In this document: one piece after another, positions 1-64,000 of the stretch
Numbering within the stretch: the first letter of the stretch is position 1
Layout: every line of letters starts with the position of its first letter
Origin: Phormidesmis priestleyi BC1401
GTDB taxonomy: Bacteria > Cyanobacteriota > Cyanobacteriia > Leptolyngbyales > Leptolyngbyaceae
Assembly: GCF_001650195.1 (NCBI RefSeq)
Contig: NZ_LXYR01000001.1
Location: forward strand, 72,358 to 136,357
Reading direction: 5' to 3'
Length of the DNA stretch: 64,000 bases
The notes under the pieces: generated by a model
Database searches by the model: none
What the model saw: the letters and a program-made list of their open reading frames with translations, nothing else
What the model was told of the DNA's origin: nothing
Position numbers and translations under genes: made by a program

Positions 1-1177
1 AGCGATCGGGCAACCACCCCAACAGATCAATCACCTCTTCTTTGTCAGGAGTGCTGCCAATCAGGGCAATGCGATCTCCTTCACACACCGCCGCGCCCTG
101 TGCGCCTGTGAGGGCAAGCAAATCGTCAGGAGAGTCTTCCAGTGCCTGCAAAAAATCGGTCGCATTCGTCAGGCGATTGACAAACTGCACCTCGGTGGCT
201 TTGAGCCGGAGTTTGTAGTCAAGGTTTTGAGTGGCTTCCTTCACCGATAGCTCGGTAGACATCAGTTGACCGAGAAACTCGCAAATCGTGCGGATTTCGT
301 AAGGCACAAATTTGGGCGTGTTGTGATGGCAGGCAATCATCCCCCACAGCCGTTGCTCCTGGATCAGGGAGATGCTCATCGAAGCGACAACTCCCATATT
401 CTGCAAATATTCGATGTGGCAGGGTGACAGACTCCGCAACACGCAATGGCTCATATCGAGATCAGCAGGCTCAGTTCCGGGCAAACCTGTGAGCAGACTG
501 GGCGGATGGTTGACATCGGGCAGCAACCGCAGCCAGTTGAGCAAATAAAGGTGCTTTGCCCGTTGCGGAATGTCTGTGTCGGGATAATACAGTCCTAAAA
601 AAGGCTCTAAATTAGGTTTCCTGTCTTCCGCAATCACCGTGCCATCGCCAGTTTCATTAAAGCGATAGACCATGACCCGATCGAACCCCGTAATCTGTCG
701 CACTTCTTTAACGATCAGGTCGCACAGTTCAGACAGCGTTTTTGTGACCTGAATTTTTGCCAGCGTGTCTTTGAGGTGGCGATAAGATTGGGTAAAGTCG
801 CGTTTAGCCGTCGCTGCGATCAGCTCCAGTTCCAATACAATTTCACCACTGATCGCCCGGTGAACAATGCCATTAAAAAACTGGGTAGAACCCTCGTCTA
901 CTGTGACCGAAAGATTGATCGGATTGGTTTGCTCAGAGTCGGGATCGAGGCAGGCTCTAATCTCAGCAATGCGATCGCCCTCAATAAAATCTGCTAGCGG
1001 GCGATCGAGCAGGTTTTCGGGCGTAATTCCGAAAATGTCTTTAGCATTGAGGCTCACCTGCGTAATGCGAAAGTCTAATTCTGAAAGGACGCATAACAGA
1101 CCATGTGGCTGAATGGAACCTGGCGTGTGAATGGGTTCTCGTTCTTCATTGATCACAGTAAGAGCCTGATTCATCAT
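1..1177 (-). CDS. phytochrome-like sensor kinase, N-terminal part (cut by window edge)
   Basis: This frame is open from an ATG at 1177 (or 1174) to base 1, so about 392 residues are visible and the C-terminus lies outside. It opens with a phytochrome PAS segment (IHTPGSIQPHG near residue 17), followed by a bilin-binding GAF domain (FDRVMVYRF, PDTDIPQRA, SPCHIEYLQNMGV) and the start of a PHY domain. The Cys of SPCH, near residue 252, aligns with the phycocyanobilin attachment Cys of Cph1. No Cys precedes the PAS domain, so it is Cph1/plant-type rather than BphP-type. Its expected role is a red/far-red photoreceptor feeding a histidine kinase, but the kinase module is not visible here. Confidence 0.9.
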   Translation of the reverse strand, partial: MMNQALTVINEEREPIHTPGSIQPHGLLCVLSELDFRITQVSLNAKDIFGITPENLLDRPLADFIEGDRIAEIRACLDPDSEQTNPINLSVTVDEGSTQFFNGIVHRAISGEIVLELELIAATAKRDFTQSYRHLKDTLAKIQVTKTLSELCDLIVKEVRQITGFDRVMVYRFNETGDGTVIAEDRKPNLEPFLGLYYPDTDIPQRAKHLYLLNWLRLLPDVNHPPSLLTGLPGTEPADLDMSHCVLRSLSPCHIEYLQNMGVVASMSISLIQEQRLWGMIACHHNTPKFVPYEIRTICEFLGQLMSTELSVKEATQNLDYKLRLKATEVQFVNRLTNATDFLQALEDSPDDLLALTGAQGAAVCEGDRIALIGSTPDKEEVIDLLGWLPDR

Positions 1178-1530
1178 TTGTTTGCAAACATTCTGGTAGA
1201 AACTATTCTTTAATTATTTTGAGAAAACTATCTTTTTAGAAGCATGAAGCGATCGCGATGCGAACTGCATTCATAGTAGCTAGAAATACGGTTGCTATGT
1301 AGAGTTAATGGCATTGCTGAATGCAAGTATGAAATGCCCTCCTCACGAAGTGGGGCGAAGCCCTCGCCAACCCTTCTCCCCAAGGAGAAGGGAGCCAGAA
1401 ATCCTGTCCCCTCTCCTTTTGGGAGAGGGCTAGGGTGAGGGCGAATCTGACAATTCATAGCTAGGTTCAGCAACGCCGAATTAACTAGCCGTTTGTTCAG
1501 CCATTGCCGCTTCTCCTAGGGTTTTCAACC
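1178..1530. other. intergenic region with interspersed repeat
   Basis: This gap lies between the divergent phytochrome gene and the small secreted-protein gene. The first 150 bases are AT-rich and probably carry the phytochrome promoter. The rest is mostly the interspersed element annotated at 1337-1443. I see no gene in it. Confidence 0.6.
1337..1443. repeat. interspersed repeat, CCCTCACCC/GGGAGAGGG family
   Basis: Imperfect inverted repeat. It begins CCCTCCTCACGAAG and ends GGGAGAGGGCTAGGGTGAG, with internal CCTTCTCCCC / GGAGAAGGG arms. Related copies lie at 2141-2224 and 13210-13276. This looks like a non-autonomous, MITE-like element common in cyanobacterial intergenic DNA. It produces spurious short reading frames on both strands. 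Confidence 0.75.
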
Positions 1531-1893
1531 ATGCGATATTTCATGTTATTAACGCTGCTGGGGTTTCCGTTTGTCGTGAGTCCGATCGCGCGTGCTCAGT
1601 TCACCGATCCGGCCGTTCAAGCTAGGGTCAAAGAGATTGAGGCACTCAGCCGCGCCAAAAATCTAGCTCGTCAAGCGGGCGAAGCTGCCAACGGTGGGAT
1701 AGGTGTTTATCGGGCTGAGCGATCGATGCACGGATCTGCTGCCCAATCTCCTTATGTAGATAAAGGTGATTTTTGGCTCTTCACCTTTAAAGGCAGCGCT
1801 CCCGGTTCTGACACTCCGTTTGTAGAGAGCGAAGTGCGAGTAGACAAAGCCGATTTTAAGACAACTGTTCTTTACAATGGGACAATTCGTTAA
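1531..1893 (+). CDS. small secreted protein, unknown function
   Basis: The protein has 120 residues from the ATG at 1531. A TTG nine codons upstream would only extend it ahead of an already complete signal peptide. Residues 1-22 form a signal peptide (hydrophobic MLLTLLGFPFVV, then cleavage near ARA-Q). The mature part is about 98 residues with an amphipathic helix (VKEIEALSRAKNLARQAG) and a more beta-like C-terminal half (FWLFTFKG, FVESEVRV). It is likely periplasmic or exported. I do not recognise the family. Confidence 0.65.
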   Translation: MRYFMLLTLLGFPFVVSPIARAQFTDPAVQARVKEIEALSRAKNLARQAGEAANGGIGVYRAERSMHGSAAQSPYVDKGDFWLFTFKGSAPGSDTPFVESEVRVDKADFKTTVLYNGTIR

Positions 1894-1945
1894 TGCGTTT
1901 AGTCGGGGCGTTTTCTGCACGCTCCTACGAATTCTTAAATCTGTG

Positions 1946-2119
1946 TCAGTGCCGCAGTCCTCGCCCAATGTAAAGCCTCATCAGCGCTTCTACAGACATC
2001 TCTCGACTACCTGCAACCTTCTTGAGCGATTCCAACGTCTCGATCGGAACTTCAGTCGATACGGCTTCTGTCGATCGAGGGTAAAGTTGCAATTTGAGGA
2101 TTTCGCCAGAGTTAGTCAT
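1946..2119 (-). CDS. short CopG/RHH-like protein, probably C-terminally truncated
   Basis: The protein has 57 residues from ATG 2119, or 62 from ATG 2134. It resembles cyanobacterial ribbon-helix-helix antitoxin-like proteins: an N-terminal beta strand (EILKLQLYPR), then IETLESLKKVAG and SVEALMRLYIGRGLRH. From memory, family members continue about 30 residues past GLRH. Here a TGA follows immediately and the sequence beyond is unrelated. It may be a truncated remnant, and no partner toxin is visible next to it. Confidence 0.5.
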   Translation of the reverse strand: MTNSGEILKLQLYPRSTEAVSTEVPIETLESLKKVAGSREMSVEALMRLYIGRGLRH

Positions 2120-2140
2120 ATAATTTTCTCTCACTGAAGA

Positions 2141-2224
2141 CCCTCATCTCCTAACCCTTCTCCCCAGGGAGACAGGGAACCGGACTCTGGCTCCCTCTCC
2201 CACAGGAGAGGGTTGGAGTGAGGG
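2141..2224. repeat. interspersed repeat, second copy of CCCTCACCC/GGGAGAGGG family
   Basis: Starts CCCTCATCTCCTAACCC and ends GAGAGGGTTGGAGTGAGGGC, with the same arms as the copy at 1337-1443. It fills most of the gap between the RHH-like gene and the DUF3598 gene. Confidence 0.7.
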
Positions 2225-2275
2225 CATCTCCAGCATTTTGTGTTCAATTAAGTCTATCTACTCATACAGTGAGAT

Positions 2276-3082
2276 TTAACTGACAGAGGTTTTCCTTTCC
2301 GTCACCAGCGTCAAACTCACCCATTCTCCTTTATCGCTATAGCGACGAATCAGACGTTGACGCAAATCGGGTTGAAGCAGCCAACCCACCTCTAAAAACA
2401 ACGGTTGACCCGATCGGATCTGCACTGGGCACGTCGAAGAAGCCCCATCGGGCAACAGCAGCACCTGAACTCCATCAAACGACAGCACCGAACCCTGAAT
2501 CGTCGCCGTTGAAGTCAAGACTTTCTCTCCTCCAATGGACAACTCCTGCACCAGTCGATCGCTTCCTTGATGTTGCAGTTTTAGAGACGTTTGATACGCG
2601 TCCGGCGATCGCCAGTCAGGATAAATTGTCACCGCCTCACCGCGCCACTCACCGATCAGATCCTCGATCGTCAACGGCAACCGCTCTGGCGCATCCGTTC
2701 CCACGCGTCGCTCTCGAATTAGCGTTAACTGCTCAAACTGGCTCTCTTTGTTAAACAACTGCACCAAGCGAAGACGACGATCGCCATGCAGCAAAGCCAA
2801 CTCTGCCCCAAATTGGGTATAGGGCGCAAACTGTATTGCCCCTTGCGAAAATGACCCATTTTCACAAAACTTAAGTCCGCCGCCAATCGTTTCATACTCC
2901 AGCACGACCTCTGGTTTTCCGTCACGGCGCAGCGTCAGACGCACCTTCTGATTGTTGTCTAGCCCTTCTAAAGACAAAAAAGACGGCGTATCATTGAGAA
3001 CTTCTCCTCGCTGCGAGAGTTGCGTAAACGAACCCTGCCACTCTCCTAAATTTTGTAGAAAACAGTCCCATTGCGATTTCAT
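2276..3082 (-). CDS. DUF3598 family protein
   Basis: The protein has 268 residues from ATG 3082. A longer frame to 3121 would overlap the end of ftsX by 29 bases, whereas ATG 3082 leaves a 10-base gap. The N-terminus (MKSQWDCFLQNLGEWQGSF) and the two-part beta-rich layout with a second WRGEA segment near residue 150 match cyanobacterial DUF3598 proteins. Those proteins have a calycin-type fold related to phycobiliprotein lyases. No catalytic motif is visible. It sits directly downstream of ftsX and is probably cotranscribed. A bilin- or lipid-binding role would be inference from the fold. Confidence 0.75.
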   Translation of the reverse strand: MKSQWDCFLQNLGEWQGSFTQLSQRGEVLNDTPSFLSLEGLDNNQKVRLTLRRDGKPEVVLEYETIGGGLKFCENGSFSQGAIQFAPYTQFGAELALLHGDRRLRLVQLFNKESQFEQLTLIRERRVGTDAPERLPLTIEDLIGEWRGEAVTIYPDWRSPDAYQTSLKLQHQGSDRLVQELSIGGEKVLTSTATIQGSVLSFDGVQVLLLPDGASSTCPVQIRSGQPLFLEVGWLLQPDLRQRLIRRYSDKGEWVSLTLVTERKTSVS

Positions 3083-3092
3083 AAGGGTTGAA

Positions 3093-3995
3093 TTAGCGAG
3101 TTGCAAACCGACGGACTGCAAGAAGACTTCCTAATAGACCGACCGAGCCACCAAATCCTAGCAAGATCAGCGGCAGCGCGATCGAGTTGATCGGACGAAG
3201 TGACCCCTCTGCTGCTAAGAATTGTACAAACTCTGGCTGCTGTGCCAGCAAGTTTTGTAAAAACTGTCCGACTGCTTGAATCAAGCCCCAGGCGATCGTC
3301 GCGCCGACGACACCAAACACAATGCCCTGCAAAATAAATGGGAAATAAATCCAGCTTGAGGTTGCGCCTACGAGCTGCATCACTTCGATTTCGCGACGAC
3401 GCGCCATCACAATCAGACGAATGGTAGTGCTGATGACGGCGATCGTCGTCACTGTCAACAATCCCGTGATCATCAAGCTTAGCCAGTTTAACCCTCGATC
3501 GAGTTGAGCAATTCGCTTTACCGCTTCGTCTACATACTGCACGTCTTCGACCCCCTGCAAATTTTTCAGCTTTTTCGCCAAAATCGGGACGGATGCCGAA
3601 GATTTTGCCCTCACCTTCAATTCGTCTACTAGAGGATTTCCTTCTAGCTGTCGAGACGCGTCTTTGAGATCAGAAATGCCGAGATCCTTGACCAAACTTG
3701 CCCAGGCTTCTTCTTTAGAAATGCTCTTCACTACCTCCGCTTCTGGGAACCTTTCAATCACAGGTTTGAGCATTGCCCCATCCACTCCGGTTTCTAGATA
3801 AGCCGAAACCTCTAGCTGACTGCCCACTTGGTTGAGCAATCCTTCTAGCTGCCAAGAAGCCTGCAAGCCAGTGCCAAACAGAAACAGCAGCACCGTCACC
3901 GTGCTGATGGCTGCCCAATTCATCCAGCCGCCGCGACGCAAACCGAGCAGCGTTTCTCTCAGCAAATAATCTAGCTTTGTCAGAAAACGAAACAC
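3093..3995 (-). CDS. ftsX: cell division ABC-type permease FtsX
   Basis: The protein has 300 residues, normal length for FtsX. It shows a cytoplasmic N-terminus (LDYLLRETLLGLRRGGWMNW), TM1 near residues 25-45, a large periplasmic loop with the ECD signature (VDGAMLKPVIE...SISKEEAW), then three C-terminal TM segments with RREIEVMQLVGAT between TM2 and TM3. FtsX with the ATPase FtsE forms the complex that controls septal murein hydrolases. No ftsE is adjacent. The gene is followed by the DUF3598 gene on the same strand. Confidence 0.93.
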   Translation of the reverse strand: MFRFLTKLDYLLRETLLGLRRGGWMNWAAISTVTVLLFLFGTGLQASWQLEGLLNQVGSQLEVSAYLETGVDGAMLKPVIERFPEAEVVKSISKEEAWASLVKDLGISDLKDASRQLEGNPLVDELKVRAKSSASVPILAKKLKNLQGVEDVQYVDEAVKRIAQLDRGLNWLSLMITGLLTVTTIAVISTTIRLIVMARRREIEVMQLVGATSSWIYFPFILQGIVFGVVGATIAWGLIQAVGQFLQNLLAQQPEFVQFLAAEGSLRPINSIALPLILLGFGGSVGLLGSLLAVRRFATR

Positions 3996-4176
3996 GCGTT
4001 AGTCCTAAAGTTTGGTCGTCTCCGTTCTCTTTTATCACTAAGTTGACAAAGCTCCACAAAAAATCTGGATCACCGGAGACGCAAAAATTTTAACCCTTGA
4101 GGGAGTCGCCATTCGTTAAGATAGACTTAAAGCGGAATCAGTTCGACCTTTATCATAACGGTGAGAAATTAAGTCC

Positions 4177-4740
4177 ATGACTTCTGAAGTTTTGGTTGAG
4201 AAGAAAAAGTTAGCGAAGCCCCCCCTAGAGATTTATCAACTCGGCGATCGGGTGCTGCGTCAGCCTGCCAAGCGCGTCTCAAAGATTGATGCTGAGATTC
4301 GGCAGATGGTGCGGGAGATGCTGCAAACCATGTATAGCGAAGATGGAATTGGGTTAGCAGCGCCCCAAGTGGCAATTAACAAGCAGCTTATCGTCATAGA
4401 CTGCGACCCTGAAAATGCGGCGGCTCCGCCTCTGATTTTGATTAACCCGATGATTAAAAAATCGAGCCGTGACCTTGAGGTCGGGCAAGAAGGCTGTCTC
4501 AGCATTCCGGGAGTCTATCTAGACGTGACGCGACCCGAAGCGATCGAGGTGTCGTTTAAAGATGAGCATGGTCGTCCGCAAACTCTCAGTGCAGCAGGGC
4601 TACTGTCCCGCGCCATTCAGCACGAGATTGATCACTTAAATGGGGTGCTGTTTGTCGATCGTGTCGAAAACAAACTCGCCCTCACCCAAGAACTCACAAA
4701 GCGAGGGTTCTCGTCTCACGCCGTTAAACCGATTGCTTGA
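4177..4740 (+). CDS. def: peptide deformylase
   Basis: The protein has 187 residues. All three deformylase motifs are present: GIGLAAPQV (motif 1, near residue 65), EGCLSIPG (motif 2, metal Cys) and QHEIDHLNGVLF (motif 3, HExxH metal ligands and catalytic Glu). It removes the formyl group from initiator Met on nascent chains. The gene stands alone, divergent from ftsX, with about 180 bases between the starts. The N-terminus is slightly longer than minimal bacterial forms. Confidence 0.96.
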   Translation: MTSEVLVEKKKLAKPPLEIYQLGDRVLRQPAKRVSKIDAEIRQMVREMLQTMYSEDGIGLAAPQVAINKQLIVIDCDPENAAAPPLILINPMIKKSSRDLEVGQEGCLSIPGVYLDVTRPEAIEVSFKDEHGRPQTLSAAGLLSRAIQHEIDHLNGVLFVDRVENKLALTQELTKRGFSSHAVKPIA

Positions 4741-4813
4741 ATTTTGAGCTTTGAATGATTCACTGGACATTCAAAGCTTAAGCTTAATATTATTGATTAA
4801 AGGCGAAAATTTT

Positions 4814-5011
4814 GTGACTCCAAAAAGTGGTGTGTTTTTAGGAGGATCGTGCGTTGCCGCGATCGCCGCTGTCGGTTCTGTGTTTGAACTGTCTTCTGGT
4901 AGCCCTCAGCTAGGCGGAACCCTGACTGGTGTCATTCTCGCAGTTAGCGTTCCACTCACAGCAGTCTTTTTCTACACAGCAGTGTTAGACACAAAAGCAA
5001 ATCAGAAATAG
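4814..5011 (+). CDS. small membrane protein, unknown function
   Basis: The protein has 65 residues from GTG 4814. The frame can be extended to 4751, but that extension is not hydrophobic and begins 10 bases after def. Two hydrophobic segments are visible (VFLGGSCVAAIAAVGSVFEL and LTGVILAVSVPLTAVFFYTAV), which suggests a two-helix inner-membrane or thylakoid protein. It follows def on the same strand with about 70 bases between and may be cotranscribed. I do not recognise the family. Confidence 0.6.
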   Translation: MTPKSGVFLGGSCVAAIAAVGSVFELSSGSPQLGGTLTGVILAVSVPLTAVFFYTAVLDTKANQK

Positions 5012-5172
5012 CGACTGAACGGCGAATTCTTAATGCAAAATTCACTGTTCACAGTTCACAATTTAATCAGGAGTGCTCAGTGTTAAGTATAGAATGGTTC
5101 TTAATGCTACCTATCGCCTAACACCTCTACCGGATGCCCCCGGCTGATGACATTTGCTGGAATCCGTGACCC

Positions 5173-6531
5173 ATGACGGGTGAATCCCTTGCGATCGCTT
5201 CCTTGCGGCAACTGTCCAACGGAAGCCTTTCTAAACAGAAACAGCCAACTTATCCGCTTTCTACTGAACAAATTGTCGCGATCGGGCGTGATCCTCGGTG
5301 CCAAATTGTTCTCGACCCGCTTATCTATGGCTCGGTTTCGCGTCGTCATATTGAGATTCGTCCCACGTCCACACTGGTAGATGGGCAACCAACGTGGTGG
5401 GTGTGCGACCTCAATAGCTCAAACGGCACCTATCTCAATGGCAAACGCCTGCGCGGATGTAGAGTCTTAAAAGCAGGCGATCGCGTGTCTTTGGGGCAAA
5501 ACGGTCCAGAATTCGTATTTGATTATTGTCGGGAGACAAACCCTTCACCCTCCGCAGTCAGCAGCTCTTTAGAGGCGATCGAGCCGATTCCACGTTCACG
5601 ACCGCTTAGAAATTCTGTCACGTTTACCCAGCTTTTTCCGATCGCCTCATCGGGGCTGGATTTGAGCCAAAAAGCCTACCTCGCTCCAGGCATGATCACC
5701 GTCGGCTTTGTCGTTGGTTTGTTTGTGGCGATCGGAAACTCTGTTTTATTCAACCTTTTATTGGCGACTTATATTGCCCTCGCTGCTTACTATTTTGTCT
5801 ATCAACTGTGCGGCAAACATAAGCCCTGGTGGGTGTTGCTTACGGCGGGGTTAACCACGGTGCTGCTGTTGCAAAGTCCGGTGTTGCCCCTCTTCATTGT
5901 GCTGTTTCGACAACTTCTGCCGGGGCAAGTGCCCGAAGCAGGGGAGCCGATGAATTTTGTAGTGCTGCTAATTCGGATGTTTTTTGGAGCCGGACTGATG
6001 GAGGAGCTACTCAAAGCCCTTCCTCTGTTGGGATTTTATTGGTTAGGACGACTGCTCCCGACTCCGTGGAAAGAGCGCATCGGCATTTTAGAACCGTTGG
6101 ACGGCATTCTTTTAGGAACTGCCTCGGCAGTTGGCTTTACGCTTTTAGAAACTCTGGGGCAATATGTGCCAGATATGATTCAAAACACGACATTGCAAAT
6201 CGGCGATGGACCGAAACAGCTAATGGGGCTGCAACTGCTCATTCCTCGTCTGTTAGGCTCGATCGCAGGACACATGGCGTATAGCGGCTATTTTGGCTAC
6301 TTCATCGGGTTGAGCGTCTTAAAACCCAGACAAAGCGGAATTATTTTAGGAATCGGCTATTTATCGGCTGCCAGCTTACACGCGCTGTGGAATGCGATGG
6401 GTTCTGTGAGTCCTTTTATTTTGGCGCTCGTGGGAATTTTGTCTTATGCCTTTTTAGGGGCTGCCATTCTCAAAGCGCGGACGCTATCACCGACCCGATC
6501 GCAAAACTTTGCCACCCGCTTACGACAATAG
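5173..6531 (+). CDS. FHA domain fused to PrsW-type intramembrane protease
   Basis: The protein has 452 residues. Residues about 25-115 form an FHA phosphothreonine-binding domain (IGRDPRC, SVSRRHIEI, SSNGTYLNGKRL). A linker follows, then 8-9 hydrophobic helices from about residue 170. The membrane part carries PrsW glutamic-protease signatures: MEELLK near 276-281, DGILLGTASAVGFTLLE, GHMAYSGYFGY and a late ASLHALWNAMG with its His. Known PrsW proteins cleave membrane anti-sigma factors. Here the FHA domain suggests recruitment to Ser/Thr-phosphorylated partners (inference). The gene is a single unit with no obvious substrate beside it. Confidence 0.85.
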   Translation: MTGESLAIASLRQLSNGSLSKQKQPTYPLSTEQIVAIGRDPRCQIVLDPLIYGSVSRRHIEIRPTSTLVDGQPTWWVCDLNSSNGTYLNGKRLRGCRVLKAGDRVSLGQNGPEFVFDYCRETNPSPSAVSSSLEAIEPIPRSRPLRNSVTFTQLFPIASSGLDLSQKAYLAPGMITVGFVVGLFVAIGNSVLFNLLLATYIALAAYYFVYQLCGKHKPWWVLLTAGLTTVLLLQSPVLPLFIVLFRQLLPGQVPEAGEPMNFVVLLIRMFFGAGLMEELLKALPLLGFYWLGRLLPTPWKERIGILEPLDGILLGTASAVGFTLLETLGQYVPDMIQNTTLQIGDGPKQLMGLQLLIPRLLGSIAGHMAYSGYFGYFIGLSVLKPRQSGIILGIGYLSAASLHALWNAMGSVSPFILALVGILSYAFLGAAILKARTLSPTRSQNFATRLRQ

Positions 6532-6688
6532 AGAATTCTAGTTCTTTACCCTCTCACGTTGCAAATATTCCTTCTTTAGAGAGAGGAGTTAAAGGGCGAT
6601 CGTTCTTATGCTTTAAAGGCGTACTGAAGAAGTGTCAGGATTTTTCAGTCGTCTAAAGAACCCACGTCTTATATGCAATCAATAAGCC

Positions 6689-7687
6689 ATGAATTTTAAT
6701 TTGTTTCGGTTCAAGCGCGTCTTCTTGCCTCTCAGTTTTGTCTGCCTAGCCGTTTTTGCAGGAAACTTGAAGGCACACGCAGAAGATTCTAGCGATGCAC
6801 ATCTTGCAGAAAGTCCTGTCAGTGCTCCGGTCAGTTTGCAAAAAACGAGCATTCAAGGTTCGGCTAATCTCGCTAGATCGATGTCGATCGTGCCCGATGT
6901 CGCTAATCGCGTAGTCAAGCCTGTTCCGGGTGAAGTGACCACCGCTGCGGTTGAGTTATCGAGTCTACGATCGTCTCAAGCTGTTAAGACTCCTGCTGAT
7001 GTCAACGTTGCATCTTCTACCCCATCTGGAACGATCACGGCTCAACAAGAGGTAGGTCCTGCGACCACCAGCCCTTATGGAAGTTCTCAGTCGTCTCCAT
7101 CGGGTGCGCCCATTCAAATCCAGACCTCTCCACAGCCTGTCCAAACCCCGGCAGAGACGCAGACCACTCCTCAGATCCAACCGACTACCCCAACTACTCC
7201 AACTCAGACAACCCCAACCACTCCTGACTCAACGATCTCTCAACCCCTAGTTTCTCCGGGTCGGGCGACACGATCGGGGTCGAGCTATTTTGGCGTAGGG
7301 GGCAACATCGGAATTGGAAGTGGCGATACTCAATTGGGTCAGAGTAGCTTTGCGCTGATTAGTAAGATTGGCTTACTGCCTTCCTATTCAGTACGTCCTT
7401 CGATCTTGTTTAGCGATAACGTGACGATTTTGCTTCCTATCACCTACGACTTCTCGTTCGGGGAAGGTCCGACTAATACGCTGGGCTTTACAGCCGCCCC
7501 TTATGTCGGAATTGGAGCGGCGATTTCAACCGGAGGGGGTGGCGATGTTGCTCTGCTGCTGACGGGTGGCGTTGACGTGCCCATCAGCTCACAGTTTACG
7601 GCAACCGCAGCAGTGAATGCCACCGTGACTGGAGAAGCCGCTATTGGAATCTTGTTGGGTGTTGGCTATAACTTCAGCGGGTTTTAA
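6689..7687 (+). CDS. secreted protein with Pro/Thr-rich linker and beta-barrel-like C-terminus
   Basis: The protein has 332 residues. Residues 1-30 form a signal peptide (hydrophobic FLPLSFVCLAVFAG, cleavage near KAHA-E). Residues about 130-180 are a low-complexity Pro/Thr/Gln linker (PTTPTTPTQTTPTTP). The last 135 residues have alternating hydrophobic/Gly strands (YFGVGGNIGIGSG, APYVGIGAAIS) and end GVGYNFSGF. The terminal aromatic is typical of outer-membrane barrels. A strong terminator follows. The export and surface location are inference, and the family is not recognised. Confidence 0.65.
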   Translation: MNFNLFRFKRVFLPLSFVCLAVFAGNLKAHAEDSSDAHLAESPVSAPVSLQKTSIQGSANLARSMSIVPDVANRVVKPVPGEVTTAAVELSSLRSSQAVKTPADVNVASSTPSGTITAQQEVGPATTSPYGSSQSSPSGAPIQIQTSPQPVQTPAETQTTPQIQPTTPTTPTQTTPTTPDSTISQPLVSPGRATRSGSSYFGVGGNIGIGSGDTQLGQSSFALISKIGLLPSYSVRPSILFSDNVTILLPITYDFSFGEGPTNTLGFTAAPYVGIGAAISTGGGGDVALLLTGGVDVPISSQFTATAAVNATVTGEAAIGILLGVGYNFSGF

Positions 7688-7711
7688 CTTAGTTGATTGG
7701 ATGATGACAGA

Positions 7712-7737
7712 CAAGGGGCTTAAGCCCCTTGTTTTTT
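7712..7737 (+). terminator. Rho-independent terminator
   Basis: A perfect 20-base palindrome (CAAGGGGCTT/AAGCCCCTTG, 7712-7731) followed by six T. It lies 24 bases after the stop of the secreted-protein gene. Confidence 0.9.
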
Positions 7738-7777
7738 GAGGTCGTTTTTGAGTGCGATCGGTCGTGGCTGAATTGGC

Positions 7778-7800
7778 GAGACGTTTCACCGAAACGTCTC
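7778..7800. repeat. GAGACGTT palindromic repeat, copy 1
   Basis: GAGACGTTTC-ACC-GAAACGTCTC is a perfect 10-bp inverted repeat. It is followed by a CGGCATCGGGT tail that is also present after the copy at 61851. A third copy with a shifted but still perfect stem is at 17035. Confidence 0.75.
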
Positions 7801-7824
7801 TACGGCATCGGGTAGATTCGTTGG

Positions 7825-8268
7825 TCAACTTGGGAGAAGAGACAACACGACAGGGGCGTTAATGGTGCGATCGTGAATCGTTGTTTCTAATTCTTGGTGA
7901 TAAACGCCTGATGGAATTAAACCACAGCTTTCTTCTTGAATTGCGGTCAACGTTTGCTGCACGACACAAGATTCTAAAATTAAATCGTCATCTAGAAATA
8001 GAGCATAGGGAGCCGTCACTTGATCTAAGAGAAATTGGCGATGCTCTGCCATGCCCTGACGCGGTAAATGCTTGTGAATTTCGATCGGGTGACCACGCGA
8101 TCGCAAGACTCGCAAAACAGACTGCACCTCAGCGATCGAGCCAGCATCAAAGTCTTCGGTCTGATCAGGCGAAAGTCGCGACAGGTTTGGGAAATAAGAC
8201 TCGCGATCGTATATCGCCAACGCTGAAGGGTGATTGTAAGTAAGAATGAGAATATCAACCGTTGCCAT
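7825..8268 (-). pseudogene. decayed family 2 glycosyltransferase
   Basis: The reading frame from ATG 8268 has 147 codons. It begins like a GT2 (ATVDILILTYNHPSALA) and later has the acceptor/donor region LPRQGMAEHRQFLLDQ and the metal motif FLDDDLILES. Between ALA and DQTEDFD the expected family sequence (ASLISQTCRDFRL) is in another frame of the same strand. That implies two compensating indels. After QEESCG the protein diverges and stops about 33 residues on, well short of a normal GT2 of 270-300 residues. It follows the methyltransferase gene on the same strand and is most likely non-functional. Confidence 0.65.
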
Positions 8269-8354
8269 TTCACACACCTTAACGACATTTAAATATGAGA
8301 AATAGGTAATGAGTTTATTCACTACCTACGAACGCCAAATTTATGACGTAGATG

Positions 8355-9098
8355 TCATAGAGATGTCATGACTCGGATCAGCTCAGTCGATAAATTTAGG
8401 TCAGAAACATCACGCTTCTTGAACAGAACGCCTGCCAAGAAGTAGATGTTTCCAGAGTAAAAAGCTTTACGGCTTTTGCGTAGCTCAGAAATGTGATTTT
8501 TGACTTTGGGTTCAGAACTGTAGTAACCAAATTTTAGCGGTGTAATCATGAAATCAGCAACGCTGTAATTATTGGCAAGCGCATGAGCGATCGTACCAAC
8601 TGGATTAGAATAACTAGACACTAGCAGCATCACATTCGGATAGTCTAGCGAAAGCAGTCGATTTGTAATCGTTGCACCATCGACTCCACCGTGCAGCAAC
8701 GGCATTGCAATGTTGTCATCAGGCGCAGGAATGTAAGGTGGATTGGCAATTAGATATTGAGCATCCGATTGGAATGTATCAAAGAACGACTGATTGCGAA
8801 CCGAGTATTGATGGCTTATGTCATGGTGAGCGATTCTAGACTGCGCAATTTGACACGCTGACGGATTCAGTTCGTAGCCATGAATCCTGCCGTCAAAACT
8901 TACTCTAGTCAAAGAGTTAATAACCGGAGTTCCATCACCGCAGCCAAACTCTACAACCAGATCAGAATTGCTGCACTGATTAAATACTAAACGCTCTAAA
9001 CAATGGGAATAGAAATGAGATTCTTCAGGACAAAAGAAAACCTCCTTCTCAGAGAAGGATTGCGAAAATCCAGAAGAGCGCAATAATGTTTCAGTCAA
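8355..9098 (-). CDS. class I SAM-dependent methyltransferase, NPPY type
   Basis: The protein has 247 residues. SAM-binding motif I is VVEFGCGDGTPV (near residue 48), and motif IV is ANPPYIPAP (near 118). The NPPY form is typical of enzymes methylating amide or exocyclic nitrogens (HemK/PrmC, N6-adenine) and of many small-molecule methyltransferases. There is no target-recognition domain, so a restriction-type DNA methylase is unlikely. It lies between a diiron-oxidase-like gene and a decayed glycosyltransferase on the same strand. The substrate is unknown. Confidence 0.8.
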   Translation of the reverse strand: MTETLLRSSGFSQSFSEKEVFFCPEESHFYSHCLERLVFNQCSNSDLVVEFGCGDGTPVINSLTRVSFDGRIHGYELNPSACQIAQSRIAHHDISHQYSVRNQSFFDTFQSDAQYLIANPPYIPAPDDNIAMPLLHGGVDGATITNRLLSLDYPNVMLLVSSYSNPVGTIAHALANNYSVADFMITPLKFGYYSSEPKVKNHISELRKSRKAFYSGNIYFLAGVLFKKRDVSDLNLSTELIRVMTSL

Positions 9099-9147
9099 GG
9101 TAATGACCTCACTTTAATGATGGAGTTATTAACGGGGAAAGTTTGGC

Positions 9148-9174
9148 GAAGGGCAAGCAATTTACTTGCCCTTC
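9148..9174 (-). terminator. hairpin after the diiron-enzyme gene
   Basis: A perfect 10-bp inverted repeat GAAGGGCAAG...CTTGCCCTTC with a 7-base loop. It begins 4 bases past the stop of the 9179-10306 gene and lies before the methyltransferase start. There is no clear T-run in the minus direction, so it may act as an attenuator or 3' stabiliser rather than a strong terminator. Confidence 0.5.
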
Positions 9175-9178
9175 AAGA

Positions 9179-10306
9179 CTAAGGTGCCGAAATGACGGGC
9201 AGATGGGCGGTTTGTTCACCCTGACGGATAATCTTTACTGCGGCTGCACTGGCTCGATCGCCCATCAGTTTTTCCTGGTCATAGCCCAACAAGATTTGCC
9301 AAGCCTGATCGGGATACATCTTAACGAGAGGCAGTGTGACGCTTTCGATCATCCAGCGTCCGTGTCGCTCGTCTTCTTTGATATGCAGATCCCAATAGCC
9401 CATTGCCCCATCTGAAAGCTGCAGGCGTTTTGCGGCTGCCAAGTAGGTACGATAAGCCGAAGGTCCAGCGACTTCAAAGTAGGCAAGTCCGCCGTTATAG
9501 CGCAGAAAATGACGCTTGCACTCGGTCAACAAGAAGTTATGGTTGATGCTAGCCAACACTTCCCAAGGCACTAGCTCAAAATATGCCTCTGGTTGAGTGC
9601 TGAGTCCGAGTTCAGTCAACATTTGGGCAAAGAACGTGGAATGCTTGCGAGACAGGCGACCGTTGCCATATTCTTCGAGCAGCACTTTGGTCAGAGTGGC
9701 TTGCACTTCGTTGGCTGCACCTCCCAAAATGCGAGACAGACGACTGGCTTCAATCAGCCCATCAAATGAGGTGATTGCCAGCAAATAACGATAGCCCTCA
9801 AACGTCATCTGCTTACGCATATAGTCAGCGTCGATCGAGAGCGATGGGTCAAGATCAGCGGCAAAGCGATCGAGCAATGCCTGCTTTGCATCCAACGATT
9901 GATACTGATCGACATTGAGTTTTGATAATTCCCACGTTTGCCAAGCGGTTTCAATCCGATCGCGAACTTGATGCAGGTAGAGCGATCGCTCGTTGGTGTA
10001 GTGCCGCAGGTCATCGTACCAAAAGAGATTAAGCCGATTAATACGGTAAAGCACTCGCTGAACAAAGCGATGAGCCGCCTCCGATGACAGCGTTTGATAG
10101 GCTTCTTCTAATGCAGAAGTGAGCGCATTTTCAAAGAGGTCAACCGTGGACGAGTGAGCCTGTAGATTGCGATCTAAATCCTCGACTTCGATGAGTTTGA
10201 CAAACGCATCTTCAGCCGTGTAGTAGGGATTATGTTTTAGCTGAGTTTCTAGGGTTCTAGGAATCACCCGTGCGGTTTCTGGAAATGCAACTAAGCTACC
10301 TTGCAT
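9179..10306 (-). CDS. heme-oxygenase-like diiron (iron-containing redox) enzyme
   Basis: The protein has 375 residues and is almost all helical. Candidate ligands follow the heme-oxygenase-like diiron oxidase pattern: EEYGNGRLSRKH (E211/212 and H222), E278 in YFEVAGPSAY, and DLHIKEDERHG (H308, D312, H315). This H-x3-D-x2-H arrangement with an earlier E...H pair is what family members such as UndA-type oxidases use to bind iron and activate O2. The N-terminal 150 residues are an extra helical region of unknown role. Its substrate cannot be read from sequence. It lies upstream of a methyltransferase on the same strand. Confidence 0.8.
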   Translation of the reverse strand: MQGSLVAFPETARVIPRTLETQLKHNPYYTAEDAFVKLIEVEDLDRNLQAHSSTVDLFENALTSALEEAYQTLSSEAAHRFVQRVLYRINRLNLFWYDDLRHYTNERSLYLHQVRDRIETAWQTWELSKLNVDQYQSLDAKQALLDRFAADLDPSLSIDADYMRKQMTFEGYRYLLAITSFDGLIEASRLSRILGGAANEVQATLTKVLLEEYGNGRLSRKHSTFFAQMLTELGLSTQPEAYFELVPWEVLASINHNFLLTECKRHFLRYNGGLAYFEVAGPSAYRTYLAAAKRLQLSDGAMGYWDLHIKEDERHGRWMIESVTLPLVKMYPDQAWQILLGYDQEKLMGDRASAAAVKIIRQGEQTAHLPVISAP

Positions 10307-10422
10307 GGATTGTGATTTCGATTTGTATTTTCACTTACATATTGATTTACATTTTTAGTGAATTCCATCTACTCAAGAGATAGATCGATCAATCTAAAGG
10401 TAGAGTTTAGGTGTTCTAGTTT

Positions 10423-11427
10423 TCATCTAAATGTATTTTGCTTTACCAACTTAGGACTGTCTTCAGCTAGAGCCGTTTCATCTATTTGTTGCGCGATCGG
10501 TGATGCAGCTTCACAAATCACAGGAGTCAGCTCGTTCACGTTCGTAAATAACCATTCGTCTTGTAATTTTTTGATTGCCAATTCTTTTTGCCTGGCTTCT
10601 ACCTCGATCCAAGGGGCATGACGATAAGCACTCGGCATCGCTGTAATATAATCACTGTGACGCTGATTGCTAAAGGTTTCTGCCCCGTTTGAGATATGCA
10701 CTACCTGCCATTCTGGAGTCGCCCACGTCGATCGCGCCGCTTCTAGCATTTCTGCAACGGTAGGATCTTCATAAGTGTTTACCTGTTCGTGAATCACATG
10801 ACGGTGGGCATCAAATAACATTGGCACGTTTGCTGACTGACACACGGCAAAAATATCCTGGCTGCTGTAGGTATATTCATCATTTTCTAGCGTCAGCCGC
10901 GATCGTACATTGTCAGGCAATTCTTGAATCACGCGAATCAATCGCTCCGCTCGATCGCCCTTGCCGCCGTGAATATTCATCAATGCCCACGGTGATTGAG
11001 GGAGTCTCAAAAAATCGAGGATTCGGGCGTGAGTTTTGAGAATTTTGATGCTGTTGTCGATCACGTCAGGGCGATCGGAACTCAATACTACAAACTGATT
11101 GGGATGCAGCACTAACCGGATGTTTAGCTGGATTGCCCGATCGCCGACTAATCCCATTGCTTCCTCAAATTCCGCTAAGATTCGCTCACCAATCACATCA
11201 TCAGCAAATGGAAACAGCGCAGAACTGAGGCGATAGAGTCGAATATTGTTGAGGTTGCAGAACTCGATCGCCCCGCCCAAACGCCGCAAGTTGTCGGCAT
11301 AGAGTTCTCGCAGCATTCGCTCTTGTTCTAAGGAGTCAAACTGTAAGAGTCGCTTGCGCGTTACGGTTCGATAACGGACTGCCTTAGATGCTGTAATGCA
11401 GACGAGTCCTAGTTTGGGTGTCATCAT
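10423..11427 (-). CDS. uvsE: UV damage endonuclease UvsE/UvdE
   Basis: The protein has 334 residues and a TIM-barrel fold. It has the family start KLGLVCITAS and metal-site segments LHPNQFVVLSS, MNIHGGKGD, LTLENDE, MLFDAHRHV and HISNGAE. UvdE incises 5' to cyclobutane dimers and 6-4 photoproducts and gives photoexcision-independent UV repair. A sensible start is the second ATG at 11424, because two ATGs are adjacent. The start overlaps the stop of the upstream small gene, so the two are probably translationally coupled. Confidence 0.92.
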   Translation of the reverse strand: MMTPKLGLVCITASKAVRYRTVTRKRLLQFDSLEQERMLRELYADNLRRLGGAIEFCNLNNIRLYRLSSALFPFADDVIGERILAEFEEAMGLVGDRAIQLNIRLVLHPNQFVVLSSDRPDVIDNSIKILKTHARILDFLRLPQSPWALMNIHGGKGDRAERLIRVIQELPDNVRSRLTLENDEYTYSSQDIFAVCQSANVPMLFDAHRHVIHEQVNTYEDPTVAEMLEAARSTWATPEWQVVHISNGAETFSNQRHSDYITAMPSAYRHAPWIEVEARQKELAIKKLQDEWLFTNVNELTPVICEAASPIAQQIDETALAEDSPKLVKQNTFR

Positions 11428-11639
11428 TCCTCGATTTTCTTGAGCGATCCGGGCTTATGAATGGCTTCTTTTCCCGTCTTGTCGCTCTCGACTAGATACT
11501 CAGGATCCTCTTTTGAAGCATCAAAGTGATGTCCTTTCAACTCAGTAGGCTCAGTCAATTTTTTCTTAACAATGCCTTCGACCATGTTACCAGAACTATT
11601 CCACTCAACTCGATCGCCCTTCTTAAATGTCTCAGTCAT
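11424..11639 (-). CDS. DUF2945 / HVA1 Tudor-like small protein
   Basis: The protein has 71 residues from ATG 11639; a TTG at 11648 is less likely. The sequence FKKGDRVEWNSSG...EGIVKKKLTEP...YLVESDKTGKEAIHKP is the pattern of the DUF2945 (hypervirulence-associated, Tudor-like) SH3-barrel family. The stop overlaps the uvsE start by 4 bases, so the two form a coupled operon. Function is unknown; coupling to a UV endonuclease hints at a nucleic-acid or stress role (inference). Confidence 0.85.
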   Translation of the reverse strand: MTETFKKGDRVEWNSSGNMVEGIVKKKLTEPTELKGHHFDASKEDPEYLVESDKTGKEAIHKPGSLKKIEE

Positions 11640-11820
11640 CGTCTGCAAATCTTTTGTTTTTACAGCTTTAAAGATATTGAATTGTGCGATCGCTCACCTC
11701 TATCCTTTGATTGTGAATGTCGATCGCTCTTCATCGATCGTCTCCTCCTCTAGGCAGGTGTCATGAATAACACTCACTTTCTAGAGTCACAAAAGATGAG
11801 CACTCTACAGTCAGCCCACC

Positions 11821-13161
11821 ATGATCTATGACTATGATTTATTTGTGATTGGGGCAGGTCCGGGGGGCTTGGCAGCCGCAAAACAAGCTGCACACTATGG
11901 CGCACGAGTCGCGATCGCTGAAGCCAATCACCTCGGCGGCACCTGTGCAAACATGGGTTGCATTCCCAAAAAACTGATGGTGTATGCGGCTGATTTTGGT
12001 CACTTAGCAGAAGCCTCTAAAGGCTATGGCTGGAGCGGAGAACAGCCTCACTTTAGTTGGACAAAATTTGTCAAAGCGAGAGATCAGGCGATCGAGCGAT
12101 TCCGTCAATCTCATGAGCGATCGCTGACCAAACTGGGAATTCGTCTGATCCGCGATCGGGCACAGTTCATCGATGCCCACACTCTAGAAGTCGGTGAACA
12201 AAAAATCACTGCCGATCACATCTTGATTGCTGTGGGAGGTCACGCCAGCAAGCCCGACATTCCCGGCATCGAACACGCGGTTACGTCTAAAGAGATGTTT
12301 CACCTCCCACAGTTGCCTAAAAAAATTGCCATTATTGGCGGTGGATATATCGGCGTTGAGTTTGCAAGTGCGCTCCATGCCTTCGGGACAGACGTATTTT
12401 TAATGAGCCACGAACACTGCATCCTAAATGGATTTGATCCCGCCATTAGCACTGCTATTCATAAAGGATTCACTGACCGAGGCATCCAAGTTGCCTGCAA
12501 CACCACCGCCGAAGAAATTATTCAGACCGATCGAGGATTGCAGCTAATTTTGTCAGGCGACTCCGCAGATATCACGGTTGATTTAGTGCTGTGCGCGATC
12601 GGACGCACTCCCAATCTAGAAAATCTCGGCTTAGAACAGGTCGGCGTTGAAATCGATCAGCGTGCGATCGCGGTCGATGCTCACAGTCGCACCAGTCAAC
12701 CCAATATCTTTGCTGTTGGAGACTGCACCGATCGCAAACAATTAACTCCGGTTGCACTATCAGAAGGTCGGGCGTTTGCTGACACGACTTTTGGTGACTA
12801 CGCCTGGACAGTGGACTATGACAGCGTGCCATCGGCGATCTGCTGTCGCCCCGAAGCCGCCTCTGTGGGAGTGACAGAGCCAGAGGCGCAGACTCAACTA
12901 GGCGATGCTGTTCGCTGTTATCAAAGCGAGTTTCAGCCGTTATTTCACAGCTTGAGCGGTCAAAATGAAAAAGCTTTAATTAAGCTCATTGTCAACGGAG
13001 AGGACGATCGAGTGATTGGCATTCACATCGTCGGCGATCATGCAGCAGAAATCTTACAAGGATTCGCATTGGCAATGAAACAGGGAATCACAAAGCAGGA
13101 ACTCGATCGGGCGATCGGGATTCATCCATCCTCTGGTGAAGAGCTTTTCTCGATTCGTTGA
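11821..13161 (+). CDS. gor: glutathione reductase
   Basis: The protein has 446 residues, standard for the family. The N-terminal FAD motif is DLFVIGAGPGGLAAA. The redox disulfide is GGTCANMGCIPKKL, followed by the NAD(P)-binding segment IAIIGGGYIGVEFAS and NIFAVGDCT for FAD. The C-terminal interface carries the catalytic His (IGIHPSSGEE). The enzyme reduces glutathione disulfide in the cytosol. The MVYA after IPKKL is typical of Gor rather than lipoamide dehydrogenase. It is monocistronic. Confidence 0.92.
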   Translation: MIYDYDLFVIGAGPGGLAAAKQAAHYGARVAIAEANHLGGTCANMGCIPKKLMVYAADFGHLAEASKGYGWSGEQPHFSWTKFVKARDQAIERFRQSHERSLTKLGIRLIRDRAQFIDAHTLEVGEQKITADHILIAVGGHASKPDIPGIEHAVTSKEMFHLPQLPKKIAIIGGGYIGVEFASALHAFGTDVFLMSHEHCILNGFDPAISTAIHKGFTDRGIQVACNTTAEEIIQTDRGLQLILSGDSADITVDLVLCAIGRTPNLENLGLEQVGVEIDQRAIAVDAHSRTSQPNIFAVGDCTDRKQLTPVALSEGRAFADTTFGDYAWTVDYDSVPSAICCRPEAASVGVTEPEAQTQLGDAVRCYQSEFQPLFHSLSGQNEKALIKLIVNGEDDRVIGIHIVGDHAAEILQGFALAMKQGITKQELDRAIGIHPSSGEELFSIR

Positions 13162-13209
13162 CTGAATCTGAGCGGCGTTGCTAAATTCGGGCATGAACCA
13201 AGAAATTTG

Positions 13210-13276
13210 CCCTCACCCTAGCCCGCTCCCGCAGGAGAGGGAACAAGATTCCTAGCTTCCCTCGCGCGCAGGAGCT
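13210..13276. repeat. interspersed repeat, third (partial) copy of CCCTCACCC/GGGAGAGGG family
   Basis: Begins CCCTCACCCTAGCCCGCTCC and continues GCAGGAGAGGG. It is more degraded than the copies at 1337 and 2141. It lies in the convergent gap between gor and prfB. Confidence 0.6.
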
Positions 13277-13323
13277 ACCGCGTGCACACAAAGGGTCAAT
13301 CGCTTCGATTCAGTAATGCCTTT

Positions 13324-14437
13324 CTAAGCTTCAACAAGCTGGTTGTCTTGCCGCAAACACGCTTCGATGAAGCCGTCTAGTTCGCCATTCATGACATCTT
13401 GAATCGCAGTCGTTTCTACCCCGGTGCGGAGATCCTTCACCATTTGATAAGGGTGAAACACATAGTTGCGAATCTGGTTGCCCCAAGCCGCTTCGACAAT
13501 GTCGCCTCGGATGTCAGCGACTTCTTTTGCTTTCTGCTCTTGAGCGATGATCAGCAGTTTGGCTTTGAGAATCACCAGGGCTTTTTCTTTGTTTTGAAGC
13601 TGCGATCGTTCCTCGGTGCATCTCACCGCAATTCCGGTCGGCAGGTGCGTAATTCTCACGGCGGTCTCGACTTTGTTGACGTTTTGTCCGCCTTTGCCAC
13701 CCGCACGAGAAGTCGTAATCTCTAAGTCTTTATCGGGAATGTCTAACTTAACCGACGTGTCGATCATCGGCATCACTTCCACCCCAGCGAAGCTCGTTTG
13801 TCGCTTGTCGTTGGCGTTAAAGGGCGAAATTCGCACGAGGCGATGGGTGCCCTTTTCGACCTTAAGATATCCGTAAGCATATTTGCCATCAATCTCTAGC
13901 GTGGCGGACTTAATCCCCGCTTCGTCGCCCTCTGACTCGTCGGTGAGATGCACTTTATAGCCGTGAGCTTCCCCCCAGCGCGTATACATTCTCAGCAGCA
14001 TCTCTGCCCAATCTTGAGCATCGGTGCCCCCAGCCCCCGCATTAATCGTAAGAATCGCTCCCTTGGTGTCGTAGGTGCCTGACAGCATCTGCTGAAGCTC
14101 CCACTGGTCAAGTTCTTGCTTGAGTTGATGAGTTTTTTGCTGTCCTTCTTCCAGCAGCGAGTCGTCCATCTCTAGCTCCAGCAATTCTAAAATCGCCTGA
14201 GAATCTGCGAGAGACGACCGCCACTGCTCAAACTGCTGAAGGTGCGATTTATAGTCATTGAGTTCTTGCAAAATCTGTTGAGCTTTTGTTTGGTCTTCCC
14301 ACAGTTCGGGTTGTGCAGCGACTTGCTCTAAATCTTGAATTTTTGCGGTCAAAGCAGGAACGTCAAAGATACTCCTGAGTTTTACCCAGGCGATTAGATA
14401 ACCCTTCAACGTCGCGCTTTAGTTCTACAGTATCCAT
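13324..14437 (-). CDS. prfB: peptide chain release factor 2, with programmed +1 frameshift
   Basis: RF2 recognises UGA/UAA stop codons. The main frame carries the [12 protein letters not shown] catalytic loop (AGGKGGQ) and normal RF2 domains, but it has no proper start. The true start is ATG 14437. The first 24 codons end TAT CTT and are followed by an in-frame TGA at 14365-14363. The site CTT-TGA-C with AGGAG upstream at E. coli spacing is the classic autoregulatory shift. Ribosomes skip T14365 and continue at GAC (14364). The spliced product, join(14437..14366, 14364..13324), is 370 residues, normal for RF2. Low RF2 increases frameshifting and so restores synthesis. Confidence 0.95.
14362..14378 (-). 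promoter_or_regulatory. RF2 programmed frameshift signal
   Basis: On the minus strand the sequence reads CAGGAG-TAT-CTT-TGA-C: an internal Shine-Dalgarno-like AGGAG, the slippery CTT, and TGA in the poor context TGAC. It sits at codon 25 of prfB. Confidence 0.93.
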
Positions 14438-14524
14438 ACGATCGGTCGGTTCCTTGAACAGTATTGTTTATTTTAGCGGCAGTTCGCTTAGAGTTGACTC
14501 ATTCATCCGCACATAGCCACCAGC

Positions 14525-15505
14525 ATGGGAGATTTAGAACACCCCTTTCAGTCGTTTCTCAACGATCTCTATCTCAAATATAAGCCTTTAACCGACGGCA
14601 CTCTTGCCAGTTATATTCCTGAATTGGCGAAGGTCGATCCCAACTGCTTTAGTATTTGTGTCGTCACCGTAGACGGGCGGATTTTTGAAGTGGGAGATGC
14701 GCATCAGCTATTCACGATTCAGTCGATCTCGAAGGTATTTGTCTATGGCATGGCGCTGGCAGAACACGGGCGCGACAAAGTGCTGTCTAAAGTAGGCGTT
14801 GAGCCGACGGGCGACCCGTTTAACTCCCTGATTCGACTGGATGAATCGTCAAAGCGACCCGATAACCCGATGGTAAATGCAGGCGCGATCGCTACCACCA
14901 GTTTGATCAAGGGCACCGGAGCCACCGAGCGCTTAAACCAAATGCTCGATATGTTTCGTCGCTATATCGGGCGGGATGTCTATATCGATATGTCGGTGTT
15001 TATGTCGGAGCGATCGACGGGGCACCGCAATCGAGCAATGGCACACTTGATGCGGCACTTTGGCATGATCGACGAGAACATCGACGAAGCGCTGGATCTC
15101 TATTTTCAGCAATGTTCGCTGATGGTCAACTGTCGCGATCTGGCAGTGATGGCGGCAACGTTGGCAAATAAAGGAGTGAACCCGATCACGGACGATCGAG
15201 CGATTCCGTCTCACTACATTCGAGATGTGTTGTCGGTGATGTATACGTGTGGAATGTATAACTTTGCGGGCGAGTGGGCGTATAAAGTCGGAATTCCTGC
15301 CAAGAGTGGAGTCTCAGGTGGCATTATCGCAGTGGTTCCCAATCAGGTAGGCATCGCAGTTTTCTCACCACCATTGGACTCTCACGGCAATAGCGTGCGC
15401 GGCATTAAAGTCTGTGAAGACTTGGCGCGTGAATTTGAGTTACACATGTTTGACTTGCCGATGGGCTGCTCTCACTTTCGACAGACATTGGCAAACGAAC
15501 CGTAA
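14525..15505 (+). CDS. glsA: glutaminase A
   Basis: The protein has 326 residues. The serine-dependent beta-lactamase-like fold is shown by [13 protein letters not shown] (S-x-x-K nucleophile and base near residue 64) and [11 protein letters not shown], plus [12 protein letters not shown] near the C-terminus. It hydrolyses glutamine to glutamate and ammonia. It is slightly longer than the common 300-310 residues, with no extra C-terminal domain. It is divergent from prfB, with about 90 bases between starts. Confidence 0.93.
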
Positions 15506-15596
15506 CAAATCGACGTTTTGGGTGAGCCAACACGGTATAGTCACGACAGAGGCGTTTGCCTCGATCCCCAATCGGGTAATCGTCTAGGAGAAGGTT

Positions 15597-16265
15597 ATGG
15601 TCAGAAGGCAGCCCCCCGCTAATTCCCGCAAGACAACTCCCCGCAAAAAGCCCCAAGCTCCTGCTGTAGAGGGGAAACTGTTGCCCGAAGATGCTAGGAG
15701 CGTTGAAGCAACCGATTTAGAGAAAGATGAATGGGCAGAGACTGTTGAAGTCGAGGTGGTCGCCGAATCTAAACCCGACGCTGCGCCCAAAGAAGACCCT
15801 GCCGTTTCAGCCTTAGAAGCCAGTGTGACAGCGCTCAAAGAGTCGTTGGATCAGTCCAGTCAGAAAGAGCAGCATTTGCAGAAAAGTGTTGAAGAGCTAC
15901 GATCGCAGCTTGATGAACAAACTTCACTGGTTCAAAAACTGCAAGTCAGCCTAGAGAAGGCAACTAAAATTCAGTCTGAGCTAGATAAGACCCAAAAAGA
16001 AGCGCTGAAATTAGCCGAGTCTAATCAAGCCTTAATTGACGAAAACAAAACCCTTAAACAGGCACAGCAAACCCTAAAAGCAGAACTCGAAACCAAGGCA
16101 AAATCGGCACAGCTCACGGTGCAACCTGCCCCAGCAAAACCTGCGGCTGAGAGTCGAGAAGATAGTTTTCGCAGACAGCAGGCGGCGACGCTGGCTCATC
16201 CGGTTTTCCCGAACGGACCGATGTCAAATGGCTTCTCAGATCAAGATATTGGCTGGTTTGACTAA
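15597..16265 (+). CDS. coiled-coil protein, unknown function
   Basis: The protein has 222 residues. The N-terminus is basic and Pro-rich (RRQPPANSRKTTPRKKPQ), then acidic. A long coiled coil spans about residues 80-180 (Leu/Glu/Lys heptads such as LRSQLDEQTSLVQKLQVSLEK). The C-terminal tail ends in GFSDQDIGWFD. The conserved look of the two termini suggests short binding motifs flanking a rod. It lies between glsA and ppgK on the same strand. The family is not recognised. Confidence 0.7.
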   Translation: MVRRQPPANSRKTTPRKKPQAPAVEGKLLPEDARSVEATDLEKDEWAETVEVEVVAESKPDAAPKEDPAVSALEASVTALKESLDQSSQKEQHLQKSVEELRSQLDEQTSLVQKLQVSLEKATKIQSELDKTQKEALKLAESNQALIDENKTLKQAQQTLKAELETKAKSAQLTVQPAPAKPAAESREDSFRRQQAATLAHPVFPNGPMSNGFSDQDIGWFD

Positions 16266-16339
16266 ATCGAGTCAATTGTCACCTGTCAGTTGCACAATAA
16301 AAGCAGTGACAAAAAGCAACGACGAACGACAAACGACAG

Positions 16340-17029
16340 ATGATGAGAACCTTAGCGATCGACATTGGTGGAAGCGGCATTAAGACCCTGGTGCTAGACG
16401 AATCGGGGCAGCCTCAAACAGAGCGCAACCGCGTCGAGACTCCTCAACCCGCTAACCCTGATTTGGTGATTAACGCGATCGTGTCTCTTGCCAACCAGCA
16501 GGGAGAGTTCGATCGAGCTTCGGCGGGGTTTCCAGGCGTAGTCCGTGCGGGCGTTACCGAAACCGCCGTGAATCTTGACCCTACTTGGATTGGGTTCGAT
16601 TTTGCAAAAGCTTTGAGCGATCGCTTAGGCAAACCTGTCCGAGTGGTCAATGATGCCGATATGCAGGGAATGGGCGCGATTTCGGGGCAAGGGGTTGAAC
16701 TGGTGATCACGATCGGTACTGGCTTTGGATCTGCTTTGTTTCTCAATGGCAAACTGGTATCCAACTTAGAAATGGGACATCACGAATTTCGCAACGAAGA
16801 AACCTATGAACAGCAGTTAGGACGAGCCGCTTTAGATCGCGTCGGACAGAAAAAATGGAATCGCCGCTTAGAGAAAGCGATCTCGTCTCTCAAAAATCTA
16901 TTCAACTACGATCGTCTCTACATTGGCGGCGGCAACACCAACAAAGTCACGATCGAGTTGCCACCCAACGTCAAAATTGTCCCCAACGTATCCGGTCTAT
17001 TGGGCGGAATCGTGCTGTGGCGAGATTAA
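16340..17029 (+). CDS. ppgK: polyphosphate glucokinase-like ROK kinase
   Basis: The protein has 229 residues (ATGs at 16340 and 16343). The phosphate loop is LAIDIGGSGIKTLVLD. Others are ASAGFPGVV, VVNDADMQGMG with the catalytic Asp, and TIGTGFGSALF. The C-terminal LEKAISSLKNLFNYDRLYIG plus GGGNTNK is typical of PpgK proteins, which phosphorylate glucose using polyphosphate or ATP. The usual zinc-finger CxCGxxGC motif of other ROK proteins is absent, as expected for PpgK. Confidence 0.85.
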   Translation: MMRTLAIDIGGSGIKTLVLDESGQPQTERNRVETPQPANPDLVINAIVSLANQQGEFDRASAGFPGVVRAGVTETAVNLDPTWIGFDFAKALSDRLGKPVRVVNDADMQGMGAISGQGVELVITIGTGFGSALFLNGKLVSNLEMGHHEFRNEETYEQQLGRAALDRVGQKKWNRRLEKAISSLKNLFNYDRLYIGGGNTNKVTIELPPNVKIVPNVSGLLGGIVLWRD

Positions 17030-17034
17030 CCCGG

Positions 17035-17059
17035 AGAGACGTTCTACCAGAACGTCTCT
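17035..17059. repeat. GAGACGTT palindromic repeat, copy 2
   Basis: AGAGACGTTCT-ACC-AGAACGTCTCT is a perfect 11-bp stem. Compared with copy 1 the TTTC/GAAA portion is replaced by TTCT/AGAA, which keeps the pairing. It lies just after the ppgK stop and could also act as a terminator. Confidence 0.75.
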
Positions 17060-17087
17060 CTTCCCGACGATCGCACCCAAACAACCA

Positions 17088-18050
17088 TCAAAACCGATCG
17101 CGATCGTGCCCCTCATCAAAATCAATCAACGGACCTTTCGGCACAATCTGATTAGGATTAATCTGCGTCTGACTCATGTAATAGTGTCGCTTGATATGAT
17201 CTAAATTACAGGTTTCTCTAATCGCTGGATGTTGATATAAATCTTTGAGATAGTTCCAAAGATTAGGATAATCAGCAATGCGTTTGAGATTGCATTTGAA
17301 ATGACCGTGATAGACCGAATCGAATCGCACCAGCGTTGTAAACAGACAGATATCGGCTTCGGTTAAGCGATCGCCACACAGATATCGCTGCATTCCTAAA
17401 ACGGTTTCCCAGCGATCGAGATTCTCAAACAGTTCTGTCACGGCTGTTTCATACGCTGCTTGAGACGTTGCGAATCCAGACCGATAGACTCCGTTGTTAA
17501 TCGGCATATAGATTGCGTCAATCGTCTGATCAATCGTTTCGCGTAAGTTTTGAGGATATAAATCGATATCGGACTTTGCGATCGTGCCAAACTCCAGATC
17601 GAACATCCGAATAATTTCACGAGATTCGTTGTTGACGATCGTCTGTTTTTCTTTGTCCCACAGCACAGGCACCGTAATACGTCCAGTGTATTTTGGGTCA
17701 GCTTTGAGATAAATCTCCTGCAAATAGTGAGCGTGATTCACCGAATCAGGAATTGCCCCCGGTTCTTCAGAAAACATCCAGCCTTTGTCACTCAAAACGG
17801 CATCGACGATCGACAGCCCGATCGCGTCATCCAGCCCCTTCAGTTGGCGCATAATCAAAGTCCGGTGCGCCCAAGGACACGCCAGCGAGATATAGAGGTG
17901 ATAGCGTCCGGCTTCCGCTTTAAAGCCACTTGATCCATCGGCGGTGACGCGATCGCGAAAATGAGTCGGCATTCGATTAAATTGCCCTTTTTCGTCGCGC
18001 TCTGTCCAATCGGTCGTCCATTTGCCTTCGACCATCATTCCTAGTGCCAT
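17088..18050 (-). CDS. glutathionyl-hydroquinone reductase-like (omega-type) GST
   Basis: The protein has 320 residues from ATG 18050, chosen because CAGGAGA lies 6 bases upstream; a longer frame to 18119 lacks this. The thioredoxin-fold N-terminus carries the catalytic Cys in ISLACPWAHRTLI. NNESREIIRMF and an all-helical C-terminal domain (ADICLFTTLVRFD) follow. This is the YqjG/ECM4 family, which reduces glutathionyl-hydroquinones. The pirin-family gene lies 97 bases upstream on the same strand, a pairing that fits quinone/phenolic detoxification (inference). Confidence 0.9.
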   Translation of the reverse strand: MALGMMVEGKWTTDWTERDEKGQFNRMPTHFRDRVTADGSSGFKAEAGRYHLYISLACPWAHRTLIMRQLKGLDDAIGLSIVDAVLSDKGWMFSEEPGAIPDSVNHAHYLQEIYLKADPKYTGRITVPVLWDKEKQTIVNNESREIIRMFDLEFGTIAKSDIDLYPQNLRETIDQTIDAIYMPINNGVYRSGFATSQAAYETAVTELFENLDRWETVLGMQRYLCGDRLTEADICLFTTLVRFDSVYHGHFKCNLKRIADYPNLWNYLKDLYQHPAIRETCNLDHIKRHYYMSQTQINPNQIVPKGPLIDFDEGHDRDRF

Positions 18051-18146
18051 TGCAGTCTCCTGAAGTAGGTTTGAATTTTGAGTTTTGAGTGTAGGCGTTT
18101 CTGAGTTAAACCTCATCACTCAAACCTCATAGTTTCGCTGACATCG

Positions 18147-18845
18147 TTAAGCAAGGTCGAACAGCAGCACTTCAGCGTCTTCTTCGCCTGTCAAATCAAG
18201 CACGTCTTCTTGGCTGACGGCTGCTGCATCGCCTTGGTTTAGACGTTGACCGTTTAGCACGATCGAGCCACGAGCAACCTGAACCCAAACGTGGCGATCG
18301 CCGTTCACCGCAAGATTCACCTGCTCACCATTTCCTAAGATCGTGGCGTAGAGATTGAGATCTTGATGAACCGTGACTGAGCCATCGCGACCATCGTAAG
18401 ACGCAATCAGGCGAAGCTTTCCGCGTTTTTCTGATTCTAAATAGGCTTTTTGCTCATATCCAGGCTCTAGGTTTTTTGTGTCGGGCAAAATCCAGATTTG
18501 CAGCAGATGAACGGGGTCTCGATCGGAGTGGTTAGACTCGCTGTGGGTGACTCCGGTTCCAGCGGTCATGCGCTGCACGTCTCCCGGACGCATCACGGCA
18601 CTGTTGCCCATGCTGTCACGATGTTCTAGCGCACCGTCTAGCACATAAGTAATAATCTCCATGTCGCGGTGAGGATGTTTGCCAAAGCCTTGTTTAGCGG
18701 CTACCCAGTCTTCGTTAATCACCCGCAGGTCACGAAAACCCATGAACGTCGGGTCGTAATAGTCGGCGAAAGAGAAGGTGTGATAAGAGTCTAGCCAACC
18801 GTGATTGGCGTGTCCCCGATCGTTTGCCTTACGAATCGTGATCAT
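18147..18845 (-). CDS. pirin family protein (YhhW-like)
   Basis: The protein has 232 residues from ATG 18845. AGGAGG lies 5 bases upstream of this second ATG and too close to the first at 18848. The bicupin core has the metal ligands HPHRDME and LEHRDSMGN plus VTHSESNHS. Pirins bind Fe(II); YhhW-type members show quercetin dioxygenase activity in vitro. The gene lies immediately upstream of the GST gene, probably in one transcript. Confidence 0.9.
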   Translation of the reverse strand: MITIRKANDRGHANHGWLDSYHTFSFADYYDPTFMGFRDLRVINEDWVAAKQGFGKHPHRDMEIITYVLDGALEHRDSMGNSAVMRPGDVQRMTAGTGVTHSESNHSDRDPVHLLQIWILPDTKNLEPGYEQKAYLESEKRGKLRLIASYDGRDGSVTVHQDLNLYATILGNGEQVNLAVNGDRHVWVQVARGSIVLNGQRLNQGDAAAVSQEDVLDLTGEEDAEVLLFDLA

Positions 18846-19003
18846 CATTGCCTCCTAAAAATTCACGGTGCGATTTGTTTGAACTTTGAATGTTTGAATT
18901 CGTACTTTCTAGAACTAAGATAACACATCGATTGTTTAGACGCAAACAATCTTCAGCCATTGTCAGATCCCCGATTTCTTCAGAGATACCGGGGAGTTCT
19001 GCT

Positions 19004-20917
19004 CTAGCCCATTCGTTCTGTTGAAGGGATAAAAACCGGAGTCGATCGAGCAAACCGTGTCCAGCGATCGCCCGCGCTCAAATAGCCAATCTCAGCGATA
19101 TACGTGCGATCGCTTGCCGAGATTGGCACATTGCAGCTCAAAGCCAGCTCGTTGCAGTCAAACTGCTCAAAGCGATCGGGGGTTTGGGTAGCCAGGTCAA
19201 GCCCGGTGACATCATAGAGCCTTACCACGAGATGCTCTCCTCCTTGACGCGGGACATCGGCTCTCAGCGATCGCGGCACAGTCCATCGCAGGGTCGCCCA
19301 TTCAGCGCTGCGCGGCAGAATGCTAATTTGCCCCTCAGTCTCGACCGGGAGACAGTCTAACTCACTGACCGGAGCCGCTGGTTCCCCATTCAGAGACGGG
19401 GCTGATTGACTGCGATTTCCTGATAAAAATGACCACGCGGCGGCACCTGCTCCTCCTGCGATCGCCGCACCTGTCGCCAGTGGTGAGCCTGCTGTCGTGG
19501 CTGCCTCGCTCGTGGGATTAGCGGCGCTTTCTAAAAAGTTTGGCGATCCCAGGTTTTGATCTGTCTCAGCGTCAAGACCTGTCGTATCTCGATCGTGGTC
19601 TAAATAGGCTCCTGCTCCATCTAAAGGAGAATCAAACTGCGATCGAGTTCCTGCTAAATCCTGATCAGATTGATGAGGATCAAACCCTCCAGGGAAATCG
19701 TCTTCATATCCCGGAGGTGGATTGTAAGCTTGAGGAGACGGACGCAATCTCCCTTTGCTCAACATCCAAACAAGCGCAGCCAGCGAACCGATGGGCAGCA
19801 GCCACCACCAAGAAAACCCTCTTTCAGGCGCAGCCTCAGCCGTTGCCCCCGAAGAAGGCGCGAGGGCGGTTTGATTGTTGAGATTCTCACCCGTTTGACT
19901 GGATGGAGCATTGAGCGAAGCCGCCTTGCTTCCGGGAAGGCTTTTTGTAGCTTTTCCTCCAGCGTTAACAGAACCATTCGCCGTCGTATTAACAGACGGG
20001 TTTACCTTCCCATTCGTCGCTTTTGAGGTTTGCACCGCTTTTGCAGCAGTTGTGAGGGCGATCGCTTCAACGCCAGAGGCTTTAATCGCGTCCTGTCCTG
20101 CTTTTGCAGTCGCATAGCCCAAAAATGCCTGAACCGCAGGAGTCGGTGCCCCTTTATAAACGTAAGATAACGGCTGCGAAAAGGGGTATTTAGGATTGGT
20201 CGGAGCCGTTCCCTGCATGGAGACGGCTTTCACCCCAGCCTGACCGCGCACCTGATTGGCTGGAAGATAACTAATGCCATCCGTTCCCAATTTTTGGATC
20301 ACCGCCGCCGCGCTTTCATCGTTGAGCTTGACGGCAGTGGCACCTGTTTCAAACGGGGCATCTTTAAACGCTGGATATTTCTGAAACGCCTGACGCGTAT
20401 CGTTGACGGCAGGACGATCGACGACCCGAATTGCGCCTGCGGTTCCTCCAACCTGTGACCAGTTCTTGATTTCACCTCGAAATATTTTGGCGAACTGGTT
20501 GATATCTAAACTTTTTGATAATGGATTTTTTGCGCCCACGACGATCGCGATTTTGTCTCGTCCAACAGGCACGGCGATGAATCCCTCTGCTGTTTCTTGA
20601 GCCGTGAGCGGACGACCGATCGCCGCCAAATCTGCCTTTCCATTGAGCAAAGCTTGCAGACCCGCCGAAGTGCCGCTCGTCTCGACGCTGACCTGAGTGC
20701 CGGGATATTGCTGCTCAAAGCGCTGCTTTAAGGACTTGCTGAGGGTTGCCATGCTAGTTGAGCCATCAATCCGAATTGCCGTTCCTTGGGGCACCGAATT
20801 GGGAAGCGCAAAGTTAACCGACTGCGCCGACACTGAATTGAAAGAGGCGGTTAAAGGCTGAGACACTGCACCTATGAGGAGAACGAGGCTACCGACTGAA
20901 GATTTTTTTATCGTCAT
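19004..20917 (-). CDS. PstS-like substrate-binding domain, TM anchor and DUF4912
   Basis: The protein has 637 residues from ATG 20917. A signal peptide (SVGSLVLLIGAVSQPLTA) is followed by a phosphate-binding-protein-like domain up to about residue 275 (RIDGSTSMATLSKSL, ETSGTSAGLQALLNG, KIFRGEIKNWSQVGG). A Ser/Thr/Asn-rich linker, one TM helix (WWWLLPIGSLAALVWML) and a cytosolic low-complexity stretch come next. The C-terminus is a DUF4912 domain (AEWATLRWTVP...EHLVVRLYDVTG). It links a periplasmic sensor to a cytosolic domain by one helix. No ABC transporter genes are adjacent. Sensing of phosphate or another anion is inference. Confidence 0.8.
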   Translation of the reverse strand: MTIKKSSVGSLVLLIGAVSQPLTASFNSVSAQSVNFALPNSVPQGTAIRIDGSTSMATLSKSLKQRFEQQYPGTQVSVETSGTSAGLQALLNGKADLAAIGRPLTAQETAEGFIAVPVGRDKIAIVVGAKNPLSKSLDINQFAKIFRGEIKNWSQVGGTAGAIRVVDRPAVNDTRQAFQKYPAFKDAPFETGATAVKLNDESAAAVIQKLGTDGISYLPANQVRGQAGVKAVSMQGTAPTNPKYPFSQPLSYVYKGAPTPAVQAFLGYATAKAGQDAIKASGVEAIALTTAAKAVQTSKATNGKVNPSVNTTANGSVNAGGKATKSLPGSKAASLNAPSSQTGENLNNQTALAPSSGATAEAAPERGFSWWWLLPIGSLAALVWMLSKGRLRPSPQAYNPPPGYEDDFPGGFDPHQSDQDLAGTRSQFDSPLDGAGAYLDHDRDTTGLDAETDQNLGSPNFLESAANPTSEAATTAGSPLATGAAIAGGAGAAAWSFLSGNRSQSAPSLNGEPAAPVSELDCLPVETEGQISILPRSAEWATLRWTVPRSLRADVPRQGGEHLVVRLYDVTGLDLATQTPDRFEQFDCNELALSCNVPISASDRTYIAEIGYLSAGDRWTRFARSTPVFIPSTERMG

Positions 20918-21129
20918 TGTGTTTACACCCACCAGAATGTAGGTTTTTTAACGCTGCAATCCTAAAAACAAGATTGGTTTTCTAGCCTTTTAGGAATCAG
21001 CCCAGCGAGCCGAACAGAATCAACTTATGATAAATTTGCGATTCTGACTAGAGACATAAGAGTTTATTAATGCGAAGTCACGATCGGGCTGCGATCAAAG
21101 GACTCGCCAAGAAACTATGAGAAGATTGA

Positions 21130-22635
21130 GTGCTTCTCTCGGCATCCTCTTCTAGAATCGCGCCTGTGACTCAACCTACGACCAAACTGCCGACTCCGCT
21201 CGTTAAAGATGCATTTAAAGAGCAAGTGCGAACTTATTTTGAGCAGATTGCACCCGATCTCGATCGCTGGAGTCGTCGCAATAAATACTACTACCAGGAT
21301 CTCGATCGTCTCCATCAATTTTTAATTCCCCCTGGCAGTCGCGTGTTAGAAGTCGGCTGCGGCACGGGCAATCTGCTGGCGGCGTTAAATCCCGCTGTCG
21401 GAGTCGGCATTGATTTCTCTCAACCAGCGATCGCGATTGCCCAATCAAACTATCCTCATCTACAGTTCTATTGCCTGGATGCTGAAACGCTGGCTTCAAA
21501 GGAGTTTGGTGATGAGATCCCCTTTGATTTCATTGTGCTGTCGGGCGTGTTGGGTCATTTGGGAGACATCCAGCAGGTTTTGCAGCAGCTACAGGTTTTT
21601 TGTCACCCGCGAACGCGGCTAATTCTGACGTTTCACAATTTTTTGTGGCAACCCCTTCTACACTTGGCAAATCGCCTGGGTCAGCGCCGTCCGCAGCCGC
21701 CTCAAAGCTGGCTCTCAATGACCGACGTTCAGAATTTGCTGAAGATTACAGGGTACTTGCCCGTACGATCGGGGCGGCGGTTCCTTCTGCCTAAGCCGAT
21801 TCCCGGACTGGCGTTTTTGCTCAACCGCATCGTTGCCCACCTGCCCGGAATCAATCACTTCTGTCTCACAAATTACATCGTCGCTAGACCCGATCGTCCT
21901 GCAAATGTGAATGCTTCTACCTGCTCGGTAATTATTCCCGCTCGTAACGAAGCAGGCAATATTCAAGGTGCGATCGAGCGCTTACCCTCGCTCGGCAGAC
22001 ACACTGAAGTGATTTTTGTCGAAGGGCATTCTCACGATCACACCTGGGCAGAGATTCAGCGAGTCGTGCATCAAGGACACGATCGCTTCACGCTTAAAGC
22101 CTTCCAGCAGTCAGGGAAGGGAAAAGCCGATGCCGTGCGATTGGGGTTTGAACACGCAACGGGCGATATTTTGATGATTCTAGATGCAGATTTGACCGTT
22201 CAGCCCGAAGATCTGCCCCACTTTTTTGAGGTGATCGCCTCTGGTCGCGGAGAATTTGCCAATGGCTCTCGGTTGGTTTATCCCCGATCGGGTCAAGCAA
22301 TGCCCTGGCTAAATAATTGGGCAAATAAATTCTTTAGTCTGGCGTTTTCGTTTCTGTTGGGGCAACCGCTCAAAGATACGCTGTGCGGCACCAAGGTTTT
22401 GCGGCGTGAAGACTACGAAAAAATCGCTACCGGACGCAGCTATTTGGGGGACTTCGACCCTTTCGGAGATTTCGATCTCCTGTTTGGGGCTACCAAGTTG
22501 AGTTTGCACATGGTCGATGTGCCTGTGCGCTATCAGCCTCGCACTTACGGAACCTCGAATATCGCTCATGTGCGTGAGGGCTTAATTTTGCTGCAAATGT
22601 GTCTGTATGCGTCTCGCAAAATCAAGTTTTTTTAA
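21130..22635 (+). CDS. methyltransferase-glycosyltransferase family 2 fusion
   Basis: The protein has 501 residues from GTG 21130; a GTG at 21166 is an alternative. Residues about 70-200 form a class I methyltransferase (VLEVGCGTGNLLAAL, FIVLSGVLGHL). Residues about 260-490 form a GT2 domain of the dolichol-P-mannose synthase type (CSVIIPARNEAGNIQ, ILMILDADLTVQPEDL, FANGSRLVYP, CGTKVLRREDY). The domains are joined by a short loop with no frame break. It may methylate and glycosylate the same polyprenyl or surface glycan intermediate (inference). No surface polysaccharide genes are adjacent. Confidence 0.85.
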   Translation: MLLSASSSRIAPVTQPTTKLPTPLVKDAFKEQVRTYFEQIAPDLDRWSRRNKYYYQDLDRLHQFLIPPGSRVLEVGCGTGNLLAALNPAVGVGIDFSQPAIAIAQSNYPHLQFYCLDAETLASKEFGDEIPFDFIVLSGVLGHLGDIQQVLQQLQVFCHPRTRLILTFHNFLWQPLLHLANRLGQRRPQPPQSWLSMTDVQNLLKITGYLPVRSGRRFLLPKPIPGLAFLLNRIVAHLPGINHFCLTNYIVARPDRPANVNASTCSVIIPARNEAGNIQGAIERLPSLGRHTEVIFVEGHSHDHTWAEIQRVVHQGHDRFTLKAFQQSGKGKADAVRLGFEHATGDILMILDADLTVQPEDLPHFFEVIASGRGEFANGSRLVYPRSGQAMPWLNNWANKFFSLAFSFLLGQPLKDTLCGTKVLRREDYEKIATGRSYLGDFDPFGDFDLLFGATKLSLHMVDVPVRYQPRTYGTSNIAHVREGLILLQMCLYASRKIKFF

Positions 22636-22651
22636 GGGTTTGATTGGAGAA

Positions 22652-22785
22652 GCGATCGACTCACTGATCGCGAGACGGTTGCAGCAACGGCGTAAATTCT
22701 TCTGGAGACAACTCTAGGAGCAGTTCAATTTTGAGTGAAGAGGGCTTCGCGATTGGAGTCTGATGTTCTTCATACTGTGCGATCG
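22652..22785. repeat. 134-bp direct repeat, left copy
   Basis: Nearly identical to 26725-26858 in the same orientation at an offset of 4073 bases, with about nine mismatches and no indel by hand alignment. The two copies bracket the island with the transposase, heptad arrays and STAND gene. The repeat encodes the end of the protein remnants at 22661 and 26734. Confidence 0.85.
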
Positions 22786-22867
22786 CTCCCTCAAAAAGCT
22801 CGATCGTTCTCTCAAAAACCTCGATCGCTGATTGAGGTAGTGCCCATTGTTGAGGTTTAGTGAGCGA
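22661..22867 (-). pseudogene. C-terminal remnant of a heptad-repeat protein
   Basis: There are 68 open codons between two stops with no ATG, GTG or TTG start. The translation has 7-residue repeats (AIEVFER-TIELFEG-AIAQYEE) followed by a globular-looking C-terminus (SSLKIELLLELSPEE, ending LLQPSRDQ). The second copy at 26734 differs mostly at silent positions in this frame, which suggests the segment was once under protein-level selection. The parent family is unknown to me. Confidence 0.45.
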
Positions 22868-22912
22868 TCATGTCCGATCGGGAGATTCGGGTCGTGTTGG
22901 TTTGTCCGATGA

Positions 22913-23559
22913 CCCGCCCCGGAATAGAATTCGGGGCTAGCCTTGCGAAGTCCATTGAAATGGACTAGGGAGAGGTGGGAGTGAAGATGGCATCGGGTTC
23001 TAAGCGAGGGAAGGTCATGCCTTGGGCGTGGTGACGTTTTTGGGTTTGGGCGTAGGTGATCGCCAAGTCGAGGTTTTTGGGGCTGATGGAGAAGACCCCA
23101 TACTCTTGTTGCCATTTGAACTTGGCAGAAGGACTGGGATGGTTGGCGTTGAGATAGCGAGAACTGCTGCCTTTGATGAGTCTGATGTATTCAGACAGGG
23201 CAAGACTGGGAGGACTGGACACAATCACATGAATATGATCGGCAATGCCTCCGATCGCGTGGAGTGAGCCGCCTAATTCAGTTGTTTTGTGATCGATGAA
23301 TTGATAAAGCGGGGCTTCTCGAATGGGGGTAATTAAGGGTTGTCGCTCATGGGTTGCCCAAACGAAATGATAGTAGAGGTTCCAAAGCGGCATGATGCAA
23401 TCTGAAGTAGAAAATCTTCTGTTTAGAATGACCCAAATGGCATCAGATGCATCGACGGTGCGATCGAGACCCTACCCGTTCCGATTAATCACTCCAGTTC
23501 TCTCAGTCCCCTTTAGTGGACTTCGCAAGGCTAGCCCGGAATTCCATTCACGGGCGGGA
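22913..23559. mobile_element. IS200/RAYT-type element with inverted arms
   Basis: The left arm (22913-22966) ends in a perfect stem AGTCCATT-GA-AATGGACT and contains GGGGCTAGCCTTGCGAAGTC. The right arm (23511-23559) is its inverse, GGACTTCGCAAGGCTAGCCC, ending CACGGGCGGGA. Between them lies the Y1 transposase gene. The same two arms without a transposase form the short elements at 23745-23875 and 38637-38767. This looks like a REP/REPIN system with its tyrosine transposase. Confidence 0.7.
22965..23393 (-). CDS. Y1 (HUH) transposase, IS200/RAYT-like
   Basis: The protein has 142 residues. It carries the HUH motif ADHIHVIV (near residue 52) and the catalytic Tyr in AITYAQTQKRHH. The N-terminus is LYYHFVWATHERQPLIT. 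The WATHERQPL wording is closer to REP-associated tyrosine transposases than to classic IS200 TnpA. It cuts single-stranded DNA at hairpins and covalently joins the 5' end. The stop codon overlaps the edge of the left-arm hairpin. No tnpB is present. It appears intact. Confidence 0.88.
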   Translation of the reverse strand: MPLWNLYYHFVWATHERQPLITPIREAPLYQFIDHKTTELGGSLHAIGGIADHIHVIVSSPPSLALSEYIRLIKGSSSRYLNANHPSPSAKFKWQQEYGVFSISPKNLDLAITYAQTQKRHHAQGMTFPRLEPDAIFTPTSP

Positions 23560-23646
23560 TGCAATCGCAGCCAGCAACCTCGATCGACCCCACGTTCTCG
23601 ATCGTGCCGATCAAATCCTAAATTGCCGTTGCCCCATGTGCGATCG
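23511..23646. repeat. 136-bp direct duplication, copy 1
   Basis: Repeated at 23827-23962 at a 316-base offset with a few mismatches. It includes the REPIN right arm, the segment with GCAGCCAGCAACCTCGATCG, and a TAG stop in the heptad frame. Confidence 0.8.
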
Positions 23647-23744
23647 TTGGTGCAAAAAGCTCGATCGTTCGTGCAAAAAACTCGATCGTTGCTCCAAGAG
23701 GGCGTTTGAGAAGTATGGAAAGCCTCTTCACTATCGTTGCTAAT

Positions 23745-23875
23745 CCGCCCCGGACTGAAGTCGGGGCTAGCCTTGCGAAGTCCGTTGAAACGGACTGAAG
23801 ACGCGGGACTGACTGGCTTTTAGTCCCTTTAGTGGACTTCGCAAGGCTAGCCCGGAATTCCATTCACGGGCGGGA
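23745..23875. repeat. REPIN-like element without transposase
   Basis: The left arm contains CTAGCCTTGCGAAGTCCG and the perfect stem AGTCCGTT-GA-AACGGACT. The right arm contains GGACTTCGCAAGGCTAGC and ends CACGGGCGGGA. The total is about 131 bp. The stem differs from the one at 22949-22966 by a compensated T-A to C-G style change, so the hairpin is conserved. Confidence 0.75.
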
Positions 23876-23962
23876 TGGAATCGCAGCCAGCAACCTCGAT
23901 CGACCCCACATTCTCGATCGTGCCGTTTAAATCCTAAATTGCCGTTGCCCCAGGTGCGATCG
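23827..23962. repeat. 136-bp direct duplication, copy 2
   Basis: Second copy of 23511-23646, overlapping the right arm of the REPIN at 23745-23875. It runs into the longer 21-bp repeat array. Confidence 0.8.
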
Positions 23963-24194
23963 CTTCCCCAAAAAGCTCGATCGTTCCTGTAAAAACCTCG
24001 ATCGTCCGTGCAAAAACCTCGATCGTTCCTATAAAAACCCTGACTGTTCGTGCAAAAACCTCGATCGTTGCTCCAAATTGCCCGATCGCTCCCCCAAAAA
24101 GCTCGATCGTTCCTATAAAAACCATGACTGTTCGTGCAAAAAGCTCGATCGTCCCCATAAATTGCTCGATCGTTGGACGATTGACCCCGATCGC
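23934..24194 (-). other. in-frame heptad-repeat tail (21-bp array) after the STAND gene stop
   Basis: Immediately after the TGA at 24197-24195 the same frame stays open for 86 codons to a TAG at 23934. Its translation is a run of 7-residue units such as TIELFAR, TVMVFIG, TIELFGG, TIEVFTG and TIELFGE. At DNA level the unit is about 21 bp, CTCGATCGTTCNTNNAAAAA read on the plus strand. It could be independently translated from ATG 24158, be a former C-terminal extension, or be only a DNA repeat. It resembles the heptads in the remnant at 22661. Confidence 0.5.
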
Positions 24195-26105
24195 TCATCC
24201 TTCATCCTGCGTTTTACCCATCACTTGCCGCAAATATTCCAAACTCTGCCGCATCATCACTGTATCGGGATGCTGATGTCCCAAAAGTCGCTGATATCGT
24301 TCTAACGCTTGCACCAACAATGGCTCTGCGTCTGTCAATCGCCCTTGATTGGCGTACAGCACTGCCAAATTGTTGAGGCTCATTGCCACAGAAGGATGGC
24401 TCTCTCCTAGGAGCGATCGCCGTAATTGCAAGGCTTGGAGATAGAGCGGTTCTGCCGCCTCGTAGCGTCCTTGAGCGCGATAGAGTGCTGCCAAATTGTT
24501 GAGGCTGGTTGCCACAAAGGGATGGCTCTCTCCTAAGAGTGATCGCTGTAATTGCAAGGCTTGGAGATAGAGCGGTTCTGCCTCCTCATAGCGTCCTTGA
24601 GCGCGATAGAGTTCTGCCAAATTGTTGAGGCTGGTTGCCACATCGGGATGGCTCTCTCCCAAGAGCGATCGCTGTAATTGCAAGGCTTGGAGATAGAGCG
24701 GTTCTGCCTCCTCGTAGCGTCCTTGAACGTGATAGAGTCCTGCCAAATTGTTGAGGCTGCTCACCACACCGGGATGGCTCTCTCCTAAGAGCGATCGCAC
24801 CACTGCCAAACAATTCCTATACCAAGGTTCTGCCTCAGCATAAAATCCCTGACCTTGATAAAATCGACCAATTCCAACAAACGCCCAAAATAGATCATCG
24901 TCGTCTTGAATAAAAAGATCTGCTCTGCTTCCAAGCTTTGATAAGTCTTCTGCTACTTCTTGCAGGTGAGGAATCGCCAAAGTGACCGATTTAATCACTT
25001 CCAGCGTCGGGTCTTGAGGAATTTGTTTCGCCACTTTAATCAGCACCGTCGCCAGTGCGGTTTTTAGCGGCTTACGTTCCAACTCACCAATTTTCGTTCT
25101 AAAAAACTCCCGCAGCAATTGATGCAGTTGATAGATCCCTTCGCGCTCATAACTCAGCAAACTCAGATTCACCAACTGTTCATCGCGCAAATCGTCTAAC
25201 GCTTCCTCATCTGCTTCTGGCAAACACCCTTGCACCAACCCCCAAGGAATCTCAGCCAACGCAAACAGACTCAAAAGCGCCGCCAATTGCTGTGCATCCT
25301 CATTCAATTCCTGCCAACTCAACTCAAACGCCGCCGTGACACCCAACGATGCCGTCATGCTTGTCTCGGTTTTTAGCAATGCCTGCGCCGCTAACCTTTT
25401 CTCTTGCAACCGTTCCCACAGTTTCGCGATCGACGTTCCCTTCTTGCGCGCCAAATACCGCCCCACTAGCTCCAATCCCAACGGCAAATAGCCCAACCAG
25501 TCACAAACCCGTTTAGCAGTCGCTAAGTCCTGATCCACTCGTCCATCTGATACCAGCGATCGCAACAAATCCAGCGATGCCGCTTCACTCAGCACCTTGA
25601 TTTCATGGGTTTTGACCGGAGACCCAAAGCGCGATCGCGTCGTCAGCAAAACTTTAAAGCGCGATTCAGAACGCGGCAACAGCGATCGGATATCGTCATA
25701 GGTCTGCACATCATCCAAGATCAATAATGTCGCTCCATCCTGCCAATGTCGCCAACACCACTGCACCCGATCAACTAATTCGCCCTCATCTGGCGGTTTG
25801 AGATCGAGGTGCGATCGGGCAAATGCAATAATCTGCAATCCCACATCCTCGCGTGCCTTCAGCCAGCAGACTCCCCCCGGATACGTCTCCGCTTTTGCAT
25901 GAAAATCAGCATAGTGCCACGCTAATTCAGTCTTGCCAATGCCACCCATCCCCGCAATTGCAGAAATCGCCACCGTCGTTCCCGCTTGCAATTGCTTGTG
26001 CAACGTTTCGAGATCGTCATCTCGCCCAACGAACTTGCTAACTCCGCTATAAGGCAGATTCTGTGGGGTGCTTTTTTTTATCGGTGCCCCTCCCGACGGC
26101 TCTAG
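24195..26105 (-). CDS. NB-ARC/TPR STAND NTPase; start unclear
   Basis: From TTG 26003 the protein has 602 residues, but the frame is open up to 26105 and includes the NB-ARC entry motif KFVGRDDDLETL just before that TTG. Walker A is GMGGIGKTE, Walker B is LLILDDV, and LLTTRSRF and GYLPLGLELVG follow. Five kinesin-light-chain TPRs of 42 residues end the protein (NLAELYRAQGRYEEAEPLYL type). No ATG, GTG or TTG lies between the preceding in-frame TGA (26108-26106) and FVGR. STAND ATPases oligomerise on sensing a ligand through repeats and act in signalling, cell death or phage defence. The ligand here is unknown. Confidence 0.8.
   Translation of the reverse strand, partial: LEPSGGAPIKKSTPQNLPYSGVSKFVGRDDDLETLHKQLQAGTTVAISAIAGMGGIGKTELAWHYADFHAKAETYPGGVCWLKAREDVGLQIIAFARSHLDLKPPDEGELVDRVQWCWRHWQDGATLLILDDVQTYDDIRSLLPRSESRFKVLLTTRSRFGSPVKTHEIKVLSEAASLDLLRSLVSDGRVDQDLATAKRVCDWLGYLPLGLELVGRYLARKKGTSIAKLWERLQEKRLAAQALLKTETSMTASLGVTAAFELSWQELNEDAQQLAALLSLFALAEIPWGLVQGCLPEADEEALDDLRDEQLVNLSLLSYEREGIYQLHQLLREFFRTKIGELERKPLKTALATVLIKVAKQIPQDPTLEVIKSVTLAIPHLQEVAEDLSKLGSRADLFIQDDDDLFWAFVGIGRFYQGQGFYAEAEPWYRNCLAVVRSLLGESHPGVVSSLNNLAGLYHVQGRYEEAEPLYLQALQLQRSLLGESHPDVATSLNNLAELYRAQGRYEEAEPLYLQALQLQRSLLGESHPFVATSLNNLAALYRAQGRYEAAEPLYLQALQLRRSLLGESHPSVAMSLNNLAVLYANQGRLTDAEPLLVQALERYQRLLGHQHPDTVMMRQSLEYLRQVMGKTQDEG
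24390..24800 (-). repeat. tandem 126-bp TPR-coding repeats
   Basis: Four near-identical 126-base units encode the central KLC-type TPRs. On the plus strand each contains AAGGCTTGGAGATAGAGCGG and ATGGCTCTCTCCTA. High DNA identity implies recent expansion or homogenisation of the sensor region. Confidence 0.85.
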
Positions 26106-26537
26106 TCAAGGTTTCTCACCGTGATAATGCGTTCCTCCCACAAATCCGGTTCCGCCTTCTATCTTGGTTTGATATCCTGTGCTGGAATCATAATTATTTT
26201 GCGTCATTGAGCTATTGTCTTGAATCTTGCCTGCATTAATTTGCTGCGCCGTCAATCGAATATCATCAGCAAACTGCGGATCGTCATCCATCGCCACCTG
26301 AATATAAGCGACCAGCCGATCGAGTTCTGCCTTTGATCCCTGTTCGATTGAAGTTAATGCTGCTTCTGCCGTAGGTTTCCCCCGCATTTTGTCCCAAATC
26401 TTCTGTCGGAGCGCGTCCATTTGCAAGATCGCCCCCTCCGTAAACTTTTTGGCAAGCTCACCTGCCCCCGATTCGATAAATTTTCTAAAAGCAAGGTCAG
26501 CGATCGCGGCAGCCGTCAACGTGGTTACAGGTTCCAT
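26106..26537 (-). CDS. STAND-associated N-terminal domain protein, same frame as the NB-ARC gene
   Basis: The protein has 143 residues from ATG 26537. The helical N-terminus (PVTTLTAAAIADLAFRKFI, then LAKKFTEGAILQMDALRQKIWDKMRGKP) and the SMTQNNYDSSTGYQTKIEGG tail match a domain I recall fused at the N-terminus of cyanobacterial NB-ARC/TPR proteins. Here it ends with TGA, and the next codon continues in the same frame into the NB-ARC segment. It may be a separate small partner, or the N-terminal part of a protein broken by a nonsense codon. Confidence 0.7.
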   Translation of the reverse strand: MEPVTTLTAAAIADLAFRKFIESGAGELAKKFTEGAILQMDALRQKIWDKMRGKPTAEAALTSIEQGSKAELDRLVAYIQVAMDDDPQFADDIRLTAQQINAGKIQDNSSMTQNNYDSSTGYQTKIEGGTGFVGGTHYHGEKP

Positions 26538-26907
26538 CGAGAAAACTCCGGGTAGGGGATATCTCTCTTATACCTAAGAAATCTAATCTCTTCCGCAAAC
26601 CGTCATCATTCCGACAAAAAACGACACGCCTCTCAGATTAAGTGCGATCGTTGCGCTCTATCAAGGGTCTGTTCTCATTCAGGCTGCTTCAGTTGTTTGG
26701 CTCAATTAATGACACGCTAGTGACGCGATCGACTCACTGATCGCGAGACGGTTGCAGCAACGGCGTAACTTCTTCTGGAGACAACTCTAGGAGCAGTTCA
26801 ATCTTGAGTGAAGAGGGTTTTGCGATTGAAGTCCGATGTTCTTCATACCGCGCGATCGTTCTATTAAACCGAGATAGTCAGTCTCAGAAAGCAACTGAAC
26901 TAAAGTC
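26538..26907. other. intergenic: direct repeat copy and remnant
   Basis: This gap contains the right copy of the 134-bp direct repeat (26725-26858). The 185 bases before it probably include the promoter of the minus-strand STAND cluster. No intact gene is seen. Confidence 0.6.
26725..26858. repeat. 134-bp direct repeat, right copy
   Basis: Same orientation as 22652-22785. On the minus strand, stop at 26734, it encodes the C-terminal remnant ARYEEHRTSIAKPSS followed by the same LLLELSPEE segment. Homology to the left copy ends where the heptad repeats begin in that copy. Confidence 0.85.
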
Positions 26908-27033
26908 CTAGCTTCTGGGCTTGACTCGTCTGCGACAAGGGGGTTTACTAGCCGGAAATAAAACGCGCAGAGTTGCAAACGCAGTTAACACAACGCAGCC
27001 GATGATCAGCGCCATCAACGGAAAAGGAAACAT
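26908..27033 (-). CDS. possible small membrane protein
   Basis: The protein has 41 residues from ATG 27033 in the 3' region after the histidine kinase. One TM segment (FPLMALIIGCVVLTAFATL) is followed by a strongly basic tail (CRRRVKPR). The frame runs back into a shadow frame of the kinase, so only the ATG supports an independent start. There is no homology I recognise. Confidence 0.3.
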   Translation of the reverse strand: MFPFPLMALIIGCVVLTAFATLRVLFPASKPPCRRRVKPRS

Positions 27034-27100
27034 GACAGGTTCCGCAAAGTTCACTTTCTTCACTGTAGTGATCTGATCTGACACCTCTGTGACTGCCTTG

Positions 27101-28210
27101 TCACGAAGCGGTGAATCGTGGCGCGATCGGCAGCGAAAATCGAAATAGACTCCCCTCGCCCAGTTCACTTTCAGCCAAAATAACGCCTTTCTGCAATTCG
27201 ACCAGGCGACGAGAGATTGCCAGCCCGATGCCCGTGCCCCCAGAATGACGATCGCGCGATCGATCCGATCGCCAAAATCGCTCAAACACATGGGGCAAAT
27301 CATCCGCCGAAATGCCCTGTCCGGTATCTTTAACGGCAATCCACAGCTTATCTGATTCCTGCCACGCTTGCAGCGTCACCGTGCCTTGAGGTGTATATTG
27401 CAGCGCATTGCCAATCAGATTGACCAAGATTTGCTCGACTCGTTCGGGGTCTGCGATCGCGGGTGACAAATCCACAGAGCAATCAAGGCTGAGAGTCGTT
27501 GCGCTTTCTAGAAGTTGATCTGAGAATCGCTGTACCAGAGACGCTAACAGAGGACGGATATTGAGCGGTTTTGCATTGATGGGGAGATAGCCCGCTTCTG
27601 CCTGAGATAATTCTTGCAGGTCGTTGACCAGTCGGCGCAGTCGAGTTGTTTCTTTAGCCAGCCGTTGATAAATATCAGACGAAGCCTCGATCGTGCCGTC
27701 TGCCAACCCTTCAAGATAGCCCTCAACAACGGTGAGCGGAGTTCTCAACTCGTGGCTCAAGTCACTGACCAGATCACGACGACGCTGCTCAACGCCCTCT
27801 AGCTCTTTTGCCATGTGGTTAAAACTTTCAGCCAACCGATTTAACTCAGGAATCTCATTGGGAGGGACTCGTTCTTCTAGATGCCCCGATGCAAACTTGC
27901 GCGTAATTCGCTCTAGCTGAATCAACGGTTGCACAATGCGTTGAGACACCAAATAACTTAAAGCTCCTGCGGTGCTGCCGCCGACGATCACCGACCAAAA
28001 CGCGCCGCGACTCCAGGCTGACTCAAACCCTTCGAGCAGTTGACGACGAAAATATCGAACGTTGACTCCCCCGATCTGAATCTTTTCGATGTGGGTGATA
28101 AATAGCTGCGGAGAGTAAAGTTTGCCCACGGTTAATAGGGTGCTTAAGCCCACCAACATGACGATCGTGTGAGACAAAAAGAGCCGTCCCCGTAAGCCGA
28201 GTTTACTCAT
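27101..28210 (-). CDS. two-component sensor histidine kinase
   Basis: The protein has 369 residues. TM1 (LFLSHTIVMLVGLSTLL), a short extracytoplasmic loop of about 40 residues and TM2 near 70-90 precede a HAMP domain. The H-box is SDLSHELRTPLTVVEGYLE. N, D/F and G boxes are LVNLIGNALQYTPQG, KDTGQGIS and GGTGIGLAISRRLVEL. The layout matches BaeS/envelope-stress type kinases. Its ATG overlaps the stop of the upstream response regulator by 4 bases, so the pair is translationally coupled and probably cognate. Confidence 0.92.
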   Translation of the reverse strand: MSKLGLRGRLFLSHTIVMLVGLSTLLTVGKLYSPQLFITHIEKIQIGGVNVRYFRRQLLEGFESAWSRGAFWSVIVGGSTAGALSYLVSQRIVQPLIQLERITRKFASGHLEERVPPNEIPELNRLAESFNHMAKELEGVEQRRRDLVSDLSHELRTPLTVVEGYLEGLADGTIEASSDIYQRLAKETTRLRRLVNDLQELSQAEAGYLPINAKPLNIRPLLASLVQRFSDQLLESATTLSLDCSVDLSPAIADPERVEQILVNLIGNALQYTPQGTVTLQAWQESDKLWIAVKDTGQGISADDLPHVFERFWRSDRSRDRHSGGTGIGLAISRRLVELQKGVILAESELGEGSLFRFSLPIAPRFTAS

Positions 28211-28917
28211 GAATGACTGGCATCCTCAAATTTATAGCCGACTCCAATCACCGTTTTAACAAAGGTAGGATTGGCGGGATCAAGTTCAACTTTTTTGCGA
28301 AGACGGGCGACGTGCGTATCGACGACTCGCTCATCGCCAAAGAAGTTGTCGCCCCAAAGTTTATCGATCAACTGAGTTCGGTTCCAGACGCGACCGGGGT
28401 AGCTCATAAAGGTCGCCAGCAGGTCAAACTCCAGGGTCGTCAAATCGAGCGGTTCTGACTTGTCGGGGCTGAGGTGACGAGTTGCCGATCGCTGGTCGAG
28501 GTCGATCGAGAAGCTGTGAGTTCGATAAATCTGGCTTTGTCCGCCTTGTCGCAGAGTTCTTCTCAATAACGCTCTGACTCGCGCAACTAATTCTTTAGGG
28601 CTAAAGGGTTTGACCATGTAGTCATCGGCTCCGGTTGAGAGACCAATGATCCGATCGAGTTCTTCCCCTTTCGCTGTCAGCATCAAAATATAGGGATCTT
28701 TGGTGCCGGGTTTTTGCCGAATGCGGGCGCAAACCTCCAACCCATCTAGTTTAGGAATCATCAAATCGAGAATAATTAGATCGGGTTTTTGCTCTTGAAA
28801 GATCTGTAAAGCCGTTAACCCATCGCGGCAAGTGCGACAAGAGAAGCCTTCTTTTTCTAAATAAAGCTGAATCAGTTGAGCGATTTCGGCTTCATCTTCA
28901 ACGATCAAGATATCCAT
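28207..28917 (-). CDS. OmpR/PhoB-family response regulator
   Basis: The protein has 236 residues from ATG 28917. A frame extension to 28941 adds 8 non-conserved residues. The receiver domain has VEDEAEIAQ, phosphoacceptor Asp in LIILDLMIPKLDGLE, and LTAKGEELDRI with the conserved Lys in MVKPFSPKEL. The C-terminal winged helix (LDLTTLEFDLLATFMSYPGR, DTHVARLRKKVE, TVIGVGYKFE) binds DNA. It is the upstream gene of the kinase pair. Confidence 0.93.
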   Translation of the reverse strand: MDILIVEDEAEIAQLIQLYLEKEGFSCRTCRDGLTALQIFQEQKPDLIILDLMIPKLDGLEVCARIRQKPGTKDPYILMLTAKGEELDRIIGLSTGADDYMVKPFSPKELVARVRALLRRTLRQGGQSQIYRTHSFSIDLDQRSATRHLSPDKSEPLDLTTLEFDLLATFMSYPGRVWNRTQLIDKLWGDNFFGDERVVDTHVARLRKKVELDPANPTFVKTVIGVGYKFEDASHS

Positions 28918-29088
28918 GCGGTGCGAGGGGTGAAGGAACAAATCGAGCAGTCATCTCTATTCACGTTACGCCGTTTTCCTAGCTCTGTCAGGCTCTTTCA
29001 CGAGTTAAGCGCCTGAGTTTGTTCTAAGTTTGAAAATAAGGTTGTCAAACCTGACAACTTAACGCTATATTAGATGAGTTGGAAGCAA

Positions 29089-29165
<77 letters not shown>

Positions 29166-29169
29166 AATC

Positions 29170-29204
29170 AAAAAGCCTTCAGTTCAAAAGACTGGAGGCT
29201 TTTT
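29170..29204 (+). terminator. Rho-independent terminator of tRNA-fMet
   Basis: Stem AAAAAGCCTTCAGT / ACTGGAGGCTTTTT with a short loop, ending in a T-run. It starts five bases after the tRNA CCA. Confidence 0.9.
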
Positions 29205-29365
29205 GCATGAGGATTATCTTTTAGAAATCACCGATCGGGCTTCGGCTTCGCTCATCTCTCAACGCTTAATCAGACTACTCAACGAGTGGGTTGAGCAGAG
29301 TCGAAACCAAGGACAATGGCAGCAGGGAGTTCTATCTCTGCGGCAACTTCCCAATCCCTCTTTTA

Positions 29366-30463
29366 TCACTCGGATTCAGGCTCTATCGTGGATGACGCGA
29401 TCGTGACTTCACCCATTTCTCGATTCTGAATCTCATTTCCCTGATCGAGAGACACCGCCTCTAAGCTAGATCGTCTTAGTTTCTCGCTCAACACGTCTCG
29501 TTGATTGATTAAATAGATGCTCACTAGCGTCAAACCTACCCCAAACCACTGAAGCGGACTCAGCACCTCTGATAAAAAGAGGTTGCCAAACAGAAGGGCA
29601 AACACAGGGGTCAGAAACGTCAGAGAACTCAGACTCGTCAGGCTGCCGCTAGAGGCGAAGTAGAAGAACAATCCGTAAGCGATCGCGCTGCCAAAAATCG
29701 TCGAGTAAGCCAGAGCCATCCAGTTAGAGGTCGTCAAATTTACCCACTGAGCAGACTCTAATTGATGAGACAGCGCAAATAAGGGTAAGCCACCCAAAAT
29801 CATGTGCCATCCCGTCGCGGTTACAGGGTCGGCATAACGACAAACATAGCGGATGATGACCGTCCCGATCGCCATTGACAGCGCGGCTAGTAGCATTAGC
29901 CACTGTCCGTTGTCGAATAAACCCAGAAAGAAGTCGGTGAATGCTCCATCGGTGGGAAACGTCCACGGCTGATTAGCGATTGCAGGCGATACCCAACTTC
30001 CTGCCGACCAGATCCATTCTTCCGGCAGTCCCAACAGCGTGATCCCCAACACTCCGACCGCTAGACCGAGCCAGCCCCACAGCCCGATCGTCTCCCCAAA
30101 TAGCCACAGGGCGAGTAGGGCAACCGCCAAAGGTTGAGAATCGATCATCACAGACCCCAGACCTGCCCCCGTTCTCATCAAGCCCTGAGCTAAAAATCCT
30201 TGAAAGAGTGCCCCATCAATCAAGCCAAACAGCGCAATCCACAGCCAAGCCGCCCACCCTTTAGGCTGAGGTCTTCCCATAAATGCACCCGCAATCAGCA
30301 CCAGCACACCTGCCGGAACTAACCGCACACCCGCCATAAAAAACGGTGTTGTGTTGGGAATCACGCCTTTCATGGCAACCATTGCCGTTCCCCACAAAAA
30401 GAAAGGGGCGACGAGTAAGAGAGGGGCAAATGGTAATCGAGACTCGGTGAGCTTGAGATGCAT
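29366..30463 (-). CDS. EamA/DMT-family transporter
   Basis: The protein has 365 residues from ATG 30463; a TTG 13 codons upstream would add a polar stretch. About ten TM helices form two EamA repeats, the first starting PFFLWGTAMVAMKG and the second near FDNGQWLMLLAALSMAIGT. Several conserved family glycines and prolines are present (LFGETIGLWGWLGLAVG, LFLSEVLSPLQW). These carriers export metabolites or amino acids. The loop between halves is longer than usual. The substrate is unknown. Confidence 0.88.
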   Translation of the reverse strand: MHLKLTESRLPFAPLLLVAPFFLWGTAMVAMKGVIPNTTPFFMAGVRLVPAGVLVLIAGAFMGRPQPKGWAAWLWIALFGLIDGALFQGFLAQGLMRTGAGLGSVMIDSQPLAVALLALWLFGETIGLWGWLGLAVGVLGITLLGLPEEWIWSAGSWVSPAIANQPWTFPTDGAFTDFFLGLFDNGQWLMLLAALSMAIGTVIIRYVCRYADPVTATGWHMILGGLPLFALSHQLESAQWVNLTTSNWMALAYSTIFGSAIAYGLFFYFASSGSLTSLSSLTFLTPVFALLFGNLFLSEVLSPLQWFGVGLTLVSIYLINQRDVLSEKLRRSSLEAVSLDQGNEIQNREMGEVTIASSTIEPESE

Positions 30464-30627
30464 GGGGGATTGATGGCTAAAGTCTTGGCTAGTTCTATTC
30501 AATTATGTACTTATGTTACGTGACCGCTGCCCCGATCGGACGGTTTTCTGATCCCCAGGTTTCCACTTTCCATGCGTTCCATGAGGCACACTAGAAGTTC
30601 AAGTCGTTTTCATTTACCGTCGGTCTA

Positions 30628-31470
30628 ATGCCCATGATTTCGCTTTTTAAGTCCCGGTTTCGCAAACAAATTGCTCGGATTGAGATCAAAGGGGCGATTG
30701 CAGGTGCAACGCGCGATCGTGTCCTCAAAGACCTCAAATCGGTTGAAGAAAGACGCTTTCCCGTCCTACTGCTGCGAATCGATAGCCCCGGTGGAACCGT
30801 TGCTGACTCGCACGAGATTTACTGTGCGCTCAAACGACTTCGAGAAAAAGTCAAAATCGTCGCCAGTTTTGGCAACATCTCAGCGTCGGGCGGCGTTTAT
30901 ATCGGCGTGGGCGCTGAACACATCGTCGCCAACCCTGGCACGATCACAGGCAGCATTGGCGTGATTTTGCGAGGCAACAACCTAGAGCGCCTGCTAGAGA
31001 AAGTCGGTGTGTCCTTTAAAGTGATTAAATCGGGACCTTATAAAGATATTTTGGCGTTCGATCGTGAACTCACCGACCCCGAAAAAGACATTCTGCAAGA
31101 ACTGATTGATGTCAGCTATTCTCAATTTGTGGGAGTGGTCGCAGAAGGGCGAAATCTGACAACCGATGCAGTGAGAAGCTTTGCCGATGGTCGCGTCTTT
31201 ACGGGGCAGCAGGCTTTAGCGTTGGGATTGGTCGATCGTCTGGGCACCGAAGAAGATGCCCGTCGCTGGGCAGCCGAACTTGTTGGACTCGATCCCAAAA
31301 AAACCAAATCCTTCACCTTTGAGGAGAAAAAACCTCTCTTTAGCCGTCTCACATCAAGCAACAGTCTTGCCCAAGCCATTTACACCGTTCCCGGACTCGC
31401 GGCAGGTGCCGATTGGCTAGAGTTTGAGCTGTCTACCAGTGGGCTTCCCCTATGGTTATATCGTCCCTAA
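30628..31470 (+). CDS. sppA: signal peptide peptidase SppA
   Basis: The protein has 280 residues (ATG 30628, alternative ATG 30634). It is a short SppA of the ClpP/crotonase fold. The Ser nucleophile is in NISASGGVYIGVG and the catalytic Lys in KSGPYKDILA. RIDSPGGTVADSHEI and GTITGSIGVI are conserved. Unlike E. coli SppA there is a single domain and no clear N-terminal TM helix. It degrades cleaved signal peptides. A cyanobacterial SppA has been linked to phycobilisome/light acclimation (knowledge of the family, not visible here). Confidence 0.9.
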   Translation: MPMISLFKSRFRKQIARIEIKGAIAGATRDRVLKDLKSVEERRFPVLLLRIDSPGGTVADSHEIYCALKRLREKVKIVASFGNISASGGVYIGVGAEHIVANPGTITGSIGVILRGNNLERLLEKVGVSFKVIKSGPYKDILAFDRELTDPEKDILQELIDVSYSQFVGVVAEGRNLTTDAVRSFADGRVFTGQQALALGLVDRLGTEEDARRWAAELVGLDPKKTKSFTFEEKKPLFSRLTSSNSLAQAIYTVPGLAAGADWLEFELSTSGLPLWLYRP

Positions 31471-31685
31471 TTAAGATTATTGTCGGGCTGTGCAGAATGG
31501 TTTCAGCATCCCGATGCCTATTCTCAGTAGGCACAACTCTGAGGAATCTAGATCGGCAGGTTTACCAACCCGCTCTAAAACTTTCTTTATCATTGATCCC
31601 TTATCCCTTCACACTCTCTTGATAAGCTAGTGATTAAGGCAAGAGCGACTACAATCGAGCTAGCAAAACCTGGAGGGATAAATCT

Positions 31686-32099
31686 GTGCAGTGGAGAGTT
31701 CGAGCGGTTCGTGGGGCAACAACAGTCTCGGCAAACAGCGCCGAGGCAATTCGAGAAGCGGTCACTGAGTTACTAAATGAACTGGAAGCTCATAATCGAC
31801 TTGATTTTGACGAGATCATCAGTGCTACATTTTCCGCAACTCGTGATTTAGATGCCATCTATCCAGCCGCGATCGCTCGTGAGCGTCCTCACTGGTCAGA
31901 TGTGCCGCTGCTAGATGTGCAGCAGATGTATGTAGAAGGCAGTCTAGAGCGCTGCATTCGTTTCCTAATCCATTTCAACACGCCTGACCCAGAAATCAGA
32001 ATTTATCATCCTTACTTGCGCCATGCAAAAAGCCTTCGACCCGATTGGACTTTGGCTCAACTTACGGCTTCACCCATGAGAATCAGATCTCGTGATTAA
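31686..32099 (+). CDS. aroH: chorismate mutase, AroH type
   Basis: The protein has 137 residues from GTG 31686, with GGAGGG 8 bases upstream. The sequence VRAVRGATTVSANSAEAI and FSATRDLDAIYPAAIAR is characteristic of the trimeric AroH fold, as is RIYHPYLRHAKSLRPD. It converts chorismate to prephenate for Phe/Tyr synthesis. The enzyme carries no extra regulatory domain. Confidence 0.95.
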   Translation: MQWRVRAVRGATTVSANSAEAIREAVTELLNELEAHNRLDFDEIISATFSATRDLDAIYPAAIARERPHWSDVPLLDVQQMYVEGSLERCIRFLIHFNTPDPEIRIYHPYLRHAKSLRPDWTLAQLTASPMRIRSRD

Positions 32100-32116
32100 C
32101 GAATTAATTGAAGATC

Positions 32117-32153
32117 AAAAAAGGGGTTCACTACTACCGTGAACCCCCTTTTA
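32117..32153 (+). terminator. Rho-independent terminator after aroH
   Basis: Stem AAAAGGGGTTCAC / GTGAACCCCCTTTT with a 7-base loop. It is followed by TTAATT and probably works in both directions, since the next gene converges on it. Confidence 0.88.
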
Positions 32154-32169
32154 ATTCAGTTTTAGGAGA

Positions 32170-32538
32170 TTAGGCTTCAGTTTTAAGGTCAACGGTTCGC
32201 TCTGCAAAATACTTGTTGAGGAAGGTGCTTGCAAACGACAAAATCACAGGTCCGAGGATAAATGCCAAAGTCCCATGAACGCCAAACCCAGGAGTGATCG
32301 CCGCCGCTAGTGAAAAGCAAATGCCGTTCACGACGAGAGAAAATAAGCCCAATGTTAAAAAGTTAACAGGCAGGGTGAGCAACGACAGGATTGGCTTTAC
32401 GAAGGCATTAACTAACCCGATCGCGACTCCAGCAATCAAAGCCGCTGGAAAAGACGCAATATTCACGCCAGGTAGCACGATATCGACGACTAGCAGGCTC
32501 AACGCAGTTGACAAGACTACAAACAAATATCCCAACAT
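32170..32538 (-). CDS. phage holin family / four-TM membrane protein
   Basis: The protein has 122 residues from ATG 32538, chosen because GAGGGA lies 6 bases upstream; ATG 32559 is the alternative. Four hydrophobic segments are visible, with the conserved GLVNAFVKPILSLLTLPVNF signature of the YvlD/holin-4 superfamily. Despite the name, members are widespread non-phage membrane proteins of unknown function. No lysis genes are nearby. Confidence 0.88.
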   Translation of the reverse strand: MLGYLFVVLSTALSLLVVDIVLPGVNIASFPAALIAGVAIGLVNAFVKPILSLLTLPVNFLTLGLFSLVVNGICFSLAAAITPGFGVHGTLAFILGPVILSFASTFLNKYFAERTVDLKTEA

Positions 32539-32650
32539 TATTTTTCCCTCAAGCTTCATTAATAATCAGTTTTTCTAAAACCGATTTTGACGCAGCAGTG
32601 AGGTGAAAGCCTCTTCATGGAGATAGATTCTAAGTCGTAGAGATGCTCAC

Positions 32651-33586
32651 CTATTTGATAGAGGTTTCCGATAGCGCGTTAACGATCGGCACCCCCTCTT
32701 TAACAGAATCCTCTTTTTTAGAGTGAAACCGGATTCCCAGAAAAATGTCATAAATGAAGCCGAGAAAGTTTTCTTTAAGTAGCCCGATCGACTGAGGGCT
32801 TCCTTTTGCATCTAACAGCGGCTTGGTTGCAACATAGGCTCGTTCGTAGTGATACCACGGCACCGAGGGCCACAAATGATGGATCAGGTGATAGTTTTGA
32901 CCCATAATCAGCCAGTTGAGTAAGCGATTCGGATAGACTCTGGCATTTTTCCAGCGATCGCGCTCCTTAAAGGGGCGATGCGGAAAATAGTCGAAGAACA
33001 ACCCTAAAACTAAGCCCACGATCGCAAGTGGAATAAACCAGAAGTTAAACACATATCCCAGGAAATCGTAGTGATAAGCGAGGTAAACCACTAGCCCCAG
33101 AGAGAGCCGCGCTAAAAACCATTCTAAAAGTTCATTCTTGCGCCACAGCTTGCGCTTAAAGAAAAAGAACTCGTGATACATAAATCGGGCGTTGATAATC
33201 CACAGCGGACCCATCGTAGAAACCACATGGTCAGGGTCGTTGTCAGGATCATTCACATTTGCGTGATGCTGCATGTGCACCCGCGTAAACACTGGATATG
33301 AGAAACACAGCAAAAACGCGCTGCCGTGCCCCAAAAAAGCGTTCACAAGTTTATTTCGATGGGCAACCCCATGACAGGCATCGTGAATCACGGTTCCTAC
33401 CATGTGAAGCGCCAAAACATTTAGGCAGAAGCAGCACCAATCAACCCAACCCCAGCACCAATAGCCCAGCGTTGTCATCACCGCTAACGCTACTGAGAGC
33501 CAAAAAATCAACAGGGTTGGATTGAAGTCGCCAGGAGGACCCAGCAACTCTTTAGGAACTGTCAGGGGCTTTGTTGCCGCCGACAT
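32651..33586 (-). CDS. crtR: beta-carotene hydroxylase CrtR
   Basis: The protein has 311 residues with AAGGAG 8 bases upstream. The membrane-bound diiron histidine boxes are HDACHG, HMQHHAN and QNYHLIHHLWPSVPWY. Four or more TM helices are seen. This is the cyanobacterial CrtR type, which hydroxylates beta-rings to make zeaxanthin or myxoxanthophyll. It is similar in fold to fatty acid desaturases, but the HDACHGVAHRN spacing matches CrtR. Confidence 0.93.
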   Translation of the reverse strand: MSAATKPLTVPKELLGPPGDFNPTLLIFWLSVALAVMTTLGYWCWGWVDWCCFCLNVLALHMVGTVIHDACHGVAHRNKLVNAFLGHGSAFLLCFSYPVFTRVHMQHHANVNDPDNDPDHVVSTMGPLWIINARFMYHEFFFFKRKLWRKNELLEWFLARLSLGLVVYLAYHYDFLGYVFNFWFIPLAIVGLVLGLFFDYFPHRPFKERDRWKNARVYPNRLLNWLIMGQNYHLIHHLWPSVPWYHYERAYVATKPLLDAKGSPQSIGLLKENFLGFIYDIFLGIRFHSKKEDSVKEGVPIVNALSETSIK

Positions 33587-33946
33587 TATTTCTTTCTCCT
33601 TTGTCGTATTCTCACTTAATGTATACGATACGCAGAATCGTGAACTTAAGTAAAGCCCATTCAGCGTGACTATTAAATCAGATCAAATTCCGTCAACCCA
33701 GTCGCGATCGGTCATTGCCTGGTCAGAAGACAGGGTTGGGCAATCTTTAGGTGATTGGGAACATGGTAGAAAAAACGTGGTCAAAGTGATCAAGATGCGA
33801 GAGAAACGTATTGGTCTGAAAGCTTTGTAACTTCAGGGGTTTTTAAGGTTGACGCGGGGTTGAGTCGCATAGTCAGACGCAGCGAACTCCCATCTATCAG
33901 TTGCACTTTCCCATCTAAATTGTTTATCCAATTGAGGTTCACTACA
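33587..33946. other. divergent promoter region between crtR and COP23 gene
   Basis: 360 bases without a credible gene. It should contain the promoters of crtR (left) and the COP23-like gene (right). A palindromic GTATAC/GATACGC patch lies near 33620. I see no riboswitch or repeat. Confidence 0.5.
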
Positions 33947-34762
33947 ATGGTGCGATCGCAGGTTAAGACAGGTTTGCAAGTTGGCACACTAGCAATGGGT
34001 GCGGCGATGCTGTTGAGTGGCGCGGCGATCGCGGCACCTAGCCAAAACGTGCTGCTCGCGCAAGCTGCGTCGCCTTCTGGAGATGTCGTAGTTCCTATTG
34101 AAGGAACGGGCGGAAATTCAATTCCTGGCTCTACGATTCCTGGTTCTACGATTCCGAACCCGCCGTTGAGCGGGGTGCGGTTTGCGTGCCAAAGTTCTAA
34201 CGGTCAGCCTACCGTGATGTATATGCCAGAGAGTCAGCCCAATCAGTCCTATCCTTGGGCTGTTCCAAGTGCTTTGGGGGGAGGCTGGAGTTCTGATCGT
34301 CGCTGTGGTGAAATTGCTCGTCGTCTAGAGTCTTATCGATCTGATGGGTTAGTGGAGATGAAGACCGCCGTTGAGAATGGCTACAACACGATTTGCGTCA
34401 CGACTGATCGCGTTCCGTCTTGCCGCATTGTGTTGACGGTGCCTACCGGACAAGATCCCCTCGCGACTCGCGATCGCGTGTTTCAAAACTTGACGATCGC
34501 CGATAGCGGTCAACAAACTCAGGGCGTTTTAACCTACGGGCAAAATGGCTCAGACAGCAATATTCTCAATCAGCTAGGCGGTCTGCTGGGCATTCGTGGC
34601 ATGGGACGCAGTAGGGCAGCGGCTCCGAGAGTTGTACGCAGTGACATCAACCTAAAGCCATTTCTCGATCGTAAAGATGGCGGCACAGGCGAACGCTTAA
34701 ATGGCGGGTCTGCCGTTCGTTCTAACTCAGCACCTCGCTTGCCTCAATTGTTCCGCCGTTAG
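33947..34762 (+). CDS. COP23-domain secreted protein
   Basis: The protein has 271 residues from ATG 33947, chosen because a signal peptide (VGTLAMGAAMLLSGAAIAA) follows directly; 29 codons of open frame lie upstream. A short repeat (IPGSTIPGSTIPNPP) separates it from the COP23 domain: FACQSSNGQPTVMY, RCGEIARRLESY, CVTTDRVPSCRIVLTVP. The four Cys of the domain probably form disulfides. COP23 was described as a circadian-oscillating membrane protein in Cyanothece; function is unknown. The stop overlaps the end of a minus-strand remnant. Confidence 0.85.
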   Translation: MVRSQVKTGLQVGTLAMGAAMLLSGAAIAAPSQNVLLAQAASPSGDVVVPIEGTGGNSIPGSTIPGSTIPNPPLSGVRFACQSSNGQPTVMYMPESQPNQSYPWAVPSALGGGWSSDRRCGEIARRLESYRSDGLVEMKTAVENGYNTICVTTDRVPSCRIVLTVPTGQDPLATRDRVFQNLTIADSGQQTQGVLTYGQNGSDSNILNQLGGLLGIRGMGRSRAAAPRVVRSDINLKPFLDRKDGGTGERLNGGSAVRSNSAPRLPQLFRR

Positions 34763-34926
34763 AAGTTCTCGCTCACAGGCTCTCTTAATTTTTCTGCCAG
34801 TTGAATCACGATCGCGCTGAGTCGATCGGGTTTGGCTGGCTTTGTCATGTGAATATCTAGCTGACACTGAAACGGGGTCAAACATGGTAATATCCCTGAT
34901 GCCTCTGTGTTAGAGATCATTGACAT
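34759..34926 (-). pseudogene. possible response-regulator C-terminal fragment
   Basis: There are 55 open codons from ATG 34926. The segment LDIHMTKPAKPDRLSAIVI resembles the end of a receiver domain (conserved Lys-Pro followed by helix alpha5). Nothing upstream restores the rest of the domain. The stop overlaps the COP23 gene stop in convergent orientation. It is probably a decayed remnant. Confidence 0.3.
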
Positions 34927-35175
34927 CTGGCTAAAAAGCTTTGCTCTTAGAAGTGCCCACTAGAGACGAGTCTTCGCTTAAACTACTTACATAAACTTTT
35001 TTAATCAAAGCTAAGATTCGATCGAGCGACTTAGTCAAATCCATAAGCAGCCGTTTTTGCCCATAGTCTTAGCGAGACAGAGCAGCCCGTCGAGACTTTG
35101 ACCCTTCCACAGTTTTAGAAACCTGATTGTCATCTCGCTAACATTTACTCTTTGTAGTCCTTCTGGATTCTGTTC
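34763..35175. other. intergenic upstream of pyk
   Basis: The first 160 bases hold the response-regulator-like remnant on the minus strand. The remaining 250 bases form the leader and promoter region of pyk, with no conserved element I can identify. Confidence 0.5.
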
Positions 35176-36969
35176 ATGCAATTGCAACCTTCCCAGCGTA
35201 GAACCAAAATTGTGGCGACGATCGGTCCGGCGACCAGTAGTCCAGAAGTCTTACGTCAACTCATCGAAGCTGGAGCAACCACGCTACGCCTCAATTTTTC
35301 TCACGGCACTCACGACGATCATTTACGAAGCATTCGACTGATTCGGCAGATCTCCTACGACTTAAATCAGCCCGTTGGCATCTTGCAAGATTTGCAGGGA
35401 CCCAAAATTCGATTAGGACGCTTTGAGAATGGTGCGATCGTGCTCAAAAAAGGCGATCCGTTCACGCTTACGAGCCGTTTGATCCCCGGCACTCAAGAGA
35501 TTAGCTCGGTCACCTATGACTTACTGGCTGAAGAAGTGCCGTCGGATGCCACGATTATGCTAGACGATGGCAGAGTCGAGATGAAAGTAGAATCAGTCGA
35601 TCGCGCGGATCGATCGCTGCACTGTCGCGTCGTCGTCGGCGGACCGCTTTCTAACAACAAAGGGGTGAACTTTCCGGGGGTTTATCTCTCAGTCAAAGCT
35701 CTCACCGACAAGGATCGCAAAGATTTAGTGTTTGGCTTAGACCAGGGCGTAGATTGGGTTGCTCTGAGTTTTGTTCGCAATCCTCAAGATGTTTTAGAAA
35801 TCAAAGAACTGATTTCTAGCGCTGGAAAAGCCGTTCCGGTGATTGTCAAGATTGAGAAACACGAAGCGATCGAGCAAATGGAAGCCATTTTATCGATCTC
35901 TGATGGGGTGATGGTGGCGCGGGGCGATTTGGGCGTTGAGCTTCCCGCCGAAGACGTGCCCATTTTGCAAAAGCGCTTAATTGCTACCTCAAATCGACTC
36001 GGCATTCCGGTGATTACGGCGACCCAAATGCTAGACAGTATGGTCAACAGCCCGCGCCCGACTCGTGCTGAGATTTCTGACGTGGCAAACGCCATTCTAG
36101 ACGGCACCGATGCAGTAATGCTCTCCAATGAGACCGCTGTTGGCAACTATCCGATCGAAGCCGTGCTAACGATGGCGCAAATTGCGGTGCGGATTGAGAA
36201 AGAGAAGGGCAAGCGTATTTCAGAAGATGCCGGACGATCGATCCCCAATGCCATCAGTCAAGCGGTCGGACGGATCTCAGAGCAGCTAGGAGCCGGAGCC
36301 GTGATGACGCTTACCAAAACAGGAGCCACTGCCCGAAACGTCTCGAAGTTTCGTCCAACAACGCCCATTTTGGCAATTACGCCCCACGTGGATGTCGCTC
36401 GACAGCTTCAGCTTGTTTGGGGGGTAAAGCCTCTACTCGTTTTGGATCTGCCGTCAACCTGGCAAACTTTTCAAGCGGCTCTCAACGTCGCCCAAGAGAA
36501 AGGGTTGGTGTGCGAAGGCGATTTAGTGGTGCTGACTGCTGGAACGCTACAAGGGGTGCCGGGTTCGACTGACTTGATTAAAGTAGAAGTCGTGACTGCT
36601 ATTCGCGGCAAAGGAGTCGCGATCGGGCAGGGATCGGTGAGCGGACGGGCGAGAGTTGCGGCGATCGGAGCCGAGATTTCTCACTTCAATGCAGGAGAAA
36701 TCCTGGTCGTGTCTGCCACGAGTGCCGATAATGTTGAAGCGATTCGCAAAGCGGCGGGGATCATCACTGAAGACAGCAGCCTTACGAGCCACGCTGCCGT
36801 GATTGGTCTTCGATTGGGGGTGCCTGTGATTGTAGGTGTCAAAAACGCAACAGCCGTGATCCGTGATGGTGAGATTGTCACACTCGATATGCAGCGAGGC
36901 TTTGTTTATTCGGGGGCTGCCAACTCGACTCAAACAGAAGCCGCTCTCTCGCCCGTGTTGCTCTCATAA
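35176..36969 (+). CDS. pyk: pyruvate kinase with C-terminal PEP-utilizing domain
   Basis: The protein has 597 residues. The barrel starts RRTKIVATIGPATSSPEVL and includes LRLNFSHGTHDDH, LQDLQGPKIRLG, VKIEKHEAIEQM, VARGDLGVELP and ITATQMLDSM. After the normal C-terminal domain an additional PEP-utilizers mobile domain (GIITEDSSLTSHAAVIGLRL, with the His) accounts for the extra 110 residues, as in many Bacillus and cyanobacterial enzymes. It makes pyruvate and ATP from PEP. Confidence 0.95.
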   Translation: MQLQPSQRRTKIVATIGPATSSPEVLRQLIEAGATTLRLNFSHGTHDDHLRSIRLIRQISYDLNQPVGILQDLQGPKIRLGRFENGAIVLKKGDPFTLTSRLIPGTQEISSVTYDLLAEEVPSDATIMLDDGRVEMKVESVDRADRSLHCRVVVGGPLSNNKGVNFPGVYLSVKALTDKDRKDLVFGLDQGVDWVALSFVRNPQDVLEIKELISSAGKAVPVIVKIEKHEAIEQMEAILSISDGVMVARGDLGVELPAEDVPILQKRLIATSNRLGIPVITATQMLDSMVNSPRPTRAEISDVANAILDGTDAVMLSNETAVGNYPIEAVLTMAQIAVRIEKEKGKRISEDAGRSIPNAISQAVGRISEQLGAGAVMTLTKTGATARNVSKFRPTTPILAITPHVDVARQLQLVWGVKPLLVLDLPSTWQTFQAALNVAQEKGLVCEGDLVVLTAGTLQGVPGSTDLIKVEVVTAIRGKGVAIGQGSVSGRARVAAIGAEISHFNAGEILVVSATSADNVEAIRKAAGIITEDSSLTSHAAVIGLRLGVPVIVGVKNATAVIRDGEIVTLDMQRGFVYSGAANSTQTEAALSPVLLS

Positions 36970-37106
36970 AGTTAAGCTGTGATCTTACGGATCTCTCACC
37001 TTCAGATTGATTAAGTTATCAAGTAGCATCTGCCAAATACTGAGATCAGGAACTCGCATCGTAGATAGACTCAAAACGACGCAGATTTTTAGTGAGGTTG
37101 TGGCAC

Positions 37107-38564
37107 ATGGTTCATCCCGCTCCGATCGTAACGACGATCAACCCGATTAAGTTTGGCACCGATGGCTGGCGGGGATTGATCGCCGCCGACTTTACCTTCG
37201 ATCGCCTCAGATTCGTTGCGCCTCTTGCGGCGCAAATTCTGGCAAAAGTCTACGGCAGCACCACCGGGAGCAACACCATTATTGTGGGATACGATCGCCG
37301 TTTCTTGTCGGAGGAATTTGCCCAAGCGACAGTAGACTCGGTGAGAGCGATCGGGTTCGATGTCATGCTGTCTGAATGCTTTGCGCCGACTCCTGCCTTT
37401 AGCTGGGTCGCTAAACAGCAAAATGCGCTGGGGGCGCTGGTGATTACGGCGAGTCACAATCCAGGTAGCTATTCTGGGCTGAAGGTCAAGGGAGCCTTTG
37501 GGGGATCAGTGCCGCCCGAAGTGACGCAGCAGATCGAAGCCTTGATCCAGACAGAAACCGTAGAGCAACCGTCTGAGAAGCCAGGTTCATTACAACTCTT
37601 TAATCCTTGGACAAGTTACTGTGAAGGGCTGAGATCACTGGTCAATATCGATGTCATTCGAGAGGCGATCGCCCAGGGCAAACTCACGGTTTTTGCCGAT
37701 GTGATGCACGGTGCAGCCGCAACGGGACTGGAAAGACTGCTAGGAGTTCCGATTCAGGAATTAAACAGCGATCGCGATCCCCTATTTGAAGGCGGTGCCC
37801 CTGAACCATTACCGCGCTATCTATCCAAGCTACTGCAAACGATTCGCGATTATCGCAGCGATGCCCCCGTTGTGGGATTGGTATTTGATGGAGATGCCGA
37901 TCGCATCGCTGCCGTCGATGGACAGGGCAATTTCCTCAGTTCTCAAGTCTTGATCCCCATTTTGATCGAGCATCTTTTTGTCCGCAAGGGCTATTGGGGC
38001 GAAGTTGTAAAGACGGTGAGCGGCTCAGATTTGATGCCCCAAGTTGCTAAACTGCATAACCTACCCGTGTTTGAGACTCCGATCGGATACAAATACATCG
38101 CCGATCGGATGTTAGACACTCAAGTTCTCTTGGGCGGTGAAGAATCGGGTGGGATCGGCTATGGGCATCACATTCCTGAACGAGATGCGCTGCTCGCTGC
38201 CCTTTATCTTCTAGAAACCGTGGTGCAAACGGGGCAAGACTTGGGCGAACAATATCATCAGCTTCGACAAAAAACGGGCTTCACAGCGGTTTACGATCGC
38301 ATTGATCTCCCCCTCGCCAGCATGGAGATTCGGGCAAAGCTGCTCACTCAACTGCAAACCCAGCCTTTAAAGGAGATTGCAGGACGATCGGTGATTCATT
38401 GTCAAACCGACGACGGCTACAAATTTCGGCTGGCAGATCAGAGTTGGTTATTGATTCGCTTTAGTGGCACCGAATCCGTTCTGCGGCTTTACTGCGAAGC
38501 GGCAACGATGGATCTGCTGCATCAAACGCTCGACTGGGCAAAAGACTGGGCAAATTCGGTCTAA
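37107..38564 (+). CDS. phosphoglucomutase/phosphomannomutase family
   Basis: The protein has 485 residues from ATG 37107, with GTGAGG upstream. The alpha-D-phosphohexomutase signatures are present: FGTDGWRGL, phosphoserine loop VITASHNPGSYSGLK, metal loop FDGDADRIAAVDG, sugar loop GGEESGGIG and phosphate-binding RFSGTESVLRLY. It interconverts hexose 1- and 6-phosphates. Substrate preference (glucose or mannose) cannot be set from sequence alone. Confidence 0.93.
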   Translation: MVHPAPIVTTINPIKFGTDGWRGLIAADFTFDRLRFVAPLAAQILAKVYGSTTGSNTIIVGYDRRFLSEEFAQATVDSVRAIGFDVMLSECFAPTPAFSWVAKQQNALGALVITASHNPGSYSGLKVKGAFGGSVPPEVTQQIEALIQTETVEQPSEKPGSLQLFNPWTSYCEGLRSLVNIDVIREAIAQGKLTVFADVMHGAAATGLERLLGVPIQELNSDRDPLFEGGAPEPLPRYLSKLLQTIRDYRSDAPVVGLVFDGDADRIAAVDGQGNFLSSQVLIPILIEHLFVRKGYWGEVVKTVSGSDLMPQVAKLHNLPVFETPIGYKYIADRMLDTQVLLGGEESGGIGYGHHIPERDALLAALYLLETVVQTGQDLGEQYHQLRQKTGFTAVYDRIDLPLASMEIRAKLLTQLQTQPLKEIAGRSVIHCQTDDGYKFRLADQSWLLIRFSGTESVLRLYCEAATMDLLHQTLDWAKDWANSV

Positions 38565-38636
38565 TGATGGGAGTTTCGACTCCGCTCAACTTACCAATCA
38601 AACGTGAGTTCGAGAAATTCTGTCGCTGCGTTGCTC

Positions 38637-38767
38637 ACCCGCCCTGGATTAAAAATCCGGGCTAACCGTGCGAAGTCTACTAAAGGGACTGAAAGCTCGG
38701 TGAAGTTTGACTTCAACCCGTTTCAACGGGTTTCGCACGGTTAGCCCGGACTTCCAGTCACGGGCGA
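38637..38767. repeat. REPIN-like element, diverged third copy
   Basis: The left arm GGGCTAACCGTGCGAAGTC and right arm TTCGCACGGTTAGCCCGGA are inverted copies, and both end in GCCC/GGGC tips (CCGCCCTGG, CACGGGCG). A hairpin ACCCGTT-TC-AACGGGT lies inside. It corresponds to the elements at 22913 and 23745, with GCTAACCGTGC in place of GCTAGCCTTGC on both arms. Confidence 0.75.
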
Positions 38768-38862
38768 GGCGGAATCGTAGCGAGTCACGTTTGTCTAACT
38801 GACGTAATCAAAGGTTGGGGGCGAAGCTGAAGTCTGAGCAGTAAACCTCTATGTGCAATTTC

Positions 38863-39426
38863 TTAAGGGCATCCGAGACTGTCTCTTGTCGCAACCCCAG
38901 TGATTGGATTGGTTCCTGAAGCCGTTTCGCAAAGCTTCTTGACGGTGTAGCGATCGAGCAACGCATCGGTAAAATCTGCTCCCGTCACGTTTGCCTCATC
39001 TAAAATGCTGCGCGAGAGGGTCGCCTCAACAAAAATCGTGTTGCTCAAGTCTGCCTTATAGAACGTGACGCGATCGGCTAATGCCCATTTCAGGTTTGCC
39101 CCTGCTAAATTGGCTGACAGCAGATTTCCGTTGGTCAAAATTGCGCTCTTTAAGTTAGCCCCTTGAAAATTGGCTTCTCGCATCTCAGCCCCGACAAAAA
39201 CCCCTCCCTCTAAATCAGCATTCGAGAAGTCACGATGTTGAAGCTGAGTGCTGGTGTAGTTAATGGTCTTACTTTGAGCGTTGGCGGCAGGAGCTGCAGC
39301 CAGCAATACCCAAAGGCAAGCCAGCGCTAGAAGAATAGCTAGACGGACGAGAAATGAGACTGCGGGTGCAGTCCCTTTAGATGTTTGAGGCACGATCGAG
39401 GGCTGAGTAAACAAGTGCATCGGCAA
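38863..39426 (-). CDS. pentapeptide-repeat protein, exported
   Basis: The protein has 187 residues. A signal/TM segment (FLVRLAILLALACLWVLLAA, then AANA-Q) is followed by about 16 pentapeptides of the A(D/N)LXX type (NADLEGGVF, ANFQGANLKSAILTNGNLLSANLAGANL). The C-terminus has two Cys (KKLCETASG, DSLGCP). The fold is a right-handed quadrilateral beta-helix. Similar cyanobacterial proteins reside in the thylakoid lumen or periplasm. Function is unknown. Confidence 0.9.
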   Translation of the reverse strand: MPMHLFTQPSIVPQTSKGTAPAVSFLVRLAILLALACLWVLLAAAPAANAQSKTINYTSTQLQHRDFSNADLEGGVFVGAEMREANFQGANLKSAILTNGNLLSANLAGANLKWALADRVTFYKADLSNTIFVEATLSRSILDEANVTGADFTDALLDRYTVKKLCETASGTNPITGVATRDSLGCP

Positions 39427-39461
39427 AAAATGCAGAATTTTGATGGGCTTCTTATCTTCTC

Positions 39462-40862
39462 TTATTTCTTAGATTTAACCGCCTGTTGAGCTAACCAGTC
39501 ATCTCCCACACGAATGGTTAAATCAGAATCTAAGTCTCCAACCGAGGCAGACTCGACTCCACCAAACCCGATCGCTCCTTGCAAAGTTTTTGCCGATCGT
39601 AAGTCGCCTTTCTGCACAATGATCTGAGTTTGGCTCTGATGATCTGCCCAATCTTGCGTGAGATAGATATTCTGATATCCCAAGCTGGTCAGATAGCTGA
39701 CAAATTGATTGCCTGCGTTGGGCTGGCTAGACGCATTTTGCACCGCGATTTTGACAGGAGCGCTGGCAGGTGGACTGGACGGATCAGCAGACCCGATTTT
39801 GAAATAGTCCTGCATGACGCGATCGCGTTTCTGCGGGTCCATAATCCAATAGCTGGCAGCAAACTCGTCTGGCGTGCTAAACCGTCCTGGCAGCATCACC
39901 ATTTTAAAGTCATCTTTCTCTAATTTCACCCCAAAGTTGACCAACGCCAACATTTCTTCGACGCTGAGGTTGGTGTCAATATACTTCTGCATCATCGCAA
40001 TTAGACTGGGCACTCGTGGCAGCACCAAAGGGCTTGCCAACTTCGATCGCAGTGCCTTGATTAGTGTTTGCTGACGCTGAACCCGTCCAATATCGCCAAA
40101 ATTATCGTGACGAAATCGCGCAAACTGCTCTGCCTGGTCACCGTTTAGAGTTTGCCAGCCTTGAGCCAGGTCAATCTTTAGCTTTTGAGTATTGTCTACA
40201 TAAGACATCCGTTCGGGCACATAGACTTCAACGCCGCCCAGCAGATCGACCAACTCGCGAAACGCATTGGTGCTAACGCGCACATAGCGATCGACCTCAA
40301 TGCCGTTCATGGTGTTGGTGACGACTTGACGAGCCAGCGCCGGACCGCCACTCGCGTTTGCCTGATTGATCTTTGTCACCCCGATCCCCGGAATCTCAAC
40401 TTGAGTATCTCTGGGAATTGACAGCAGATTGACGGTGTTGTCAGATGGGTCGATTCGCAGCAGCAGCATGGTGTCACTGCGACCAGAGAAAATTTCTTCT
40501 GAGCTATCAGCGACTCCAGGAACTTTATCAATTCCCATCACCAAAATGTTGACGGGGCGACCCACATGATATTGAAAACCACTGCGCCACAAGTCATTAA
40601 AGATCTTTTGTCCTTCCGCAGGGGCAACCGCACCAGGGAGCGGAGTAATCATTGCAAGCGTGGTGCCGATCGTCGCAGAAGCGGTGGCAGCAATCAAAAA
40701 GGTAAAGCCCCAAAATAGGGAGCGGGCGATCGGAATACCTCCGGCAGACTTTTTTGAGGGAATCGGCACCGAAGAGCCAGAAACAGTAGGCACAGACTGC
40801 CCTTCACGATTTTCTAGCACGGTCGGCTGTCTTGACGTTGATTGACTCTTCAACTGATCCAC
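39462..40862 (-). CDS. LytR-CpsA-Psr (LCP) family protein
   Basis: The protein has 466 residues. There is a cytosolic N-terminus of about 45 residues and one TM helix (SLFWGFTFLIAATASATIG). The LCP domain has VNILVMGIDKVPG, GRSDTMLLLRIDP, LLSIPRDTQVEIPG, KINQANASGG and FARFRHDNFGDIGRVQRQQ, which include the catalytic Arg and Asp residues. A LytR_C domain (VKIAVQNASSQPNAGNQF) ends it. LCP enzymes attach polysaccharides to peptidoglycan or to lipid carriers on the outside of the membrane. Confidence 0.93.
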   Translation of the reverse strand: MDQLKSQSTSRQPTVLENREGQSVPTVSGSSVPIPSKKSAGGIPIARSLFWGFTFLIAATASATIGTTLAMITPLPGAVAPAEGQKIFNDLWRSGFQYHVGRPVNILVMGIDKVPGVADSSEEIFSGRSDTMLLLRIDPSDNTVNLLSIPRDTQVEIPGIGVTKINQANASGGPALARQVVTNTMNGIEVDRYVRVSTNAFRELVDLLGGVEVYVPERMSYVDNTQKLKIDLAQGWQTLNGDQAEQFARFRHDNFGDIGRVQRQQTLIKALRSKLASPLVLPRVPSLIAMMQKYIDTNLSVEEMLALVNFGVKLEKDDFKMVMLPGRFSTPDEFAASYWIMDPQKRDRVMQDYFKIGSADPSSPPASAPVKIAVQNASSQPNAGNQFVSYLTSLGYQNIYLTQDWADHQSQTQIIVQKGDLRSAKTLQGAIGFGGVESASVGDLDSDLTIRVGDDWLAQQAVKSKK

Positions 40863-41362
40863 TCCCTACCCTTTAAAAAAACTAGCCTCATCACCCAGAT
40901 TTGATCGAAACTGGTCACCCCAAATGATTCTTCGACATCTTAACCTAAACCTTCTGGCTTTCTCTCACCATCCCGATGGAATTGGCTGTATCGCTTGATT
41001 GCAAGAAGCTTCTCTCAGTCAAGAAACCGAGCTATTCCTCTATTGATAAAGAAATCGTTACCCGTGTAATCTTCTGGAAATCCTACCTTTGAACCTGAGC
41101 TTTAACTATCTAGCCGAAGCAGACTAACTAACCGATTTCAGCCATCCCGAACTTTTCACCAGACTTTATCGTCTTTATTGAAAAGGTAGGATGAATTGAG
41201 AAGAATCCGCGAAGAGCCACTGTTTAGGAGATCTAAAATTCTGGGATTCACTAAGATTGTGACGGGGTAAACATCTGTCTGAATGCTTCTCTCGCAGCTA
41301 ACTACCCGGTTTCGGCTCCAAATTTTCTTCTCCTTTGACGTGCCACGCAGCCGATATTCCCT
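40863..41362. other. 500-base intergenic region between LCP gene and manC
   Basis: A divergent gap. No open frame with family resemblance is visible, and none of the window's repeat families occurs here. Short hairpin-forming patches are present but not convincing. It is long for a plain promoter region, so an unrecognised small RNA is possible. Confidence 0.4.
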
Positions 41363-42436
41363 ATGACCCAACCTCTCGTGCCCGTTATTCTCGCTGGAGG
41401 CAAGGGCGAACGCTTTTGGCCTTTGAGCCGCAAACATCGTCCCAAGCAGTTCTTATGTCTTGACGGGAGCGATCGTAGCCTCTTACAGTCAACCGCCGAT
41501 CGTCTGCTCCACATCGCCAAGGGGTGGGACAATCTTTGGGTGGTCACCGCTTCTCACCTAGCTCAGGGAGTCTGCGAACAACTGCCTGAATTGCCTCTCG
41601 CAAATTTGCTCATCGAACCTGAAGGACGAGATACTGCCCCTGCCGTCGCTTGGAGCACTTTAGAGATCGCAAAACGCTACGGAGAGAATGCGATCGTAGG
41701 GTTTTTCCCTGCCGATCACTGGATCGACAATCAGGAGATTTTTGAGGACACCCTCGCTGCCGCCGTCGATCTTGCCGTCAAAGAAGCCGCGATCGTGACA
41801 CTCGGCATAACCTGCAATCAAGCGGCAACAGGCTATGGCTATATTGAGCAAGGCGAAAAAGTTGGGCTTTACGGCAGTGGTTCAGGGTATCCGGGCTATC
41901 GCGTCGATCGCTTCACAGAAAAACCCGATCGCGAGACTGCTCAAGCATTTCTAGACAGTGGTCGCTTTAGCTGGAATGGCGGGATGTTTGTCTTTCAGGC
42001 AGACGTTGCTCTCAAAGAATTACGTCACCATGCTCCAGAAATTTTGCTGCCGCTCGAAGAGAAAGGCGTTGCTGCTTATCCGACGCTTCCTAAAAAGAGC
42101 ATCGACTATGCCTTGATGGAGAAAACCGATCGTGCCTATGTGCTGCCTGTCACGTTTGGCTGGGACGACTTAGGCGATTGGGGAGCGATCGAGCGGCTCC
42201 TCAAAAAAGCAGACAACCCCAACGTAGAACTGGCGACCCATGTTGGCTTAGACACCCAAGGAGCCGTGCTTTACTCAACCGATGCCGATGAGCTGATTGT
42301 CACGATCGGTTTAGAAGATACGGTGGTTGTCCGCGACGGAAAAGTGACCCTAATTGTCAAAAAAGATCGAACTCAAGAGATCAAAACCGTTCTCAAAACG
42401 CTGCAAATGAGACCAGAATTTGAGGGGTTATTGTAA
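41363..42436 (+). CDS. manC: mannose-1-phosphate guanylyltransferase
   Basis: The protein has 357 residues. The nucleotidyltransferase signature is VPVILAGGKGERFWPLSR with HRPKQFL, then EPEGRDTAPA, GFFPADHWI, FTEKPDRETA and FSWNGGMFVF. The final beta-helix-like region is short, and the isomerase domain of bifunctional ManC/AlgA is absent. It makes GDP-mannose for glycans and glycolipids. Given the phosphohexomutase and LCP genes nearby, a glycan-precursor role is coherent. Confidence 0.92.
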   Translation: MTQPLVPVILAGGKGERFWPLSRKHRPKQFLCLDGSDRSLLQSTADRLLHIAKGWDNLWVVTASHLAQGVCEQLPELPLANLLIEPEGRDTAPAVAWSTLEIAKRYGENAIVGFFPADHWIDNQEIFEDTLAAAVDLAVKEAAIVTLGITCNQAATGYGYIEQGEKVGLYGSGSGYPGYRVDRFTEKPDRETAQAFLDSGRFSWNGGMFVFQADVALKELRHHAPEILLPLEEKGVAAYPTLPKKSIDYALMEKTDRAYVLPVTFGWDDLGDWGAIERLLKKADNPNVELATHVGLDTQGAVLYSTDADELIVTIGLEDTVVVRDGKVTLIVKKDRTQEIKTVLKTLQMRPEFEGLL

Positions 42437-42465
42437 TAACAGCCCCTCGGTGAAATCACGATCGC

Positions 42466-43275
42466 TCAACCCACCGCAGCAGAACTCACCTGAGTCGGAA
42501 CGCTGTGTTCATCTAAAAAACCATGCGTTTTCATAATGTCATAGAGATTCACCTCGTTCTCCAGCAGGCAGCTGTGACCACTTTCGGGCAGAATCACCAC
42601 ATTGGCATTGCGAAACGCCCGTTTTAAGCGATAGGCTTCTGGCAACGATGGCAGCAGCCTATCTTCTGCGCTCGCAATAATCAATGTTGGCTGAGTGAGC
42701 TGTTTTAACTGCTGCTGAGGCACCCGAAATTGGTGAAGTAAAGCCATTCGCCAGATCGAAGTTTTTTGAGGCACCGATCTCACCGCCTGAATCAATGCCT
42801 GTCGATCTACATCTGCTATGCGATCAAACGATGCCAAGAGCGGTAAAAACGTCACGGACGAAAATCGATAAGCCACTTCTGGTAAATAGCGGCTGATTTG
42901 CGATCCCCACGCGATCCAAGGTCTGCGATTAAAAGATGAAGCGGGGTTGACTAGAATGATTCGGTGAAATAGGTCAGGTGCTAGAACTGCCACCTTCATC
43001 GCCAAGCAGCCCCCGAAGGATTCTCCGCACAAATAAACCGATCGCTGATTTCCAGCTAGTTCGCCTTTGATTAAGTCGGTCACCTGCTGAGCTAATTCGT
43101 CCCAACCCGTTAAGTCGTCAGGCGGAATTGCTAGACATCGCACATCAAATGCGGCTTCTAGTCCTTCTGTCTGTGCTCTCAGAAGTTGCCCTGTCCCGTC
43201 CATTCCGGGTAGAAACACAAACAGCGGACAGTTGGGCTTGAGCGTTTTAGGGGTCAGAAAACAAGGGTGGCTCAT
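42466..43275 (-). CDS. alpha/beta hydrolase
   Basis: The protein has 269 residues. Oxyanion region VFLPGMDGTGQLL, nucleophile elbow LCGESFGGCLA (Ser near residue 86), acid ASAEDRLLP and His in LPESGHSCLLE complete a catalytic triad. The family resembles plant/cyanobacterial esterase-acyltransferases of the phytyl-ester-synthase type. It lies next to an acyltransferase gene on the same strand, so a lipid or phytol ester substrate is plausible (inference). Confidence 0.85.
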   Translation of the reverse strand: MSHPCFLTPKTLKPNCPLFVFLPGMDGTGQLLRAQTEGLEAAFDVRCLAIPPDDLTGWDELAQQVTDLIKGELAGNQRSVYLCGESFGGCLAMKVAVLAPDLFHRIILVNPASSFNRRPWIAWGSQISRYLPEVAYRFSSVTFLPLLASFDRIADVDRQALIQAVRSVPQKTSIWRMALLHQFRVPQQQLKQLTQPTLIIASAEDRLLPSLPEAYRLKRAFRNANVVILPESGHSCLLENEVNLYDIMKTHGFLDEHSVPTQVSSAAVG

Positions 43276-43308
43276 GGAACAAACACTTAATTAAAAATTG
43301 AAACTCTC

Positions 43309-44031
43309 TCAATAGCATCCCTGAAGCAGTAAGCGATTAATCTCATCGTGGCAATGGCTGGTGAGATGATGAACGATTTCGCGTGCCCCCCTGCCTTGAT
43401 ATTTTTGTCGTTGGGATGGAGTGATCCAAAACGGACGACCTATCAGGACATCTACGCGCTGATAAATCACGAGTGGATGCCAACCCTCTTGCTTGAATAG
43501 TGGCTCAGAGGGGTCAAAAAAACTGAGTAGCTTGAGAGGAACCGCCGAACTCTTCATCTCATCTTGAACCGCGATCGCGATCGGCAACACTGCCAAATCT
43601 TGCACCGGAGCTTTGAGCGCCAAATGAGCAAACCCTCGCTGAAAGTCTCCCATCTCGCATCGTGCCGGACTGTTGACCATTGGCTCGGTTCCTTCTGGGA
43701 ACACGCCCACCGCTTGCTGGGTTTGCAATAGTTGAATCGCCTGATGGAAAAAACTCTGCTGCCGTTGATCAGAGCTTTCGAGCGGAAAGCAGCCTAACTT
43801 TGTGACCACTTCGCGCATGACGGGCACCTGCCCCATGTAGTGATGGCAAACGAACCGAATCGGGCGGTTAATTGCCGACATTAATAGAGGGGCATCGAGA
43901 AAGCTGCGATGATTGCTGACTATGAGAGTGGCACCCGTTTGAGGTACTCGATCGCGGTGATGTAGATACATTTGAATGCCCATCGCCGAGAGCAGCAACC
44001 GCGAAATTTGAAGCGGACTATCAGAAGCCAT
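43309..44031 (-). CDS. 1-acylglycerol-3-phosphate acyltransferase-like (PlsC family)
   Basis: The protein has 240 residues. The HX4D motif is IVSNHRSFLDAP (near residue 40), and the substrate motif FPEGTEP is near residue 113. Others are PLLMSAINRPIRFVCH and VLPIAIAV. There is no strong TM helix, so it is probably a peripheral membrane enzyme. It lies 33 bases upstream of the hydrolase gene and the two likely form an operon. The acyl acceptor could be lysophosphatidate or another alcohol. Confidence 0.85.
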   Translation of the reverse strand: MASDSPLQISRLLLSAMGIQMYLHHRDRVPQTGATLIVSNHRSFLDAPLLMSAINRPIRFVCHHYMGQVPVMREVVTKLGCFPLESSDQRQQSFFHQAIQLLQTQQAVGVFPEGTEPMVNSPARCEMGDFQRGFAHLALKAPVQDLAVLPIAIAVQDEMKSSAVPLKLLSFFDPSEPLFKQEGWHPLVIYQRVDVLIGRPFWITPSQRQKYQGRGAREIVHHLTSHCHDEINRLLLQGCY

Positions 44032-44451
44032 GCAAATCGAACTAGAGTTTCTACAAATGGATCGTTAATCTAATTATTAACCTTACTTTACTAAGGTTAA
44101 TAAATGTCTCAGGATAGAAGTATTTGCTCGACGGTTCTAAAGGTCAACTCTCTGGCTGGCGATGCTTCCGCAGGTTCTGAGCAACACTTGTGATGAGGCG
44201 ATCGAGCTAAAGTCAAGAATCGTCGGGTTAACCGTGGGCTGATAGGCTTCCTTGAACCTTCTGTTCAGTTATTTAAGATTGTCTGCCTAATCTTGCACGA
44301 CGTTATTGGTTAAACTGGGCAAAGCGGCGATAAGTAGGAGTAGGGCTGCTCTGTGTTTATTAAAAGCCGACGCTGATTTAGATCGAATCACTGTCAGTAG
44401 CGAGTTCAAGCCCCTTGTGAACTGCTGACAGTCAATTCGGGGATCGTTTTG
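44032..44451. other. intergenic between the PlsC-like gene and metG
   Basis: 420 bases of divergent leader. The notable feature is the 12-bp inverted repeat at 44074-44103. A 29-codon ATG frame starting at 44104 has no resemblance to anything I know. No T-box or S-box element is visible in front of metG. Confidence 0.5.
44074..44103. promoter_or_regulatory. 12-bp perfect inverted repeat
   Basis: TTATTAACCTTA-CTTTAC-TAAGGTTAATAA lies 43 bases upstream of the PlsC-like start codon. It is AT-rich with a 6-base spacer, which fits a dimeric repressor operator. It is not a good terminator for either flank, since both genes point away. Confidence 0.5.
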
Positions 44452-46065
44452 ATGGTATCCATGAGTTCTGACATAAAGAAGCACACATTTTCGATTACAA
44501 CACCGCTCTACTATGTAAACGATCTACCTCACATTGGTAGTGCATACCCGACGATCGCGGCAGATGCGATGGCGCGTTTTCAGCGATTGCAGGGAAAATC
44601 TGTGCTGTTTGTGACCGGAAGCGATGAGCATGGGCAAAAAATTGAGCGCACCGCTGAGGGCTTGGGGCGATCGCCGCAAGAGCACTGCGATCTGGTCGTA
44701 GAGGGTTTTAAGAGCCTGTGGGATAAGCTCAACATTCGCTACGATCGCTTCATTCGCACCACTGACGAGCGTCACGCCGCGATCGTCAACGAGTTTTTTC
44801 AACGAGTTTGGGATAACGGCGATATCTATCTGAGTCAGCAACAGGGCTGGTATTGTGTGGCTTGTGAAGAGTTTAAAGAAGAGCGAGAGCTTCTCGACGA
44901 CCACTACTGTGCGATTCACCCCAACAAACAAGCCGAGTGGCGCGACGAAGAAAACTATTTCTTTCGGCTGTCAAACTATCAGCAAAAACTCGAACAACTC
45001 TATCAAGATCACCCCAACTTTATTTTGCCGACCACCCGCCGCAATGAAGTGCTGGGTTTTGTGGGGCAAGGCTTGCGAGATTTTTCAATCTCTAGGATAA
45101 ACTTAGATTGGGGCTTCCCGGTGCCTATCAATCATAAGCACACGCTCTATGTTTGGTTTGATGCTTTGTTGGGGTACATCACTGCCCTGCTTGATCCCGA
45201 TAGCGATCCGACGTTAGACAACGCGCTGTCTCAGTGGTGGCCGATCGACATTCATCTGATTGGCAAAGACATTCTGCGGTTTCACGCGGTTTATTGGCCT
45301 GCGATGCTGATGTCAGCAGGGCTGTCTCTCCCCGATCGTGTCTTTGGTCACGGTTTTCTCGTCCGTGATGGTCTAAAAATAGGCAAAAGCACAGGGAACG
45401 CGATTGACCCAGTGCCTCTTGTCGATCGCTATGGAGCCGATGCCGTTCGTTACTATTTCCTGAAGGAAATCGAGTTTGGGCGAGATGGGGTGTTTGATGA
45501 GGTGCGTTTTGTCAACATTCTTAACGCCGACTTAGCAAACGATTTAGGAAATTTGCTCAATCGAACGCTAAAAATGGCACAAAGATATTGTGGCGGTAGC
45601 GTTCCTAATATCTCTGGTGAGGAGGTGCCGACCGATAATTTCTTAAAATTGGGGGGGGTAGAATTAGGCGATCGAGCTGCTAGCTTTTATAATGCTCTTG
45701 CATTTAGCAGTGCTTGTGAAGCCATTTTGACATTGGTTAGAATGGGCAACAAGTATATCGATGAACAAGCACCCTGGACGCTCTATAAGCAAGGTAAACA
45801 AGCGGACGTTGAGCAAGTTCTTTACTCGGTTTTAGAATCAGTTCGATTAGCAGCGTATCTTTTGTCACCTATCATTCCAACGATAAGCACCCAAATTTAT
45901 CAGCAGTTAGGATATTCGGCTGACTTTAGTGACACTCGTTTACTGGATGTTTCGACCACCTTTTCAAGCCATCAGACGTGGGGAATCCTTCCAGCTAGAC
46001 AAATTTTAGGAGAGCCGCATCCGGTGTTTCAAAAGTTAGAGCTTCCGGGGGAAGGTTCTCCTTAA
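44452..46065 (+). CDS. metG: methionyl-tRNA synthetase
   Basis: The protein has 537 residues from ATG 44452; ATG 44461 is also possible. The HIGH motif is DLPHIGSAYPT and the KMSKS motif appears as KIGKSTGN. Zinc-knuckle Cys are in YCVACEEF and HYCAIHPN. The anticodon-binding helical domain is present, but the C-terminal dimerisation/tRNA-binding domain is not, as in other short cyanobacterial enzymes. It charges tRNA-Met, including the initiator encoded at 29089. Confidence 0.94.
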   Translation: MVSMSSDIKKHTFSITTPLYYVNDLPHIGSAYPTIAADAMARFQRLQGKSVLFVTGSDEHGQKIERTAEGLGRSPQEHCDLVVEGFKSLWDKLNIRYDRFIRTTDERHAAIVNEFFQRVWDNGDIYLSQQQGWYCVACEEFKEERELLDDHYCAIHPNKQAEWRDEENYFFRLSNYQQKLEQLYQDHPNFILPTTRRNEVLGFVGQGLRDFSISRINLDWGFPVPINHKHTLYVWFDALLGYITALLDPDSDPTLDNALSQWWPIDIHLIGKDILRFHAVYWPAMLMSAGLSLPDRVFGHGFLVRDGLKIGKSTGNAIDPVPLVDRYGADAVRYYFLKEIEFGRDGVFDEVRFVNILNADLANDLGNLLNRTLKMAQRYCGGSVPNISGEEVPTDNFLKLGGVELGDRAASFYNALAFSSACEAILTLVRMGNKYIDEQAPWTLYKQGKQADVEQVLYSVLESVRLAAYLLSPIIPTISTQIYQQLGYSADFSDTRLLDVSTTFSSHQTWGILPARQILGEPHPVFQKLELPGEGSP

Positions 46066-46145
46066 GGGCTTAAGGTCATGGTTTTTCTACATTTCATACA
46101 GATTAAGCATCACATTCTTTTCATAACAAACTGAGGTTAGCAATC

Positions 46146-46760
46146 GTGTTGAATCATTTAAACGAATCTGAAACCGTCTTTTCACCAGAGCAAGTTCTTG
46201 AAAATCGCGGTCGAGTTGCCATCTTTATTGATGGGTCTAATCTCTTTTATGCAGCGCTGCAACTGGGGATCGAAATTGACTACACTAAACTGCTTTGTCG
46301 CTTAACGGCGGGGTCTCGCCTGCTGCGATCGTTCTTCTACACGGGGGTCGATCGCACCAACGAAAAGCAGCAGGGCTTCTTGCTGTGGATGCGTCGTAAC
46401 GGCTATCGCGTCATCTCAAAAGATCTGGTGCAGCTTCCCGATGGCTCTAAAAAAGCAAACCTGGATGTCGAAATCGCAGTCGATATGATGTCGCTAGTAG
46501 GGTCGTATGACACGGCGGTGTTGGTGAGCGGCGATGGCGATTTGGCGTATGCGGTGAATGCTGTCAGCTATCGTGGGGTGCGGGTTGAAGTGGTCAGTCT
46601 GCGATCGATGACCAGCGACAGTTTAATTAATGTTGCCGATCGCTATATTGACCTCGACAACATCAAAGAAGATATTCAAAAAACACCGCGCACCTACACC
46701 TACCGTCCGCTAACTGGGGTGGGGATCATGGACGACTCCGACGACGATCACTCGATCTAA
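46146..46760 (+). CDS. LabA-like NYN domain protein
   Basis: The protein has 204 residues from GTG 46146. The NYN (PIN-like nuclease) domain has acidic residues in VAIFIDGSNLFYAAL, KANLDVEIAVDMM and LVSGDGDLAYAV, plus VEVVSLRSMTSDSLINVADRYID. Related cyanobacterial LabA proteins affect circadian gene expression. The predicted activity is RNA cleavage or binding. A second NYN protein is at 54618. Confidence 0.9.
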   Translation: MLNHLNESETVFSPEQVLENRGRVAIFIDGSNLFYAALQLGIEIDYTKLLCRLTAGSRLLRSFFYTGVDRTNEKQQGFLLWMRRNGYRVISKDLVQLPDGSKKANLDVEIAVDMMSLVGSYDTAVLVSGDGDLAYAVNAVSYRGVRVEVVSLRSMTSDSLINVADRYIDLDNIKEDIQKTPRTYTYRPLTGVGIMDDSDDDHSI

Positions 46761-46880
46761 TCGGTGATTCAAACAAGAGTAGGGGAGTGATCGAGAGCTA
46801 CGCCACACTTCCTTATTCCTCTGTTGAGCGAGAAAGCTAGAAGCCAAACGGGGATCATTTTGGCGCTCGATCGCGTCCAA

Positions 46881-48071
46881 ATGTTTATGAATGCCTCAAA
46901 TAGTTCTATGCTGATTTCTATTAAAAAGCCCAGTTTGAATCGCGCGATCGCTCTAAATTTACTGCTCATCACCTTACTCATAGGCACAGGCGGCTGTTTT
47001 AATCGCAACCGAACCGCCGACAAACTCAAAGAAGACACGAAAGAAATTCAGCGATTTGACAGCAACCTCACGTTTAACGATGTCACCCTTGAGCAAGCAG
47101 ACGACAAGGGAAAGCTGTGGTGGAAGATGAAAGCCAAGCAAGCCAGCTATAGCAAAGATCAAAAGAACGCAGTCATCGAAGACCCAAAAGGCGAACTTTA
47201 TCAGGATGGCAAGCCTGTGTTTCAGATCGCGGCACAAAAAGGTGAGGTCAAAGGCGATGGCAAGTCTATCTTGCTCAAGGGAGCGATCGTAGCGACTGAT
47301 CTTCGAGATGGCACAATTTTAAAGGGTGACGAGTTAGAGTGGAAACCCACTGAGGATGTGCTGTTCGTCCGCAATAACGTAACGGGCACCCACAAACAAA
47401 TGCAGTTTTCAGCCCAAGAGGGACGGGTTTTGACTCGCGCTCGAACGATCGAACTCTTTCGTCAGATTGTTGCTTTGTCTAAAACGCCCGAACTTCAGAT
47501 TAGAACAGAGCACCTGACGTGGGATGTTAAGGGAGAGAGAGTAATGGGCGATCGCCCGATTCAGGTTGACCAGTATAAAAATAAAGTGTTGACCGATCGA
47601 GGCTCGGCTGACAAAGCGGAGGTCGATTTGAAAGCCAAAACCGTCAACCTCCAGCAAAACGCCAGACTCGACTTGAAAGAAAAAGGGGTGCAGGTCAGCA
47701 GTAACAGTCTGCTTTGGAATTTGGATGCTCAAACCCTTGCTTCTAGCCAGCCGATTACGATTGTCAATCCGCCTCAGCAAGTCACCTTAAACGCCAATCA
47801 GGGAGCGGTGGATTTGCAGAAAAACACGGTTGATCTGGTAGGAAACGTCCGGGGAGTGGGGCAAAAAAATCAGTCGAAGTTAGATGCCGATCGAGTGCTC
47901 TGGTTCATCACTACACAGCGATTTGAGGCAACAGGCAACGTGAATTATCGACAAGAAAATCCGCCGTTTAGCCTTTTAGGTCCGAGAGCGTCGGGCAAGC
48001 TTGACGATCAGCAAGTCGCGGTCAACGGGGGCAGAGTCGAGCTTCAAATCACTCCACAGCCACAGCAGTAG
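46881..48071 (+). CDS. lptC: LPS export protein LptC-like lipoprotein
   Basis: The protein has 396 residues from ATG 46881; ATG 46908 also fits and TTG 46824 is unlikely. The signal has a basic n-region, LNLLLITLLIGTGGC with a lipobox Cys, then a region of beta-jellyroll repeats. The N-terminal 180 residues match LptC (FNDVTLEQADDKGKLWWKMKA, GKPVFQIAAQKGEV). The C-terminal half has OstA-like repeats (VNLQQNARLDLKEKGVQV). The protein is longer than E. coli LptC (191), as is usual in cyanobacteria. It hands LPS across the periplasm. Confidence 0.85.
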   Translation: MFMNASNSSMLISIKKPSLNRAIALNLLLITLLIGTGGCFNRNRTADKLKEDTKEIQRFDSNLTFNDVTLEQADDKGKLWWKMKAKQASYSKDQKNAVIEDPKGELYQDGKPVFQIAAQKGEVKGDGKSILLKGAIVATDLRDGTILKGDELEWKPTEDVLFVRNNVTGTHKQMQFSAQEGRVLTRARTIELFRQIVALSKTPELQIRTEHLTWDVKGERVMGDRPIQVDQYKNKVLTDRGSADKAEVDLKAKTVNLQQNARLDLKEKGVQVSSNSLLWNLDAQTLASSQPITIVNPPQQVTLNANQGAVDLQKNTVDLVGNVRGVGQKNQSKLDADRVLWFITTQRFEATGNVNYRQENPPFSLLGPRASGKLDDQQVAVNGGRVELQITPQPQQ

Positions 48072-48073
48072 CG

Positions 48074-48760
48074 CTATCCTGCATCGACTTCTGGCTGTTC
48101 GGCTTTTTGTCCGAGGCGAGGTTCTGTCCCGGCTAACAAGCGCTGAATATTTGTGCGGTGAAGCCAAATCACGTAAACGCCCCCTGCGATCGCAAACAAA
48201 CAATAGGGCAGGGGCTGACGAAACGCGATCATCAACGCCGTAACGCTGATCGCTCCGGTAATAGAACTTAGGGATACGATGCGGCTGATGGTAATGCTGA
48301 CCGCAAATACGGCGATCGTGCTTAATCCAATTCGCCAATCCATTGCTAACAGAACGCCGATGCTGGTCGCGACCGACTTGCCTCCTTTGAAGTTGAGCCA
48401 GATCGGTTTGCTGTGTCCCAATAGCGCCAGCAATCCAGCGAGGGTAATCATCCAGGGCTGCCAGTTGGCAAGATTTACGTCTACGACTTTGGTGTAATAG
48501 AGCCATCCGGGGAGACGAGTGAATGCGAAATTTACGGCTGCGATCGCCAAAAATCCCTTAAGTGCGTCGATCAATAAAACCACGATCGCGGGTGCTTTTC
48601 CCAGCGTCCGCAGCACGTTTGTTGCCCCGATCGAGCCTGATCCTTCGTCTCGAATATCAATGCCTTTAAGCAGCCGTCCGGCTAGATAGCCTGTCGGAAT
48701 CGAACCCAGCAAATAAGCCAGGATCAGGAGGAGTTCGTTATTGATATACCAGGGGAGCAT
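48074..48760 (-). CDS. plsY: glycerol-3-phosphate acyltransferase PlsY
   Basis: The protein has 228 residues and about six TM helices. The PlsY motifs are GSIPTGYLAGR, DEGSGSIGATNVLRTLG, ALLGHSKPIWLNFKGGKSVAT and LHRTNIQRLLAGTEPRLG. It transfers acyl from acyl-phosphate to glycerol 3-phosphate, the first step of phospholipid synthesis. It converges on lptC with only two bases between the stop codons. Confidence 0.94.
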   Translation of the reverse strand: MLPWYINNELLLILAYLLGSIPTGYLAGRLLKGIDIRDEGSGSIGATNVLRTLGKAPAIVVLLIDALKGFLAIAAVNFAFTRLPGWLYYTKVVDVNLANWQPWMITLAGLLALLGHSKPIWLNFKGGKSVATSIGVLLAMDWRIGLSTIAVFAVSITISRIVSLSSITGAISVTALMIAFRQPLPYCLFAIAGGVYVIWLHRTNIQRLLAGTEPRLGQKAEQPEVDAG

Positions 48761-48901
48761 AAGAGGAATGAGTGATGAGGGATGAAAACTTAATTATCCA
48801 TCAGTCGTTGTCTGATTGAATCGTTGGGCAGAATTGGGGCGACGATCGCAAAAAGATCTTCATGGTACTAATAGATCTGAAAGATCCTCTTACAGATCGA
48901 A

Positions 48902-49234
48902 ATGATGAGCAACGACGCAGCACCCGGAATTCAGCAAGAATTGAAGCAAATCGCCCAAGCCACCTTTGAGCTATCTGAGAAGATCGATACGCTCACCGAT
49001 GGCATCCGAGATATGCGAGAAGGCATTGTAGATCTGAAGGAAACGATCGCGGCTGGATTTGAGCGAACCAGTCTGAAGCTCGATCGACTTGCTGATTTGA
49101 CAACGAACGGATTTCAGGATGTCAAAGAAGAATCACGACGACAAAACGAAACCGCTCGAATGCAAGCCGAGAGTGTTTCTAGACTGATTGCCATGATTGA
49201 AGCTAAAGAGCGTGATCCGTCTGAGCGCCGCTGA
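48902..49234 (+). CDS. small helical/coiled-coil protein
   Basis: The protein has 110 residues (ATG 48902 or 48905). It is almost entirely helical, with phased hydrophobic positions (FELSEKIDTLTDGIRDMREGIVDL, KETIAAGFERTSLKLDRLADL). There is no signal or TM segment. Similar small cyanobacterial proteins exist but have no assigned function. It converges on the DUF3086 gene. Confidence 0.6.
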   Translation: MMSNDAAPGIQQELKQIAQATFELSEKIDTLTDGIRDMREGIVDLKETIAAGFERTSLKLDRLADLTTNGFQDVKEESRRQNETARMQAESVSRLIAMIEAKERDPSERR

Positions 49235-49242
49235 AATAATTT

Positions 49243-50340
49243 TTAGTAATAATAATTTTGCTGCGGCATCTGCTGAGGGTTGGGCGCAAACGCCAGCCAC
49301 ATTGGGAATTGCAGCATCGCCAAACTAATCATCTCTTCGGTTTCGTCGATGACGATCAGCGGAAGCAGCCCATCTTTCACTAAGCGATCGGCTTTCATCG
49401 CCAAAGGTTCTGGAGTCTCAAATAAAGTTAAGCCCCGATCGGAGCCAAAATCACTGCGAGATACGCCTAGACAATCTTGCAACCCGCGCCGCCATTCTCC
49501 TAGACGTTCGGGAGAGTTTGCGAGAATTAGGGTGCGGAGACGATCGCCGTAGATTTGATACAAAATCGAAATCACCGCAGACGAGACGAGAATGTTTTGT
49601 AGTCGAGAACCCGTCGTGCGAACTGCGCCCCGTCCGCCCTGGGTGAAAAACCAGTTAGAGACTCGCTCGGCGTGAATCGGCTCAAAAGTGCGTCGCAGTT
49701 GCCAAACCGACCCGTAATAGTCAGGCTGATTGCGAAACTGATCGATTAGATTGCGAATCTTTTTGGTTTGCTCTTGAAAACTCTGCTCGGCAAATCTGGG
49801 AGTCGATGGCTTTTGGGGTTTGTCTTCTACGATCGACACCACCGTTCTTTCTGGCGGCTGAGGTTTCTCAAACTCCAACTGTTCTGCGGCGAGTGCCAAA
49901 TCTTGCAAACTGCCCACCAAATAATCTTTAAAGCTCTGGACTCGAATGGCGATATCTTGCGAGGTTCCAGCAAAGGTGGTTCGCATCTCATTGCGAATGC
50001 GTTCTTGACGGCGCTCTAACTGCTCGATCGCGATTTGCAGCGTTTGCCGACGATATTCTAAGTCGCCTAAGCTGTCTTGCACAAGCCGCCCCAGAGAAGT
50101 CTGAGCGTTTAGAGTCTGTTCTTGCAACTGACTCCGAACCGTTTGCAGAGACGCGATGTCTGCTTTGAGTGACTGTTCTTGCTGGTTTAAGTCGGCAATC
50201 TTCTGCGTTAAAGTCTCGATTTCTGGCTCCGAAATCGGATTTTCTTCAACCAATTCAGCAAGTTTTGCCACATCAGCAGAGTCTAAAAGTATCTCCTCGA
50301 TCGCGTCAGATATTTGGGTCGGCAGTTCGTCAGAATTCAT
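49243..50340 (-). CDS. DUF3086 family protein
   Basis: The protein has 365 residues. The N-terminal 140 residues are a long coiled coil (LTQKIADLNQQEQSLKADIASL, YRRQTLQIAIEQLERRQERI). The C-terminal 190 residues are globular (YGSVWQLRRTFEPIHAERV, FFTQGGRGAVRTTGSRLQN, DCLGVSRSDFGSDRGLTLFE). It is cyanobacteria-specific and of unknown function. The DUF3119 gene lies just upstream on the same strand, a pairing I recall from other cyanobacteria. Confidence 0.8.
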   Translation of the reverse strand: MNSDELPTQISDAIEEILLDSADVAKLAELVEENPISEPEIETLTQKIADLNQQEQSLKADIASLQTVRSQLQEQTLNAQTSLGRLVQDSLGDLEYRRQTLQIAIEQLERRQERIRNEMRTTFAGTSQDIAIRVQSFKDYLVGSLQDLALAAEQLEFEKPQPPERTVVSIVEDKPQKPSTPRFAEQSFQEQTKKIRNLIDQFRNQPDYYGSVWQLRRTFEPIHAERVSNWFFTQGGRGAVRTTGSRLQNILVSSAVISILYQIYGDRLRTLILANSPERLGEWRRGLQDCLGVSRSDFGSDRGLTLFETPEPLAMKADRLVKDGLLPLIVIDETEEMISLAMLQFPMWLAFAPNPQQMPQQNYYY

Positions 50341-50402
50341 AGAGCGTGGGTCTAGAGATTAAAGGTTAGAGAGAGTGAATCGCGTCTGTACTTTACAGGA
50401 AA

Positions 50403-50813
50403 TCAGGTGTTAGCGTTTTGGTTTTTGGGAAATCGCTGTTCTAAACAAGTCCGCAGCGTCTTTGGGTCGAAGATGATCGGCAAAAAGTGGATGCTATTGA
50501 CTTCTTTGAAATAAAACAAAATCGGCACAGGCGACCAAAAGATTTCCCAGTTTTGCCACTCTCGAAAGGGAAAGCGACGAATCAGCGTTTCACCTCGATA
50601 AATATCCAAATCGGTCTCGGTAAATCTCAGACGCAGCATCACGGTTTGGATCAGCAAAAACAGACTGAATAGGGCGATCGCTAAACTTACCCAAATTTGC
50701 ACAAACAGCAAGGGCACGGCAGATAAGCCCAGCACGATCGGAATCGTGTAGCTCGGAGCTAGCTCGATAGAACTTGGAGAAGACGCAGCAGTGGTCACAA
50801 AGCTTAATCTCAC
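50403..50813 (-). CDS. DUF3119 family membrane protein
   Basis: The protein has 136 residues from GTG 50813. Two hydrophobic segments near residues 25-62 (PIVLGLSAVPLLFV, VSLAIALFSLFLLIQTV) precede a PH-like cytosolic part (FREWQNWEIFWSPVPILFYFKE, NSIHFLPIIFD). It matches DUF3119. It is 62 bases upstream of the DUF3086 gene and probably in one operon. Confidence 0.8.
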   Translation of the reverse strand: MRLSFVTTAASSPSSIELAPSYTIPIVLGLSAVPLLFVQIWVSLAIALFSLFLLIQTVMLRLRFTETDLDIYRGETLIRRFPFREWQNWEIFWSPVPILFYFKEVNSIHFLPIIFDPKTLRTCLEQRFPKNQNANT

Positions 50814-50833
50814 AATTTAGGTCACTTCAGTTC

Positions 50834-51229
50834 CTATTTTAGAGATGAATGTTTGAGAATGCACTGAGCATCAAGGATTGTGATTCCGCTTGCAGTTGTG
50901 ATGCGGCATTGAGGAATGATTTGAGCAATCGCGCCCAAATTTCTCGATTTTAAAGTGGCATCACTAATCGGCAACTTTTGAGAAAGAATCAAAATACCCG
51001 CGCTAGTTTGCGTCGTGATAAATACACCAAATTCCGTAGGCATCGTTTTACGATCGTGCGTGACCAAAATTCCATCTTGTGCCGCGATCGTCAGCGCTTC
51101 GCAATCTGGTTTTGCTTCTAATCCTGCTGCATTAGCTGATTGAAAATCAATGGTTGGTTATCTGCGAAGGATTCCAGTCACGATCGCGTGTTTGAGATCG
51201 GCATCTGCTTGAAATTGAAGCTTAGTCAT
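50834..51229 (-). pseudogene. DUF5615 PIN-like toxin, interrupted
   Basis: From ATG 51229 the frame reads MTKLQFQADADLKHAIVTGI and LRR, then a TAA. The same frame continues PTIDFQSANAAGLE...ILVTHDRKTMPTEFGVFITT, which is the DUF5615 PIN-like core. The frame stays open to 50834, but after LPISDAT the sequence no longer looks like the family end (expected an EEL/W...R-x-L-P tail). So it has a nonsense codon near residue 24 and a replaced C-terminus. It is coupled by ATGA overlap to a truncated antitoxin-like frame. Confidence 0.7.
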
Positions 51230-51357
51230 CCGTTGGTTTGCTTCTGCACCTGAGCCTCTGCCAACTTTTGATATAGAGCCGGATTTTTTTGCCTCAGCGA
51301 TCGCCGCAACGCTTCAAACTCGTTTTCTCCTTCTTCGAGGTAAGCGTCAATGAGTTC
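51226..51357 (-). pseudogene. antitoxin-like C-terminal fragment
   Basis: There are 43 residues open after a stop at 51360-51358: ELIDAYLEEGENEFEALRRS, then LRQKNPALYQKLAEA. There is no start codon of its own before the family core, and the N-terminal half is missing. Its TGA overlaps the ATG of the toxin pseudogene, the usual order of such pairs. The pair appears dead. Confidence 0.55.
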
Positions 51358-51392
51358 TCAATTAGTTTTTTTGATATTAAGCGATCGTTTGA

Positions 51393-52625
51393 TCAGCGAA
51401 TCAACAAAATCGCAGACTGAAGCAGACCGATCACAAACCCTAAGATGCCGCCCAAGTTGACGATCGCTTGCAGTTCACTTTTCACAATTCCGTTAATCGC
51501 GTTTTCTAAATCTGCGGGAGACGTGGCTCCGACGCGATCGACAATCACCTGATCAATATTCAAAATCGGGATGGCTTGAGCCACAATGTTTTCGAGATCT
51601 CGCTCCAGATATCGCTCTAAAATCAACGCCAATTCCTGACTGATCACTTCTAATGAGCCAGTCACCGCCTCCGACGTTTGCAGACGAGCCAAAACCACCG
51701 ATGCCACATTTTCCCAATCGACCGACTTGCTCAAGCCCTGCAACACGTCAGCCCCTCGGTCTTGCAGATATTGGCGGACGCTTTCGCGCATGGTTTTGCG
51801 GAGTTGTCTGACCGTTGAAACGGGCAGGTCTTGCAGCGAGAGGTTTTGCAGCCATTCTCTTAAGCGAGTTTTAACGCCGAGCGAAAACACCAGCTCTGCC
51901 AAGACTTTATTACACGCTTCTCTTTCGTCTAAACAGAAGGCTCTTAACCGCACCAAAGAGTTGCGAACGCCAAAAAGATTAGCGACGACCCAATACGTCC
52001 CGCTTGTTTTTTCTCGAAAACCTTCATCAATGACTTGAATATTGCGATCGGTCAAAAAATCAATCAACACTTGACGAATCCGATCGGGCGGTGCAACCGC
52101 TTGAGTCACCCAATCTGCCAATTTGCCAGACTGATCATTGCTGAGTTGAAATTCTAGAATCACCTGATCAAAAATCTGGTTAAGCTGCTCCTCTAGAAAG
52201 TCTTCACGCCGTGCCAACACCTTTAATAATCGCGGCAACGACTGCCCAAATAAATCTCGCAGAATGTTTGCCACAATTTTGGCGGTTTTCTGCTCTTTGT
52301 CTGATTCGAGCTGCTCAAGCGCCAGTTTTAAAAGCCACAGCAGCGCACTCTGCACCCGCTCAGTTTGCAGCAATCGCCGCGCCAGTTTTTGCAGCTCATC
52401 AGGAGTCAGCAACGATCCCATAATCGTGTCAGAAATTCGTCTAGCAAGGCGTTCTTGATTGCGAGGAATCAGACCCGGCGTAAACGGAATGCGCTGTTTG
52501 CCCAGATAAAGCGCTCGATAGGGGCGAAACAGCATTTTGATCGCGACATCGTTGGTGAAATATCCAATAATTCCACCCACGATCGGAGGAGCGACAAAGA
52601 GCCAAAGTGTAGAGAGATCTGTCAT
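51393..52625 (-). CDS. DUF445 family membrane protein
   Basis: The protein has 410 residues. The N-terminal TM and signature [20 protein letters not shown], followed by [21 protein letters not shown], are typical of DUF445/YheB proteins. The middle is a long helical region with repeated amphipathic segments. A C-terminal TM helix ([19 protein letters not shown]) gives membrane anchors at both ends. Its ATG overlaps the stop of menG by 4 bases. Confidence 0.9.
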
Positions 52626-53317
52626 CCTTTCATAATGACCAACACTCCCATCGTACCCCCGGCAGTGGGATAGTGCATAGCAGATGCAAATCCGGCTTGG
52701 TTGGCAAGGCTGACTTGTTTTGCACCCGTCGGAAATTTGTCGAGACTGGGAGCGATGTAGGCATATTCTTCGGTAAAGCCTAGCCGATGAGCCGCCGGAA
52801 CGACCACTTCATCGAGATACCACTTTTGGAACGCCCTCACCCACCCATTACTCGGACGGTGCATATCGAGAATGGCAGCTTTTGCCCCCGGCTTCAAGAC
52901 GCGGCGAATTTCTTTCAAACTGAGCAGAATGTCGGTCACGTTCCGCAGCCCATAGCCCATCGTGGCGCAATCAAACTGGTTATCAGAAAAGGGCAACGTC
53001 AAAACGTCCGATTCTACCCATTGAATCGCGGGTTTGAGACAGCGACGAGTTGCCCGATCACTTGCCACCGCTAACTGAGCCGACGAAAAATCAACGCCGT
53101 AAACCTGTCCTGTTTTGCCTACTTTCTCGGCTAACATCTGGGCAAGGTCGCCGCTGCCACAGCAAAGATCGAGGCACACGTCTCCCGGTTTGGCACCGCT
53201 CCACTTGACCGCCATTTGTTTCCAGATGCGGTGTTGCCCAAAGCTGAGAACTGTATTTAGCTCATCATAGACAGGTGCGATGCGATCGAATAAGGCTTGG
53301 ATTTGGTCAGATTTCAT
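52622..53317 (-). CDS. menG: demethylphylloquinone/menaquinone methyltransferase (UbiE/MenG)
   Basis: The protein has 231 residues. The UbiE signatures are [23 protein letters not shown] motif [40 protein letters not shown] and [14 protein letters not shown]. In cyanobacteria this enzyme methylates demethylphylloquinone in the last step of phylloquinone (vitamin K1) synthesis for photosystem I. It is coupled to the DUF445 gene. Confidence 0.93.
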
Positions 53318-53357
53318 CCGATTTTGGGCTACCGATTTTGGACTGAAGACCCCTTGA

Positions 53358-53402
53358 AAAAAGCAGGTCTTTAAAATTCTAGATTTTAAAGACCTGCTTT
53401 TT
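53358..53402 (-). terminator. strong bidirectional Rho-independent terminator
   Basis: A 20-bp perfect stem AAAAAGCAGGTCTTTAAAAT / ATTTTAAAGACCTGCTTTTT with a 5-base loop. It sits between the stop of the REC-GAF gene and the start of menG. A- and T-tracts at the ends allow function in either direction. Confidence 0.93.
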
Positions 53403-53440
53403 GGCTTCGCGCTGCTAAATCGTATTAATTAACCTAATCT

Positions 53441-54394
53441 CTATGCCACCACAGAAGAATAATGGCTGCACGTCAACGCCAACGCAACCTGTTGGGCAGA
53501 GAGATGTAAGAGCAAAAGTTCATCTTCTCTGAGGGTGCAAGGTTGCTTCCATTGCAGAGACAGCACCGCCAGCAGTTCACCTCGCAGCGTCACCGGAACA
53601 ATCAGGTGCGCCTGAATTCCAGAACTGGTGTAGTGAGGGCTGTCTGACAAACTGGCATCGGCAGGAACGTTGACAGAAACCTGAATTTTTTGAGACGCGA
53701 TCGCCTCTCTCACCATTGAGTCTTTCTCTAACCAATTTTCTAAAGGCTCGGCGGTGCTATAGCTGCCGTGAGCTGTAAGCGTTTCCTTCTCGACGAGTTG
53801 CAAAATGCAGCCATCGGCTACAAAGTTTTTGCCAAATGCGGTCGCGATCGGGGTCAACGTGCTTTCTGAGCTAGAGGCATTTTGAGCGACCTGAATGATC
53901 GTCGAAAGCAACGCGGTTTGAGCCTGCGATCGCCGCAGTTCTTCGGTGCGTTGTTTGAGCAATTCATAGGTCTCGGCGGCTCGCTGCACAACTGCTTTTA
54001 GCTCGCTAGGGTCCCAAGGTTTGGTGATGTATTTGTAAACCTGTCCAGAATTGATTGCCTCAACCAGGTCTTCAACGTCGGTAAACCCGGTGAGAATAAT
54101 TCGCATCGTGTCAGGAAACTGGGGCACCGTGCGGCTCAAAAACTCTGTCCCTTTCATTTCGGGCATCCGCTGATCGGAGATGATCACCGCGACCTCTCCC
54201 TCAGCAGACAAAATTTCTAATGCTTGCATCCCACTCTCGGCTTTGAGAACCTGAAAATCTCGCCGAAAGGTGCGATAGAGCAAATCAAGGTTATCTGGCT
54301 CATCATCGACGACCAGCATTTTGGTCTTCTTAGGACGCTCTAAACTCACCAACTGGCGGCTAATAGGATCAAGCTCTGGAATTGTGTATTCCAT
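53441..54394 (-). CDS. response regulator with receiver and GAF domain
   Basis: The protein has 317 residues from ATG 54394, supported by AAGGAG 11 bases upstream; the frame extends to 54514 without support. The receiver domain has LVVDDEPDNLDLLYRTF, phosphoacceptor Asp in VAVIISDQRMPEMKGTEFL, ILTGFTDVEDLVEAIN and YKYITKPWDPSEL. A helical linker follows, then a GAF domain (ILQLVEKETLTAHG, AHLIVPVTLRGELLAVL). The DQRMP/TKPWD style is that of RpfG-like receivers, but no HD-GYP is attached. No output domain is visible, so it probably signals through a partner kinase. Confidence 0.85.
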   Translation of the reverse strand: MEYTIPELDPISRQLVSLERPKKTKMLVVDDEPDNLDLLYRTFRRDFQVLKAESGMQALEILSAEGEVAVIISDQRMPEMKGTEFLSRTVPQFPDTMRIILTGFTDVEDLVEAINSGQVYKYITKPWDPSELKAVVQRAAETYELLKQRTEELRRSQAQTALLSTIIQVAQNASSSESTLTPIATAFGKNFVADGCILQLVEKETLTAHGSYSTAEPLENWLEKDSMVREAIASQKIQVSVNVPADASLSDSPHYTSSGIQAHLIVPVTLRGELLAVLSLQWKQPCTLREDELLLLHLSAQQVALALTCSHYSSVVA

Positions 54395-54617
54395 TAATAA
54401 CGAACTCCTTTGCAAAGATAGGAAACAGCCGATCGCCGACAGTGACTTCTGTTTCGGGCGTTCAGCAAGACATTGGGCAGATGGTACCCCTTTAGTGTTG
54501 CCACTTTGCTCCAATTTTTAACAGAAATCAATAAATAAAGATATCCGAGCCGTAATGGAGGTCAGTTTGTGGGTATTTATAAACTGGGTCGTTATTTTGT
54601 CAGTCGATCGAGCGCAA

Positions 54618-55526
54618 ATGGACAATGATATGTCGTTTAAGAGCAAGCGGCTTGCCGTGTTGATTGATGCAGAAAACGCGAGTGCTGACGGGATTGAGAC
54701 GCTTTTGCAGGAAGTGACTCAATATGGAACCGCCCACGTTAAACGAATCTACGGCGATTGGACAAGCGGGCAACTTGTCAATTGGAAAGCCAAACTTAAC
54801 AAACTTGCCATTCAACCCATTCAGCAGTTTCGATATACGACGGGCAAAAATTCGACAGACAGTGCTCTGATTATCGACGCGATGGATTTGCTCTACACGC
54901 GCAACTTTGACGGGTTTTGCATCGTTTCTAGCGATAGTGATTTCACTCGTTTAGCCAGTCGCATTCGAGAATCAGGGCTAGTGGTTTATGGATTTGGTGA
55001 GCCAAAAACGCCAGAGGCTTTTGTGAGTGCCTGCGACGAATTTATCTACACTGACAAATCCAAGCCACTGGAAAGTTCTACATCTGATCTATCAACCGGA
55101 AACAAGCAACGCTCAAAAGATGCGCAGAAAGCATCCGTTCCTTCTCCTTTTGATTCAATCGCTCCGTCCAGCGGAACTAAGCAGAACTCAAAAGACGCAC
55201 AGAAGGCATCTAAAGCCCCTGCTTCTACGTCAACGAATACGAGTCAGCAAAGCTTGAAAATCGATAAGAAGTTGTTGAAGCTTTTGAAGGATGCTTATGC
55301 GGCGATCGTAGAAAATGATGGATGGACACGTCTAGGAACTCTGGGAGCACAAATTAAAAAGCTGTCCCCAAGCTTCAATCCCAAAAACTATGGTCACAAT
55401 CAGCTTTGGAAGTTGTTAAAAGCGACCAATATCTTTGACTTTAAAGAAACTCACAATAGTAAAGATCCGAAGATTAAAGAGATGTATATCAAGCAGCGTT
55501 TAGAAGCTTCTACTCAGTGTCTCTAG
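54618..55526 (+). CDS. NYN domain-LOTUS/OST-HTH protein
   Basis: The protein has 302 residues from ATG 54618; ATG 54630 is also possible. The N-terminal NYN nuclease-like domain has LAVLIDAENASADGIE, DSALIIDAMDLLYT and CIVSSDSDFTRLASRI. A low-complexity linker contains a duplicated segment (KQRSKDAQKAS and KQNSKDAQKAS). The C-terminal LOTUS/OST-HTH domain (LLKDAYAAIVENDGWTRLG, FNPKNYGHNQLWKLLKA) is an RNA-binding winged helix. The predicted role is RNA turnover. The stop overlaps the stop of the convergent HEAT gene at CTAG. Confidence 0.88.
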   Translation: MDNDMSFKSKRLAVLIDAENASADGIETLLQEVTQYGTAHVKRIYGDWTSGQLVNWKAKLNKLAIQPIQQFRYTTGKNSTDSALIIDAMDLLYTRNFDGFCIVSSDSDFTRLASRIRESGLVVYGFGEPKTPEAFVSACDEFIYTDKSKPLESSTSDLSTGNKQRSKDAQKASVPSPFDSIAPSSGTKQNSKDAQKASKAPASTSTNTSQQSLKIDKKLLKLLKDAYAAIVENDGWTRLGTLGAQIKKLSPSFNPKNYGHNQLWKLLKATNIFDFKETHNSKDPKIKEMYIKQRLEASTQCL

Positions 55527-56308
55527 TCCCAAGATTCTTTGCCGTGCTCCCACAAAAGCCCCTCTTGTTCTAACTCTTCAATCACCTGCAGCCCGCGAAT
55601 GTCACCCAATTTGAGCATCGCCGATTTTGCATCTTCGCGCACACCTACGTCTGAATCTTCAGCAAATGACTCAATGAGCGCGTCGATCGCCGTCGCATAA
55701 ATCACGTTTGACGGCAGTTCTCGACAGAGTTGACCCAACGCCCACGCCGCATTACTGCGAATCGCCGCTACTGGGTCTTGTCTCAATGCCTCAATCAGCG
55801 GGGCGACCGCCGCCACCACCACGTCATACCCTACCGATGTCATTTGTGCCAGCGCACTGGCTGCCCACAGCCGAACGGCTGGAATGTCTGTTCTGACCGC
55901 TGTAATTAGCGTTGGTAGGGAGCGACGATCGCGGCAGTTTCCCAGCGCCCAGACGACACCTTTCCGCACATAGCCATTCCAATCTTCGTCATACTGCTTG
56001 ACCAGTGGCTCGACCGCATCTTTGCTAGGGTTGCGCCCTAACGCGTAGGCAGCACTCACGCGCACCAGCGGGCAGGCATCGCTCAACAGTCGAATTAAAT
56101 GAGGAATCGCCCGATCGTCTTGCAGTTCACAAAAGGCTCGTGTCGCCATCATTCTCTGCTGCACATCCTGCGAGTCAAGGATTGCCAGCATCAAGTCGGG
56201 GTTAGGCTTCTGGACTTCTGACTCATCTTCGATCGCAGGAATTTGATCTAGCGGGTTGGCTAAATCAACGTCGATATCTAAGACGGTCAAATCATCATCG
56301 CTATACAT
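55523..56308 (-). CDS. HEAT-repeat protein
   Basis: The protein has 261 residues. About five HEAT/PBS-lyase-like repeats from residue 55 on (DDRAIPHLIRLLSDACPLVRVSAAYALG, RRSLPTLITAVRTDIPAVRLWAASALA). The N-terminus is acidic. Such repeats occur in bilin lyase subunits (CpcE/NblB-like) and in scaffold proteins. No partner lyase gene is present, so a phycobilisome role is only a possibility. Confidence 0.85.
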   Translation of the reverse strand: MYSDDDLTVLDIDVDLANPLDQIPAIEDESEVQKPNPDLMLAILDSQDVQQRMMATRAFCELQDDRAIPHLIRLLSDACPLVRVSAAYALGRNPSKDAVEPLVKQYDEDWNGYVRKGVVWALGNCRDRRSLPTLITAVRTDIPAVRLWAASALAQMTSVGYDVVVAAVAPLIEALRQDPVAAIRSNAAWALGQLCRELPSNVIYATAIDALIESFAEDSDVGVREDAKSAMLKLGDIRGLQVIEELEQEGLLWEHGKESWD

Positions 56309-56361
56309 ATCTAGTAACTTTACCGCACCCGATGACTAGAGAATTTTGAATTCAAAAATTA

Positions 56362-56898
56362 TCATAATTCCAACGACTTGACCATCCACAGTGATTGAGT
56401 TTGGTAGCCTAATGTCTGGTATAGCTGAAGAGCAGGCTGATTGGATGTAAAGACTTGTAAGCCAATCTGTCGATCGCCCCGCTCTTTTGCCCAGTTTTCG
56501 GCATGACGAACCAACGCCGCCCCAATGCCTTTGCGTCGGTGATTTGGCATGACATACAGCAAAAAAATGTGAGCGTGGCGATCGCCGCTGGCTTGGTCGA
56601 TGGCGTTGCCCAGCCACAAACCCGCGATCGGCTGCCGTAGCGAGCGCGAGGAAGGCAGACCTCCCGTAGAAATAACCTGACTGGATTCAACCCACCAGAT
56701 CGGCGTTTGATTTGAGAGATATTGCTCGATCGTTACTGCTAAGTGAGTCAAGTCGCCCGTCGGATAAAGCTCTTGATATGTGCGCTGCATAAACTTCACT
56801 AGCAGCGCCCTGTCTAGTGTCGAGCCTACTTGCAGTCGATAATCAGAGGGTAGCTGACTAGACACGAGTAACGGATTAGAGCTTCTCGGATGGGGCAA
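56362..56898 (-). CDS. GNAT family N-acetyltransferase
   Basis: The protein has 178 residues. The acetyl-CoA binding motif A is IFLLYVMPNHRRKGIGAALV, followed by RHAENWAKERGDRQIGLQVF and ALQLYQTLGYQTQSLWM. This C-terminal pattern is typical of RimI-like GNATs. The substrate is unknown. The start overlaps the end of the upstream membrane-protein gene by 23 bases. Confidence 0.9.
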   Translation of the reverse strand: MPHPRSSNPLLVSSQLPSDYRLQVGSTLDRALLVKFMQRTYQELYPTGDLTHLAVTIEQYLSNQTPIWWVESSQVISTGGLPSSRSLRQPIAGLWLGNAIDQASGDRHAHIFLLYVMPNHRRKGIGAALVRHAENWAKERGDRQIGLQVFTSNQPALQLYQTLGYQTQSLWMVKSLEL

Positions 56899-57124
56899 GA
56901 TCGTCAGGCAGTCCTTTAATCAGAGCAGACAGGGCGGGAGGCAAGCCAGCCACAGAGTTGGAGTCAGGAGCCTGAGCTTTGTCGCTAGTTGGATTGACTT
57001 CTTCGATCGGAGCCGGAGCCGCCATGTCTGAAGGAAGAAAGATTCGAGCACTGACTGCCACCAAGGCAACTAAGAAAACTAGCACGACCAGTAGAGGGGC
57101 GACATACTGACGAAGAAAAGCCAT
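56876..57124 (-). CDS. small single-TM protein
   Basis: The protein has 82 residues. One TM helix (APLLVVLVFLVALVAVSARIF) near the N-terminus is followed by a Pro/Ala/Ser-rich exported or cytosolic tail ending GLPDDLAPSEKL. It overlaps the GNAT start by 23 bases, so the genes are coupled. The family is unknown. Confidence 0.65.
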   Translation of the reverse strand: MAFLRQYVAPLLVVLVFLVALVAVSARIFLPSDMAAPAPIEEVNPTSDKAQAPDSNSVAGLPPALSALIKGLPDDLAPSEKL

Positions 57125-57231
57125 AGGACGGGCGATCGCAATGAAGGGATTTTTCTAAAAAATAGCTCAAGATTTGTTAAAAACCTCTCATCTTATCCTA
57201 CCGCTGATCACCCCTTCTAAGATGGAAAAAT

Positions 57232-58488
57232 TTAAAGCTCGTCCAAAGGCGTAGAGTCAGCGTTCCAGGGCGCAAAGATGGGTAAAAGCATCAACCCTGG
57301 CAGGGAAGCGAAAATGGTGATGATGAAAAACCACGTCCAGCCTGTCGCCTCGACCAATCGCCCAGCCGGAGCCACTAAAATATTTTGACTGACCGCCATC
57401 AGACTAGAAAATAGAGCAAATTGAGTCGCTGAAAAGCGCTGATTACAAAGACTCATAAAGAATGCCACAAAAGCAGCCGTGCCCAGTCCTGCACAAAAGT
57501 TCTCAATGTTGATCGCCACCACCATAAAGGGATAGTTTTTGCCAACCTGCGCCAACCCCAGATAAGTCAGGTTGCTGATTGCCTGCAAACCACCAAACAC
57601 CCAGAGCGATCGAGCGATGCCCAATTTGCTGAGAACGGCTCCCCCTGCTAAAACGCCCACGATCGTTGCCAATAATCCCATTCCTCCTTGAATGGCACCC
57701 ACATCGGTTTGGGTGAAGCCCGTCTTTAATAAAAACGGCAGCGACATATTGTTGACGAGGGAATCCCCCAATTTATAAAGCACAATGAAGACCAAGACAG
57801 CACTGCCCCGCAGCGTCCCCAATCGTTGAAAAAACTCGATAAAGGGCAGAGTGACTGCTTCCCGCAACGAGTCGGGCGGTTGGGGTTGCAGCTTCGGTTC
57901 GGGTGCCCACAAAGAGGCGAGAATTCCAATCCCCATCACGAGAGACAGAAGTAGATAGACGACTTGCCAGGAAGTCCGGTCTGCCAAAATCAACGCCAAT
58001 GCGCCTGTCACCAATAAGGCAATTCGATATCCGAGCACTGAAACGGCTGCCCCCGCGCCCATTTCGAGTGGCTCTAAAATATCGGTGCGATAGGCATCAA
58101 ACGCAATGTCTTGACTCGCACTCAGAAACGCAATCACCAGCGAATTAATTGCTAATAGCTGCAGCGATTGTTTAGGATTTTGCAGCGCCATTGCCGCGAT
58201 CGCTATCACCAATCCGATTTGCATAATCACCAGCCATCCCCGGCGGCGACCGAGAAACGGCGGCACAAACCGATCTAAAAGGGGCGACCAAAGAAACTTC
58301 AGCGAGTAAGGCAACCCGACTAAGCTAAACAGCCCGATCGCGCTTAGTTGAATGCCTTCAACAGTCATCCACGCTTGCAGCGTTTTGCTCGTCAAATAGA
58401 GCGGCAGTCCTGATGCGAAGCCCAGCCATAAGAGAGCCACCATCTTGCGGCTTTGAAACACTTGCAGAGGAGATGAAGACGGTTTCAC
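57232..58488 (-). CDS. AmpG-type MFS transporter
   Basis: The protein has 418 residues and about 12 TM helices. The AmpG signatures are LLWLGFASGLPLYLTSKTLQ, LKFLWSPLLDRFVPPFLGRR, ASQDIAFDAYRTDIL and GALALILADRTSWQVVYL. AmpG imports anhydro-muropeptides for peptidoglycan recycling. This gene is alone on its strand. Confidence 0.9.
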   Translation of the reverse strand: MKPSSSPLQVFQSRKMVALLWLGFASGLPLYLTSKTLQAWMTVEGIQLSAIGLFSLVGLPYSLKFLWSPLLDRFVPPFLGRRRGWLVIMQIGLVIAIAAMALQNPKQSLQLLAINSLVIAFLSASQDIAFDAYRTDILEPLEMGAGAAVSVLGYRIALLVTGALALILADRTSWQVVYLLLSLVMGIGILASLWAPEPKLQPQPPDSLREAVTLPFIEFFQRLGTLRGSAVLVFIVLYKLGDSLVNNMSLPFLLKTGFTQTDVGAIQGGMGLLATIVGVLAGGAVLSKLGIARSLWVFGGLQAISNLTYLGLAQVGKNYPFMVVAINIENFCAGLGTAAFVAFFMSLCNQRFSATQFALFSSLMAVSQNILVAPAGRLVEATGWTWFFIITIFASLPGLMLLPIFAPWNADSTPLDEL

Positions 58489-58576
58489 GACAGGCGGAAC
58501 TCCTTTAAAATAGGCAACGCAAAATGCGTTCTAGCCATCATCTCACAGCCGCGTCTGATCAAAATCTACTGCGTGA

Positions 58577-58846
58577 TCACAACGGCTGAATCTCGGATGG
58601 AGACTGAATTTGCCACGATCGCCCCTGATAGTGTGCCTGCTCTCCCAATATCCGAATTCCGGCAAGCTGTCGCATTAGCGTCACCATCTCGACTCGCTCG
58701 GCATCGCTCAAATAGTCATGTCCGGGCAGCCCACTGTGCGTCTTGTCAGGGTCGCCGCCTGCCTCAAGATAGCGCTGATGAGACACGTCAAGAAGCTCTC
58801 TCAGTCTGGCATACTGCTGCCTTTCAAGGTCGGTGGGTTCTCTCAT
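58577..58846 (-). CDS. small conserved-looking protein, unknown function
   Basis: The protein has 89 residues, helical and charged (DLERQQYARLRELLDVSHQ, DYLSDAERVEMVTLMRQLAG). The ATG overlaps the stop of the upstream 61-residue gene by 4 bases. There is no signal, TM or motif that I recognise. Confidence 0.65.
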   Translation of the reverse strand: MREPTDLERQQYARLRELLDVSHQRYLEAGGDPDKTHSGLPGHDYLSDAERVEMVTLMRQLAGIRILGEQAHYQGRSWQIQSPSEIQPL

Positions 58847-59028
58847 GGGTCTTGCAGCCAGTAAATAGGAACAATCTCACCATCGGCTAGAACAAAGGCG
58901 ATCGCCAAAATGGGGCTAGCGGTTTCGATACACCAAACCCCGATTTCTGGATCATAGAGCCTTCTTTCAATGAAACCTAATGTTTCGAGGGCATTCAGCA
59001 CGAGATACTGATCTTCAGTGGGTTCCAC
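58843..59028 (-). CDS. small protein, unknown function
   Basis: The protein has 61 residues. It contains LVLNALETLGFIERRLYDPE and a Trp/Cys-containing beta part (IGVWCIETASPIL). Its stop is fused to the start of the next gene (ATGA), so the two small proteins are made together and may form a pair. It is divergent from rbcL. Confidence 0.65.
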   Translation of the reverse strand: MEPTEDQYLVLNALETLGFIERRLYDPEIGVWCIETASPILAIAFVLADGEIVPIYWLQDP

Positions 59029-59392
59029 GCTTGACTATCACAGTTTCTGCCTCAGAGATTCTACAAGACAATCTCTGAAGCCTCGCTTAATCTCTCTTTA
59101 CAAAGCGATATCTAACGACTTAATTGATAACGATCGTTTATCTAACGCTACAGAATTTCTCAAGTATTGCTTATCAAAATCCTGATACTATCCTTAATGA
59201 AGATGTCACTAAGTCACCCAGTGAGGCGCTTCTTAAAACTTGATTTTAAACTTTGGGATCAAATGTGAAAAGTCGATCCCTCATCGGTGTAATGTACATA
59301 GTTGACGACCAAACGTGGTTCAGGCAGATTGTCTGGGCGCTGCTGGTGCTGCTTGCTGAGAAAGATTTGACGATTTAAACAGGAAGGGAGAT
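59029..59392. other. rbcL upstream and leader region
   Basis: 364 bases, AT-rich, between the small-gene pair and rbcL. It should hold the rbc promoter and a long leader. A TTGACG at 59304-59309 could be a -35 box, but the -10 at the right spacing is poor. The ribosome-binding site GGAAGGGAG lies directly before the start codon. No interspersed repeats are present. Confidence 0.55.
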
Positions 59393-60823
59393 ATGTCGTA
59401 CGCTCAAACCAAAACCCAGGCTAAAGCCGGGTATAAAGCTGGGGTTCAAGATTACCGCTTAACCTACTACACCCCAGACTACACGCCTAAAGATACCGAT
59501 ATTTTGGCAGCGTTCCGGGTGACTCCTCAGCCTGGCGTTCCCCCCGAAGAAGCCGCCGCCGCAGTTGCCGCAGAATCCTCCACGGGAACCTGGACGACCG
59601 TGTGGACAGACCTGCTGACCGACCTCGATCGCTACAAAGGACGCTGCTACGACATCGAACCCGTTAAGGGCGAAGACAGCCAGTTCATCGCCTACATCGC
59701 CTATCCGTTAGATTTGTTTGAAGAAGGCTCTGTCACCAACCTGCTGACCTCACTTGTCGGCAATGTGTTTGGTTTTAAAGCTCTCAAAGCGCTGCGTCTA
59801 GAAGACCTTCGCATTCCCGTTGCTTATTTGAAGACCTTCCAAGGACCTCCCCACGGCATTCAGGTTGAGCGCGACAAAATCAACAAATATGGTCGCCCCA
59901 TGCTGGGTTGCACCATCAAGCCGAAGCTCGGTTTGTCGGCTAAAAACTACGGACGCGCCGTTTACGAATGTCTGCGCGGTGGCTTGGACTTCACCAAAGA
60001 CGACGAAAACATCAACTCCCAGCCCTTCCAACGCTGGCGAGATCGCTTCTTGTTTGTGGCAGATGCGATCCACAAGGCTCAGGCAGAAACCGGAGAAATC
60101 AAAGGTCACTACCTAAACTGTACGGCTGCAACGTGCGAAGAAATGCTGAAGCGGGCTGAGTACGCCAAAGAACTCGAAATGCCCATCATCATGCACGACT
60201 TCCTGACCGCAGGATTCACCGCCAATACCACGCTGGCGCACTGGTGCCGCGATAACGGAGTCTTGCTGCACATTCACCGCGCCATGCACGCCGTGATCGA
60301 CCGTCAGAAAAATCACGGCATCCACTTCCGCGTGTTAGCGAAGTGTCTGCGGATGTCGGGTGGCGACCACATTCACACCGGAACCGTTGTTGGTAAGCTC
60401 GAAGGCGACAAAGCGATCACTTTGGGTTTCATCGACCTGCTGCGTGAAAACTACATTGAGCGCGATCCGTCTCGTGGTATCTACTTCACTCAAGACTGGG
60501 CTTCGATGCCGGGTGTGATGGCAGTCGCGTCGGGTGGTATCCACGTATGGCACATGCCTGCGCTGGTAGACATCTTTGGCGATGATTCTGTCCTGCAATT
60601 CGGTGGTGGAACTCTCGGACACCCTTGGGGTAATGCGCCGGGTGCAACCGCAAACCGCGTCGCGCTCGAAGCGTGTGTGCAAGCGCGGAACGAAGGTCGT
60701 GACCTGATGCGTGAAGGCGGCGACGTGATTCGTGAAGCCTGCCGTTGGTCTCCTGAATTGGCGGCTGCTTGTGAGCTGTGGAAGGAAATCAAGTTTGAGT
60801 TTGAGGCTGTCGATACGGTCTGA
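59393..60823 (+). CDS. rbcL: Rubisco large subunit, form IB
   Basis: The protein has 476 residues. Active-site segments are [19 protein letters not shown] (Lys175 region), [17 protein letters not shown] with the carbamylated Lys, [44 protein letters not shown] and loop 6 GKLEG. The N-terminal [33 protein letters not shown] region is typical of cyanobacterial form IB. It catalyses CO2 fixation and is packaged in beta-carboxysomes. It is first in rbcL-rbcX-rbcS. Confidence 0.99.
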
Positions 60824-60845
60824 TGATCGGTTGAAATGTTGGGTT

Positions 60846-60881
60846 TTGGATTTTAGCGTTAACGTTTAATCTAAAATCCAA
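60846..60881 (+). terminator. hairpin between rbcL and rbcX
   Basis: 11-bp perfect stem TTGGATTTTAG / CTAAAATCCAA with a 14-base loop. There is no T-tract. It probably acts as a 3' stabiliser or partial attenuator that makes rbcL mRNA more abundant than downstream mRNA. Confidence 0.6.
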
Positions 60882-60900
60882 GCCCTAAATTATTTCGCTC

Positions 60901-61311
60901 ATGGATCTCAAGCGGATTGCGAAAGATACGACAAAGACGCTAACGAGCTACCTGACTTATCAGGCAGTGCGGGTGGTGATCTCCCAGTTGGATGAAACCG
61001 AACCTAAGCGTGCCTATTGGCTGCATCAATTCTCAGCGCGAGAAAAGATTCAGGACGGTGAAGCTTATATGCAGGCACTCTTTCGAGAAAGGCAAGACCT
61101 TGCATTCCGCATTTTGACGGTGAGAGAGCATCTTGCCAACGAAATTGCTGAGTTTTTGCCAGAGATGCTGCGATCGACGGTTCAGCAAGCCAACATGGAG
61201 CAACGCCGCCAGCAGCTAGAACGGATCACGCAATTCGAGTTGACGACTCCCATTTCTTCTCCTGACTCGTCAGAAATCTCTAATGAAGAGGCTTATGACG
61301 AGTCGCCCTAA
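60901..61311 (+). CDS. rbcX: Rubisco assembly chaperone RbcX
   Basis: The protein has 136 residues. It is all-helical with the family core [38 protein letters not shown] and [15 protein letters not shown]. The dimer's central groove binds the RbcL C-terminal peptide to assemble L8 cores. Its position between rbcL and rbcS is the common cyanobacterial order. Confidence 0.95.
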
Positions 61312-61346
61312 CCTTAAGAACGCAAAACCTTCGATCGAGGAAATTC

Positions 61347-61715
61347 ATGAAAACTCTGCCTAAAGAGCGCCATTACGAAACTTTTTCGTATCTCCCTCCG
61401 CTAACCGATGCGCAAATCGCTCGTCAGCTCCAATACACGATCGACCAGGGCTATTTCCCTTGTATCGAGTTCAACGAAACGTCTGAACCCGAAACCTACT
61501 ATTGGACGATGTGGAAGTTGCCTCTGTTTAACGCAACCAGCCCTCAAGAAGTTCTCAACGAAGTGCAGCAGTGCCGCTCTGAGTACTCGAACTGCTACAT
61601 TCGCATCGTTGCATTTGACAACATTAAGCAGTGTCAGGTGATGAGCTTTATTGTTCACAAACCCGGCAGCAGCAACAACGGCAGCAGCAGTAGCAGCAGC
61701 GGTTATCGCTACTAA
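61347..61715 (+). CDS. rbcS: Rubisco small subunit with Ser-rich tail
   Basis: The protein has 122 residues. The core is normal: [41 protein letters not shown] and SYCYIR-like [11 protein letters not shown]. After VHKPG the protein adds [15 protein letters not shown], encoded by an AGC/AGT microsatellite. Most cyanobacterial RbcS end within a few residues of this point. The gene is last of the rbc operon and is followed by a terminator. Confidence 0.97.
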
Positions 61716-61766
61716 TGTCGATAGGTCGATCTTCTAAGGGATCTCCGATCGTTCCATAAGCTTTAG

Positions 61767-61797
61767 AAGGGGGATAGTTTGATCTATCTCCCTTTTT
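61767..61797 (+). terminator. Rho-independent terminator of the rbc operon
   Basis: Stem AAGGGGGATAG / CTATCTCCCTT with one G-T pair and a short loop, followed by TTTT. It lies 52 bases past the rbcS stop. Confidence 0.9.
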
Positions 61798-61850
61798 TGC
61801 TGTTGGGATGACCTTGAATGCGGGTGGTTGTGGGTCATGGCGCGATCGGC

Positions 61851-61873
61851 GAGACGTTCCACCGAAACGTCTC
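61851..61873. repeat. GAGACGTT palindromic repeat, copy 3
   Basis: GAGACGTTCC-ACC-GAAACGTCTC has a 10-bp stem with one mismatch and the same GCATCGGGT tail as copy 1 at 7778. It lies in the rbcS-leuD gap. Confidence 0.7.
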
Positions 61874-61959
61874 GACAGCATCGGGTGAATCCATCATCTA
61901 TTTGGGTCGTGGGTTAATTTGATGTGAGAAAATAAGCAAACTGAAGTCAACGAGTGAAC

Positions 61960-62565
61960 ATGGTCAGCGAAGTCAAGACAGTCTCAGGACGCGGCATTCC
62001 TCTAGTAGGCAACGATATCGACACCGATCGGATCATTCCCGCCCGTTTTTTGCGGTGCGTCACGTTTGATGGGCTAGGAGCCGATGTGTTTGCCGACGAT
62101 CGAGCACAAGCCAAGGGTCAACACCCGTTTGATCAATCTCAATACCAGGGCGCTAAAGTTCTCGTGGTCAATGATAATTTTGGCTGTGGCTCTAGTCGCG
62201 AACACGCGCCGCAAGCGATCGCTAAGTGGGGAATTGGAGCGATCGTGGGTGAAAGTTTTGCCGAGATCTTTTTTGGTAACTGTGTGGTGATGGGTATTCC
62301 CTGTGTGGCGGCTGATTCTACAACGACTAAACAATTGCAGGAAATGGTGACTGCCGATCCTCACGCTGAGATCACCGTCGATCTTGAAGCGATGCAAGTG
62401 AAATGCGATAACTTTAGTGCCCCAATTTCGATGGGTGAAGGCTCTCGCATGATGCTGATGGCTGGCACTTGGGATGCGTGTGGTCAACTGGTTGCTCAGA
62501 GCGATCGGACTCGTGCCACCGCCGCCACTCTGCCTTATCTCTCTTGGAGCAAACTCGCCTCCTAG
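61960..62565 (+). CDS. leuD: 3-isopropylmalate dehydratase small subunit
   Basis: The protein has 201 residues from ATG 61960 (a GTG two codons earlier is possible). The aconitase-swivel domain has [48 protein letters not shown]. With LeuC it isomerises 2-isopropylmalate in leucine synthesis. leuC is not in the window. Confidence 0.93.
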
Positions 62566-62792
62566 CTCGACTTTAGCCTTGTAAGGAGTAGGAAAGGTAG
62601 CAAGACTCAGAATAAAATTGAGATAAGGTGATCAGCCAACTCGTTTTGATGTGCTTGTTACGACGCTGATTTGAAATAAAAGACAAACTTAAGAATCTGC
62701 TATCTTAGTTTCAGCCTTGATGTGTATCTGCGCTGGGTGATTCAGAGTTTTGAGTGTTAGACGACTGCGATCATAATCTTGTTTATTTAAAA

Positions 62793-63878
62793 ATGTCCCT
62801 TCCTATCAATCTTACAAACCGTCAGCAGCAGGTTCTTTGGGCAACAGTGCGTCACTATATCGCCACCGCCGAGCCAGTCGGGTCAGAAGCGCTGGTGAAG
62901 GAATATAACCTCAGCGTCAGTTCTGCCACGATTCGCAATGCAATGGGTGTTTTAGAAAAATCAGGGCTGCTTTATCAACCCCACACCTCAGCCGGGAGAA
63001 TTCCGTCTGATTCTGGCTATCGAATTTATGTAGATAACTTGATCAAACCCTCGATCGAGGCGACCAGTCAAATTGAGCAACTGCTGTCGTGTCGTCTCAA
63101 TGGTGACGAGTGGAGCTTTGAAGCATTGCTGCGCGGGGCTGCTCAGATTCTCTCAACGTTGAGCGGCTATATCACGCTGATTACGATGCCGCTGACTCGC
63201 ACGACTGAGTTACGCCATTTGCAGCTTGTGCAGGTTGACCCAGAGCGGATCATGCTGATTGTCGTCACCGATTCTTATGAGACTCGATCTCTGCTGATGG
63301 AATTGCCCAAATCCAACGACGACAGCAAACTTGATCCAGAACGGGTCGATCGCGAACTGCAAATTCTCTCAAACTTTTTAAACGAGCAACTGAGAGGACG
63401 ATCGCCTGCCGATCTCGCCACCCTCGACTGGAGCGAGTTGGGACGCGAGTTTGAACGCTATAGCCATTCGCTCACGTCGTTGCTGACTGATCTGACTCGT
63501 CGCCTTTCCCAGTCGTCTGCGCTGCCAACCCAGATCTTAATTAGCGGAGTCTCAGAAGTTCTCAGACAGCCCGAATTCTCGGAGCTGCATCACATCAAGA
63601 CTATTATGCACCTGCTCGAAGAAGAACAACACCAGCTAATGCCGCTGATTTTTGAGCAGCCCGACTCAGACGGATCGGGGCGACGCGTATCTGTTCGCAT
63701 TGGCTCTGAAAATCTTTTAGAACCGATTCGCGCCTGCACGCTGATTTCTTCGACCTATAGCCGAGGATCTGCGGCAGTCGGCAGCGTAGGGGTTTTGGGT
63801 CCGACGCGAATGGTTTATGAAGACACGATCGCCCTCGTTGAAGCCACAGCAGATTATTTGTCAGATGCGCTCGGTTAG
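62793..63878 (+). CDS. hrcA: heat-inducible transcription repressor HrcA
   Basis: The protein has 361 residues from ATG 62793; the frame extends 13 codons upstream without support. The winged helix is [20 protein letters not shown] followed by [20 protein letters not shown] and [17 protein letters not shown]. The C-terminal domain ends [18 protein letters not shown]. HrcA represses groE-type operons through CIRCE elements. I see no CIRCE repeat in front of this gene or elsewhere in the window. Confidence 0.95.
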
Positions 63879-63924
63879 GGCTTGTGATATCGCTGATTGT
63901 CCGCACTTACGAGAATTTACCCCT

Positions 63925-64000
63925 GTGAGCGACCCTACAAATTCCTCTGAATCCTCGATCGTAGAACCTTCTCACTCGGCAGAAGATCTGTTTCGGATTT
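63925..64000 (+). CDS. start of an unidentified gene (cut by window edge)
   Basis: GTG at 63925 opens a frame that reaches the window end (25 codons: MSDPTNSSESSIVEPSHSAE). It lies 46 bases after hrcA on the same strand. Too little is visible to assign a family. The Ser/Glu-rich start looks disordered. Confidence 0.4.
   Translation, partial: MSDPTNSSESSIVEPSHSAEDLFRI

Follow-up and report, generated by a model that had tools for sequence, protein, structure and literature searches.

In the SznE/SznF system of streptozocin, a methyltransferase is paired with a heme-oxygenase-like diiron oxidase/oxygenase (HDO), SznE being the arginine N-methyltransferase partner of the HDO-cupin N-oxygenase SznF. 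NPPY methyltransferases include the N-methyltransferases HEMK2/N6AMT1-KMT9, Mtq2 and PrmC, and NPPY enzymes can modify proteins and nucleic acids too. Functional validation covered only about a dozen HDOs when a 2026 review was written (PMC13108848, section 4), which also describes the 3H/4C ligand class for SznF; section 8 of the same review presents HrmI as a lysine side-chain N-oxygenase, and RohS, SznF and HrmI are all N-oxygenases by the titles of their structure entries or by that section. In addition, passages of PMC13232832 describe DtpC of Acinetobacter, a protein with an HDO-like domain and six core ligands that guards A. baumannii against desiccation-induced oxidative stress. Literature on the HDO-methyltransferase pair considered here was absent among the matches listed in our searches, and the putative widespread two-gene pathway of cyanobacteria proposed below has apparently not been described before.

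The locus in Phormidesmis priestleyi BC1401

The window, i.e., the whole stretch of 64,000 nucleotides that was analysed, contains the following features:

9179-10306, minus strand: HDO gene, 375 aa; heme-oxygenase-like diiron oxidase/oxygenase resembling the N-oxygenases HrmI, RohS and SznF
9147-9175, minus strand: hairpin between the HDO and methyltransferase genes, 13 pairs, -19.7 kcal/mol; putative terminator
8355-9098, minus strand: gene for a SAM-dependent class I methyltransferase, HEMK2/PrmC-like, 247 aa; TTG start in the ORF list
7825-8322, minus strand: GT2 pseudogene, ORF of 165 aa; probably outside the module

As an earlier note on this DNA had claimed, these are three consecutive minus-strand genes with gaps of less than 90 bases, namely 80 bases between the HDO and methyltransferase genes and 32 between the methyltransferase gene and GT2. 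The same note had proposed that, given a hairpin after the HDO gene, this gene can also be transcribed alone. The hairpin is real, but its reading as a terminator was unsupported, since no T-run lies behind it and it was absent from the output of the terminator scan. Moreover, stems of at least 8 pairs were found 3′ of the HDO gene in 14 of the 64 co-directional named relatives versus 14% of single-base shuffles, indicating that the hairpin is no clearly conserved feature, and it was dropped as a conserved terminator on all these grounds. Genes for UvdE and glutathione reductase are located upstream of the pair (window 10423-13161). Phormidesmis priestleyi ULC007, with an HDO 89% identical to that of the window, stands nearest among the best 80 of the 266 related places in named genomes.

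Ligands and predicted fold of the HDO

In a profile search, the HDO matched PF14518 (E 4e-28) with 98.8 bits versus a gathering score of 28.9. All seven ligand positions of the SznF type are present, namely E186, E212, H222, E278, H308, D312 and H315, and each of them is invariant in the 93 sequences compared (88 A-type and 5 B-type, the window included), which bears out the full ligand set claimed for the diiron protein. The motif of three His and three carboxylates (E, E-x9-H, H-x3-D-x2-H) is formed by E186, E212/H222 and H308/D312/H315, again in 93/93. The remaining position, E278, is likewise Glu throughout and aligns with SznF Glu281 (chain numbering), which we take to be the extra metal ligand of that enzyme. 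Judging from the alignment, the window HDO would carry the additional Glu in the auxiliary helix that distinguishes 3H/4C HDOs of the SznF type, its ligation being predicted.

The AlphaFold model of the HDO, built from 50 sequences, reached a mean pLDDT of 80, with values below 50 at residues 183-198 and 212-221 that make it uncertain around part of the metal site. It matched HrmI with Z 30.1 (rmsd 3.3, 329 residues), spanning residues 29-363, so that the two folds correspond along their full length and share the helical domain at the N-terminus; RohS (Z 24.3 over 274 residues), SznF (23.5) and FlcD (22.3) followed, and values were lower for BesC (16.2), CADD (15.6) and UndA (13.7). In agreement with this ranking of the N-oxygenases HrmI, RohS and SznF ahead of BesC, CADD and UndA, the solved structures matched by the family profile at E 0.01 were RohS, SznF and HrmI. 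However, the fold does not fix the reaction, since FlcD, which also matches well, is a methine-excising HDO. HrmI and RohS have the HDO ligand motif in common with the window protein as well, but differ from it in that they share only 17-20% identity with it and that the window HDO stands in a two-gene setting with an NPPY methyltransferase.

A 150-residue extra domain had also been attributed to the diiron protein. This sequence is real, but it is not extra: given the whole-model match to HrmI, it represents the N-terminal domain of the HrmI/SznF branch, common to both enzymes, and its interpretation as a novel addition was ruled out. In a single-pair comparison with the locus L091 of Phormidesmis priestleyi, where dS was above 1, dN/dS was 0.057 for the HDO, 0.088 for the methyltransferase and 0.095 for UvdE as a control. 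A plasmid search yielded HDO matches in 33 records, with identity below 33% in the 20 listed, and one methyltransferase match of 29% identity.

The NPPY methyltransferase

The methyltransferase, METHYLTRANSFERASE, gave weak HemK-family matches (NCBIfam PRK14968, E 3e-9; HemK family, E 8e-8), which remained far below the curated cut-offs, with 31.0 bits versus 199.1 for PrmC and 31.6 versus 115.5 for the HemK family. The NPPY motif is found at residues 119-122, and none of the 49 aligned members, i.e., the window protein plus 48 of the 79 named methyltransferases, deviates from it. Additionally, a conserved CPEES stretch at residues 23-27 presumably resembles the substrate loop of PrmC/HEMK2.

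The model of the methyltransferase (pLDDT 85) gave its best VIA Z scores with N6AMT1/HEMK2 (17.2, rmsd 2.7, 182 residues), PrmC (16.4) and Mtq2 (16.3), so that fold and NPPY motif are common to these N-methyltransferases and the window enzyme. However, many unrelated methyltransferases reach Z 14-16, and the top of the Foldseek ranking is taken by small-molecule methyltransferases such as RebM and geranyl diphosphate C-methyltransferase, at a TM of about 0.5; therefore, the likeness to HEMK2/PrmC is a statement at the level of the fold. The assignment to the class I NPPY methyltransferases proposed earlier held, with the motif observed and the Rossmann fold predicted. Apart from its scores, the enzyme differs from PrmC/HemK in comprising only 247 aa and in having a distribution tied to the HDO.

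The comparison with SznE/SznF, in which a methyltransferase is likewise paired with an HDO, also reveals differences, since the window methyltransferase is HemK/PRK14968-like by profile and HEMK2/PrmC-like by model rather than PRMT-like, and the domain profile search gave no cupin match in the window HDO. By analogy, the pair may work like SznE/SznF, but it does not belong to that type, as it has another methyltransferase class and no cupin.

Conservation of the pair in cyanobacteria

Among the best 80 of the 266 related places in named genomes, the methyltransferase adjoins the HDO in 79, with 64 co-directional pairs (median gap 170 bases) and 15 convergent, tail-to-tail ones (median 87), the one named exception being L120, where the methyltransferase is on another contig. 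The earlier note had made its reading depend on such adjacency in relatives, which was thus found. As the two genes persist as neighbours even tail-to-tail, the link between them is not mere co-transcription.

The co-occurrence of both genes was evaluated in three overlapping samples, in which relatedness inflates all counts. In the family-level sample (58 genomes), an HDO was found in 22, a strong methyltransferase match in 20 and both in 19, with the HDO only in G004, G020 and G032, and the methyltransferase only, in a truncated frame, in G015. The phylum-level sample (386 genomes) contained an HDO in 30 genomes and the methyltransferase (E < 1e-25) in the same 30, after exclusion of 47 genomes with weaker matches (E about 1e-9 or weaker), which are probably general HemK-like proteins. 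In the class-level sample (388 genomes), both genes occurred in 78, the HDO only in 11, the methyltransferase only in 2 and neither in 297, corresponding to a Fisher p of 6e-67 that ignores phylogeny. Carriers of the pair in this last sample belong to 14 family codes.

The genes are also close to each other in most carriers. In the class sample, they lie within 600 bases in 72 of 78 genomes, fragments and the remnant of G113 counted, 63 times on the same strand and 9 times on opposite strands; the other six are G028, G443, G512, G534 (about 0.9 kb between the genes), G543 and G591. In the phylum sample, about 1.45 Mb of the same contig separates them in G351, and in G240 they are on different contigs, each close to a contig end; in G108 and G395, only a fragment of the HDO is matched. 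G108, with a genome of 3.3 Mb, keeps a fragment of each gene, 36 bases apart (L171:3481-4239), which represents joint decay, while in G395 the HDO fragment lies beside an apparently full methyltransferase; in G113, an HDO remnant is found beside the methyltransferase and an intact HDO elsewhere. Regarding the unpaired cases of the class sample, the 11 HDO-only genomes comprise six of genus g4, three of g181 and two incomplete ones of f23 (G587, 76% complete; G602, 82% complete, with an HDO fragment only), and the two methyltransferase-only genomes hold a truncated frame and a fragment, respectively, and no HDO. Altogether, co-occurrence and adjacency strongly support that the HDO and the methyltransferase form a functional pair.

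These distributions also bear on a quite improbable alternative, according to which the methyltransferase is a protein N-methyltransferase that targets the HDO as a maturation step, so that no methylated metabolite is made. Such a role would suit the closest folds by VIA Z, as HEMK2, Mtq2 and PrmC act on proteins and the entry titles name eRF1 and RF1, and it would suit the fact that a complete methyltransferase without an HDO was not found in the 388 genomes. However, the HDOs of the HDO-only genomes retain all seven ligand positions, so that this subfamily, at least, can do without the methyltransferase, and no target motif was identified in support of the HDO as target.

A third conserved partner was not found within 6 kb, where the next neighbour families, as defined by simple ORF calling in loci cut at contig ends, reach at most 35 of 81 loci (window included). 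The commonest of these, which from their sequences we take to be an FtsI-like protein and its neighbour, look like inherited synteny in Nostocales. In many families of cyanobacteria, the HDO has thus retained one and the same partner, suggesting a general rather than strain-specific role, and the lack of any other conserved neighbour makes the search for a substrate tractable.

The adjacent GT2 pseudogene

In comparison with full-length homologues of 268 and 280 aa, the window GT2 shows two small frame-compensating indels. These had been recognized earlier and are real, but larger damage had been missed, i.e., an in-frame loss of about 120 codons that includes the GED stretch of intact homologues and leaves the catalytic domain incomplete. 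In the nearest relative (L057/L091), the GT2 copy is broken differently, by a stop and other changes. Based on such damage, the three genes had been interpreted as a pathway that is now losing its last step, and GT2 is indeed the next gene after the methyltransferase, with a broken copy both in L091 and in the window, and likewise in L094, L095, L096 and L099, where full-length homologues adjoin the methyltransferase (4 of the 80 named loci); the check for intact copies beside the pair placed them in g3 and g6.

However, among the 16 genomes with a strong GT2 match, the pair has it as a neighbour in only 7 (G001, G003, G006, G021, G033, G053 and the genome of the window). In the other 9, the homologue sits among the same glycosyltransferase-cluster gene families, whose domains in L080, the one cluster read, are GT9, PfkB, SDR and GT4-SIS, and in G053 part of such a cluster is found just upstream of the HDO. 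Furthermore, the HDO-methyltransferase pair persists without GT2 in most of the 80 named loci. Since GT2 is beside the pair in few relatives and elsewhere belongs to a glycosyltransferase cluster, it is probably no last step being lost, and its location argued against retaining it as a pathway member; the three-step pathway is largely refuted and appears highly improbable. Most likely, GT2 is a decaying bystander, an unrelated local neighbour of the pair. The observation of the earlier note was thus confirmed as a widely conserved two-gene module beside an ordinary pseudogene, and its interpretation was partly supported, the functional pair of HDO and methyltransferase being retained and the loss of a last step not. 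A broken neighbour gene should be assigned to a pathway only after its neighbourhood has been tested.

Proposed activity of the module

It is considered fairly probable that the two genes constitute a module in which N-oxygenation by the HDO and N-methylation by the methyltransferase act on one small substrate. The HDO would bind two irons and, in a reaction that consumes O2, N-oxygenate a small metabolite of the amine or guanidine type, giving a hydroxylamine, nitroso or nitro product. Either prior to or following this step, the NPPY methyltransferase would methylate a nitrogen of that molecule, the substrate being presumably shared by both enzymes. HDO-only genomes exist, whereas the two methyltransferase-only genomes of the class sample hold remnants; this asymmetry hints at a methyltransferase that requires the HDO and possibly catalyses the later step.

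A rather unlikely alternative is that the HDO, like DtpC, protects the cell against stress, namely desiccation and oxidative damage, and that the methyltransferase makes or matures a protective product. By their genus names, many of the named carriers belong to Nostoc, Scytonema, Brasilonema, Gloeocapsopsis and Phormidesmis, which are soil, rock or lichen groups. The genes for UvdE and glutathione reductase near the window pair would also fit a protective function, but of the 81 loci (window included) just 6 have UvdE close to the pair, among them L091 and L093-L096. In addition to the role of DtpC in desiccation tolerance, the passages of PMC13232832 give katE, and not a methyltransferase, as the operon partner of dtpC, and the two proteins are likened by description only. 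Stress protection and the chemistry of N-oxygenation and N-methylation are perhaps no rivals, the former being what the product is used for.

HDO subfamilies and loss of the methyltransferase

The division of the HDOs into A and B subfamilies was derived from quick trees, in which the g4 HDOs grouped with the intact HDO of G113 (SH-aLRT 100) and, in a smaller tree, the HDOs of g4, G113, G452, G567, G508 and G512 split from 17 A-type rows with a support of 100. An initial comparison of five B-type with 88 A-type sequences revealed nine positions that are fixed at 97% or more in the latter and differ in the former. Of these 9, 8 are no more than seven residues away from a ligand, which applies to 37 among the 122 fixed positions other than ligands (p 0.0003, with a radius picked after the data were seen). 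Near-ligand substitutions as a mark of methyltransferase loss were nevertheless dropped, because most of them mark the B subfamily, including its members with a methyltransferase, which is a convergent neighbour in G508 and is located elsewhere in the genome in G028, G113 and G512; B-type HDOs also occur without it.

Positions 303 and 313 vary inside the B subfamily, and only Lys 313 tracks the loss of the methyltransferase. This residue was found in all seven methyltransferase-less B-type HDOs examined (L074, L076, L077, L184, L186, L188 and L189), with G563, G597 and G602 left out of the typing, whereas position 313 is Glu in the 88 A-type sequences and Glu, Glu, Ala and Gln in the four B-type HDOs with a methyltransferase; the A-type HDO of G587, from an incomplete genome, also has Glu. 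The Lys 313 pattern fits a substrate shift upon loss of the partner, although perhaps only one or two independent events lie behind it. As a tentative extension of the N-oxygenation/N-methylation module, it is possible that a common amine or guanidine metabolite is converted into an N-methylated, N-oxygenated and perhaps NO- or nitroso-releasing stress or signalling compound, and that a subfamily changed its substrate and then lost the methyltransferase. If true, this widespread two-gene pathway would provide a stress or signalling metabolite rather than a strain-specific product.

In the g4 loci L074-L077, one gene family (NifU_N in L074) adjoins all four B-type HDOs, and a second family (MOSC in L074) is found beside those of L074, L076 and L077; MOSC proteins can reduce N-hydroxylated compounds. 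More distant HDO homologues, whose ligand positions appear altered in the alignment, are present in G452 (L185:4729-5751) and G508 (L190:1241-2332), and these are perhaps pseudoenzymes.

Other HDO-methyltransferase arrangements in cyanobacteria

Two further arrangements, in L181 and L182, indicate that the pairing of a methyltransferase with an HDO comes in more than one form in cyanobacteria. In G151 of family f28 (L182:2880-5523), a PRMT-like gene is followed by one for an HDO-cupin protein, the match of which to SznF (E 1.6e-154) covers almost the entire protein; this represents a SznE/SznF-type pair in a cyanobacterium. In G323 (L181:3024-5852), a PRMT5-like methyltransferase gene and one more ORF precede an HDO with a C-terminal Rieske fusion, and this Rieske domain is possibly a built-in electron donor.
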